Origin: a virus
Reading direction: 5' to 3' (one strand)
Virus record (IMG/VR): IMGVR_UViG_3300033571_007994
Coordinates: 1-34,723 of that record
Length of the DNA stretch: 34,723 nucleotides
A model generated the notes under the pieces. It did no database searches. It had not been told where the DNA came from and saw only the letters and a list, made by a program, of their open reading frames with translations. This document shows positions 1 to 34,723 of the stretch, one piece after another (the first letter of the stretch is position 1; the number at the start of each line of letters is the position of its first letter). A program made the translations under genes and the position numbers.

Positions 1-56
1 ACCTCCTCCAAAGAGACATCCCTCTCTGCTTACGGCCCACTTTTTTAAGGTAAGGA

Positions 57-338
57 ATGGATACTGTAGACCTAGAAAAGCTAATAGCGCAGATGTTTCC
101 TTTGTCCATGTTTGGGCATGAAGAGCACCTAGAAACAGCTATCAAGGCTTACGCACAGGGCTTTAAAGATGCCTACGCTAAGAACGCAGATAATGTTACA
201 ATCAATGTCGTGAGAGGCCAGACGGCTAGAGAGTTGTTACTAAATAAAATTCTGCAAGGAGATAATCGTGCCACTAACAAAGAAGGGACTACGGATTCGT
301 CAAGCGATGGAGAAGTATTACGGGAAGGAGAAAGGTGA
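57..338 (+). CDS. hypothetical small phage protein
   Basis: A 93-residue acidic-to-neutral protein of no family I recognise. The ATG follows a good ribosome site (AAGG, then TAAGGA). The N-terminal two thirds look like a real soluble helical protein. The last ~23 residues are Ser/Glu-rich and overlap the next gene (start 268) by 71 bases in another frame, which is long for a phage. Either the tail is read in two frames, or a frameshift has extended this ORF and the true end is near 268. The 56 bases before it hold a T-run at 41-46 and nothing else I can name. Confidence 0.5.
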   Translation: MDTVDLEKLIAQMFPLSMFGHEEHLETAIKAYAQGFKDAYAKNADNVTINVVRGQTARELLLNKILQGDNRATNKEGTTDSSSDGEVLREGER

Positions 339-417
339 GGACGTGTTCTACGCAAGCGAGAACAAAGGCACCATTAAAGGCGTGAAGAAGAAAAAGAAGA
401 AGTCCAGTGGTAAATAG
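268..417 (+). CDS. small basic conserved phage protein (49 aa)
   Basis: A GTG start preceded by AAGGAGAT at four bases' spacing opens a 49-codon frame ending at TAG 415-417. The product is very basic, with a run of lysines near the C terminus. It carries the pattern KKYxGKEKGEDVFYAS-NKGTIKG that I know from many small phage proteins of unknown function, often near nuclease or terminase genes. It overlaps the upstream ORF and the downstream nuclease start by 11 bases, so translational coupling is likely. The family resemblance is from memory; the ribosome site and frame are seen directly. Confidence 0.75.
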   Translation: MPLTKKGLRIRQAMEKYYGKEKGEDVFYASENKGTIKGVKKKKKKSSGK

Positions 418-727
418 TAGGGCCAAGGGCGCATCAGGCGAGCGAGAGCTGGCAAACAAACTAAAAGAGCATGGCTTTACCGCCAGGAGAACTCAGCAGT
501 TCTGCGGCAAGGCTGGTGACTCTGATGTTACTTGCACAGAGCTCGCTAACTGGCATATCGAATGCAAGCGAGTTCAAAACCTAAACGTCGATAAAGCTAT
601 CGACCAAGCTACAAGAGATTGCCACGACAACACGCCTGTAGTTATTCACCGTAAGAATAACCGCCCTTGGTTAGTAACTCTCTACCTCGAAGATTGGCTA
701 AAGTTAGTGAAGAAAGAATCACCATGA
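407..727 (+). CDS. Hjc-like PD-(D/E)xK nuclease (putative Holliday junction resolvase)
   Basis: A 106-residue protein with the compact archaeal-Hjc/VRR-like nuclease layout: GERELA with E12 and E14, then GDSDV with D40, then the E52-x-K54 of IECK. These are the catalytic acid and lysine positions expected for PD-(D/E)xK enzymes, which bind Mg2+. The likely role is cutting branched DNA during recombination or before packaging, which fits a phage that also carries a Bet annealase (29478). The start is GTG inside the 3' end of the preceding gene with only a weak ribosome site, so coupling is likely. Its stop overlaps the next ATG (ATGA). A restriction-type or homing nuclease is less likely at this size. 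Confidence 0.72.
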   Translation: MVNSRAKGASGERELANKLKEHGFTARRTQQFCGKAGDSDVTCTELANWHIECKRVQNLNVDKAIDQATRDCHDNTPVVIHRKNNRPWLVTLYLEDWLKLVKKESP

Positions 728-1056
728 CATTTGACATCTTTGAGTCTGAGGAGCACATAAACTACACACCAGAGAGAGCTCTGTGGCTCGCCGTTGTAGA
801 GAGAGCGATGCTCGACTACTGCCTTCCTACACAAAACCTATCCAGAAAAGATGTCTGGGATTTAACCTGGTTCTTCTTTTGCGAAGACCAAGAGCAATAC
901 AACCTAAGCTACATCTGCCACCAGTTATTTGATTATCCAGACGCCGCTGAAAAGATACGAAAGCGAGTCGTCGAAATGCAAAAGACGTTTAAAGGCCAAG
1001 AGTGCTTAAAATCCCAGCGATACAGAATTACCGCTTTGTGCGCTTTTCAACGATAG
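724..1056 (+). CDS. conserved phage protein, unknown function
   Basis: The ATG overlaps the stop of the nuclease gene (ATGA), which I prefer to an upstream in-frame start at 667 inside that gene. The 110-residue product has the pattern ALWLAVVExAxxDY...WF...FSxIC-type spacing seen in many small phage proteins found near replication or regulatory genes; their function is unknown. The tail of the gene overlaps the end of the oppositely oriented holin gene by 29 bases (1028-1056), leaving no room for a conventional terminator between the converging operons. Confidence 0.65.
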   Translation: MTFDIFESEEHINYTPERALWLAVVERAMLDYCLPTQNLSRKDVWDLTWFFFCEDQEQYNLSYICHQLFDYPDAAEKIRKRVVEMQKTFKGQECLKSQRYRITALCAFQR

Positions 1057-1216
1057 ACCAGGCTTGCGAAGCGCCGTAAAGGATAGCTCCGCCAACCACT
1101 GGCTCAGCAGCACGAACTAAATGATCTGCATCGCTTTCAGATATTCCAATAGCGAGGAGACTTCCTGCAGCGAGAGTTAGAAGGTGACGAACGATAGAAG
1201 CAATTACTATTGGCAT
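1028..1216 (-). CDS. putative holin (Pam3-gp28-like)
   Basis: A 62-residue membrane protein. I take the ATG at 1216 because AAGGAGAC lies just before it; an upstream extension to 1279 would run into the preceding gene. Residues ~3-22 (IASIVRHLLTLAAGSLLAIG) and ~33-52 are hydrophobic or amphipathic, followed by a short basic tail ending KRTKR. The RHLLT-AxGxLLxxxG pattern resembles the Pam3-gp28 family of putative phage holins. It is the last gene of the late operon, after the candidate endolysin and spanin-like genes. A holin would form membrane lesions that trigger lysis. Confidence 0.7.
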   Translation of the reverse strand: MPIVIASIVRHLLTLAAGSLLAIGISESDADHLVRAAEPVVGGAILYGASQAWSIVEKRTKR

Positions 1217-1226
1217 AAAGTCTCCT

Positions 1227-1979
1227 TTAGGTTGGGAAGCGACAGCCTCGTTTACGAGGATCAATAAAAGGCTCTCCATCTTTCAGGGGCAAGCAATTCA
1301 TCCATCGTTCCCAGTAAAATGATAAATCGCAATGTCTATATTTTGCAAGCCAGCTTTTTCTGTCTACCGTCTTGCCGTCGATGCCGTCTAAATCGATTAT
1401 ACAAGGGGCAGATAGGCGAGGATTAACTCCGTGCTGCTCGCAGGTGTATCCAGACAGGCAGCGTTGCTCGTATGGATTGTCCACCAGGTTACACATAGGC
1501 ACAGCAGCAGATACAGTATCGGCAAGTATTCTTCTAGCTTTAGCATTTAGGTCACACTCCAGGCATGAGCTGATGTAACAAGTTACACCGCCCTTAGACT
1601 TACTTAATCGTGCCTTAAACCGCTCCAGCACTCTGTTAAACTTCCTAAAAAACCTAGTATCTCCCCTAATAACTTTCCTCGAGGCTGACGCAGCCGTCTC
1701 CTTATAGAGCACCTCATACCGGCCACACCTCTTGTTCCTCATGCAAGGAGAGTTTATCAGGTGGACTCGTATGGTCTTAGGCTCTTCTCGCTGCAGGAAT
1801 CTATCCGCACAGGAACACGCATCTCCAAAGGTATTCTCCAGCCAGCCAATAGGCTCGCCCTGCCAGGCCGCAAGCGCTTTCTTGCAGTCCCAGGTTGGAT
1901 GACACATCCCAAGGTAACTTAGGCCGTCAGCGTTCGCCGTAGAGGCTATAAATGCCAATATAAAGACTAGCCGTTTCAT
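1227..1979 (-). CDS. exported Cys-rich protein of the lysis cassette (candidate endolysin)
   Basis: A 250-residue protein with a clear N-terminal export signal (KRLVFILAFIASTANA, cleavage probably after ANA). It has 16 cysteines after the signal, an even number, so a disulfide-stabilised periplasmic protein is likely. The mature part has conserved-looking acidic and aromatic segments (IDLDGIDG near the C-terminal third; CDLSFYWERW; EPFIDP). I recognise no named hydrolase motif. It sits between the spanin-like and holin genes, and the window holds no standard endolysin, so a signal-dependent cell-wall hydrolase is the best guess. That role is inferred from context only. The start overlaps the upstream stop (ATGA). 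Confidence 0.6.
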   Translation of the reverse strand: MKRLVFILAFIASTANADGLSYLGMCHPTWDCKKALAAWQGEPIGWLENTFGDACSCADRFLQREEPKTIRVHLINSPCMRNKRCGRYEVLYKETAASASRKVIRGDTRFFRKFNRVLERFKARLSKSKGGVTCYISSCLECDLNAKARRILADTVSAAVPMCNLVDNPYEQRCLSGYTCEQHGVNPRLSAPCIIDLDGIDGKTVDRKSWLAKYRHCDLSFYWERWMNCLPLKDGEPFIDPRKRGCRFPT

Positions 1980-2215
1980 TTTTCTAGGGCTCTGTCGAGC
2001 TTCTTATCAATCTTGTCCAAACTAGATTGGAAATTCCTCATCTGAATCTCAACCGCCTGTACCTGCATCTGTAGGTTGTACTTGGTCTTCTCCAGGTCGG
2101 AGAGAGTGTTTTTCATGCTACGGTAGTCATAGCCTACAATACCAACCACTACCGTTATCAAAGCCTTGACCAAAATATCCAGCCAATACTTCATCTCTAA
2201 TAAGTCGTTGGTCAT
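1976..2215 (-). CDS. membrane-anchored coiled-coil protein (spanin/XhlA-like)
   Basis: A 79-residue protein. Residues ~10-30 form one membrane segment (YWLDILVKALITVVVGIVG). The rest is a heptad-rich charged helix ending KIDKKLDRALEK. This is the build of an inner-membrane spanin or haemolysin XhlA-type lysis accessory protein. I see no partner lipoprotein gene embedded in another frame. It overlaps both neighbours by four bases, so it is co-translated with the DUF5675 gene before it and the exported protein after it. A second holin remains possible. Confidence 0.55.
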   Translation of the reverse strand: MTNDLLEMKYWLDILVKALITVVVGIVGYDYRSMKNTLSDLEKTKYNLQMQVQAVEIQMRNFQSSLDKIDKKLDRALEK

Positions 2216-2589
2216 AGCACCTCCAGCTCTCCAGATTCCTGCTTCATAGCAGAATGAAACAAGTCTATAGCAGCACGACTCGATACAATCCTAGAATCGC
2301 CAAACATAAGACCAAGCAATATACAACCATGTGTATCAGCGGCTGAGTTACCTGCGTGAATCAAGATATGACTTCGGTTAGGTACATCATTCACTAAATA
2401 ACATTGTCCAAAGCGAGGAGAGCTGTGCCAGGTCAGTTTGTACTTTCCCTTGGGAATGCAAGAGATGCTCGTTTTGTTTTCTTTCCAGGCGTCCTCCAAC
2501 GTAACGCAGATAGGCTTACCATTCACCGTCAAAGCGCCAAAGGTAGCATCGGCGTATTCAGTAATTCTGGTAAGCCTTACTTTCTTCAT
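2212..2589 (-). CDS. DUF5675-family protein
   Basis: A 125-residue protein with the DUF5675 pattern: TxGxLxVNGxxxCxTLE near the N terminus, IPKGKYKL at ~45-52, then IxIHAGN (H78) and THGC (T86-C89) followed by LLG. The H...THGC arrangement recalls the active-site signature of L,D-transpeptidase (YkuD-like) folds, but the spacing is shorter and activity is unproven. DUF5675 genes are common in phage lysis regions, and here the gene leads the lysis cassette. It could modify or cut peptidoglycan, and is an alternative candidate for the missing endolysin. Family assignment is from recalled motifs. Confidence 0.72.
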   Translation of the reverse strand: MKKVRLTRITEYADATFGALTVNGKPICVTLEDAWKENKTSISCIPKGKYKLTWHSSPRFGQCYLVNDVPNRSHILIHAGNSAADTHGCILLGLMFGDSRIVSSRAAIDLFHSAMKQESGELEVL

Positions 2590-2843
2590 GGCGTCACAGT
2601 AGCTGAAACACTAGGAGCCGATGGGAATACAATCAGCTTAGGATCTGAATGTTGCTGCATCATGTCACGCAACTGCTGACGATAGGTTGCCCAGCTTGTT
2701 TTATCCGCTGGGGAATCTGGCAACTGCGTCCAATCAGATGCCGCTAGTTGACGATTCCTCCACTCACGAACACACGCAGCTATCTGATCATCTGTCGCCG
2801 TTGCTAACTCTACAGGAGCGTATAGAACATCTAAATAATTCAT
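2586..2843 (-). CDS. tail fibre assembly chaperone-like protein (Phage_tail_APC type)
   Basis: The ATG at 2843 follows AGGA and lies two bases after the tail-fibre stop; the longer frame to 2924 would run inside the fibre gene. The 85-residue product contains the hallmark RNRQLAASDWTQLPDSP followed by W-x-YRQQLRDM, typical of the Phage_tail_APC domain seen in many proteins encoded next to tail fibres. Its probable role is helping the upstream fibre fold or trimerise. The C terminus is Pro/Ser-rich. Confidence 0.78.
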   Translation of the reverse strand: MNYLDVLYAPVELATATDDQIAACVREWRNRQLAASDWTQLPDSPADKTSWATYRQQLRDMMQQHSDPKLIVFPSAPSVSATVTP

Positions 2844-2845
2844 AA

Positions 2846-3760
2846 TTATCCTATTTCGTATGTACCAGATAGAATAAGTTCTTTCACTCCCGTTGCTATT
2901 GCCCCCTGGGCATAGTCGTAACATCGTACAGTTCCAGAACCTACAGTGCTCGCTACGATTGCAAAGCCGCTAACAATATTAGCGCCAGTAGTTATAGCGC
3001 AATCAAAACCTTGAAGTGTAATGCTGGGACGAATTGGTAAAGTTATATCAATATAATTAGCAGCAGCAGTATTCTGAGTCCAAGTTGCTCGCAATGTAAT
3101 ATTACAAGAGTTGCCATTCACACGTTGAAATTTTGCTATTGAAAAAGCCGTTCCTGAAGCTGTGCCGTTTTGTGGTGTTAGCGTAGGAGTCCACGTTGTT
3201 AAATTTTTAACTGCACTTGTAATTAAGAAAAAACCGTCAAGATAAATTAACTCCAATGCTCTTCCAGTGCCTGTCTCCCAAGAGCCTAGCGTTGGGCTCT
3301 GACCGCCGTCTAAAATGCCTATAGCTGACAATCCGTTAATTGCTAAAGTATGAGTGGTATTTGTAGTTCCAGTAGATGAAAAGCCTGGCTTCATCCGAAA
3401 CTTCTGGCCGTTTTTGTAGGCTGTAAAAGAAGGCGTGGTAGTTGCTGTCATCGCTGTAGCAGTTCCACCTGTAGTGCCAAGCCAGATAAAATCTCCATCC
3501 TGTACTTGCGCTACTTGAGGGGCAGAAGTTCTCGCAGTGGCTGCACCAATGTTTAAAGCCTTATAACCACCGAAGTCTAGGTCAGTAGAAAATGCAGCGT
3601 TAGACGCATCCTTTTTAAGACAGGCGTTGATACCGTTAGCAAAGTCATCATCCTGAGAGTCATGACGACCGGCCTCAATACCGATGTTACTTGCGGCATC
3701 GCCAGTCCATCCGTTACTCGAGTAATTCCACTTTCTAAATAAGGTTCCAATCCACGGCAT
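2846..3760 (-). CDS. tail fibre / receptor-binding protein
   Basis: A 304-residue protein. The first ~75 residues contain a fibre-anchor-like segment (DFANGINACLKKDASNAA...DFGGYKALNIG) of the type that precedes phage tail-fibre shafts. The middle and C-terminal parts are Thr/Ser/Gly/Asn-rich beta structure without charged helices, as in trimeric fibres and receptor-binding heads. It follows the transglycosylase ejection protein and precedes a fibre-chaperone-like gene, which supports the call. The host receptor cannot be read from the sequence. Confidence 0.72.
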   Translation of the reverse strand: MPWIGTLFRKWNYSSNGWTGDAASNIGIEAGRHDSQDDDFANGINACLKKDASNAAFSTDLDFGGYKALNIGAATARTSAPQVAQVQDGDFIWLGTTGGTATAMTATTTPSFTAYKNGQKFRMKPGFSSTGTTNTTHTLAINGLSAIGILDGGQSPTLGSWETGTGRALELIYLDGFFLITSAVKNLTTWTPTLTPQNGTASGTAFSIAKFQRVNGNSCNITLRATWTQNTAAANYIDITLPIRPSITLQGFDCAITTGANIVSGFAIVASTVGSGTVRCYDYAQGAIATGVKELILSGTYEIG

Positions 3761-3762
3761 AA

Positions 3763-6700
3763 TTATCCTCTGCTCTTATAATAGTCCCACGCAGTGTTAA
3801 TTTTATATACATACTCCCTAGATTCCCTTGGCACCTTAAACGGCATGGAATTAGAGTATCTGATAATGTTATTAAACGTAGCAGGTTTCGACCTACCTTG
3901 CAGCCACCTAAGAGCTTTAGCTACGTTCCCTTCGCCCCAGTTGTATGCCATCAGACCTAAGTTTGTATCATTAAATCGATTGATGAGTTGTTGCATGTAG
4001 CGACTACCGCCTTCAATATTTTGATGTACGTCATTTGGATCTACACCAAGCGCCTTAGCTGTTCTAGGCATAAGTTGCATTGGCCCTAGAGCTCCCGCTT
4101 TACTGCGAGCGTTGGCTTTGTAATTAGACTCTACTTTGATAATAGCCCGAAGCAAAGAAGGCTCAACGTACTTATCACCGACAGGGATGGTAACTCTCGT
4201 GCCCTTGCTAGGGCTCTTTTTAGTTTCCTCTGCCTGAACTGGTGGCACAAGAACATCACCAGCTTTCTCTAATAAAGAAGCCTTCTTTTCTGGCTGTGGA
4301 GTTGGAGCAGGTGTTGTTCCGTACTCAGCAAGAATATCATCAAACTTTCCGGCTGGCTTTGTCTCTTCCTTTTTTGGAGCGGGCGACTTAGCCATGTCAG
4401 TTATTTCATTTGCGGCAGCTCCTGCAGTTACTCCAGCACCACGTCCTGTTAGGTTAGAGATTACCTTGCCAACAGGACCAGAAGCTAATGCCGGCACAGC
4501 GCCTTGTCCTGCTTTAGTAGCGGCCTTTGTCTCTGCCATCGTCGCAGCGTTTAAGACCTCTTTCATTCGCTGCGGATCTCTTAACGCAGCAGTCAAAGTC
4601 TCGCTTAAAACTTGTGCAGTTCTTGCGGCAGCAATACCTCTTCCGTATCCAACACCGGCTAGAGTTGCTGCTCCAATGCCTCCAGCTATGACAGACTTCA
4701 AGCCAAATCCACCTTCTGCGTAAGCGCCACTTCCAGCTCCAATGGCTAAGCCTAGAGCCCCACCGCTTAGTGTACGACTGAGCGCCTGGCGAGACTTGTC
4801 TCTCACAAATTGACGCATAGCAGCTTTGAATGCTTGAGCGGGAACGCTACCAGATTTAGCGTTAGCAGTTAATGCTATCTGAGCTAACTCATCTGCTGAT
4901 AGGTTCTGTATGTCCTTAGCTGTAAATCCAGGAGCAACTAATTCTGCTGCGTCCTTCTTGGACTTCAAGAACTCCTTTACATAGCCTAGAGTAGTCTTAG
5001 CGTTGTTAAATGTATCCGCTAGCTTCTTGTCGAGAGGAGAACCGTAAACTAACTTGCTACCAACATCATCAATCCACTTTAACTTTGCATTGACAGCGAC
5101 TAGAGGATTCTCAGCATCGGCACCAGTCTTAGCAAACTCGTCAAACTTAGTAGCTAGCTGCTCTTGGAATAGTTTTAGATTGTAGCCAGTCTGCTTTTGC
5201 CATTGTCTCCAAGAGCCAACATTGCTTGTTATTAGCGAGCTGACATTCTCAGGGGAAACTATCTTTTTGTTGCTAATGTTTTGCAACTGACCAGAGTGGA
5301 AGGTGTCTACAAGATTGGACCAGAAGTCATTAGCAGCGGCGTACTTAGGACCAAAGTTTGGATCCTTTTGAATAAACTCATGCACAACCTGACCAAGCTC
5401 ATTAGCAAGTCTTGCCTGCTCAGGATTCTTTTCAGCTAAATCTCGACCAGTCTGTAGCAGACCGCTACGCAAAGCAATTAACTCTTGTCCCGTAATTCTA
5501 GGATTAGAAACATCTGCCTTGCCAAACATGCGACGACTTAAATCGCCACCTTCCTGATACATACGCTTTGTAAGGAAGTCGAAAGCGTATTGAATATCTT
5601 TAGAAACATTTCCCTTACCAGGGGCAAATAGCTGCTTGTATAGGTCAGAGAAAGACCTCTTTAGATCGTCACGAGCGTACTCAACTCCCTGCGGCAAGTC
5701 TTCGTACATTTTATTGCCAGCCGTGTGAAGCTCTCGCATTCTCATTCCAATATAACGCTGAGTCTTGTCTTGAGCAGCAATTACTTCTTCTGGATTATCT
5801 AGCGAGATATTCTTGGTAACGTCTTTTAACTCTTGAACTGCTAAGGATATCTGTCTTCTAGTGTTGTCCCAGAAGCTCTGTTTGCCAACACCAGAGCTCT
5901 TCTCTGCTACGGCTTCTAACGTAGCCAACTGAGGATTCTGAAGCAGTTCGGCAGGAGTGAGAGAGGTTAATAAAGGATTGTCAGATTGCTGTGCTGCTGT
6001 GTAGGCATTATCCAACTGCTGACTAGTAACACCTAAGCTCTTTATGATTGAGCCGGTAGCAGCATCTGCCTCTTGCTTAGAGAGGGGATTAAAGAACTCC
6101 ACAACCTTCTGAGGTATCTTAGCAGCTCCTTTTGCAGCAGCTGGAATAGCACCAAGGCCAGACATTACTCCAGGGAGTGCTGCGCCAGTTACTGCACCAA
6201 CTCCTCCACCTATGGCTCTTTTTAGTAAGCCCATAGCGGCACTATCTTCTGCTGTAGGCTCAACAGAGCCAGCGCCTTGAACGCCTCCTTGCAGAGCTCC
6301 TACCTTCATCAACTGACCTAGCTGATTTAAGCGAGGAACTTCTTCAACAAGAGAGCCAGCGGCTCTTGCCTTTCGTGTTAGCTCTCCAGCGGTAGTTCCG
6401 AAAGTCAGCATTTCTCCAAGAGTGGGAATCGTTCTCCCTGCCTGAACTGCTGCAGCGGCTGGATTAGTAAAAAGCAGCGGCAAAATAGCTCCGCCTGCTG
6501 TTCCTGCTATCGACGCAGCAGGATTAGTTTCCATTAGCTGCTCTTTGGCAGAGCCATAGTCTCTAATAAGCTCGCTATACGACTTTCCGCCTAGCGTACC
6601 TTGCCCAATATTCATGCTAGGGAGAAGCGACTCTAAGCCTGCGGCAGTCTCAGTACCAAGTCCAAAGAAGGCAGTATCGCCAAGATTTAAAGCTGCTGCT

Positions 6701-7008
6701 GCGATAGCATCTCTCTGCCTAACTTTCTCTTCAGCAGATCTAATTAAATCTCTTTGCGCTCTTTGACGCATCATCGACTCGAGCGTAAGAGCGCTCTGCT
6801 GCTCAGCAGGAAGCTCAGTAAAGCTAGCAGGAGTCATCATCGGGCCTTCGACAGGAGTCATCACCTGGAAGGCTTCAGGGACGGCACGAGTCATTGGAGG
6901 AGCTGCGCCAATCTGCGGCATCAGCCCACGAGCGAGCGACTGACCTACAGGCGAGATTGACGTCTGTGGCGCACCATACTCAGCGAGGATGTCGTCAAAT
7001 AATCCCAT
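3763..7008 (-). CDS. large internal virion (ejection) protein with lytic transglycosylase domain
   Basis: A 1081-residue protein, the largest in the window. The C-terminal domain from ~947 is a soluble lytic transglycosylase: IIKVES with the expected catalytic Glu at 960, then GALGPMQLMPRTA and later AYNWGEGNV. Such domains let the ejected protein open the peptidoglycan during DNA entry. The centre is long alpha-helical with Ala/Gly-rich segments that could enter membranes (~220-290 and ~745-790). The motif FDDILAEYG occurs twice, at residues 4-12 and 889-897, flanking the helical body. It is encoded just after two other internal-protein-type genes, like P22 gp7/gp16/gp20 or T7 gp14/15/16. 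Confidence 0.85.
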   Translation of the reverse strand: MGLFDDILAEYGAPQTSISPVGQSLARGLMPQIGAAPPMTRAVPEAFQVMTPVEGPMMTPASFTELPAEQQSALTLESMMRQRAQRDLIRSAEEKVRQRDAIAAAALNLGDTAFFGLGTETAAGLESLLPSMNIGQGTLGGKSYSELIRDYGSAKEQLMETNPAASIAGTAGGAILPLLFTNPAAAAVQAGRTIPTLGEMLTFGTTAGELTRKARAAGSLVEEVPRLNQLGQLMKVGALQGGVQGAGSVEPTAEDSAAMGLLKRAIGGGVGAVTGAALPGVMSGLGAIPAAAKGAAKIPQKVVEFFNPLSKQEADAATGSIIKSLGVTSQQLDNAYTAAQQSDNPLLTSLTPAELLQNPQLATLEAVAEKSSGVGKQSFWDNTRRQISLAVQELKDVTKNISLDNPEEVIAAQDKTQRYIGMRMRELHTAGNKMYEDLPQGVEYARDDLKRSFSDLYKQLFAPGKGNVSKDIQYAFDFLTKRMYQEGGDLSRRMFGKADVSNPRITGQELIALRSGLLQTGRDLAEKNPEQARLANELGQVVHEFIQKDPNFGPKYAAANDFWSNLVDTFHSGQLQNISNKKIVSPENVSSLITSNVGSWRQWQKQTGYNLKLFQEQLATKFDEFAKTGADAENPLVAVNAKLKWIDDVGSKLVYGSPLDKKLADTFNNAKTTLGYVKEFLKSKKDAAELVAPGFTAKDIQNLSADELAQIALTANAKSGSVPAQAFKAAMRQFVRDKSRQALSRTLSGGALGLAIGAGSGAYAEGGFGLKSVIAGGIGAATLAGVGYGRGIAAARTAQVLSETLTAALRDPQRMKEVLNAATMAETKAATKAGQGAVPALASGPVGKVISNLTGRGAGVTAGAAANEITDMAKSPAPKKEETKPAGKFDDILAEYGTTPAPTPQPEKKASLLEKAGDVLVPPVQAEETKKSPSKGTRVTIPVGDKYVEPSLLRAIIKVESNYKANARSKAGALGPMQLMPRTAKALGVDPNDVHQNIEGGSRYMQQLINRFNDTNLGLMAYNWGEGNVAKALRWLQGRSKPATFNNIIRYSNSMPFKVPRESREYVYKINTAWDYYKSRG

Positions 7009-8243
7009 TATAGTCCTTGCGCTCTTGCCCTAATCTTAGCCTTAGCTTCTGCTGCTTTCTCTGGAGGTAGCCCCATAGCATCAATCTTCGCTTCTGCGTC
7101 AGCTATTTCTGCTCCTATATCAGCAGTAGCTGTAGGAGTAGGAGTAGAAGCAGGAGTATTGCCCAGTGCATCTTGCAACTCCACAAAGCGCTGCTGCATT
7201 GGAGCAAAGCTAAACCTACCTCCTGGAGTTCGCATCTGCTGAAGCCCTTGGTAAATATCTTGAGGGCGCATAGTAGAGGATGCAAGACTCGCATCTGCCT
7301 TAGCTGCAGCGGCTTCCTTGAGACTGCGTAGAGCTCTAATAAACTCTTCAGGTCCAGAGAACGGAGCTTGTCCGAATACAATCTGAATATCTCTATCCTC
7401 AGCCTTGCCTGCAGCCATACCAGTTACTGCTATTCGGTATGGTTGCACACGCTGAATTAACGCTCTTCTAAGTCCAGTAGCAAAGCCGGTATTAGCCATC
7501 TTTGCTTTGTACTCAAGCGGTGACATGTTCTCTAAATCAAACTCATCGATAATCGATTCCGCTGCGTTACCAAAATCAATAGCTGTTGAAACCTCTTCTT
7601 GAGTTTTAGCAGTCAATTTACCAGAATCAAGAAGAGCTTTTAGTCGCATCTTCCCTTCGGTAGCATCTTTCTCTGATTGAGCACGAGCAGCATCTCTTTC
7701 AAGTCTATTAGTTTGCGCAATATCCTCCATCCCCTTTTGGCGATTAAAGATTGCATTCTGCTGTGCTTCATAGCGTCTAATCTGTCTATTAAACAACTCG
7801 TCTCCAAGGGGGCTCGTCTCGACTTGTAGCTTGGCCTCTTCGAGCGCCCTAGCCTTAGCCACATCAAGAGCGTTAGCCTTTTCCTGTGCTTGTAGCGCAG
7901 TGTTGAAGTTTAGAAGTCTGCTTGTTAGTCGAGGAGCTAGATCTCCCTGGACGGATTCTATCTTAGCAACACGCTGCTCTGGAGTTTCTAAACTCATAAG
8001 CTCATTTGCTAGCTTGCTTGTGGTAATAGACTCTTCTGCGGCCTGCTGTTTAGCCTGATAGCCTAGCAAGGCAGAAAGCAACACAGAACCTAGCCCAATA
8101 CCAAGGTTAGTCCCCACCTTGCCATAAGGATTAATAAGAGCCGGAGCGACTCCAGCTAGAGTCGAAGCGCCAATCCCGTAAGGATTCTCAGACGCTCCGA
8201 CATTCAAATTCATTAGCGCTGTGTTTAAAAGTGAGTCTGCCAT
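7008..8243 (-). CDS. putative internal virion / ejection protein
   Basis: A 411-residue protein. Residues ~20-62 are hydrophobic and Gly/Ala-rich (GASTLAGVAPAL...GIGLGSVLLSALLG), followed by a long Gln/Glu/Ala/Lys-rich helical region and a Pro/Thr-rich linker near 365-380. This is the composition of podovirus ejection proteins that form the trans-envelope channel. It lies immediately upstream of the transglycosylase protein, sharing one base at the stop/start junction. I recognise no named family, so the role rests on position and composition. Confidence 0.55.
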   Translation of the reverse strand: MADSLLNTALMNLNVGASENPYGIGASTLAGVAPALINPYGKVGTNLGIGLGSVLLSALLGYQAKQQAAEESITTSKLANELMSLETPEQRVAKIESVQGDLAPRLTSRLLNFNTALQAQEKANALDVAKARALEEAKLQVETSPLGDELFNRQIRRYEAQQNAIFNRQKGMEDIAQTNRLERDAARAQSEKDATEGKMRLKALLDSGKLTAKTQEEVSTAIDFGNAAESIIDEFDLENMSPLEYKAKMANTGFATGLRRALIQRVQPYRIAVTGMAAGKAEDRDIQIVFGQAPFSGPEEFIRALRSLKEAAAAKADASLASSTMRPQDIYQGLQQMRTPGGRFSFAPMQQRFVELQDALGNTPASTPTPTATADIGAEIADAEAKIDAMGLPPEKAAEAKAKIRARAQGL

Positions 8244-8244
8244 A

Positions 8245-9168
8245 TTATTTTATGATTGCCGAAGTTGCTCCAGCTACACCACCTCTAATAGCTTCGTTTC
8301 TCCAGTCAGGCCTCTGCTGAGTATCATAGCCAGAATTTATTGCATTAAGGTTAGCAGCGTACTTCTGAGCATCGGCACTAATCTGAGCACCTCGTACACT
8401 AGCTCCAGCAGAGATACCAGCTTGTCTAAGAGCAGCCTGCCTATCCTGTTCCTTCTGAACCGCTTCCATGCGAGCTCCGTACTGAAGTCTCCACGGATCC
8501 TGGAATGCTTGCCACATCTCGCCTGGAAGTTTCTGCCCGACGATAGCCTGCTCAAATCCTTGCTGCTGATACTGACCGCCTAGCTTAAATGCTTCCGACT
8601 GAGCATTCATTCTCTGAGCATTCTGAGCATCTGCCATAGCCTTATACTGAGCCTGGTAAGCACCACTATTTGGATCTATTCCCTGCTCTGCCATACGCTG
8701 CTGAAACTCTGCCTGCTCACGCTGAAACTGTGGCCCCATAGTACGCTCGAACTGGTCCATAACATTCTGTCTGGCAGCGTTTAGCTGGTCGCCAAAAGCC
8801 TGCTGGTATCCACCGGCTGGATTCCTTGGATCGTACTGCATGGCGTTGCCCATAGCCTGGTTGTAGAAAGCGCCTGCGTCAGTATACATCTCTGCTTCCT
8901 GCTGCTGAGGATTCATGTTTCTAAACTGCTGCTCTGGGCTTAAGTTCTGCTGCTGTGGAGGCTGCCCTCGACCTGTTGGCGACTTGCCAGTAATGCCAGC
9001 CATGTACTTATTTGCGGCCTCTACGCCCTTATTAGCCCGTATACGGCGGTATCTGGACTGCTGGTCGGAGTTCATGCCTTCATAGATAGCCTTGTTCTCC
9101 GGCCTTGTCGGGGCAACGCCTTTATCGCCTTTATTTGGGCTTCTTCCTGCTGCGCCTTTCCGTGCCAT
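8245..9168 (-). CDS. Gln-rich virion protein (putative ejection protein)
   Basis: A 307-residue protein with a basic N terminus (ARKGAAGRSPNKGDKG), a Gln/Pro-rich linker at ~67-95, and a long Gln/Ala/Met-rich helical body with repeated (Q)AF/QQ patterns, resembling podovirus internal proteins that unfold for ejection. The C terminus is Gly/Ala-rich and hydrophobic (GGVAGATSAIIK). The start codon overlaps the stop of the nozzle-like gene by one base. Its composition matches its neighbours, and I cannot name a family. Confidence 0.5.
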   Translation of the reverse strand: MARKGAAGRSPNKGDKGVAPTRPENKAIYEGMNSDQQSRYRRIRANKGVEAANKYMAGITGKSPTGRGQPPQQQNLSPEQQFRNMNPQQQEAEMYTDAGAFYNQAMGNAMQYDPRNPAGGYQQAFGDQLNAARQNVMDQFERTMGPQFQREQAEFQQRMAEQGIDPNSGAYQAQYKAMADAQNAQRMNAQSEAFKLGGQYQQQGFEQAIVGQKLPGEMWQAFQDPWRLQYGARMEAVQKEQDRQAALRQAGISAGASVRGAQISADAQKYAANLNAINSGYDTQQRPDWRNEAIRGGVAGATSAIIK

Positions 9169-10775
9169 TAGACTTGTCCTCCAATCATATACCTAACCTC
9201 AAAGCCTAAGAATTGAAGTGGCGTATTCTTAATCGTTCCAGAGAATCGTATAGCGGCACAATGCCCTTGGCCCGCTATTGCATATCTATCATAGATGTAC
9301 TCTACATCCGAAGACCAAGCAGTAAAAACAGGTGTCATTGGCGCTAAGGTAAATGGATTGATGGTGCCAGCCCCCACTCCCCAGGGAGAGCCCCAAGCCG
9401 TAAACTTAGATATTGGTGTGGTAATTAGCTCAGCGTTTTCGGTCTGTTTAAAGTCAGTGTCTAGCGCCAGTCCAAGCGTTATACCTCGACGAGATTTAAG
9501 TAACGGCCTGACATCCTTAAAAGCTTTATAGTTACCTCTAGAGCCGTAGAAGGAGAACGCCAGCCTGCCCTTAAACGTAATAGACTCTCCGCCGTTTGTA
9601 CCAACTACGTTGTCAGCATAGTTGTACTCGCCCTTATATATTTTGCCAGTATAAGAGCCGTAATATGGGAAGCTATTAAACACAGTCGACATGACGCAGT
9701 GAGAGCCGTCTAGCAAATTAAATTGAGTCCACGCCTTAGTGTCGATGCTATACACCAAAAGAAAAGCAGTTCCCCCTGAGTCTGGAATGCTTATGTAAGC
9801 TCGCCTGCCATTAGACCAGAAGAAGCCATGCCAGCTATTTCCAAAGTTATTAAGCGAAGCAAACTCACTTATCAAAGGATTGACCGGCTTGCTCACTACG
9901 TTAATGACCTGCTCTGGATCTGTCTGAAACAAAGCAGATAGAGGGACTATTCCCTGCGAGGTAATAATCCAAACATCTTGCCCCATACGAAGATAGGACT
10001 TTCTGCCAAGCGGCTTCCCAATAAAAAAATGACCTACTGGCTTCCACGCTGGATCGTCTGGAGAGTATCCAGAGAACATAATTATCTCGCCTTCGCTAGA
10101 GACTGCGACGAAGTAATCATCTGAGGTGTCGGCGGTTTGGTTTGTGTAGGTAGTAGTAAATAGAAGGTAGCCACCACGCTTCATGGCGTATTGAAAGTCA
10201 TACGACTTAAGAGCAGAACCTGCGCCAACGAAAATAGCTCGCACTGTATCGTGAAACCAAACCTTAAAAGTATCTTTCTCTACAAAGTAAAGTCTCTCTC
10301 GATAGGCATTAACATTGATTAGCTTATCAAGAGTAGAGCCACCGCCAGAAAAACTAGCATTTAAATCTTGTGCTGGAGTACCAGTATTTCCTGCATAAAC
10401 TTGAGCATTGTCGACGCCGTTGCAAAGATAAATGTTATTGGCAAACACCTCTGCATGCCAATTACTCGAAGTATATCCACCTGTCTTGCTAATGTTTGTG
10501 GCTACATGTCCAGTCGAGATTGAATATATTTTAGTGGTATTAGCAACTATGAGCTGAGAGTTCCCGCTTGGTCTAGGGAGTTCCCTCATGAATCCAATAG
10601 GCGTAGTCTCTGACAGCGACACAACCTGCTCGTATCCAAGACGCACGGAGGGAGCGCCTGCGCCTGGGAATACGTTGCTAAGCTCTAGTGCTGCTGCTGG
10701 CTCCATATTGTCGATAGGACTCACCAAGTCCAGTCCCATCGATGGAGGCGGCATTGTTACGCCCTGAACACTCAT
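9168..10775 (-). CDS. tail nozzle / head-closure beta-propeller-like protein
   Basis: A 535-residue, beta-rich protein. The N-terminal region follows the pattern of podovirus nozzle and stabilisation proteins: a short Pro-rich start (MPPPSMGLDLVSPIDNM), then AAxELSNVFPGxGxPxVRLGYE, then repeated strands such as LIVANTTKIYSISTG and EIIMFSGYSP. P22 gp10 and T7 gp12 have this kind of propeller architecture and close the portal/adaptor channel. Its position downstream of the adaptor gene and upstream of ejection proteins fits. Which of the two lineages it belongs to cannot be decided here. Confidence 0.62.
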   Translation of the reverse strand: MSVQGVTMPPPSMGLDLVSPIDNMEPAAALELSNVFPGAGAPSVRLGYEQVVSLSETTPIGFMRELPRPSGNSQLIVANTTKIYSISTGHVATNISKTGGYTSSNWHAEVFANNIYLCNGVDNAQVYAGNTGTPAQDLNASFSGGGSTLDKLINVNAYRERLYFVEKDTFKVWFHDTVRAIFVGAGSALKSYDFQYAMKRGGYLLFTTTYTNQTADTSDDYFVAVSSEGEIIMFSGYSPDDPAWKPVGHFFIGKPLGRKSYLRMGQDVWIITSQGIVPLSALFQTDPEQVINVVSKPVNPLISEFASLNNFGNSWHGFFWSNGRRAYISIPDSGGTAFLLVYSIDTKAWTQFNLLDGSHCVMSTVFNSFPYYGSYTGKIYKGEYNYADNVVGTNGGESITFKGRLAFSFYGSRGNYKAFKDVRPLLKSRRGITLGLALDTDFKQTENAELITTPISKFTAWGSPWGVGAGTINPFTLAPMTPVFTAWSSDVEYIYDRYAIAGQGHCAAIRFSGTIKNTPLQFLGFEVRYMIGGQV

Positions 10776-10780
10776 AGTTA

Positions 10781-11353
10781 CTAATATCCACCTTTATTCC
10801 CATTGTACGGCACGAATCCCATATTGGTTCGCTGACCGTCTTGAGGAGTCATCTGCTGGCCAAAGTTGCCACCGGCTACTGCGCCAGCTAATGCAGAGTT
10901 TCTCATCATGTTTGGATTCTGCATTCCTACTGGCTGCGGCTGACGAAAAAAGTTCATGTCTGCTGGTTGTGTAAACGGCGAATTGCCTTGCTCAAAGTTT
11001 GGCATCTGAGGAGCTTGGATCTGTAACTGGTTGCCATAGTAAGAATTAAAATCCTGACCAAAATTAGGAGATGGAGGCATTGAGGCAACAGGTTGATACA
11101 TTCTAGGATCTATCGCTGGCCCTTTGCCCATTCGAGCAGCATCGTTAGAGCCAGGCTGCCATCCTTGTATAGGAGTAGGATTCATTGAAGGCTGTCTCAT
11201 TGGAGATTGCCCCATTGAAGGATTGCTGCGAGGAATCTCCCTACCTGAGCTATTAACGAGTCCCCCTTGTGGACTACGGTACACTCCTGGCGAAAGCCTC
11301 TGCATTGGAGGCGCTGGTCTTGGGCTTCTTGTCATTGGTCCTCGACGTGCCAT
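10781..11353 (-). CDS. Pro/Met/Gln-rich disordered virion protein
   Basis: A 190-residue protein dominated by Pro, Met, Gln, Asn, Gly and Ser with repeated PMxQP/SM patterns and no predicted secondary structure over most of its length. Only ~152-168 (ALAGAVAGGNFGQQM) looks helical. It starts with a basic MARRGPMTR segment, like the protein at 9168 that starts MARKG. Located between two virion-type genes and sharing one base with the upstream stop, it is probably structural or injected. Function is unknown. Confidence 0.5.
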   Translation of the reverse strand: MARRGPMTRSPRPAPPMQRLSPGVYRSPQGGLVNSSGREIPRSNPSMGQSPMRQPSMNPTPIQGWQPGSNDAARMGKGPAIDPRMYQPVASMPPSPNFGQDFNSYYGNQLQIQAPQMPNFEQGNSPFTQPADMNFFRQPQPVGMQNPNMMRNSALAGAVAGGNFGQQMTPQDGQRTNMGFVPYNGNKGGY

Positions 11354-12876
11354 TATTTCTTCTCCTTGGTTTTGTTATAAGCGCTAGTTAATGCTTCTCG
11401 CATTGATTTAGCTGGTATTAGTTTACCTTTATCATCTCGATAAAGACCTGACGACTGTCTAACTACTTCGCCCTTCTTCGCTCTCTGTACGGTAGCAGGC
11501 TGTCCTGCAGGAGCTCCGCCTAGTAGTTGCTGCGCTCCGCTCATGTAATAGTCGTACTGGCCCTGGCTAATGCGATTATCGGCCTTAGCCTCTTCTAGCT
11601 TTGACTTCACCAGGTCTATTGTGATGTTTTGCTGCTTAGCGAAATGCTGCATATTAGACAATGCAACCTTTGGATCGTCCTTAGCATTACTTACAGCAGC
11701 ACGACCATACATGGCAGCAATATCGGAAGCCTTCTGGCCTACAAAGCCGTATGACGCAGCGAGCGCATCAGCAGCAGGAATTGCTGCATTCCATGCAGTA
11801 GGCTGAGAGGCTGACACCTTATCGATGTTCTTCCATTTAAGATATGAGCCATCTTGCCCCATATTTACTTTGCTACCATCGGCGAGAGTTCCCTGAAACT
11901 TCTCATCTAGCAATCCGCCCTCTTGTAAAGACTTGCGGATATTGTCTCGCATAAATTGAGCTTTGCCCTTACTCGATCCAAATTTAGATCCAGCGTATCC
12001 AGCCAAAGCGCCAACGCCAGCTCCAATAGCAGTTCCAACACCAGGAAGAATTGCCGTTCCGATAGAGGCTCCGGCCATAGCACCACTAGCAGTAGCGTTT
12101 ACATCTCGCTGCTTTCCTGCTGCCATGCCGCCTGTCATCTCTGCTGTTTTGTAAGCTCCATAAGCTCCAGCAGCTACGTTTACGCCAGGAATTAAATAAC
12201 CTCCCATAGCTTCAGCGGCCCCAGTTTGAGCAGCTTGGCCTACCATTCCAGACGCAGCTAAGTTAGTAGCGCCAGAAGCCATACCAATAGAACCTCCGAC
12301 CTTATCTCCGCCCTTAAACTGCTTATAAGCGCCGTACATTTGAGCAAGGGCTAGTCCACCTTGAGCTAGCTTTCCGTAATCAATAGTTTTCCAAAAACTA
12401 GAGTCGCTCAAAGATTCAGTTGGTACTTGCTGTGGTCCAGTAGGAGTCTCAACAGTAGACATTCCGCCTTCTGTGCTGATGACTTTAGGAGTAGAAGAGG
12501 CTGCATCAGCGCCTGCATTCCATTGAGCTTGCGAGCCAGGCGTAGCAGTAGCGGCACCACCGACAGGAGTTGCAACACTCTTTGCTACCTCTTCAGTGAC
12601 CTGCTTTCCAGTGAGTTTATCAAACCACTTGCCAGCATTGTCCATTACATAGCGAGTCGCAATAGCTCCGCCTATCATGCCTCCAGCGGCGGCAAGCTCG
12701 CCTTTCTGTTTACCTTTTTCAGCATCCTCATTTCTCTGCTTTGGAGTTTTGGGCGGACCGTACCTATCATTAACTGCCTGGTATGCAGCATCGTTGGAGA
12801 ATCCCTGACTCACCAGTTCGATGTAGTATTCCTTTGGCCCCATGCCTTGTGCTGGTGGTGGTACTTGCATCGCCAT
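11353..12876 (-). CDS. Gly/Ala-rich internal virion protein with glycine-zipper segments
   Basis: I choose the ATG at 12876, which overlaps the upstream TAA (TAATG), over an in-frame TTG three codons earlier. The 507-residue product has a short helical N terminus, a hydrophobic segment (AAAGGMIGGAIATRYV), and a strong glycine-zipper stretch (GASIGTAILPGVGTAIGAG continuing to GALAGYAGS). Such segments insert into membranes in ejection proteins. The C-terminal third is charged and helical, ending KTKEKK. It is in the ejection-protein gene cluster; family unrecognised. Confidence 0.55.
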   Translation of the reverse strand: MAMQVPPPAQGMGPKEYYIELVSQGFSNDAAYQAVNDRYGPPKTPKQRNEDAEKGKQKGELAAAGGMIGGAIATRYVMDNAGKWFDKLTGKQVTEEVAKSVATPVGGAATATPGSQAQWNAGADAASSTPKVISTEGGMSTVETPTGPQQVPTESLSDSSFWKTIDYGKLAQGGLALAQMYGAYKQFKGGDKVGGSIGMASGATNLAASGMVGQAAQTGAAEAMGGYLIPGVNVAAGAYGAYKTAEMTGGMAAGKQRDVNATASGAMAGASIGTAILPGVGTAIGAGVGALAGYAGSKFGSSKGKAQFMRDNIRKSLQEGGLLDEKFQGTLADGSKVNMGQDGSYLKWKNIDKVSASQPTAWNAAIPAADALAASYGFVGQKASDIAAMYGRAAVSNAKDDPKVALSNMQHFAKQQNITIDLVKSKLEEAKADNRISQGQYDYYMSGAQQLLGGAPAGQPATVQRAKKGEVVRQSSGLYRDDKGKLIPAKSMREALTSAYNKTKEKK

Positions 12877-13739
12877 TATATCCAAACTCCAAATACTGCA
12901 GTGCCATTACGAGCGAACATATCGTTTCGTCTTGCAAATCCTACGTTAATAATCTGACCATTCTGCTGCCTGGAATAGTCTTCGTTTAACTGAATCTCGT
13001 ATCTCTTTTGAATTGTATCTAGGCCGTGTATCTCAGCAAATCGCTCTAACACTCCAAGCTCTAGCGTCTTCTCGTTAAACACACAAACGTCTGTATCGGC
13101 TAAAAACTCTTTGTATGCGCCGTTAAAATAAGTCCAAGTGACACCACCGTCAGATGCACTTCCGCTTGTGTGAGTAGGGGCAGTCGCTCCGCTAGTTCCG
13201 CCTGCAGTAGTTGTGTAGTAGTTGCCGTTGTTAAATGTATAGCTATTGGCAGCGTAGACTGTGCCAGTAGTCCAGTTGGCAGGTCTTACCGGCCTATCAG
13301 CGATATACTCGAAAATGACGATGTTGCCATTTTGATTGGCAGGTGGAGTTGGATCGATGAGTAATTGATTGTTGGATAATCCTCTAATCTGGAATCTCTG
13401 GTAGATGGTAGGATTCAAGCCAAAGCCTCGCACCTCAGCATAAGTCTGTGGCGTCATCGGCCCAAGTAGCTTCCAGCGATTAGAGGAGTTCCAAAAGGTG
13501 TTGTAGTGATAATAAGAGAAGGCAGCCGGCAACTCGTAAGTTGCCTGTCCCGCCACCAATGTTATAGAGCCAGAGGCGTATAACAATGGCCACGGATACT
13601 GGTCTGCCATCTCATTAACTATACGATTGCAAATAGTCCGTAGTTGCTTAGTTGTTACCTCTGTCGAGGAAGCAACATTAGCTTCGACTGTATAGCCACA
13701 CTCGTTGGCAACATTAGTAACTACGGACTTTAAGCTCAT
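12876..13739 (-). CDS. head-tail adaptor / tail tubular protein A-like, with inserted beta domain
   Basis: A 287-residue protein with the pattern of podovirus adaptors (T7 gp11 / P22 gp4-like): N-terminal helices (residues 1-50) with ICNRIVNEMADQYPWP, then a strand pair GQATYELPAAF, and C-terminal helices around ELGVLERFAEIHGLD. The adaptor ring sits under the portal. Residues ~156-207 look like an inserted carbohydrate-binding-like module (YAANSYTFNNGNYYTTTAGG, then TSG, DGGVTW), a small repeat unit common in phage surface proteins. It would project from the tail neck. It overlaps the preceding stop by four bases. Confidence 0.65.
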   Translation of the reverse strand: MSLKSVVTNVANECGYTVEANVASSTEVTTKQLRTICNRIVNEMADQYPWPLLYASGSITLVAGQATYELPAAFSYYHYNTFWNSSNRWKLLGPMTPQTYAEVRGFGLNPTIYQRFQIRGLSNNQLLIDPTPPANQNGNIVIFEYIADRPVRPANWTTGTVYAANSYTFNNGNYYTTTAGGTSGATAPTHTSGSASDGGVTWTYFNGAYKEFLADTDVCVFNEKTLELGVLERFAEIHGLDTIQKRYEIQLNEDYSRQQNGQIINVGFARRNDMFARNGTAVFGVWI

Positions 13740-14440
13740 ACCTTTCGTGGCCTCCCTCTACGCATAGGAGTTATTACCTGATCTCCAGTAACCTCTTCTG
13801 AGCTATCGAAGTCATCTTCAATCTCATTAGTAAATACTGGCGCTGCGGTTCTCTCGCTACGCAAGTCAGTTCCTTCGTTAGCCTCAATGCGCTGTAGAAG
13901 AATCTCGACTCTATGCGCTAAATCCTCAGAACGCTTTGTCTGCTGGTCTAGCTTTTCCTGGAGCTTCATCACTTCTACTTGAGGAGAATTAGCTGCTTCT
14001 AGCCAGTCCTTTGCCATCTTAATATAGCGGCCCGAAGTTCCAAGACGACGACGAACCTCGTCTGAAGCCTCTGATAGCTGCTCTACTGTTTTGAATCCTA
14101 AATGCGCTAGCTCTTTTACTACGCCAGCACTAATAGCGCTCCACTCACGAAGAGGAGTGCCGCTTTCTACAGGCTCATTTCCAGCTCTGTACGCAGCCCA
14201 TTTATCAGGATACTCCTGAACATCTCGAGGCTCTACACGACGAACTGTCACGTCCTGACCAGGCCATTGAATGGAGATAGAAGGAATTTCGTCAAATATT
14301 GGACGGCCCTCCTTCTCACTCTTGGTCTTGTTCTCTACTGTCGCATCAAAGAAGAACACGTTAGCGCCTTGATAGCGCCTGCGTTGTCCCCCTGCACCAT
14401 TCTGTGCAGCCCATAGTTGTTCCCAATTTATCTCTGCCAT
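13736..14440 (-). CDS. conserved head-region protein with HhH-like segment and AT-hook tail
   Basis: A 234-residue protein. The N-terminal half has a pattern I know from capsid-region phage proteins of unknown role: PIFDEIPSISIQWPGQD, then EPRDVQEYPDKWAAYRAGNE, then SGTPLREW. Residues ~108-135 (HLGFKTVEQLSEASDEVRRR) resemble a helix-hairpin-helix. A coiled coil follows (~155-190). The C terminus RRGRPRKV contains a textbook AT-hook core (GRPRK), so the protein probably touches DNA. A role in DNA organisation within the head or in packaging is inference. Confidence 0.62.
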   Translation of the reverse strand: MAEINWEQLWAAQNGAGGQRRRYQGANVFFFDATVENKTKSEKEGRPIFDEIPSISIQWPGQDVTVRRVEPRDVQEYPDKWAAYRAGNEPVESGTPLREWSAISAGVVKELAHLGFKTVEQLSEASDEVRRRLGTSGRYIKMAKDWLEAANSPQVEVMKLQEKLDQQTKRSEDLAHRVEILLQRIEANEGTDLRSERTAAPVFTNEIEDDFDSSEEVTGDQVITPMRRGRPRKV

Positions 14441-14468
14441 ATTTTTCTCCCTTATTTAGGCATTAACA

Positions 14469-14552
14469 TTATTCTGGAATTACTTCCTCTACGACGATAG
14501 GCTTTATAACGGCACTACCGACTGATACTGACGAGCCAACTCCTACGCCCAT
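14469..14552 (-). CDS. 27-residue peptide gene between spike-base and head genes
   Basis: A short frame with ATG at 14552 and TAA at 14471-14469, preceded by an excellent TTAGGAGATTT ribosome site that overlaps the stop of the spike-base gene. The peptide is MGVGVGSSVSVGSAVIKPIV followed by VEEVIPE: small, non-polar, then acidic. It fills the gap between two late genes in an otherwise gene-tight operon, with the right spacing on both sides, so it is probably translated. No family is known to me. Confidence 0.55.
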   Translation of the reverse strand: MGVGVGSSVSVGSAVIKPIVVEEVIPE

Positions 14553-14559
14553 AAATCTC

Positions 14560-14814
14560 CTAATAAAATGCTACTATGTTTGAAGCTGTAGTAGCAGCCA
14601 TTACACGAGAGGCAAATACTGGCAAAAGAGTTCCCGCTGGTACGGTAAGACTTACAGTGCTTGTGTTGTCTACGCAGCGCAAGGCTAAACTTCCAAGCCC
14701 TCCTATCCAAAGAGCACGACATCCAGTTAAATCAGTAGTATCAGAAGGAGTTACAGCTACTACTCTATAAGCTGGAAACATCGCTCCTGGATTGCTTGGT
14801 GTAAAATCTGGCAT
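14560..14814 (-). CDS. capsid spike base protein (RCAP_Rcc01079-like)
   Basis: An 84-residue beta protein with the pattern of the spike base family described for the Rhodobacter gene transfer agent head: TPSDTTDLTGCRALWIGG, later TVPAGTLLPVFASRVMAATTAS and a hydrophobic end (NIVAFY). In that family the protein seats surface spikes or fibres on the capsid. Here it lies among decoration-type genes downstream of the major capsid gene, consistent with a head-surface role. The assignment is from recalled family motifs and is fairly confident. Confidence 0.72.
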   Translation of the reverse strand: MPDFTPSNPGAMFPAYRVVAVTPSDTTDLTGCRALWIGGLGSLALRCVDNTSTVSLTVPAGTLLPVFASRVMAATTASNIVAFY

Positions 14815-14832
14815 AAATCACCTATAAAATTA

Positions 14833-14850
14833 GGGGGGATTGCTCCCCCC
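14833..14850 (-). promoter_or_regulatory. G6A/TC6 intergenic hairpin
   Basis: A perfect 7-bp stem (GGGGGGA / TCCCCCC) with loop TTGC lies between the stop of the 135-residue head protein and the start of the spike-base gene. On the minus strand it is followed by TAATTTTA, a weak U-tract, so it may be a leaky terminator or an mRNA 3'-end stabiliser. I cannot tell which. Confidence 0.5.
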
Positions 14851-14856
14851 GTAAAA

Positions 14857-15264
14857 CTAAGTTGCCTTAGTGTGTAACAGAGCAATCCAGTTAGTGCTCG
14901 ATTGACGAATACACTGAACTGCCTGAGTCGTCGCAACTGAAACTCCAGTCGCTCCGGCTATGCTTGTGTTTATTGTTTGCGAACTCTGAGCGTATACACG
15001 AAGTGCATTTGCTCCGTTGTTTGCTACATAAACAGCCTGTCCAACAGGACAATCAACCGGCAGCTTTACACCAGTGCTGGCAGCAGCCGTTCCTACCAAG
15101 TTAACAAACGAGGTAAGAGCCAGAGCGTCAGTAATGGTAGAGCCAGCAGCCGTTAGTGTGCCTGAAGATGATAGAGAAGGAGCCGACGATAGCGTTTCAT
15201 TTGAAATCGCCGTTGCCTGCTCTGGTGGCATCCCCAAGCCCATTAAGTCAGTAACTAATGGCAT
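14857..15264 (-). CDS. head decoration-type structural protein
   Basis: A 135-residue protein starting MPLVTDLMGLGMPPEQATAI, an N terminus I associate with a widespread family of small phage head proteins. The remainder is Thr/Ser/Ala-rich beta structure with ASTGVKLPVDCPVGQAVYVA and NGANALRVY, typical of capsid-surface proteins. It is encoded downstream of the capsid and first decoration genes and upstream of the spike base. The exact role (decoration or spike) is inferred from position and family resemblance. Confidence 0.65.
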   Translation of the reverse strand: MPLVTDLMGLGMPPEQATAISNETLSSAPSLSSSGTLTAAGSTITDALALTSFVNLVGTAAASTGVKLPVDCPVGQAVYVANNGANALRVYAQSSQTINTSIAGATGVSVATTQAVQCIRQSSTNWIALLHTKAT

Positions 15265-15270
15265 ATAATC

Positions 15271-15305
15271 TCCTAAAAAGTAGGGGAGCTGTACGAGCCT
15301 CCCCT
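15271..15305 (-). terminator. intrinsic terminator downstream of the 15316-15795 head gene
   Basis: On the minus strand AGGGGAG (15305-15299) pairs perfectly with CTCCCCT (15288-15282) across a ~10-base loop and is followed at once by ACTTTTTAGG. This is a convincing Rho-independent terminator inside the late operon, just after the highly expressed capsid and decoration genes. It probably lets only part of the polymerases through, lowering expression of downstream minor proteins. Confidence 0.72.
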
Positions 15306-15315
15306 GTTACACAAC

Positions 15316-15795
15316 TTAGGTTGTGATGATTGCTGTCGACGCAAGCTCTACGGCCTGAGTTCCAGTCGTAGCTGTAAGACCTACTACACCAACTAACTTA
15401 GTAGTAGCAGTGTCATCAGCAGCGCCTGCAGTAGCAGTAGTGTAAAGAGTGTTCTTAGCAACGTATCCAGTGAGGATGTTGCCTTTGATACCTTTACCTG
15501 TTCCACCACCTTGAGGTCCGCCAATCCAGATCCATAGGTACTCGTTGTCAGCAGCAGCTACCTGAGCAGCACCAACCTGACTGGTTTGAGCAGCGAGAGT
15601 CGTTGTGCACTTAGCAGCCTGGCCCTCTGTGTCAATATGAACCCAATCAAACTGACCAATAGCGCCGTTAGCCTGAACGAATACGAAGGAACCTTCAGGC
15701 GAATGTCCAACATCCTTTAGCTTTGCAGGTAAAGGAAGTGTAACTCCGTCCCAAGTCTTCTTAAAATTTACTCCGAATGATCCAGAACCACTCAT
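15316..15795 (-). CDS. capsid decoration / head-stabilising protein
   Basis: A 159-residue protein immediately downstream of the major capsid gene. It starts GSGSFGVNFKKTW and is rich in Ala, Thr, Gly and Val with short strands (GSFVFVQANGAIGQFDWVHID, ADNEYLWIWIGG, VKLVGVVGLTA-like), the composition of capsid decoration proteins that sit at capsomer centres or threefold axes. An intrinsic terminator follows it, so it and the capsid protein share the strongest transcript segment. Naming it decoration is inferred from position and composition. Confidence 0.62.
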   Translation of the reverse strand: MSGSGSFGVNFKKTWDGVTLPLPAKLKDVGHSPEGSFVFVQANGAIGQFDWVHIDTEGQAAKCTTTLAAQTSQVGAAQVAAADNEYLWIWIGGPQGGGTGKGIKGNILTGYVAKNTLYTTATAGAADDTATTKLVGVVGLTATTGTQAVELASTAIITT

Positions 15796-15813
15796 AATAT
15801 CCTCCTATACTAA

Positions 15814-16770
15814 TTAAGCGTAAATAACACCTTGAAGTGCAGGAGCTGAACAGCAGAGGTTTCCTTCAACGATAATAACCGTGAAGTACGCATCCTGATC
15901 TACTGGACGAGCCATCTGAGGTGCGAGAGGCTTGAAGTCAGCTCCTCGAACTAGATCGAATGTCCAATATTTCGTGTTCAACAAGCGAATGGAGTTTGTC
16001 TCGAGAACGGAAGAGTTAAATCCACCGTCGAATACGAAATCACATCCGTCATAGCTCAAGGCACGGAATCCAGCATCAGCCTTCTTTGTAGGAAGCTGAA
16101 TACGCTGAATAGCTGTCAGAGAACTATGTAGATACTTCCACGCAGTCCTATCACATATACCAAGGTCTGGTTGCTCAGAACCACGAGTAAGCTGACTGAT
16201 AACGTCAGTAATCTGCTCCTGCACGTTTGATGCAGACAGAGTTACGTTTACAGCCAAGTTACGAGCGAACGAGTTGCTGGAGCGGTCGATAAGACCGTAT
16301 GTTCCACCTGATGGAGAAGTAGAAACAGCCTTCTTCAGACCGTCGAACTCCATTCCACCGCTACCAGTACCATCTCCACGAAGCGAAGTTGATACGGTAT
16401 TCTTTAGGCGAGTAACGGAAGCCTTAATCTTCTGCTCAGCTAAATCGATGAGCTGTGCCTGTCCTACGTTGGCACGCTTTGTGCGTCCGTCCATAGAAAC
16501 TGGCTCATAGCACTGCTTAATCGCAAAGCGGAAAGCAGTTAAATCATCGATAGAATCAAGAGCGAAAGGCGAGTATCCGGAGTAGAAACCTCCTACAGCA
16601 GTGTCATTATACATGACCGGCTTACGGAGCTCATATCCACCAGTAAAGCGCCTTACGTTGCCCTGATCGTCGAGAGTCTTAAGTACGATGTTGTGATGCA
16701 TAACAGTATCCGCAATCTGATCTGACTGATCAAACAAGGTGGACACTATTGCTTCTTCAATATTTGCCAT
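15814..16770 (-). CDS. major capsid protein
   Basis: A 318-residue protein directly after the scaffold gene, the usual place and size of an HK97-fold coat protein. The sequence has a helical N terminus (ANIEEAIVSTLFDQSDQIAD), an E-loop-like segment around GGYELRKPVMYNDTAVGG, and spine-helix-like DLAEQKIKASVTRLKNTV. P-domain-type strands lie near the end (FVFDGGF, RLLNTKYWTFDLVRG). It resembles capsid proteins of podovirus-type phages more than of long-tailed ones. A hairpin at 16774-16802 covers its ribosome site. Confidence 0.82.
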   Translation of the reverse strand: MANIEEAIVSTLFDQSDQIADTVMHHNIVLKTLDDQGNVRRFTGGYELRKPVMYNDTAVGGFYSGYSPFALDSIDDLTAFRFAIKQCYEPVSMDGRTKRANVGQAQLIDLAEQKIKASVTRLKNTVSTSLRGDGTGSGGMEFDGLKKAVSTSPSGGTYGLIDRSSNSFARNLAVNVTLSASNVQEQITDVISQLTRGSEQPDLGICDRTAWKYLHSSLTAIQRIQLPTKKADAGFRALSYDGCDFVFDGGFNSSVLETNSIRLLNTKYWTFDLVRGADFKPLAPQMARPVDQDAYFTVIIVEGNLCCSAPALQGVIYA

Positions 16771-16773
16771 TTT

Positions 16774-16802
16774 GGTTATCCTTTATAGTTTGAGGGATAA
16801 CC
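16774..16802 (-). promoter_or_regulatory. hairpin enclosing the ribosome site of the capsid gene
   Basis: GGTTATCC (minus strand, 16802-16795) pairs perfectly over 8 bp with GGATAACC (16781-16774), with a 13-base loop. The AAAGGAT ribosome site of the capsid gene, three bases before its ATG region, lies in the second arm. The structure could repress translation until unfolded, or it could stabilise a processed capsid mRNA. The pairing is seen directly; the function is inferred. Confidence 0.65.
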
Positions 16803-16814
16803 AGCGCAAACTAG

Positions 16815-17939
16815 CTAATCACCGCCAAGCCTTCGCCGTAGGTTATCCCTGATGTCTTTTGTTACTATTCTGGGAGTTCCGGTACCTACGGAGCCAGTGA
16901 TTGAGCGAGATGCAGCCTTGGCTTTTTTGGCTTCGGCAGCTTGCTGTTCCAGTTTCGGCTTTGCAGTCAATCCTTGATGGAGACTGGAGAAAGTCGGATT
17001 ACCGGACACAACATAATTGTAGGCAGTTTCCAGAATTTGTTCTGGAGAAGAATATCTGCCTGTTCCAGCTAGAGCCTGTACTATCGGGGCCATCTCTGCT
17101 TCAAGTTGTGAGGCAGTTTCGGGATCCCTAAATAAAGCACGACTAGCCTTAAATGATTCTACAGCACGATCATTATAATATGCAATCGACTTTTGACGCT
17201 GCTCCTCCTGCTGCCTTGCCATGGAAGCCTGTAACTTCTCCTCAGCTATTCTCTCAGCCTCTTCTCTAGTTAGATACTGAGCCTGCTGTGGCTGATAGCC
17301 CTGGTACTGATTAGGCATCTGCTGATTGCCGTATCCCTGCTTAGCATTTACTAGCTGGTCTACCGTTAGTCCGTAAGAGTCTAGCCAGTCTAATGCTACC
17401 TCGACGGGATTCTTTTGCATCTCAACGTCCCACTCGATGAATCGCTTGGCTACGTCTCCAATGTTAATTCCATCCTTAGCGTACTCTTTCTCGTACTGCT
17501 TAATGCTATCGTACATGCTAGAGGTCTGCTTTCTTAGGTTTTCAACCTCCTCAACACGGCGCTGATAGTCAGCCCTAGTCTCGTAAGCTCTGCGGTTCAT
17601 GTACTGCTGCAGGATATGAGAATTAGCTGGAGTAGGATTAAGGAACGCCTCTTTTTCCATGGCGTTCATATCAGCAGGAGGAACTAGCGGGATACGCTCT
17701 TCCGCTGCTGGTGTAGGCGTCTCGACCGGCGCAGGGGCTTCCTCAGCGTCCTGTGGCTCTTCTTGTACCTCTTCAGTGCTCGCATCCTCTTCTACGGAGT
17801 CCTCCTCTGTATCTAATTCTGGCTCGCTGTTGCCGGTTTCTTTGCTTAAAGCCTGCTCAATAGAACCACGAATAGACATGCTATCTACTGCTGGATCTAT
17901 CTCTATGTTGTCGGTATCGACGTTGCTATCGTTATCCAT
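16815..17939 (-). CDS. scaffolding protein
   Basis: A 374-residue protein immediately upstream of the capsid gene. The layout is typical of phage scaffolds: a very acidic, disordered N terminus (many Glu/Asp to ~residue 80), a helical coiled middle (~110-165 and ~225-275, rich in Gln/Glu/Arg), and a basic C terminus ending KDIRDNLRRRLGGD, the kind of helix-turn-helix that binds coat protein. It directs procapsid assembly and leaves before or during packaging. No protease gene is seen beside it. Confidence 0.8.
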   Translation of the reverse strand: MDNDSNVDTDNIEIDPAVDSMSIRGSIEQALSKETGNSEPELDTEEDSVEEDASTEEVQEEPQDAEEAPAPVETPTPAAEERIPLVPPADMNAMEKEAFLNPTPANSHILQQYMNRRAYETRADYQRRVEEVENLRKQTSSMYDSIKQYEKEYAKDGINIGDVAKRFIEWDVEMQKNPVEVALDWLDSYGLTVDQLVNAKQGYGNQQMPNQYQGYQPQQAQYLTREEAERIAEEKLQASMARQQEEQRQKSIAYYNDRAVESFKASRALFRDPETASQLEAEMAPIVQALAGTGRYSSPEQILETAYNYVVSGNPTFSSLHQGLTAKPKLEQQAAEAKKAKAASRSITGSVGTGTPRIVTKDIRDNLRRRLGGD

Positions 17940-18252
17940 TTATCCTCTCCCTCACTTGTTGCATTATGTTTTTGACAAGACGATCATCTCGCCTAGCCAG
18001 CTCCTTCTCAGGATTGTAGCCTCTCTCATAAGAGTCGCCGACCTCTATAGCCCCTGCAGACCTATAGGCAGCTCTTAGCTTTGACTTGCTCGTGTATACC
18101 TCTTTTGGATTTAAAGGATTACGAGTTGGATTCATCTCGTCTTGAATGAACAAGTCGCGAGCGTAGGACTGATATTCTCGCTGTACTTCCTCGATAGGAA
18201 CTACTTTCTTCTTAACGTGACACCACTGGAATAGTTTATATTTCTGTTTCAT
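17932..18252 (-). CDS. conserved head-region protein, unknown function
   Basis: I place the start at ATG 18252, overlapping the upstream stop (ATGA), rather than at a GTG seven codons earlier. The 106-residue protein has the pattern FIQDEMNPTRNPLNPKEVYT, then SKSKLRAAYRSAGAIEVGD, known to me from a widespread family of small capsid-region phage proteins of unknown role. It sits just upstream of the scaffold and overlaps it by eight bases. Confidence 0.68.
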   Translation of the reverse strand: MKQKYKLFQWCHVKKKVVPIEEVQREYQSYARDLFIQDEMNPTRNPLNPKEVYTSKSKLRAAYRSAGAIEVGDSYERGYNPEKELARRDDRLVKNIMQQVRERING

Positions 18253-19088
18253 AAGTCTAACTTTGCTAGCCACATTAGCGCTTTTAGGCGCTTTATACGG
18301 TTATTCCTTTTGCGTGTAAATTCTTCAGCCTTACGCTCTGCTTCCTGCAGTTGCGTAAATGCTTGCATCTCCATCTCTCTTGCCGCCTCTACTGCGATAG
18401 CATGACGAGCAGAAACTTCCTTTTGTAGCTTCTTTATCGACTCTACAGTTATCTTTTGCTCTTCTAGCTTTGTGGCAATTTGATATTCGAGTTTCGCTGC
18501 TTGTAGCGAAGCCTCTTCCATCTTAAGCCTAATCTCAGCCTTGCGAAGCTCTTTCTGCTCTTCTATTTCAGCTAGGATTGCCGCTACTACTTCTGGAGAG
18601 TCTGTTGGAATAGACGATGTGCTTACTGCGTCTACTTCCTCTGCTGTCTCAGCACCATTTAATGCTTTGTAGATTAGCTTTTTCCAGTTAAGGAGCTCTC
18701 GATGTGCTTTTTCTACTTGCGGTCGCTTTTGCCTGGACTTTAATAGAAGCGCAGCAATCTCTTCCTCTTCTCTGGACTCTGAGCGTTTGCGCTTGTATCT
18801 GACAAGAATATCAGAGGTATCAACAACGCTAGAGACTGAAGTGATTGTTGGTAAAAATATCTGCGAGGTAGAGCCAAGCAGATTAAGTGTTATAGTTTGA
18901 GCCCCGCCAACCTGTGTGACTGTAGGTAGAAATATTTGAGCGGTCGATTCTAGCCGGTTAAGCGTAATGGTTTGAGTACCACCGGCTTGAACGACTGTAG
19001 GTAAAAAGATTTGAGCAGTAGACTCTACTCTATTGAGAGTTATCGTCTGAGTAGCGGTCTGAGTCTGTAGGAGTGTTAAAAAGCTCAT
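18249..19088 (-). CDS. protein with three tandem beta repeats and a coiled-coil tail
   Basis: A 279-residue protein. Residues ~12-86 hold three near-identical ~25-residue units, each TQTITLNR(V/L)ESTAQIFLPT or a variant, separated by QxGG. The DNA of the repeats also differs only modestly, suggesting recent tandem duplication. From ~95 on the protein is a charged coiled coil (KRKRSESREEEEI..., later AKLEYQIATKLEEQ) with a basic C terminus. Such repeat-plus-coil proteins occur as head fibres. The role is unknown; fibre or head appendage is a guess. Confidence 0.6.
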   Translation of the reverse strand: MSFLTLLQTQTATQTITLNRVESTAQIFLPTVVQAGGTQTITLNRLESTAQIFLPTVTQVGGAQTITLNLLGSTSQIFLPTITSVSSVVDTSDILVRYKRKRSESREEEEIAALLLKSRQKRPQVEKAHRELLNWKKLIYKALNGAETAEEVDAVSTSSIPTDSPEVVAAILAEIEEQKELRKAEIRLKMEEASLQAAKLEYQIATKLEEQKITVESIKKLQKEVSARHAIAVEAAREMEMQAFTQLQEAERKAEEFTRKRNNRIKRLKALMWLAKLDL

Positions 19089-19267
19089 TCACCTTCTCCC
19101 TCGCCCCCAGGTGGATAGACTGGCTCATCCCCATTGTGTACTGGTATTTGATTGTCTGGATCAGGGACGATTTCATCGTATAGAAACGGCGCGTAATAAG
19201 GAGTTAGTCCGTCCCAAACAATTTTAGCAACACACTTCTGTTGATAAAAAATTGCATAAAGGGGCAT
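19085..19267 (-). CDS. small Pro/Glu-tailed protein, unknown
   Basis: A 60-residue protein beginning MPLYAIFYQQKCVAKIVWDG, a strand pair resembling small fibre-associated phage proteins (VVxxIVWDG pattern), followed by an acidic, Pro-rich tail ending PPGGEGEGE. It is squeezed between the glycine-rich adhesin gene and the tandem-repeat protein with a four-base overlap downstream. An accessory to the neighbouring adhesin is plausible. Confidence 0.55.
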   Translation of the reverse strand: MPLYAIFYQQKCVAKIVWDGLTPYYAPFLYDEIVPDPDNQIPVHNGDEPVYPPGGEGEGE

Positions 19268-19268
19268 G

Positions 19269-20192
19269 TTAATATTCCTCTACAACGACAACTAATCCAC
19301 CAGCTCCATTTCCGCCCGAACCGCTACTTGCAGCGCCTGTAGCCGCAGCTCCGCCGCCGCCTCCACCTGTCCCGTAATTGCCGCCAACTCCGCCGTTTCC
19401 TCCAGAAAGAACAGCGCTCCCGCTTCCTCCTCCTGCGCCAGAAGTTCCTATCCCATTAGTTAATTGCGAAGTAGTTAAGTAATTATTAAGAAGTTGCAGC
19501 GCATAATTATTTAAACCGTCAGCTCCATTTGCGCCTGTTCCAGCACCGCCACCAGCTCTTACTGCTGATTGTGTGCCGTTTATATTAAAAGCTCTTCCCC
19601 CTGCTCCGCCTGCTCCTGTTGCATTGGCTCCGCTAATACCACCACCGCCAGCTCCGCCAGCGACACCAACGGATTGCATTGATACCGCTGATGCCGCAAG
19701 TCCTCCTGCATTACCTCCAGCCGTACTAGCTACACCAGGAATACTGGGATATTGCGGAGGTGTGCAGTTTGCTAACGCACCACCTGCTGCTGCGCCAGGA
19801 GCGGCAGTAGAGCCACCACCACCACCTGCTCCAAATCGACCAACAACTAAAGTTCCAAATGAAGAACTTGTTCCCGCTCCACCTGAATTGCCAGTGATTG
19901 TAGTTCCGCCAACTCCACCAGTTCCTCCAGCACCAACTGTAATTGTTTCAGTTGCGCCAACTTCTGATGTTAGTAAATAACGAGATGCTATTGCGCCACC
20001 ACCACCGCCAGCCCCACCTGTACGAACTGTCGAAGTGGCTCCTAAAGCTCCAGCTCCACCGCCACCACCTGCGCCTACGCAAACAACATAAACTGCTTTT
20101 AATCCAGCTTGCTTTGTCCAAGTAGCGGAAGATGTATACTCACGAATTATACGTTGGCCACCACCAGGCAGCCTGGTAAGCGTCCCTGTCAT
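19269..20192 (-). CDS. glycine-rich adhesin-type protein
   Basis: A 307-residue protein. After an N-terminal strand region (REYTSSATWTKQ, then AVYVVCVGAGGGGG) nearly all the rest is Gly/Ala with runs of four to six glycines, ending VVVVEEY. This is the glycine-rich domain found in phage fibre and appendage adhesins, where polyglycine-II packing forms a compact receptor-binding body. It lies among head-side genes, so it may be a capsid fibre or spike used for adsorption. The domain type is evident; the attachment site is not. Confidence 0.68.
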   Translation of the reverse strand: MTGTLTRLPGGGQRIIREYTSSATWTKQAGLKAVYVVCVGAGGGGGAGALGATSTVRTGGAGGGGGAIASRYLLTSEVGATETITVGAGGTGGVGGTTITGNSGGAGTSSSFGTLVVGRFGAGGGGGSTAAPGAAAGGALANCTPPQYPSIPGVASTAGGNAGGLAASAVSMQSVGVAGGAGGGGISGANATGAGGAGGRAFNINGTQSAVRAGGGAGTGANGADGLNNYALQLLNNYLTTSQLTNGIGTSGAGGGSGSAVLSGGNGGVGGNYGTGGGGGGAAATGAASSGSGGNGAGGLVVVVEEY

Positions 20193-20620
20193 ATTACTAT
20201 TGCCTCTGCTGGAATAGTTATTTGCGTATTGCTTGTATCTACTCGCCTAACATCAATCTGATTGGCGTTAGTTATTCCAACTACAAGCCTCGAAGAACCG
20301 CTAAGAATTGTCATAGCGTTACCAGTAGCGCCCCTACGGTACTCAATAGCAACGGACGAGGTATTTACAATGTCTAACGATTGACACGTTGTAGAGGCGA
20401 ACGCAGTCCAGTTAGTTCCTGTTGCTGCTGTAGTTAAGCTAAGTATCGTTGCCGATACTGCGCCTGGCACTGAAGATGGCATTGGATTAGCAGAGGATAC
20501 ATCAGTAGCACTACCGTCAGCCCCTTCTGATATTTTAACTCGCTGGTACAAAACTGAAGCAATATCATCGGCTGCAATCGTTGCCCCTGTTCCTGGCGTA
20601 TATCCTACGTTATCGGCCAT
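20189..20620 (-). CDS. conserved virion-type beta protein
   Basis: A 143-residue protein starting MADNVGYTPGTGATIAADDI, a familiar N terminus of small phage structural proteins often placed near portal and fibre genes. The rest is Ser/Thr/Ala-rich beta structure (LDIVNTSSVAIEYRRGATGN, then SSRLVVGI). It overlaps the next gene by four bases. Probably a minor surface or fibre-base protein; the specific role is unknown. Confidence 0.62.
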   Translation of the reverse strand: MADNVGYTPGTGATIAADDIASVLYQRVKISEGADGSATDVSSANPMPSSVPGAVSATILSLTTAATGTNWTAFASTTCQSLDIVNTSSVAIEYRRGATGNAMTILSGSSRLVVGITNANQIDVRRVDTSNTQITIPAEAIVI

Positions 20621-20629
20621 AAATCTCCT

Positions 20630-21028
20630 TTAAAGTGCAAAGATTCCAGAAGCATTAAACTGAACATCAATGTTGTTACCATTTGGCGTAACAGGTAATC
20701 CGCTTGCTGCTACATCAAGATACATAATCAGCGGGGATGTAGCTGCTGAGCCTGTATCCTTGTAAATGATAAGAGCTTCTACGGATGCGCCAGTAACAGA
20801 GGTAAAAGTTACATCTGCTGCATCAAACACGCCGTTAGTTATTGTCTTTGACGCTAGTGTTGCAGCGGTTCCAATTACAGCAGAAGAGGCCGCTGAGAAG
20901 AACTCATCAGTTGAGCTGTAAGTGTAAACACCGGTATCTATCAAAGCTATCTTGATAGTATCAGTCGGCATATCGATTAGAGCATCAAGAAACTTCTCTT
21001 TAGCTTTTGGATACAGTGCATTTGCCAT
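20630..21028 (-). CDS. conserved virion-type protein (MANxLYPKAKEKFL family)
   Basis: A 132-residue protein with the N terminus ANALYPKAKEKFLDALIDM and the segment TIKIALIDTGVYTYSSTDEF, which I recognise from a common family of small phage structural proteins of unknown function. Later strands (EALIIYKDTGSAATSPLIMY) and the ending NNIDVQFNASGIF also match that family. The start shares one base with the portal stop, so they are co-translated. Confidence 0.68.
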   Translation of the reverse strand: MANALYPKAKEKFLDALIDMPTDTIKIALIDTGVYTYSSTDEFFSAASSAVIGTAATLASKTITNGVFDAADVTFTSVTGASVEALIIYKDTGSAATSPLIMYLDVAASGLPVTPNGNNIDVQFNASGIFAL

Positions 21029-23616
21029 TATTCTAACTCAATCCCTGAAGGATTGCCTTCTTCATCTAAAGTTATACGCTGAACCTTCACCTCTGGCTGC
21101 TCAGTAATCTCAATCGCTGTTGGATTACCGTTCTCATCAGTGATTATCTTGCCTGACTTCTTACGACCAGTCATACCGCCCATGCTCATCACTCGTGGAG
21201 TGCTAGCCTGCTCCATCTGTATTCTCATACGCTCAAGCTGATTCTCTGAAGCGAGTCTGCGCTCTTCCATGAGCTTCTCGCTCTCAGAGAGACGAATTCT
21301 CATCTGCTCTAGCTCTAGCTTTTGAACATCAAGAATACCAGACATGCGATTAGCTTCCTGAGTGATTGCCTGCTTAGCCTGCTCTCCCTCGCTTGCTGCC
21401 TGAATCTTTAGCATATCCACTTGGACAGCGTTAGCCTTAACCTGAACCTCTTGCTGCTTAATGGCTAGCTCTTGCTGCGCTAGGTACTCCTCAAACTGCT
21501 GCTTCTGAAGCATTAGCTGAGACTCTAGCTGGTGACGCTGTAGTTTTACCTGCTGCTCTTGATAAGCAAGCATATTCTTCTCGTGAGCGTCCTGCATTTG
21601 CATCTGAGTAGCCTGAATACGAGCTTGAGACTCCATCTGTGCGATTTGCATTCTTGCTTGCATTTCAAGTGTGGTTGGATCAGGCGGAGGTGGCTGCTTC
21701 GCTGCTTCTTCTTTAGCCTTAGCAACCTCTCCAATCTGCGATAGCGCCTTAGTGAATAGACCATCGACCTCCTTTCCGCCCTTGAAGCGTTTAATCACGT
21801 TTTGGAATAGCTCAATCGAAAAGCCTAACAACGGAGGATACTGCTCAATGAGAGAGCGCATCTGATTAAAGAACTCTCCAGCACTACTCATTAACTGAGC
21901 GCCTTCCTGCTGCTCTTGAGCCTGGTCTATAGCCACCATCGAGTCGGAAGCTATCTGAATACGGTAGCAACGTTTATCCTCGTTCTTCAGCAGGTCCATA
22001 ATCTGCTGCGTCATCTGCTGCGTCTGCTCAGCAATCCACATAGCCGGATCTGGGGCCGGTGGAGGAGGAGGGGCCATCTCAGGTGGCATACCTTCTGGCA
22101 AAGGCGGAGCCTCTGGAGGAGGCGGAGGAGGCGGAAGAACGCTCTCGATTAGCCTGTTTAGGTCCGCAACCTCAGCGATGTACTCAGGCGAGAACTGACT
22201 AGCTATAATCTGACCAAGCTTATCAATGCCGTCTGACATGAACTTGGCGAACATGTTTTGTCTAACTACAAGCCCTAAAGACGACCACTGCGCCTCAAGT
22301 CTGTTGGCTGTCGCCGACTTGTACTGCTCAGAAGTGCCACGAAGTAAATCTGACACTTTTAAGGTTTCGTACAACTGCTGAAGCGCTTGCTCCCTAGCCG
22401 TCTGTAGAACTTGTAAAGCATTTATGTATGGAGCGATCTCCACAAACTCAATAGCAGAGGCCAAACCTCCACGACTCTTGTAAGATGGCCAGTTTGTGGC
22501 CGGTATGCCCTTTAAATCGTCCGTAAAGAGCTCTGTAACCTGAGAGCCTAGTGTTGGATCGAATATAAAGTTAGTACGAATGGCGAGCGTTACAGCGGCT
22601 ATACGAGTGGTTAGGCGCTCTACCTCAAGGATTTGGTCGCGAACATGAGCATAGTCAGAGACAGGGATAACGCTGTCAGGATCTGAACCTTGAGTAATAA
22701 CCGAACATGGGAAGAATCCCTCGAATTCGATTGGGGGCTCTGACTTGTAGAAGATAAAGTCGTCGGAAGCGAAGTGTCCCCAATAAACTGACTCTGACTC
22801 CTTGCACCAGATCTCCCAAACCTCTGCCTTGCCATCATACTCATCGTTTTCCTTGTTCCACGAGCGCCTCTCCTTATCCAGGACAGCGTCATAATGTAGG
22901 TCTTGTGCTATGCTCTCACCAAAGAGCTTATTAGCCTCCTCACGGTTAAGGTAAGCCCTTCTCGCTCTCCAAGTAACCTCCATCTCCGTTCTGGCATCAG
23001 AACAAAGATAGTCGTCATACTGAACAGGCTCTAAAAGAGCGCACTCATCACTCTTTTTTGATGTCTTAATCTTAACGAGAACGATATTGCCAAGGCCAGG
23101 CTTCTGCTCGAGTATCTCGCCTTTAAACAGCTCTCCCTTGTCGTCAGTAAGGTTACCATCTGGCCCCTTAATGAGAGCTAGGTCAACCTCTTCTTCCTCA
23201 ATCTCAGCCTCATAGCGAGCCCAGGATACGGCTCTACCAGTTAAAAGATAATGCGTGGCTAAAGTGTGGCCAACAAGGTCAAAAGGAAACTCAGTATCCA
23301 TGTCATACTGAATGTTTCGCTCGAGAGCGATAGCGGAGAGCTCCTCAACAATACCGCCAGTTCTCTTTCTTAGGCTTACTTCCGCTTTCGGCGTAGAGGA
23401 ATAGTAAGCAGGTAAGAGAGTATTGTTACAATACCACCAACAATTAAGTCGTCGTTCACTATCACTTAAAAAGCCAATATTCTTATGAGCATTAAAAACC
23501 TTAATAGACTCCTCAGCCATTTTAACGAACTCCTCAGAGCGTTTCTTTGCTCTGCTGACTTCCGACTTCCAATACCTGGAGGAGAATCTTTCTACTAGTG
23601 GTTTTATTTTACTCAT
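21028..23616 (-). CDS. portal protein with polyproline hinge and long Q-rich C-terminal coil
   Basis: An 862-residue protein immediately downstream of the large terminase. Residues 1-490 have the portal wing/stem pattern (YLLTGRAVSWARYE at ~124-135, then PVQYDDYLCSDARTE, QGSDPDSVIPVSD). Residues ~494-524 are polyproline. Residues ~550-570 (YRIQIASDSMVAIDQAQEQQ) are a segment typical of this portal group. Residues ~650-810 are an unbroken Gln/Met/Glu-rich coiled coil, a possible long helical barrel into the capsid as in P22. The last ~35 residues carry two copies of a DExGNPxxIE unit. Unusually long even for a barrel portal. Confidence 0.8.
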   Translation of the reverse strand: MSKIKPLVERFSSRYWKSEVSRAKKRSEEFVKMAEESIKVFNAHKNIGFLSDSERRLNCWWYCNNTLLPAYYSSTPKAEVSLRKRTGGIVEELSAIALERNIQYDMDTEFPFDLVGHTLATHYLLTGRAVSWARYEAEIEEEEVDLALIKGPDGNLTDDKGELFKGEILEQKPGLGNIVLVKIKTSKKSDECALLEPVQYDDYLCSDARTEMEVTWRARRAYLNREEANKLFGESIAQDLHYDAVLDKERRSWNKENDEYDGKAEVWEIWCKESESVYWGHFASDDFIFYKSEPPIEFEGFFPCSVITQGSDPDSVIPVSDYAHVRDQILEVERLTTRIAAVTLAIRTNFIFDPTLGSQVTELFTDDLKGIPATNWPSYKSRGGLASAIEFVEIAPYINALQVLQTAREQALQQLYETLKVSDLLRGTSEQYKSATANRLEAQWSSLGLVVRQNMFAKFMSDGIDKLGQIIASQFSPEYIAEVADLNRLIESVLPPPPPPPEAPPLPEGMPPEMAPPPPPAPDPAMWIAEQTQQMTQQIMDLLKNEDKRCYRIQIASDSMVAIDQAQEQQEGAQLMSSAGEFFNQMRSLIEQYPPLLGFSIELFQNVIKRFKGGKEVDGLFTKALSQIGEVAKAKEEAAKQPPPPDPTTLEMQARMQIAQMESQARIQATQMQMQDAHEKNMLAYQEQQVKLQRHQLESQLMLQKQQFEEYLAQQELAIKQQEVQVKANAVQVDMLKIQAASEGEQAKQAITQEANRMSGILDVQKLELEQMRIRLSESEKLMEERRLASENQLERMRIQMEQASTPRVMSMGGMTGRKKSGKIITDENGNPTAIEITEQPEVKVQRITLDEEGNPSGIELE

Positions 23617-25022
23617 AGCCTGACACGTTTCTGTTCTGCCCTAATTCGAGCGATAAATGATTGTATTCTTACCACTCCCTTATTAAAGACCTTTGGCGGT
23701 TCGTGCCAGGTGCTTTCAACAAGACGCTCCTTACAGAGATACCTGAGGGCATCGCAGGCATGATCATCTCCCTTGCTATTTGCATCCTCAGCTCTCTTCT
23801 TGTCAATCGCTAGTGCCGGTAATGTTTCTAACAGGTACTGGCAACTGGAGGTAATATACAGCAGAGGTGGCGTAGCCGCCAAGCGCTGCCGTATCTGTTG
23901 CCATCCAGTAATGCGATCATTATCAGCATGGCGGAATTGGGGAAACTTATATTTAGCGAAAACTTGATGAAACTGGTCCGCAATCGTAGGACCGCCCTGA
24001 TTATTGAAGATACTAGGATCGGCAGTAGCAATAATATTCTCCCCAACCGAAGCGGCAGCTATCCTAGCGGCCTGCTCAGTGTTGGAAATGCCCTTACCTG
24101 TCATTTCACGATAAACAACGATAGAATTCTTAGGATAAGGCACATCGTCACCAGCATCATCCTTGCCAGAGCTTACAGCGCCCCAAATTGCAGCAAACGG
24201 GCTCAAATAGCCCCAGTCATAGCCTAAATACCTAGGCCAGTGGCTAGGAATCGTAAACGGAGGAATAATATGCTTAGCCCCAAACTCAGGAAAAAAGCTA
24301 CCTTCGTGAATATCAAAGTCTCCCTCTAGCCACGCCCTAACCAGCTCAGGACTACCAACCAAGTGAAGCCGGTTAATGTAGTTAGGATCCTGCTGCAGAA
24401 GTATCTGATTGTCCTGAATACGGCTAGGAATGTAGATGTACTCAAAAGTCTGGCCGTTAGGCAGCTCCTTAGTCAGCACCTTCCTGCCCCTTGGAGCAGG
24501 CTTTACAAACAACTCCTTTAGCCAACCATGACCAACACCACCAGGATTGAATGTAAGAATAAGCTGAGGATTACACTTACCTCTGAGAGCTCCCAATATC
24601 CTGAATATCGGGGCTGGATCTGCGTAGTTTCCTGCCTCTTCTATAGCTGCGTGGGATAAGTTCTGGCCCTGGACCTTTTCTGCATCGTCTTCGTTTGCTA
24701 AAGGTCGGAATCTCAATCTCCCGCCGTTCTTGAATGTGAATTGTTTCTTCTGGTCCTGCCAATGTGCCTCCAATGGTAAATAAATCTGCTTAGCCCTTTC
24801 AATAAGGTCGTCAGCTTGCGGTAATTCTTTACGAAAAAAGATGGCGTTAAACTGAGCGCCGTACATGTCCTGTAAGACAGCAAACTTGCCTAATACACCG
24901 TCTGTCTTGCCCCCACCTCGAGCACCACCATAGCCAATAAGAGGCAAAGGACAGTCAATCAGCATGGCTTGCGGGCCTGGCTGAGGACTCCAAATAACCT
25001 TCTCTTGATAGCTTTTCATCAC
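23613..25022 (-). CDS. terL: terminase large subunit (packaging ATPase and nuclease)
   Basis: A 469-residue protein with the full motor set. Walker A GGARGGGKT is at 32-40. The Walker B hydrophobic run LSHAAIEEAG has E128/E129. The coupling motif LTFNP is at 156-160. The RNase-H-type nuclease acids are at D269 (LGYDWG), D335 (ADPSIF) and D420/D424 (DDHACDALRY). It pumps DNA into the procapsid through the portal and cuts the concatemer. The gene overlaps both neighbours by four bases. Packaging strategy (headful or cos) cannot be told; I see no obvious cos site. Confidence 0.92.
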   Translation of the reverse strand: MMKSYQEKVIWSPQPGPQAMLIDCPLPLIGYGGARGGGKTDGVLGKFAVLQDMYGAQFNAIFFRKELPQADDLIERAKQIYLPLEAHWQDQKKQFTFKNGGRLRFRPLANEDDAEKVQGQNLSHAAIEEAGNYADPAPIFRILGALRGKCNPQLILTFNPGGVGHGWLKELFVKPAPRGRKVLTKELPNGQTFEYIYIPSRIQDNQILLQQDPNYINRLHLVGSPELVRAWLEGDFDIHEGSFFPEFGAKHIIPPFTIPSHWPRYLGYDWGYLSPFAAIWGAVSSGKDDAGDDVPYPKNSIVVYREMTGKGISNTEQAARIAAASVGENIIATADPSIFNNQGGPTIADQFHQVFAKYKFPQFRHADNDRITGWQQIRQRLAATPPLLYITSSCQYLLETLPALAIDKKRAEDANSKGDDHACDALRYLCKERLVESTWHEPPKVFNKGVVRIQSFIARIRAEQKRVRL

Positions 25023-25249
25023 TTCTTACTAGAAGACACCATCACCACGTTATTAGGATAAATCCTCTCAACGCTACACTTATAATTCTGGCAAATAAAA
25101 TAATCAGAAGCAGGCTCAAACTCTATAGCCTCCTCATGCCCCCCAACCTTTAGCATCGATAAATGGTCGCAGCACGGGCATCTCCTCACCAACTCTTCCA
25201 TTCTGTTAATCTCCAGCTCCACGTTATCCAAATAAATCACCTTGTCCAT
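25019..25249 (-). CDS. small zinc-ribbon-like protein
   Basis: I use the ATG at 25249 rather than a TTG three codons earlier. The 76-residue product has two cysteine pairs, CPCCDH and CQNYKC, about 35 residues apart, which would bind one Zn2+ in a ribbon. It sits between the terminase subunits, next to a second small zinc-ribbon gene. A DNA-binding or terminase-accessory role is plausible, not shown. Confidence 0.6.
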   Translation of the reverse strand: MDKVIYLDNVELEINRMEELVRRCPCCDHLSMLKVGGHEEAIEFEPASDYFICQNYKCSVERIYPNNVVMVSSSKK

Positions 25250-25464
25250 CGGCCCCAAGTTAAATCGTACTCATCCTCACTTACTCTATTAAGCCTAAGA
25301 GCAAAACCTCTGCCGCACCATCTAGAACCGCAGGTAGCAAAGTCCCCGCTTCTACGCCCACCTATCACATACATACCAACATAACCGCATTCAGGACACC
25401 GGTAAAATACAACCTCACTCTTCTCCTGACTCTTCGTCCTCGCTGGCGATGTACTTCTTCTCAA
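25237..25464 (-). CDS. small zinc-ribbon-like protein, TTG start
   Basis: A 75-residue basic protein with CPECG and CGSRWCG about 22 residues apart, a probable zinc ribbon. The only reasonable start is a TTG at 25464, which lies inside the small-terminase gene (50-base overlap) but has AAGGACGAGT right before it, a good ribosome site. The residues before FYRCPECG are Ser/Arg/Lys-rich and could be an artefact of the overlap. With its neighbour it makes a tandem zinc-ribbon pair between TerS and TerL. Confidence 0.58.
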   Translation of the reverse strand: MRRSTSPARTKSQEKSEVVFYRCPECGYVGMYVIGGRRSGDFATCGSRWCGRGFALRLNRVSEDEYDLTWGRWTR

Positions 25465-25876
25465 ACTCGTCCTTGGTTAACGGCTTAGCAGACACTACAG
25501 CCCTAACCTCTCCCACATGCTCAATAGTAGAGGTTTCCGTCCAGCCTAACTTCACCTTGCACAGGTACTGAATCATCTTGGAGTCTCCAGCCTCAGCCGC
25601 TTGCATAGCCAGAGTCGCCAATTTTACATTCATATCATGCTTGCCCTCAATCAAGTCCTTGGCGTAATCCTCCTCTATCTTCTGAGTCGAAATACCAAGA
25701 AAGTTAGCTATCGCATTCTTGGATATTCCAAGATTGGAAAGCCCCCTAATCTGCTTGGCAAGCTCAGGGCTACGCTTAAAACCAGGGCCAACAATACTCC
25801 TATCCCGACAAGTGTCAGGAGTAACATCAACACCAGCCAATCTCTCACTCTTAACAGGTTTTATCTCATCACTCAT
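25415..25876 (-). CDS. terS: putative terminase small subunit
   Basis: A 153-residue protein and the first gene of the late operon, in the TerS position. Residues ~38-62 (LAKQIRGLSNLGISKNAIAN, then FLGIS) form a helix-turn-helix of the kind that recognises the packaging site. A helical oligomerisation region (~75-110: MNVKLATLAMQAAEAGDSKM) follows, and the C terminus is acidic (EDEESGEE), the usual contact to TerL. The HTH-then-helix-then-acidic-tail order matches small terminases. Confidence 0.75.
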   Translation of the reverse strand: MSDEIKPVKSERLAGVDVTPDTCRDRSIVGPGFKRSPELAKQIRGLSNLGISKNAIANFLGISTQKIEEDYAKDLIEGKHDMNVKLATLAMQAAEAGDSKMIQYLCKVKLGWTETSTIEHVGEVRAVVSAKPLTKDEFEKKYIASEDEESGEE

Positions 25877-26318
25877 AACGTAGTTTTACCTTGAAAATAT
25901 GGGATTTTTATATGGGAAAAGGCGGGCCGCCCTCGCCAACAAGTCCCCCAATTTTAAAACGAAATCCAAAACCAAAAACCTAATACAAAACAACAAAACA
26001 GCCAGAAAGGAATAAATATATAAATATATTTATATATATCATTTTTTCCAGTGGGCAGAGCCCACCTATCTTTTCTAGGATTTTATAAGGACGGCTTCGC
26101 CGACCATTCTTGCGAATCGTGTCTGGGGCGGATAAGGTTTTTTTCTTTCTGGCCATTTGATTACCGGTATCAATAGTAGCTAGTAAGACGAGCTTAGCTT
26201 GGCCGGTCTGCCTTGCTTCGCCGAGTCGCCAACCAATACGCCGACTGGACACCAAGTGATCCACTGGCTGGTACTTGAGGCGCAAGATTCTCTGAGAATC
26301 AAACACGGCTGAGGCGGC
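25877..26318 (-). promoter_or_regulatory. intergenic control region upstream of the late operon
   Basis: This 442-base gap separates the late operon from the HTH gene. It contains a perfect 22-bp AT-only palindrome at 26016-26037, a GTGGGC-AGA-GCCCAC hairpin at ~26053-26067, and a GC-rich block (GGCGGGCCGCCC) at ~25921-25932. Two TCCCATAT copies 13 bp apart lie just before terS on the minus strand and look like activator or promoter elements. A minus frame at 25980-26306 (108 codons) exists, but its C terminus is simply the translated AT palindrome and it has no ribosome site, so I do not call it. The late promoter is probably here; its -35/-10 cannot be fixed. Confidence 0.45.
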
Positions 26319-26591
26319 TCAACAGCAATCGATCATCAGCTGGCCGAACTCCTCCCAAGTCAAACCGCTAATCTCTTTAAGCGCCACAATCTCACCGATG
26401 CGGTATTGTTCTTTCATTTTTTCACGGTATCGCCAAGCGCTGTAGCTGATACCGACTAGCTTCGCCATATCATACCGACCGAGTTTCTTGGCTCGCCTTA
26501 CCTGACAATACAAAGATTGCTTGGCCCTACTAATCTCATAAGGTCGCCTAACAGCTAGCCAGAACTTTTCTTGCATTTTTACGAAAGTCAT
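26319..26591 (-). CDS. HTH-like phage regulator (Cro/repressor-type candidate)
   Basis: A 90-residue basic protein transcribed divergently from the early operon. Residues ~36-56 (KKLGRYDMAKLVGISYSAWR) look like a helix-turn-helix, followed by REKMKEQYRIGEIVALKEIS and GLTWEEFGQLM, a pattern I associate with phage regulatory proteins. It is the only clear HTH gene facing the early promoters, and a 14-bp palindromic operator begins 48 bases upstream of its start, so it is the likely ligand of that operator. The ribosome site is poor. Repressor versus activator is unknown. Confidence 0.6.
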   Translation of the reverse strand: MTFVKMQEKFWLAVRRPYEISRAKQSLYCQVRRAKKLGRYDMAKLVGISYSAWRYREKMKEQYRIGEIVALKEISGLTWEEFGQLMIDCC

Positions 26592-26634
26592 ACAGAAAGA
26601 CTTATCATGTTACCAACTAGCTAATCAATTAATA

Positions 26635-26664
26635 CTTGTACTGTTAACAGTAATCCAGTAAACT
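26635..26664 (+). promoter_or_regulatory. early promoter with palindromic operator (copy 1)
   Basis: A -35-like TTGTAC (26636-26641) and a -10-like TAAACT (26659-26664) are 17 bases apart. Between and overlapping them lies the perfect 14-bp palindrome TACTGTTAACAGTA (26639-26652). The 19-mer CTTGTACTGTTAACAGTAA is repeated exactly at 29056-29074 in the second early promoter. A protein bound here would block polymerase, and it would also lie over the upstream region of the divergent regulator gene. Confidence 0.7.
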
Positions 26665-26670
26665 CATATA

Positions 26671-26687
26671 TACGGAATAGTTCCGTA
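26671..26687 (+). promoter_or_regulatory. leader inverted repeat (structure + ribosome site module A)
   Basis: TACGGAA-TAG-TTCCGTA is a perfect 7-bp inverted repeat just downstream of the promoter. It is followed by ACTTTGGAGATC, the ribosome site of the first early gene. It could be a second operator or a 5' mRNA-stabilising hairpin. It belongs to a series of five similar leader modules in the rightward region. Confidence 0.5.
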
Positions 26688-26705
26688 ACTTTGGAGATCT
26701 AATAA

Positions 26706-27056
26706 ATGACAAGACACTTAAAACCATTTGAACACTATAACCACATTGCTAGCGGGACACTTCGCCATTTATGGCCCGATCTAATCTATAACTATCTACT
26801 GCCGATAGTTACAGAACAGCAATTACATGAGCTTGATTACTACAGAACAGTAGTCTCGAGTAAAGACACCGACAAGGCGATCTTGGATTGGTGTAAAGAT
26901 CTCGAATTCGAAGTCTTATTCAATCGCTGGCAAATAATAGAACTAAACGATCTATGGCTAGTTCGTAGCGACATCTATAAGCAATTTAAAGCTGAGCTGA
27001 TGTGGTCGCTAGCTGATATCGATATTGAACCTGACTATTACAAAACGGAGATCTAA
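26706..27056 (+). CDS. early operon protein, unknown function
   Basis: A 116-residue protein starting MTRHLKPFEHYNHIASGTLR, rich in Trp, Tyr, Leu and Asp, probably helical and soluble. No family recognised. GGAG lies 10 bases before the ATG. First gene of the early operon downstream of the operator promoter; the next gene starts three bases after its stop. Confidence 0.6.
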   Translation: MTRHLKPFEHYNHIASGTLRHLWPDLIYNYLLPIVTEQQLHELDYYRTVVSSKDTDKAILDWCKDLEFEVLFNRWQIIELNDLWLVRSDIYKQFKAELMWSLADIDIEPDYYKTEI

Positions 27057-27058
27057 GA

Positions 27059-27409
27059 ATGAAGAATAAGATAGCAATAAAATACTTTGGTGACGCCGGT
27101 CATGGTTGGTACAGAGTTGATATTTACTGGCTTAAGCGGCTTGGATTAGCTGGCAAGATTAGCTTTTACAGCTACATCAGCAAGTCTGGTAAATTCGTAT
27201 ACCTTGAAGAGGATCGTGACGCTGATCTCTTATTCCAGGCTATCGAGTTAAACAGCCACGCTGTTACAGCTCACTTGCTCAAACCGGTATCAGCCAAGAT
27301 CGAAAGCAAGATTAGAGATCTCAAGCCTTATGTTGTCTGGCCGGATACCATACGGGCTGAGTCTGATATCCGTTGCGCTAATTTAATTGCTAAAATTGAG
27401 GGAAAATAA
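27059..27409 (+). CDS. conserved phage protein (DAGHGW family), unknown function
   Basis: A 116-residue protein with KYFGDAGHGWYRVDI near the N terminus, then LGLAGKISFYSYISKSGKF and VYLEEDRDADLLFQA. I recognise this combination from a family of small phage proteins found in early regions, with unknown function. Adjacent to the gp88-family gene, a pairing I have seen in other phages. Tight spacing to both neighbours indicates one operon. Confidence 0.65.
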   Translation: MKNKIAIKYFGDAGHGWYRVDIYWLKRLGLAGKISFYSYISKSGKFVYLEEDRDADLLFQAIELNSHAVTAHLLKPVSAKIESKIRDLKPYVVWPDTIRAESDIRCANLIAKIEGK

Positions 27410-27411
27410 AC

Positions 27412-28161
27412 ATGTATAATCTATTAACAGTAAATCAAGCCAAGATGTTAAAGGCTAGGGAATTCGGCTATCTTTCAGCTGCTTTGAATCTCAAACCAGC
27501 AATGAAGGTAAAAAAACACAATCTCGATATTGAGATCAAGAATACTTGTCCAGACCACGGTCGATGCGCCAAGACTTGCATTGCGTACACGGGCCGGAAT
27601 CGATTCGATACTAGTCAGAATGCTCAAAACAGAAGAACTCTAGAGCTATTCGAGGATCCCAAGCTTTTCTTTGCCAAACTTGATATCGATCTAGCTACGC
27701 TAGCCAAGCAAGCTAAAAACCTTGGGGCTTTGCCGACTTGTCGCCTTAATTGCTTAAGCGATATCCCTTTTGAGTCAATACGGATAGACGGATCTAACGT
27801 ATTCGAGAGACACCGAAATATCATGTTTCTTGACTACACTAAAACGTTTAGACGTTTGAGCCATAAAATACCTAACTATAAATTAGTGTATAGTTTTAAC
27901 GAACAAAGTGATCCCGTTGCTACTCGAAACTATATGTTACACGGTGCCGGATTAGTGTCGATTGTGTTTGATACCGGTTCAGATCTCCCAAGTCACTACA
28001 CGATAGCTGACCACAGGTTTAATGTAATAGATGGTGACATACACGATTTATTACACTTGCACGAAGCCGGCCAGATTTTGGGCTTGAGATACAAGCGAGC
28101 GTTCTCAAGTAAAACCAGGAAAGCTTTACCGGCTGATTCTGATTTTGTTGTGAGTCTATAA
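27412..28161 (+). CDS. gp88-family protein (mycobacteriophage gene 88-like)
   Basis: A 249-residue protein with the conserved features of the gp88 family. There is a cysteine cluster CPDHGRCAKTCIAYTGR at ~49-65 and then NRRTLELFEDPKLFF. This is followed by LPTCRLNCLSDIPFE, FLDYTKTFRR, YKLVYSFNEQSDP, VSIVFDTGSDLP and FNVIDGDIHDLL. These proteins are widespread in phages and their function is unknown. The cysteine triad could hold a metal or Fe-S centre. It ends the first part of the early operon. Confidence 0.75.
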   Translation: MYNLLTVNQAKMLKAREFGYLSAALNLKPAMKVKKHNLDIEIKNTCPDHGRCAKTCIAYTGRNRFDTSQNAQNRRTLELFEDPKLFFAKLDIDLATLAKQAKNLGALPTCRLNCLSDIPFESIRIDGSNVFERHRNIMFLDYTKTFRRLSHKIPNYKLVYSFNEQSDPVATRNYMLHGAGLVSIVFDTGSDLPSHYTIADHRFNVIDGDIHDLLHLHEAGQILGLRYKRAFSSKTRKALPADSDFVVSL

Positions 28162-28172
28162 GGGAATTAATC

Positions 28173-28388
28173 ATGATAAAAATTAAGAGTGTAGTTCAAG
28201 GATTGAATAAGAGATCTGTTTTGATTAGTGCTTTGTTGCCGAATTTTGATTATGAGATCCCGATCAAGGTAACGAGATTAGCTGACAAGAGAATCTCTTT
28301 AGATTGGTCTGGCAATGAGTACTCCCGATCAATTTATGACAATCGAGAGGCTATAGGGAAAGCTGTAGCGGCTTGGCTGGCTGATTAG
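28173..28388 (+). CDS. small early protein, unknown function
   Basis: A 71-residue protein beginning MIKIKSVVQGLNKRSVLISA with alternating strands and a C-terminal helix (DNREAIGKAVAAWLAD). AGGG precedes the ATG at eight bases. No family recognised. A hairpin at 28396-28429 follows its stop. Confidence 0.58.
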   Translation: MIKIKSVVQGLNKRSVLISALLPNFDYEIPIKVTRLADKRISLDWSGNEYSRSIYDNREAIGKAVAAWLAD

Positions 28389-28395
28389 TGTAATA

Positions 28396-28429
28396 GATAG
28401 CACGGTAGATCTATTGGTCCCGTGCTATC
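28396..28429 (+). promoter_or_regulatory. 10-bp intergenic hairpin
   Basis: GATAGCACGG (28396-28405) pairs perfectly with CCGTGCTATC (28420-28429) around a 14-base loop. No T-run follows, so it is not a classical terminator. It covers a possible TTG start at 28414 of the next gene, which is one reason I place that start further downstream. It may protect the upstream mRNA or regulate the next gene. Confidence 0.55.
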
Positions 28430-28491
28430 GCTACACTAGGTATCTGGTGTCGCTTGGCAATAATGCTAGGCGTTTACTTGGGGATAATAGA

Positions 28492-28743
28492 ATGGATGGC
28501 AATCTTAATACTTTTGATCGGTGTCGCGAGTTATATGATCGGCTTGTATGCAACGGTCGCATTTATAACGAGCTTAATGCGCTAGCATCTAAGCCGGTTT
28601 TAGACCTCGTACCGTTGCTAATAGTTAGAATCCCAAAAGCGGATAGGCGTAACTACTCGTTGGCGGATTACACAATAGCCGCTGAATGGTTGCTAATGGA
28701 TCTACGCCATGAAACCTCGATTGATTACGATATGGGGGCATAA
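28492..28743 (+). CDS. early protein, unknown function
   Basis: An 83-residue reading from ATG 28492, which has GGGGAT eight bases before it. The frame is open back to TTG 28414 (109 residues), but that start sits in a hairpin loop without a ribosome site. GTG 28447 is a third option. The product has a helical start (NTFDRCRELYDRLVCNGRIY) and ends in a helix with an acidic tail. No family recognised. Confidence 0.5.
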   Translation: MDGNLNTFDRCRELYDRLVCNGRIYNELNALASKPVLDLVPLLIVRIPKADRRNYSLADYTIAAEWLLMDLRHETSIDYDMGA

Positions 28744-28744
28744 C

Positions 28745-28996
28745 ATGACCAGAGATACAATCAATTTAATCCTATCAGCATTGCTAGCAAGTGGGCAAAG
28801 TGGGCTTGGCATAGATGGCCACGTTTACGCTGCTCTAATGGACCGGATAAGCTTGGATGAGTTTAACACGGGCAAAGCGGTAGCTTTGCAAGTGGGGCTG
28901 ATAGAATCTACTGGCGCAAATACTTTTACAAATACAGATAAAGGTAAAGCGATATTCGATTCTTTAATAGCTGAGATCAAAACAGATCAAAGCTAG
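28745..28996 (+). CDS. early protein, unknown function
   Basis: An 83-residue protein; I prefer ATG 28745 (two bases after the upstream stop, GGGGG before it) to an ATG at 28709 inside the previous gene. Sequence TRDTINLILSALLASGQSGL followed by a small helical/strand mix and a C-terminal KGKAIFDSLIAEIKTDQS. No family recognised. Last gene before a long non-coding leader. Confidence 0.55.
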   Translation: MTRDTINLILSALLASGQSGLGIDGHVYAALMDRISLDEFNTGKAVALQVGLIESTGANTFTNTDKGKAIFDSLIAEIKTDQS

Positions 28997-29003
28997 TTAC
29001 CGA

Positions 29004-29034
29004 GGCCCGATCTAAAATTATTTTAGGTCGGGCC
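29004..29034 (+). promoter_or_regulatory. 14-bp hairpin followed by an A9 run
   Basis: GGCCCGATCTAAAA pairs with TTTTAGGTCGGGCC (one G-T pair) around a three-base loop, eight bases after the last early gene. It is very stable but is followed on the plus strand by nine A's (29035-29043), not T's, and on the minus strand it has no T-run after it. It probably ends or protects the early mRNA in a non-classical way. Confidence 0.55.
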
Positions 29035-29055
29035 AAAAAAAAAGTACGAAAAAAG

Positions 29056-29085
29056 CTTGTACTGTTAACAGTAAACTGATATTGT
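29056..29085 (+). promoter_or_regulatory. second early promoter with the same operator (copy 2)
   Basis: TTGTAC (29057-29062), 17 bases, then TATTGT (29080-29085), with the same perfect palindrome TACTGTTAACAGTA at 29060-29073. The 19-mer at 29056-29074 is identical to 26635-26653. It should drive the recombination/replication operon starting at 29478 under the same control as the first early operon. Confidence 0.68.
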
Positions 29086-29092
29086 CTTTTTA

Positions 29093-29114
29093 TTGAGTGA
29101 CACAAAACACTCAA
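29093..29114 (+). promoter_or_regulatory. leader hairpin (module B)
   Basis: TTGAGTG-ACACAAAA-CACTCAA, a perfect 7-bp stem with an 8-base loop just past the -10 box, near the expected transcript 5' end. It is followed by AAACTTGGGAGATC and an 8-codon frame. It parallels the inverted repeat at 26671-26687 in the first early leader. Confidence 0.5.
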
Positions 29115-29148
29115 GAAAATAAAAAACGTAAACTTGGGAGATCACGGA

Positions 29149-29175
29149 ATGACAAACAAAAACACAAAACACTGA
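29149..29175 (+). CDS. possible 8-residue leader peptide
   Basis: ATG at 29149 after GGGAGAT opens MTNKNTKH and stops at TGA 29173-29175. The ribosome site is the same ACTTGGGAGAT box that starts other early genes. The peptide is Asn/Lys/Thr-only. It could be a regulatory leader for the ~300 bases of untranslated RNA that follow, or a decayed gene start. Speculative. Confidence 0.3.
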   Translation: MTNKNTKH

Positions 29176-29465
29176 CGCTGACGCCGGAAAACGGCAAATA
29201 GGCGGGGCCGCTGGGAAATCCAGAAAGGGCCGAGGCTGCCTGAGGTTTCTAGGCAGGTAGGGAGATCTAGCCCGAAAAATCCTTATAGACAAAGCCCTTA
29301 CTCGCCAGGGGCGCTATAGGCCAAAACTTTTTATGACTTTTTTGAGGTGAATTTATTTACCGGAATTTTGAAATTTGAAATTCCAAACTAAATGACAATC
29401 TCGAGGTGAAATAAAATACCAAGATTTTGCACACAGAAATTTTAAATCGGCAATAAAGCCAAACT
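29176..29465 (+). ncRNA. GC-rich non-coding leader, candidate structured RNA
   Basis: No convincing coding frame. The first ~140 bases are GC-rich compared with their surroundings and hold short perfect hairpins: GCCG-GAAAA-CGGC (29183-29195), GGCC...CTGG-GAAAT-CCAG...GGCC (29206-29231), CTGCCT-9 nt-AGGCAG (29236-29256), CGCC-AGG-GGCG (29303-29313). T-rich tracts follow at 29326-29343. The last ~120 bases are AT-rich and hold two GAGGTGAA(A/T) copies (29344 and 29402). It may be a small RNA or attenuator ahead of bet. A covariance search would decide. Confidence 0.4.
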
Positions 29466-29477
29466 ATGGAGAATAAT

Positions 29478-30110
29478 ATGAATGACTTAATGATAATTGA
29501 TTATAAGGATGCTCATGTCCTTAAAGTCCTCAAACATACAGTAGCTCGTGGCGCAACAGACGCAGAATTTGCCCTGTTCATTGAGTATTGTAAGAGCACC
29601 AAGCTAAATCCCTTTAAGAAGGAAATCTGGTTTATCAAGGTTGGAGATAGACTCCAGCTTATGACTGGTATCAACGGCTACTGGACAATAGCTAACAACC
29701 ATCCAGCCTTCGATGGTGCTGAGTGCGGTATGATAGACCTCGAAGGTAACTGGATTAAGTCAGTAGCTGGCGACAACTTTATCGGTGCTTGGTGTCGTGT
29801 CTACCGTAAGGATAGGAAGTTTCCGATGGAAGGTGAAGCTATGCTAGCTGACTACAATAGCGGTATGGGCCTCTGGAAGAACAAACCTCGCATTATGATT
29901 AAGAAAGTGGCTGAGAGTATAGCTTTGAGAAAAGCATTCGCTCAGGAGCTTAATGGGCTTTATACGCAGGAGGAGATGCCAGCTAACTTTGCTCCACCAA
30001 AGGCAGAGTTTGTGTCGGTTGAGGCTGTTCCTGCAGTAGAAGAGCCAGCAAAAGAAGAAGTAACATTTGAGGAGGATGAGATTCCGTGGACAAAGACAGC
30101 AAAGAAGTAG
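29478..30110 (+). CDS. bet: Bet/RecT-family single-strand annealing protein
   Basis: A 210-residue protein with the Red-beta family pattern: FALFIEYCKSTKLNPFKKEI, then GDRLQLMTGINGYWTIANNH, later IMIKKVAESIALRKAF, QELNGLYTQEE. It anneals complementary single strands during recombination-dependent replication. I use the second ATG (29478), six bases after GGAG, not the one at 29466. No partner exonuclease of the Red-alpha/RecE kind is seen, but PD-(D/E)xK proteins at 407 and 31802 could serve. The C terminus has EEDEIPW, close to an SSB-type acidic tip but not terminal. Confidence 0.88.
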   Translation: MNDLMIIDYKDAHVLKVLKHTVARGATDAEFALFIEYCKSTKLNPFKKEIWFIKVGDRLQLMTGINGYWTIANNHPAFDGAECGMIDLEGNWIKSVAGDNFIGAWCRVYRKDRKFPMEGEAMLADYNSGMGLWKNKPRIMIKKVAESIALRKAFAQELNGLYTQEEMPANFAPPKAEFVSVEAVPAVEEPAKEEVTFEEDEIPWTKTAKK

Positions 30111-30286
30111 CTAAGTGGCGGGATCAGAAGCGGCGAGACGCTCCTAAGATAGGGCATACCAGATGGTGTACCTATGTCGATAAAAAAGTGCTCGCCGACT
30201 TTAAAGCAACCGCTAAGAAAGAGAATAAAACATTAACAAAAGCAGTCGAGGAAGCACTCCAAAACTGGACTTATTACGAAGATTAG
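30086..30286 (+). CDS. ribbon-helix-helix-like DNA-binding protein
   Basis: A 66-residue basic protein with a strand (TRWCTYVDKKVL) followed by two helices (ADFKATAKKENKTLTKAVEE, ALQNW), the CopG/Arc-type layout. GTG start at 30086, with GGAGG nine bases before, overlapping the bet gene by 25 bases. Its stop lies three bases before the DnaA-box array, so it could bind the origin or the local promoter. DNA binding is inferred from the fold pattern. Confidence 0.6.
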   Translation: MDKDSKEVAKWRDQKRRDAPKIGHTRWCTYVDKKVLADFKATAKKENKTLTKAVEEALQNWTYYED

Positions 30287-30289
30287 CCC

Positions 30290-30342
30290 TGTGGATAACC
30301 TGTGGATAACCTGTGGATAAGTTGTGGATAACCTGTGGATAA
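30290..30342 (-). other. array of five DnaA boxes, candidate replication origin
   Basis: Five copies of TGTGGATAA (each the reverse complement of the strict DnaA box TTATCCACA) start at 30290, 30301, 30312, 30323 and 30334, exactly 11 bp apart and all in one direction. The array fills the 59-base gap between two genes. Eleven-base spacing puts all boxes on the same helical face, suited to a DnaA filament. AT-rich repeats and a G-quadruplex motif lie ~430-560 bases downstream. Perfect copies are seen directly; origin function is inferred. Confidence 0.82.
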
Positions 30343-30345
30343 CTT

Positions 30346-30615
30346 ATGAAGATAGCATTTAAATTAGACAATGTTGGCTTTGTTGGAGAGGCTCACCTCT
30401 ACCGATTGAGCGAACCTCTCGACGGACACGAATACGTCATCGTTTCTGCGATAAATTTAATCCTTGGACCTGAGACTTTAGTGTTTCCAGCCAATAAACA
30501 TGGCGAGATTCAAGGTTGGGGGGACTCTCTAGTGAAGCTAGAAGGTACTTGGGACCACTCTCTGGCACTGCAAAGTGCTGGTTATGAGTATGTAGAGGGA
30601 GATAATATCCATTAA
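30346..30615 (+). CDS. small protein at the origin, unknown function
   Basis: An 89-residue acidic-neutral beta protein (MKIAFKLDNVGFVGEAHLYR start). The ATG comes four bases after the last DnaA box, whose GGAT would be the only ribosome-site-like sequence, so DnaA binding sites double as its leader. No family recognised. DnaA occupancy could block its expression. Confidence 0.55.
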   Translation: MKIAFKLDNVGFVGEAHLYRLSEPLDGHEYVIVSAINLILGPETLVFPANKHGEIQGWGDSLVKLEGTWDHSLALQSAGYEYVEGDNIH

Positions 30616-30653
30616 AAAAGCCCAGATAGGTTACTTTCGTAACTTACCTGGGC
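30614..30653 (-). terminator. minus-oriented intrinsic terminator within plus-strand operon
   Basis: GCCCAG...CTGGGC closes a stem of about 14 pairs (one A-C mismatch, one G-T pair, loop TTTC) at 30620-30653. Read on the minus strand it is followed by TTTTTT (30619-30614), a textbook terminator. Read on the plus strand it has A's before and no T's after, and it precedes the ACTTGGAGATC ribosome-site box at 30656 (leader module C). It could stop antisense transcripts before they reach the DnaA boxes. Confidence 0.62.
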
Positions 30654-30674
30654 CTAACTTGGAGATCGACACGA

Positions 30675-30791
30675 ATGAATGACTTTCGTTTGATCCTTTT
30701 CACCGTACCAGACTTGTTTTCCTCAATCAACCTGTTTACAGTAGCCGTTCAATCTGTTCTTTATTGTGTATATATAGATCTAATTAATTAA
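30675..30791 (+). CDS. possible 38-residue hydrophobic peptide
   Basis: ATG 30675 follows TTGGAGATCGACACGA and opens 38 codons (MNDFRLILFTVPDLFSSINL start, hydrophobic, ending YIDLIN). The last codons run into the first 22-bp AT-rich repeat, so the frame may be fortuitous. It is the only frame with a ribosome site in the 30616-30952 gap. The gap otherwise holds the AT repeats and the G-quadruplex motif. Confidence 0.28.
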   Translation: MNDFRLILFTVPDLFSSINLFTVAVQSVLYCVYIDLIN

Positions 30792-30815
30792 GGATATATA
30801 GATCTAATTAATTAA
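30770..30815. repeat. two perfect 22-bp AT-rich direct repeats (candidate unwinding element)
   Basis: The 22-mer at 30770-30791 (begins ATATATAGATCT, ends AATTAATTAA) is repeated exactly at 30794-30815, a 24-bp period. The stretch 30761-30855 is almost entirely A/T. Directly repeated AT-rich units near DnaA boxes are the usual form of a DNA unwinding element. Repeat identity is seen; the role is inferred. Confidence 0.65.
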
Positions 30816-30866
30816 CTAATGATTAGATTGAATGAATATATGATTAATAAGAATGAGTGAATGAGA

Positions 30867-30900
30867 GGGGGATAGGGGGATTCTTAAGGGGGAAAGGGGG
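30867..30900 (+). other. G-quadruplex motif G5-N3-G5-N8-G5-N3-G5
   Basis: Four runs of exactly five G's at 30867-30871, 30875-30879, 30888-30892 and 30896-30900, with loops ATA, ATTCTTAA and AAA. Such a sequence can form a very stable intramolecular quadruplex in the plus strand or in rightward RNA. It lies between the AT-rich repeats and the helicase-loader gene and takes the place a hairpin holds in the other early leaders (module D). Confidence 0.7.
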
Positions 30901-30952
30901 AGGTTGTCAATAGGTCAAGAGCAAAATAATTTACTTGGAGATAAAAAAGACT

Positions 30953-31468
30953 ATGAATGTAGAACAAACTAAACAAATCATGCGCCTCTTGTGGTGTGAA
31001 TACGGCGATAAAGTTATCTGCACCGAAAACAGAGCTAAGGTCTGGTACACGATTTTAGGCCACGCCAATTACCAAGAGGCTGAGCTCGCAGTCGCTAGCC
31101 TTCTGTCAGAGGCCAGAGCGTTCCCTCCCTCAGTCGGAGAAGTGAACCAGCGCATACTTGAACATCGCAGACCAGCCTCCCAGGACTGGTCAACTTTATG
31201 GGATTTGGTGCTGCAAGCCGGAAAGCGGTCAGCGTATGACTCCCAGAATCAAATTAAAGCCCTCCCAGAGGCTGCACAACGAGCTATCGGTGGTGCGGCT
31301 GGCCTGAGAGAGCTTGCCCTGTCAGATAACGCCACCTTGGCGATTATACGGGCTCAGTTTCGTCAGCGTCTTGAGGCTATAAACCAACATGTTAAAGTGG
31401 AGGAGACTAAACAGTCGCTCCTTGAGATACTGCCGAAGGTAAACGTAAACATTAAAACCATAGGATGA
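30953..31468 (+). CDS. replicative helicase loader/inhibitor (G39P-like)
   Basis: A 171-residue protein from ATG 30953 (a TTG at 30935 inside the ribosome site is not used). The N-terminal ~75 residues follow the G39P helicase-loader pattern: a first helix (VEQTKQIMRLLWCEYGDKV), WYTILGHANYQEAELAVAS, and ARAFPPSVGEVNQRI. The C-terminal part is helical. Such proteins load the replicative helicase at the origin. This phage has no helicase gene, so the target would be host DnaB. It lies immediately downstream of the putative origin. Confidence 0.65.
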   Translation: MNVEQTKQIMRLLWCEYGDKVICTENRAKVWYTILGHANYQEAELAVASLLSEARAFPPSVGEVNQRILEHRRPASQDWSTLWDLVLQAGKRSAYDSQNQIKALPEAAQRAIGGAAGLRELALSDNATLAIIRAQFRQRLEAINQHVKVEETKQSLLEILPKVNVNIKTIG

Positions 31469-31471
31469 GTT

Positions 31472-31720
31472 ATGGCATTTGAGAAAAAGAGCAAAGAAGA
31501 GTGGGACAAGATCGCGAGAGAGCGAAGCCTCCAGAAGACCGTCGACTGTGTCGACCTAATCAGGAGTGCAGTCACCGCTGCTAAGATTAACGGGGACGGC
31601 AATACAGCCTTAATGACCATCCTTATCGCTGAGCTGATGAAGCTAAACGAGCAGGTATACTGGATTCAGAAAGGAATGCAGAGGAAGAGCAAGGCCGCTT
31701 CTGACGACATTCCCTTTTAG
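31472..31720 (+). CDS. small helical protein with SSB-type C-terminal tip (DDIPF)
   Basis: An 82-residue helical protein: charged start (MAFEKKSKEEWDKIARERSL), two helices, then a basic linker KSKAASDDIPF ending exactly in DDIPF. That terminal pentapeptide is the tip of bacterial SSB that docks on many DNA repair and replication proteins. There is no room for an OB fold. It could compete with SSB, or recruit SSB partners such as RecO, PriA or the polymerase chi subunit to phage DNA. It directly follows the helicase loader. Confidence 0.65.
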   Translation: MAFEKKSKEEWDKIARERSLQKTVDCVDLIRSAVTAAKINGDGNTALMTILIAELMKLNEQVYWIQKGMQRKSKAASDDIPF

Positions 31721-31733
31721 TCAATAAATTATC

Positions 31734-31775
31734 AGCAGGTTTAAATAGGTCTAGAAGGGGCCATTTAAACCTGCT
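31734..31775 (+). promoter_or_regulatory. 13-bp perfect inverted repeat (leader module E)
   Basis: AGCAGGTTTAAAT (31734-31746) and ATTTAAACCTGCT (31763-31775) are perfectly complementary, loop 16 bases. No T-run follows on either strand. AACTTGGAGAAATGA, the ribosome site of the next gene, follows 14 bases later. It is probably an mRNA-stabilising or processing hairpin, or a protein-binding site. Confidence 0.58.
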
Positions 31776-31801
31776 ATAAGGTCAATAACTTGGAGAAATG
31801 A

Positions 31802-32155
31802 ATGACTAGGCAACGTAACGACAATCACTCGACTGAGTTCGGGCTTTGGTTAAGAGTCCAACCAGAAATTCAAAGCAATCTAGGCTTCGCAGCCACCAAT
31901 ATCGATTACATGTGGTGTAACTTCAAGCGGGACAAGTGGATGTTCCTGGAAGAGAAGCGCTTCATGTCACCGCTGTCATACTCTCAAAAGATGCTATTCG
32001 ATAGGATGAAAAACGCCTGCAAGGACGATCCTACGTTCTGCGGCCTCCACTTCCTTCAGTTTGAGAACACCTCACCAGAAGATGGTAAAACCTATTGGAA
32101 TGGCGCTGAGATTAGCAGGGACGAACTAATAACAATGCTTAGGTTTGGGGAGTAG
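31802..32155 (+). CDS. putative PD-(D/E)xK-type nuclease
   Basis: A 117-residue protein with TEFGLWLRVQPEI, then ATNIDYMW (D35) and WMFLEEKR with E50-x-K52. The Asp ... Glu-x-Lys spacing of 15 residues and the strand pattern fit the PD-(D/E)xK nuclease core. I recall similar small phage proteins of unknown function. It could supply the exonuclease or junction-cutting activity next to Bet. Moderate confidence in the fold, low in the activity. Confidence 0.5.
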   Translation: MTRQRNDNHSTEFGLWLRVQPEIQSNLGFAATNIDYMWCNFKRDKWMFLEEKRFMSPLSYSQKMLFDRMKNACKDDPTFCGLHFLQFENTSPEDGKTYWNGAEISRDELITMLRFGE

Positions 32156-32158
32156 GCG

Positions 32159-32398
32159 ATGAGTAAGATTATACAAAACGAACATTTGCAATTTTTTAAA
32201 AACCTATCGGAATTATGCAAACAATACAAAGTGAGCATTGCCTGTAATGACACGCTTTACGCTATGGATAGCACTGGCTATGTGTCGTTCTCTTTTAGTC
32301 ATGGCGTTATGATTTACAAAACGTCTTATTTTAATGCTGATACCAAGACGGTGACAGTAGATGAAACAATAGCAATAGCAGAGGCAACAGATGAGTAA
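32159..32398 (+). CDS. small accessory protein, unknown function
   Basis: A 79-residue protein starting MSKIIQNEHLQFFKNLSELC, helical then beta (GYVSFSFSHGVMIYKTSYF). No family recognised. Starts four bases after the previous stop and overlaps the next gene by eight bases. Confidence 0.58.
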   Translation: MSKIIQNEHLQFFKNLSELCKQYKVSIACNDTLYAMDSTGYVSFSFSHGVMIYKTSYFNADTKTVTVDETIAIAEATDE

Positions 32399-32654
32399 AA
32401 TATCCGAAGAAATGTTTTCTTACAGTAGAAGCTATTTAGGCATAGCTCGTCCAATGGTGGCAGACGTGCATGTGTTGGGTATTCAATATGACATCCCTAT
32501 AAATGACAAAGATTGGCATAGCATGAGCGTAGAGCAGCGCATAGAGCACTACAAGAAAGAGTTTAATAGCCGTTTAGAGGCTACGCTAGCTGAAATAGAG
32601 CGGCATACTAAATGGTATTCTGAGCGAATAAAAAAGGAGAAAGGTAATGGATAA
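32391..32654 (+). CDS. small accessory protein, unknown function
   Basis: An 87-residue protein; the N-terminal half is mixed and the C-terminal half is a charged helix (VEQRIEHYKKEFNSRLEATL, then AEIERHTKWY). No family recognised. The ATG overlaps the previous stop region by eight bases, and the end overlaps the next gene by eight bases, indicating coupled translation. Confidence 0.58.
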   Translation: MSKISEEMFSYSRSYLGIARPMVADVHVLGIQYDIPINDKDWHSMSVEQRIEHYKKEFNSRLEATLAEIERHTKWYSERIKKEKGNG

Positions 32655-32991
32655 AACAAATGAGCAATTAGCAGAAGAAGGAGAGCGTTTTAACCATGGA
32701 CATCCAGTGCAAGTAAAAGCAGCGCAATATGCTAAAGACAAAAGTAATGATGCTGATGCAAAGGCGGCGTATCAAGAAGCATTGGAGGAGGTTGATTTAG
32801 ATAAAACATGGCAAGAAGGCTACAAAGCAGCACAGGCTATAGTCGAGGAGGAGCTGCAAGCGGTGCAAGCACAGCGAGTAGAACGCCCTGGACTAGGTTC
32901 TGCGGAATATGCGCTAAAAAGTGTATTGGCAAAGTTGGGGGCAAATGAAAACACCGGAAGAGATGGCGTACAATTACGGCGAAAAGTTTGA
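32647..32991 (+). CDS. acidic helical protein with a repeat shared with the next gene
   Basis: A 114-residue, mostly helical, acidic protein. Residues ~35-60 (SNDADAKAAYQEALEEVDLD, then W-QEGYKAAQ) closely match two separated stretches of the following gene product (WYDGYRAAQ and DADARAAYQEALEE). The DNA is also similar there. Ribosome site GGAGAAAGG before the ATG. The 3' end overlaps the next gene by 47 bases. Function unknown. Confidence 0.55.
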   Translation: MDKTNEQLAEEGERFNHGHPVQVKAAQYAKDKSNDADAKAAYQEALEEVDLDKTWQEGYKAAQAIVEEELQAVQAQRVERPGLGSAEYALKSVLAKLGANENTGRDGVQLRRKV

Positions 32992-33586
32992 CGGCGTAGA
33001 GATAAGCAAAAGCGACATTAATATAGCTTGGTATGATGGCTACAGGGCAGCACAAGAACATGCACACGCAGCGCTAGAGGAGGCTGAAGCTAGGATACAA
33101 GAATTGCGCGATCAGCTAATGAAAGAGTCTGGCGGTAGGCTAAAACTATTTAAAGATGACGCTGATGCAAGGGCAGCATATCAAGAAGCGTTGGAGGAGG
33201 CTAAGTTGGAGGAGGCTAAGTTGGAGAAGGCTAAATGGATAACTGAAAAGCAAAAGAAAGAGCTCTGCGGAATATTTAAACACGAAGACGAGATATGGCC
33301 CGATGGATACGTTCAACTCTGGATTCCAAACGACATCAATCGCTACGCTATTGTACTAGGTCGCAAAGGCCAAGATAGAGATGGAAAGTCCGTCCTAGTC
33401 GCAGGATTCCGCAATCCGTTTGGAGCTGACCAAGAGCCTCTAATGCTTCCAGGAGATGAGTATAAGTATTGGTGCGAAACTCCAAGGCTTACTGAGGAGA
33501 TGGAGAAAAAACGAAAAGAAGTGCTCGCTGAGCAGGACAAGGGCAATCCAATGTATCCATATCAGCAGGAGGAGGAGGATGTATAA
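32945..33586 (+). CDS. coiled-coil protein with duplicated repeat and C-terminal beta domain
   Basis: A 213-residue protein read from ATG 32945 (GGGGG upstream), not from a TTG-type start at 32921. N-terminal helices carry YDGYRAAQ and DADARAAYQEALEE, shared with the upstream gene, then a tandem LEEAKLEEAKLEKAK stretch. Residues ~110-165 (WPDGYVQLWIPNDIN, YAIVLGRKGQDRDGK, VLVAGFRNPF) look like a small beta domain. The C terminus is acidic (QQEEEDV). No family recognised. Confidence 0.58.
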   Translation: MKTPEEMAYNYGEKFDGVEISKSDINIAWYDGYRAAQEHAHAALEEAEARIQELRDQLMKESGGRLKLFKDDADARAAYQEALEEAKLEEAKLEKAKWITEKQKKELCGIFKHEDEIWPDGYVQLWIPNDINRYAIVLGRKGQDRDGKSVLVAGFRNPFGADQEPLMLPGDEYKYWCETPRLTEEMEKKRKEVLAEQDKGNPMYPYQQEEEDV

Positions 33587-33812
33587 CGGGCCTAAAGTTA
33601 TTAGCTACATCATACCAGTCAGTCAGCGTTCTCGTAATGTGGATCCAACACTAGGAGAAACTAAAAGACACTTCGTTGTTGTTGATAAATCAAACTACCA
33701 TCAATTCATTAAAGAGTATCAGAAAGGCAGGCCGGTTAGTTCAATCAAGCGAGGAACACAAAGCTGGTATGCTGTAGAGCACTGGCAATCAAAAAGCGGA
33801 GATAAAGAATAG
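33579..33812 (+). CDS. small basic accessory protein
   Basis: A 77-residue protein from ATG 33579, preceded by the very strong GGAGGAGGAGG; longer readings would start inside the previous gene. MYNGPKVISYIIPVSQRSRN start, then KRHFVVVDKSNYHQFIKEYQ and AVEHWQSKSGDKE. Strand-helix-strand character, no family recognised. Overlaps the previous stop by eight bases. Confidence 0.6.
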   Translation: MYNGPKVISYIIPVSQRSRNVDPTLGETKRHFVVVDKSNYHQFIKEYQKGRPVSSIKRGTQSWYAVEHWQSKSGDKE

Positions 33813-34048
33813 TGATAAACCGCTTTATGGACTGGCTTTGCGAAGAAGGAATCCTTATAGTGGTGGGAGCGTCGATGCTTTTTATTGTTGGTTTTGCATC
33901 ATGGCGCTCAACAAGATATCAGTGCGTTAAATACGAGACAAAAGTTAAAGATACATATCCTACCTATATGAAGATTGGATATATGATGGTGCCAGTGGGC
34001 GGAGGCCGCAAAGAAGTAACTAATTGTGTTGAATGGAAACAAAGATAA
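33812..34048 (+). CDS. single-pass membrane protein, unknown function
   Basis: A 78-residue protein starting at GTG 33812, which overlaps the previous TAG. Residues ~13-30 (GILIVVGASMLFIVGFAS) are a clear membrane helix, followed by a soluble segment with two cysteines (YQCVKYE and TNCVEW) that could pair outside the cytoplasm. No lipobox. An early membrane protein, for example for exclusion or inner-membrane signalling, is possible but unsupported. Confidence 0.58.
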   Translation: MINRFMDWLCEEGILIVVGASMLFIVGFASWRSTRYQCVKYETKVKDTYPTYMKIGYMMVPVGGGRKEVTNCVEWKQR

Positions 34049-34075
34049 TAACTTTACCTAAATAATGGAGGGAAT

Positions 34076-34372
34076 ATGAAGGTAAAATTAGCAGAGGCGT
34101 TGCTCCGCCGTAAGGAGCTACAAGGGAAAGTCGATATGCTTAGGCACATACAGGATAAGAACCTGTTTGAGGTAAAAGCACAGAGACGACAAGTGACTGA
34201 GAGCCTGGACGATATTATCGCTCAGGTTCCTAAGCTAACAGCTTCGCAAGTTACTTCTGAGTACGACTGGCACTCTCGCCAACTTCGGTTGGTAGATTCT
34301 GCAATCCAGCAAGCAAACTGGACCTGCGAGATCGAAGTCGATCAGACTGTAATGAGCGACTATAAGGCGTAG
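34076..34372 (+). CDS. DIP1984/septicolysin-like helical protein
   Basis: A 98-residue protein with AEALLRRKELQGKVDMLRHI near the N terminus, LFEVKAQRRQVTESLDDIIAQ in the middle and DWHSRQLRLVDSAIQQANW near the end. This resembles the DIP1984 family (helical, function unknown) found in bacteria and phages. GGAGG precedes the ATG. It is the last gene before the tRNA-containing RNA. Confidence 0.65.
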   Translation: MKVKLAEALLRRKELQGKVDMLRHIQDKNLFEVKAQRRQVTESLDDIIAQVPKLTASQVTSEYDWHSRQLRLVDSAIQQANWTCEIEVDQTVMSDYKA

Positions 34373-34379
34373 TAAATAA

Positions 34380-34723
34380 GTTGGTGAGTTAGTGCAAGGA
34401 TGGAGGTGTGCTGAGGAAAGCGTTCTCCTGCGCTTAATCAGGTAGGTGTTGCGCAACATCGTAGACGTTCGCCATTAAGAAATGGCAATACAGCAAAAAT
34501 AGCTCAGCTGGTTAGAGCAAGAGATTGATAATCTTTAGGTCATTGGTTCGAGTCCAATATTTTGCCCCCGTAATGTGGATATGGGAAAACTGAAAGGAAT
34601 CCCGAATATCTGAACAGCGAACTGCGAAGAAGCGTATATCCGAATTGATGAACATGAGAACTGGTACTGAGTTAATTCCGAATAACCAACCTCAGGATTC
34701 CTACCTTGCATTAACTCACCAAC
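34380..34723 (+). ncRNA. candidate 344-nt structured RNA enclosing a tRNA
   Basis: The stretch starts with GTTGGTGAGTTAGTGCAAGG (34380-34399) and ends with its complement, CCTTGCATTAACTCACCAAC (34704-34723), 19 Watson-Crick pairs plus one G-T/A change site. Inside, CTGAGG (34411-34416) pairs with CCTCAG (34690-34695). Local hairpins lie at 34418-34435, 34445-34460 (TGTTGCGCAACA palindrome), 34471-34486 (GCCATT-AAGA-AATGGC) and 34578-34610. A tRNA sits at 34493-34566. No coding frame of note. Large phage RNAs such as GOLLD and ROOL also lie near tRNAs, but this one is shorter and I see no clear match. Confidence 0.6.
34493..34566 (+). tRNA. tRNA-Ile (anticodon GAU)
   Basis: A full cloverleaf. 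The acceptor arms are GCAAAAA and ATTTTGC (six pairs, A7-A66 mismatch). The D arm is GCTC-AGCTGGTTA-GAGC. The anticodon arm is AGAGA-TTGATAA-TCTTT, giving anticodon GAT. The variable loop is AGGTC and the T arm ATTGG-TTCGAGT-CCAAT. The discriminator is C and CCA is not encoded, both unusual for tRNA-Ile, so processing and charging are uncertain. It lies inside the 34380-34723 structure. Confidence 0.82.

Follow-up and report, generated by a model that had tools for sequence, protein, structure and literature searches.

Why should a phage carry five perfect DnaA boxes, in register, in a short gap between two of its early genes? In the window (the whole stretch of 34,723 nucleotides of viral DNA analysed here, a linear contig that may be incomplete), five copies of the box TTATCCACA are present on the minus strand at 30290–30342. 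They start at 30290, 30301, 30312, 30323, and 30334 (the plus-strand word being TGTGGATAA), that is, in steps of 11 bp, and they lie in a single intergenic gap of 59 bp (30287–30345), between the stop codon of a small ribbon-helix-helix-like (RHH) protein gene at 30286 and an ATG at 30346, just as the original prediction had described. "Perfect" denotes here the exact word TTATCCACA, from which the box consensus of the host may differ. The window contains no further perfect box, and the array is its top-scoring tandem repeat (period 11, score 98). This is a cluster of consensus boxes of the oriC type, with a spacing suited to DnaA oligomerisation: the 2-bp gap is that of the E. coli oriC arrays, where it sets DnaA molecules on one face of the DNA (PMC4451416, PMC6070618). 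The "same face" of the original prediction is nevertheless approximate, since 11 bp exceeds the helical turn of about 10.5 bp.

The claim that such an arrangement is very unlikely by chance has been borne out. Under a first-order Markov model, the window would be expected to contain 0.21 perfect boxes in total, and five in register by independent chance would have a probability of about 1e-23. Since tandem repeats can arise by slippage, slippage of one 11-bp unit is the fairer null, and under it the probability that the box occurs in a random 11-mer unit is about 7e-5. Chance or base composition as the source of the array has been rejected on the basis of the Markov expectation and of the control-word counts given below. 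Slippage also underlies a different explanation, according to which one box that stood there for an unrelated reason gave rise to the others by tandem copying, the array as such being without function. The related record L005 has a single box at the same place, and the spacers of adjacent boxes in viral arrays are alike in 71% of cases versus 47% expected, as this explanation would have it. On the other hand, the spacers on the box strand are GG in three of four cases and AC in the fourth, so one spacer has changed while all 45 of the 45 box positions are intact, and viral clusters keep to one phase (11/12, 22, and 33 bp), even where the boxes are on opposite strands; neutral copying is considered very unlikely.

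Other readings of the array depend on its neighbours. On its 5′ side, a gene for a RecT/Bet single-strand annealing protein (29466–30110, plus strand; PF03837, 2e-32; phrog_252, 9e-37) precedes the RHH gene (30086–30286, plus strand; weak Pfam and PHROGs matches), which stops immediately short of the array. Binding to short tandem repeats beside the encoding gene is common among RHH proteins, and the five repeats might accordingly bind a phage protein such as this one, their likeness to DnaA boxes being a coincidence. This is most improbable: the RHH gene is retained in relatives that have no array, which disfavours its product as the binder, and the same word with the same phasing recurs in unrelated phages, where the tolerated variants broadly fit TTWTNCACA. 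On the 3′ side, a small gene with no assigned function (30346–30615, plus strand), which has orthologues in L005 and L011, starts 3 bp past the last box. The position of the array between two co-directional genes, immediately 5′ of a start codon, would suit a transcriptional switch, in which DnaA, attached to the gap, would block or repress transcription of the early operon and so adjust the expression of the downstream gene and of the loader discussed below; in addition, L005 keeps the last box with its start-codon context, and only that box. However, no promoter-like site was found at the array, and the boxes of L006, L020, and L143 lie elsewhere and on the other strand, which makes a switch rather improbable. 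A coding array has been rejected, the array being intergenic and an antisense 52-aa frame across it being without support. An RNA element has been rejected as well, because folding of the transcript is no better than that of shuffles (z = +0.9); an Rfam search matched no family apart from a tRNA.

Beyond the small gene lie about 330 bp of noncoding DNA. They hold the least stable 80 bp of the window (30769–30848, no strand assigned; 85% AT, z = −5.5), a candidate DNA-unwinding element that contains a 24-bp direct repeat including ATATATAGATCTAATTAATTAA and is separated from the array by about 430 bp and one small gene. They also hold a G-run element, GGGGGATAGGGGGATTCTTAAGGGGGAAAGGGGG (30867–30900, plus strand), which is conserved 5′ of the loader and could in principle form a G-quadruplex on the loader-sense strand. 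A related observation is that a 19-bp word, GGGGGATTCTTAAGGGGGA (matched at 18 of 19 positions as GGGGATTCTTAAGGGGGA in one pass), is followed some 10–20 bp on by TGTCAA in the window (30875–30920). The word is also present in L005 (3141), L006 (1164), L143 (620), L145 (5503), L146 (2577–2595), L147 (1458), and L150 (4821–4839), with TGTCGA in place of TGTCAA in L145 and L146; besides recurring 5′ of the loader, it turns up in unrelated phages whose GC contents differ widely. The reverse complement of the whole element opens like a −35 box (TTGACA), and its G runs could form a G-quadruplex.

The noncoding interval ends at a gene for a G39P-type helicase-loader-like protein of 171 aa (30953–31468, plus strand; PF11417, phrog_2289, and fold matches). 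The gene starts 611 bp past the array, close to the 600 bp originally predicted, and its type is assigned through homologues: the PF11417 profile is matched by seven of seven loader homologues (best 3.8e-5), with the loader of the window taken alone just below the curated cut-off (20.2 bits vs 22), and phrog_2289 (helicase loader) is matched by six of the seven. The structure model is of low confidence (pLDDT 63); among viral folds it comes closest to replisome organizer/G39P proteins, at TM-scores below 0.5, and its matches in the PDB are meaningless. No solved structure was found among the loader relatives, and a loader profile search of 84,980 genomes found no relative. Attempts to assign a host through RecT and TerL gave matches below 45%, scattered over many hosts.

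A G39P-family loader would be expected to work with a DnaB-type phage helicase, and no match to the DnaB_C domain was found in the phage record or in 15 related records (16 in total). As regards the DnaB type, the original statement that the phage lacks a helicase agrees with this result; moreover, the early genes are all too short to encode a polymerase or a DnaB-type helicase. The partner of the loader is presumably host DnaB. Phage SPP1 has an organizer, G38P, to mark its origin and relies on G39P for the delivery of the helicase G40P (PMC5615212). The locus described here resembles the SPP1 module (the G35P recombinase, G38P, G39P, and G40P) in combining an annealing protein and a G39P-type loader within one early module; it differs from it in that no organizer or helicase has been recognised, and DnaA boxes are present in the interval where the initiator would be expected to act.

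The likeness to bacterial origins is close in some respects. The oriC arrays of E. coli and the four-box arrays by dnaA in Binatia-type bacteria and Dichelobacter have the same box, the same 2-bp gap, one strand per array, and easily melted DNA nearby. In E. coli, however, the oriC arrays consist of low-affinity sites with perfect boxes outside them, whereas all five boxes of the phage array are perfect and the melting region is about 430 bp off. Among phages, the P1 oriR is also an origin with DnaA boxes (annotated DnaA site at 62891–62908, one perfect and one near-perfect box), but P1 relies on RepA, an initiator of its own that acts on iterons, and has only two adjoining boxes. Here, among the early proteins scanned, no member of a Rep family and no RepA-like initiator was found, and the AT-rich repeats that are present are not recognisable as RepA-like iterons, so that the combination of a P1-type origin (a Rep initiator, with iterons beside the DnaA boxes) is absent. 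The array can be said to resemble an oriC array and the DnaA part of the P1 origin, with the differences that its candidate unwinding element is not adjacent and that no Rep initiator was found. To our knowledge, DnaA boxes occur in few phage or plasmid origins, and always beside a phage or plasmid initiator. Among openly licensed papers, the only reports on DnaA boxes in phages that were found concern a single box in a PM2-like prophage (PMC1950889) and an Ori-Finder prediction (PMC11512268); no description of phased DnaA-box arrays in phages was found there.

The locus can also be compared with that of relatives. The order recT then loader is found in eight records (in L143, the loader side only), and the number of perfect boxes in the recT–loader interval varies among them: five in the window, one in L005, two each in L006, L143, and L020, and none in L007 and L008, while that of L010 holds no more than two degenerate boxes in phase, TTATTAACA and TTTTGCACA. 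The single box of L005, whose loader is 69% identical, has the same place and the same start-codon context as the last box of the window. The pairs of L006, L143, and L020 (loaders 55–56% identical) are in 11-bp steps on the opposite strand, about 165 bp 5′ of the G-run element. Perfect boxes are thus present in five of eight loader-bearing records versus none of twelve loader-less recT relatives (Fisher p = 0.004), a rough comparison, some of the twelve ending soon after recT; with close relatives collapsed, the figures are three of five versus none of nine (p = 0.03). L011 (recT 74% identical, no loader) has one TTATGCACA beside its least stable DNA, which is 95% AT and carries AGATCTAATTA words also present, at the same place, in the AT-rich region of the window. 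The relatives retain the loader, the G-run element, and mostly a local AT-rich region, but have zero to two perfect boxes. Judged from these comparisons, the place is origin-like across the group, with box number, strand, and exact position changing. The array itself is a lineage-specific elaboration and not a fixed part, because the number of perfect boxes in relatives is 1, 2, or 0 and such boxes were seen only together with the loader.

Arrays of this kind are not confined to one lineage. Within a viral collection of 2.9 million contigs, at least five boxes at exact 11-bp steps have been found in seven other contigs, and three perfect boxes with exact 2-bp gaps in at least 119 stretches. 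With gaps of 0–25 bp, at least 120 stretches were reached after only 12 of the 119 exact-gap stretches had been passed, and therefore such clusters likely number over a thousand in the collection; the reversed word, as control, gave 19 stretches in the entire collection. Among the clusters listed, the spacing of boxes on the same strand is sharply phased at 11 and 12, then 21–23, then 32–34 bp, and boxes on opposite strands are also phased (12, 23, 34, and 45 bp). The in-phase neighbours with a single mismatch vary mainly at positions 1, 3, 5, and 6, with positions 4, 8, and 9 nearly fixed, a pattern that would broadly fit the DnaA consensus TTWTNCACA. The arrays are noncoding in 61 of 79 distinct cases, versus 25% of random positions, and the DNA within 300 bp of 44 noncoding viral arrays is less stable than that around other intergenic gaps (p = 6e-8; p = 0.001 when limited to gaps of at least 300 bp). 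In bacteria, 34 contigs have four boxes in exact 11-bp steps; in five of the 16 genomes checked, such an array is located 3′ of dnaA, no more than about 1 kb away.

The genes beside the viral arrays encode microvirus replication initiators, O-like and other initiators, a few helicase loaders, and terminases. A 16-member family of small AT-hook proteins also adjoins viral arrays (in the flanks of L024–L104, for example at 4369–4755 of L104); its first member, the one searched, matched nothing in Pfam or PHROGs, and from their look only we take these proteins to be terminase small subunits. Several named phages belong to the same picture. The T3-like Escherichia phage P483 (L278, 3446–3580) and Shigella phage A7 (L279, 2990–3115), both Berlinviruses, have perfect and near-perfect boxes in steps of about 11–12 bp in noncoding DNA not far from the terminase gene. 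The bajarodmic virus 162 (L283, 3776–3830), a microvirus of 5.6 kb, has five perfect boxes in 11- and 12-bp steps directly after its rep gene. Noncoding box clusters were also found in Pseudoalteromonas phage H101 and Limnohabitans phage DC31. All these clusters share with the present array several boxes in a noncoding gap, phased in the clearest cases, but the phages are unrelated, and the boxes of the T3-like phages and of the microvirus mark no DnaA-dependent origin in any simple way. T3-like phages and microviruses replicate without DnaA. Because phased arrays occur in such phages, an array alone is no proof of an origin, and a titration or a transcriptional role may be considered as well.

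Titration, the second reading offered in the original prediction, would mean that the boxes multiply with the phage genome, absorb host DnaA, and block new rounds of chromosome replication, the start of the phage itself needing no DnaA. Each genome offers five sites of the high-affinity type, and the frequency of phased boxes in viral contigs, including those of Berlinviruses with their own replisome and of microviruses, agrees with such a role. The locus also recalls datA of E. coli, which has several DnaA boxes outside oriC. However, datA requires an IHF site, and no IHF consensus WATCAANNNNTTR was found within 3 kb of the array. Moreover, five sites are few before the genome replicates, and titration predicts neither the adjoining easily melted DNA nor the restriction of boxes to loader-bearing relatives. 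For this locus titration is unlikely.

The best explanation of the array is that the phage starts its replication with the help of host DnaA, the array being the accessory half of the origin, to which DnaA is recruited. Judging from box sequence and spacing, host DnaA would bind the five boxes and form a head-to-tail oligomer, which, directly or looped over the small gene, may help to open the AT-rich DNA at 30769–30848, the choice of this region following its low stability. The G39P-like protein would then bring host DnaB to the opened DNA, a delivery proposed because the phage is without a DnaB-type helicase. The genome would be copied by the host replisome, with RecT possibly aiding concatemer formation. 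In terms of SPP1, DnaA would take the place of the organizer G38P and host DnaB that of the helicase G40P, and the array would be an optional booster gained in this lineage. The data on which this rests are the box sequence, the phasing, the unstable DNA, the loader homology, and the missing DnaB-type helicase match.

The origin proposed in the original prediction is in this way partly supported: by phased perfect boxes with oriC spacing, by the position of the least stable DNA between array and loader, by the loader homology and helicase absence, by the restriction of boxes to loader-bearing relatives, by the two-box arrays near the G-run element in three of them, and, more generally, by the bacterial arrays near dnaA and the unstable DNA beside viral ones. 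Against it are the sequence L011, with its TTATGCACA and no loader, the degenerate pair of L010, the absence of any box in the interval of L007 and L008 with the same module, and a GC skew that changes sign near 26.9 kb and not at 30.3 kb. We give the DnaA-dependent origin an even chance and no more, because some 430 bp and a gene separate the array from the melting region, because some relatives are boxless, and because arrays occur in phages with no need of DnaA.

The proximity of the array to the least stable DNA and to a helicase-loader-like gene suggests that the phage borrows the starter protein of its host for its own copying. If this is true, an oriC-like array and a loader, with no recognised initiator or helicase, would amount to a takeover of host initiation with very few genes. 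It is tentatively proposed that the locus represents an SPP1-type module without its own initiator and helicase, which combines a loader of its own with host DnaA captured on an oriC-like array, and that, more widely, phased arrays are a recurrent, convergent noncoding device by which many phage groups engage host DnaA, through capture or titration. Since viral clusters of the consensus are phased, mostly noncoding, and close to easily melted DNA, it becomes possible to test in general whether the engagement of host DnaA by phages serves their own start or the shutdown of the host.

Some other features of the window deserve mention. The 19-bp word CTTGTACTGTTAACAGTAA, which includes the palindrome TACTGTTAACAGTA, occurs twice without change, at 26635–26653 and 29056–29074, in gaps 5′ of rightward genes and near an HTH-like gene (26319–26591); the two copies are probable repressor operators. 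The small genes at 32647–33586 are partly duplicated (a 55-bp repeat, 84% identical), and this region includes a 15-bp tandem repeat encoding a KLEEA-type stretch. Finally, at 34380–34723 the arms of an inverted repeat (GTTGGTGAGTTAGTGCA...) enclose a tRNA gene, which in the window is that of tRNA-Ile, with the contig ending at one arm; similar arms surround a tRNA-bearing stretch at about 4970–5320 of L005, and this arrangement perhaps represents a tRNA cassette able to move, or else a break in the assembly.

Follow-up and report, generated by a model that had tools for sequence, protein, structure and literature searches.

tmRNA joins a tRNA-like part to pseudoknots and is known in permuted forms. 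RNA-only oligomers are known for few natural RNAs, and their prevalence among large phage RNAs remains open. In YrlA, a tRNA-like domain (D, T, and acceptor arms) is enclosed by a stem in which the two RNA ends pair (PMC8394870), and in GOLLD tRNAs sometimes sit in the linker (PMC12286853). The window analysed here, i.e., the whole stretch of 34,723 bases, is an IMG/VR phage contig whose last base is the end of a closing helix, and we consider it probable that the 344 nt at this end represent a new family of noncoding phage RNA, a tRNA-bearing scaffold that dimerises through a hairpin (P5), a reading reached without expression, probing or oligomer data. The first-pass annotation had proposed a new phage RNA class with the tRNA fold as a module, which is supported by the comparison with relatives, as the site takes different tRNAs, permuted folds, or none.

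In the window the RNA region begins right after the stop codon of the DUF6847 (DIP1984-like) gene directly upstream (34076–34372; Pfam PF20935, E = 5.1e-8), and all features given here lie on the plus strand. Folded as RNA, the 344 nt reach −113.4 kcal/mol (z = −5.5), and 0 of 100 shuffles fold as well. The region is closed by a 20-bp outer helix (P1; 34380–34399 with 34704–34723, one G·U pair included) and by the nested helix CTGAGG/CCTCAG (P2; 34411–34416 with 34690–34695), both of which had been described earlier and are confirmed, as are the small hairpins and the intact tRNA cloverleaf of the same feature list. That list overlooked, however, an H-type pseudoknot (34418–34442), a palindromic P5 loop, and a repeat tail. 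The pseudoknot combines hairpin P3 (34418–34435; AAGCG at 34418–34422 with CGCTT at 34431–34435), which is backed by segmentation, a covariance model match, and covariation, with helix P4 (34427–34442; CCTG at 34427–34430 with CAGG at 34439–34442). It is followed by hairpin P5 (34445–34460), the stem of which covaries and the self-complementary loop of which (GCGC, 34451–34454) is the predicted kissing-dimer site. A small hairpin, GCCATTAAGAAATGGC (34471–34486), for which several relatives have hairpins of different sequence, stands immediately 5' of tRNA-Ile(GAT) (34493–34568), and the latter matches the Rfam tRNA model with 61.1 bits over 34493–34566, its cloverleaf and anticodon above the model threshold. 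The 3' tail (34602–34688) carries CCGAnU units as direct repeats at 34602–34616, 34640–34654, and 34678–34688 (CCGAATAACCA); regularly repeated CCGAnU(A/G)ACC units are seen in this tail and in all relatives, and their function is unexplained.

The outer helix had been said to close the region exactly. It does end on the last base, but the record itself stops there, i.e., the helix is flush with the region end because the IMG/VR record ends at 34723. In two relatives (L002 and L003) the helix is followed by a tRNA-Ser and by the sequence that corresponds to window position 1, so that window ends 34723 and 1 are joined by the tRNA-Ser and about 120 bases. Judged from these two relatives, the window record appears to be an excerpt of a genome that is longer or circular. 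A DNA terminal repeat was also considered and ruled out, as the record end is arbitrary and the DNA runs on in relatives.

The same RNA, adjoining a DUF6847 gene, is found at about 70 related loci. The search for homologues started from the DUF6847 protein, which led to 27 viral loci, and an alignment-based DUF6847 search gave 79 viral and 2 cellular loci, Legionella maceachernii among them; most members are metagenomic contigs. With tblastn, DUF6847 was also located in 13 Vibrio phages; the two that were read, both Zobellviridae, are cultured phages and contain the RNA, there without a tRNA. The RNA lies on the DUF6847 strand and adjacent to the gene in nearly all loci, a linkage that is partly by design given that most members were found via the neighbouring gene. 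Pattern searches with the RNA alone recovered contigs also containing DUF6847 where the sequence sufficed; one such match (L041) is a cut fragment, and translation of the DNA 5' of the RNA in another locus (L124) can give ...AIQQANW.... The single RNA pattern tried on cellular genomes gave no matches, only matches of tRNA size came up when the RNA was searched against isolate phages at the DNA level, and 140 Legionella-family genomes searched with DUF6847 included one positive only. The L. maceachernii locus (L123, NZ_FUXJ01000015.1), a culturable source, has DUF6847 and the RNA in a gene block that is prophage-like by eye, from its translations. The covariance model described below, run against the whole Legionella genome, found no match among the 150 of 552 candidates scored, and the RNA is visible in this locus. 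Neither a matching family in Rfam 15 nor a description of this phage RNA in the literature searched (preprints not included) was found.

Comparison of the homologues shows a shared predicted scaffold, in which P1 and P2 provide closure, the P3/P4 pseudoknot and P5 form a 5' core, and the CCGAnU tail makes up the 3' part. Automatic segmentation of 69 sequences (64 distinct; five set by hand, and L098, whose 5' core was missed, excluded) placed hairpin P5 behind an H-type pseudoknot made of P3 and P4 in all 69. Across the 64 distinct members helix P4 is 4–6 bp long, and as many as six pair types occur at individual positions of P4 and of the P5 stem. Such counts come from stems selected for pairing, and a covariance model is the fairer test: a model of the 5' core built from 12 members, with the window left out, recovers the element from the majority of 74 sources, in the window at 34412–34467 (16.4 bits, E 0.014 over 527 kb), and detects a single copy per matching phage record. 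Covariation in P3/P5 amounts to 0.572 vs 0.163 in shuffled alignments, with 95.8% of cells paired, and drops to < 0.09 when the pairing partner is shifted by 1–3 columns; the alignment behind these figures leans towards the covariance model, and the pair counts exclude an early MAFFT alignment of this core in which P3 was off by one column in several rows. The 5' strands of the outer helices immediately precede P3 and their 3' strands follow the terminal CCGAnUnACCA unit, and the outer flanks of 62 members pair at −37.3 kcal/mol on average with their own partners vs −20.4 kcal/mol when swapped between members. The tail itself is conserved in sequence across 67 aligned tails (AACUCCGAnUA...GAAC, CCGAnU..CCGAnU, and UCCGAnUAACCA). 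A second pseudoknot 5' of the tail was rejected as a universal feature, as only 10 of 67 beat all shuffles; it is present in part of the members. Homologues that keep the tRNA without covarying outer helices had been named beforehand as the outcome that would refute a larger RNA. The outcome was the opposite, i.e., the outer helices and the core are retained even in members without a tRNA, and in every homologue the predicted RNA is larger than a lone tRNA.

The site between core and tail holds, as comparison shows for these predicted folds, a tRNA, a permuted fold with a closed acceptor stem, or a small hairpin. Of 71 members, about 27 have a linear tRNA and 17 one that is circularly permuted, 23 lack a tRNA, a T arm plus anticodon arm occurs in 3, and 1 is unclear (classes were assigned by ARAGORN, arm patterns, and hand reading, with 18 labels set by hand). 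The permuted forms have the order T arm, acceptor, D arm, and their acceptor stem is mostly closed by a short loop (GAGA, GAAA, TAAA, TACA, or CAACC). On a poorly resolved protein tree comprising 32 members, the occupancy classes are intermixed, with 10 changes. Of 67 members, 44 have a hairpin with the 7-nt loop NNNNUAA, where 3.0 would be expected (about a third are without it by the test used); it is usually the anticodon arm if a tRNA is present and a free hairpin in many members lacking one, and the anticodon arm of the window (34520–34536, loop TTGATAA) fits it. Since the site holds other tRNAs, permuted folds, or none in relatives, the tRNA fold is, on this comparative evidence, an exchangeable module.

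The embedded tRNA of L087 has the anticodon TTA ("Stop" according to ARAGORN), which might make it an ochre suppressor or merely reflect a drifted anticodon, and L004 (4972–5395) has tRNA-Asn(GTT) twice, inside the RNA and stand-alone just downstream. The inserts of L022, L026, L033, and L074 consist of serial fragments of several tRNAs (two T arms), a pattern that suggests repeated tRNA capture at the site.

In the clade of the window, five tRNAs have one common T arm and the anticodons GAU, GUU, CCU, UCU, and GAU, and those of L005 and L008 have G for U33; given changed anticodons and G33 within one lineage, decoding is hard to reconcile as the only role. Such variation of identity inside one tRNA lineage, together with the roughly 23 of 71 members that keep the scaffold without a tRNA, the permuted forms, which (acceptor mostly loop-closed) give no 3' end unless the loop is cut, and the tRNA-Asn(GTT) present both inside and outside the RNA in L004, makes it unlikely that the locus is a tRNA expression cassette, in which the scaffold would merely frame the tRNA for processing or protection and the mature tRNA, supplied to suit phage codon usage, would be what counts. 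This explanation retains some support, as the tRNA of the window (61.1 bits, normal anticodon loop) may simply be a working tRNA, the embedded tRNAs of other members score 36–70 bits, and tRNAs are common in phages, some members having extra stand-alone ones nearby.

A Watson-Crick palindrome is present in the P5 loop of 55 of the 64 distinct members, where random loops of equal make-up gave a mean of 8.9 and a maximum of 21 in 20,000 trials; loop content had been ignored in the segmentation. Eleven different palindromes were counted (GCGC, GGCC, CCGG, TGCA, TCGA, ACGT, GTAC, GATC, ATAT, CTAG, and AGCT), and the remaining loops are self-complementary via G·U (seven) or read AGC-N-GCT (the last two). 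The P5 loops of L081, L099, and L100 read GCAGC or GCGGC, the strict palindrome being broken by a central mismatch. As the 64 members are related, their palindromes do not count as that many independent events; 11 distinct ones, however, cannot derive from a single sequence by common descent. The kissing loops of OLE and GOLLD swap palindromes, and the same argument was applied there (PMC12286853). As the P5 palindromes swap in the manner of these RNAs, we infer a homodimer contact: two copies are strongly inferred, in the absence of oligomer data, to kiss via P5 as a homodimer or larger assembly. A closed cage would require further contacts, none of which has been identified so far.

A self contact in trans, as these palindromes imply, is not what would be expected if the RNA were a cis-acting element of the operon (an attenuator, an antiterminator, or a translational control) placed between DUF6847 and the following gene, and the tRNA had only been inserted incidentally. 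The position of the RNA is what such an element has on its side, as it is always on the DUF6847 strand, close by, and mostly downstream (upstream in L083 and L122); however, this position relative to DUF6847 does shift and the flanking genes vary among phages, and we regard cis control as improbable. DNA-level inverted repeats, i.e., protein-binding sites or replication or packaging signals that would not act as RNA, can scarcely be upheld: several P5 hairpins are indeed perfect DNA palindromes (L014, L024), but G·U pairs are common in P5 (one also occurs in P1 of the window), pseudoknot pairing and tRNA folds are features of RNA, and strand and order are fixed. A permuted self-splicing intron yielding circular or permuted tRNAs, reminiscent of permuted intron-exon constructs in that the T-half precedes the D-half in permuted members, is extremely improbable and was ruled out for want of an intron core, as no Rfam group I or II intron model matches the window or the relatives tested, the acceptor stems are closed by tight loops, and the same scaffold also holds linear tRNAs or none.

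We favour a dimeric or higher-order noncoding RNA that shows a tRNA-like surface, the function itself being unknown. The RNA is inferred to be transcribed together with the gene block behind DUF6847. Long helices are typical substrates of RNase III, and cutting in P1 by this enzyme might release the RNA, a step that is only weakly inferred. Dimerisation of two copies through their P5 loops would be the strongly inferred step, and the resulting oligomer could, again on weak inference, show tRNA-like or anticodon-arm surfaces to a tRNA binder (the translation apparatus, a tRNA-modifying enzyme, or a host anticodon nuclease). The DUF6847 protein may be a partner of the RNA, a weak inference as well; the nearest solved structure to its low-confidence predicted fold (pLDDT 72) is 3kdq, of unknown function, and the fold match is not significant. 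It is conceivable, as a tentative proposal only, that self-assembly via the palindromic loop into a dimer or closed multimer, coupled with a permutable tRNA block, produces a multivalent tRNA mimic, e.g., a decoy that diverts anticodon nucleases of the host or enzymes binding tRNA. The new RNA is small enough to make and image, with the cultured Vibrio phages and the L. maceachernii block as sources, and natural mutants are in hand, i.e., 11 contact-loop palindromes and linear, permuted, and tRNA-less versions. The family also shows the tRNA fold serving as a plug-in module whatever its strand order, so that a direct test of why large phage RNAs are found close to tRNAs becomes feasible.

Rfam searches for GOLLD, ROOL, tmRNA, and group I introns, suggested by the first-pass annotation, gave no adequate match. 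At threshold the window matches the tRNA model only, and E ≤ 10 adds one sub-threshold antisense match over the tRNA. The GOLLD, ROOL, and OLE models have no matches in the window (E ≤ 10), in 12 relatives (E ≤ 1), or in 8 relatives (E ≤ 5); membership of GOLLD or ROOL is ruled out on these grounds, in line with the earlier view of an RNA like both in concept and identical to neither. For tmRNA there was no match in the window at E ≤ 10 and a single one among the relatives (L018, 18.2 bits vs a cut-off of 47), so that membership was likewise ruled out, and the embedded tRNAs of the new RNA, unlike tmRNA, retain anticodon arms. The likeness to YrlA lies in a tRNA-like domain with a closed acceptor stem and is limited to permuted members, the tRNA of the window being linear. 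The permuted modules of relatives score 29.7–44.3 bits against the YrlA model, the best (model positions 23–89 of 114) staying below the gathering score of 69; most matches span the tRNA-like domain only, whereas pseudoknot, P5, and tail have no YrlA counterpart. A Y RNA particle was rejected despite the similar module, as a Ro60/Rsr (TROVE) gene was found in none of the 17 phage records examined, window included (this concerns phage-encoded genes only, the hosts being mostly unknown).

GOLLD, too, is a noncoding RNA of phages; tRNAs sometimes occur in its variable region, and one of its symmetric kissing loops covaries between palindromes (PMC12286853). The new RNA shares with it a tRNA that is sometimes placed in a variable region of a conserved phage RNA; many GOLLD RNAs, however, exceed 800 nt and have another architecture, whereas the new RNA is much shorter, the window copy measuring 344 nt including its tRNA. 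ROOL shares the occurrence in phages or prophages, often near tRNAs, the variable linker, and intermolecular kissing loops (PMC12286853), but is 659 nt long in the solved example and has no detectable match in sequence or structure. OLE forms a dimer joined partly by a loop with the tetranucleotide swaps GGCC, GAUC, and AGCU, as in P5 (PMC12286853), but has no Rfam relation to the new RNA and no described tRNA module. We file the RNA as a member of neither group, i.e., as a new family that works like GOLLD, ROOL, and OLE and borrows a YrlA-like mimic.
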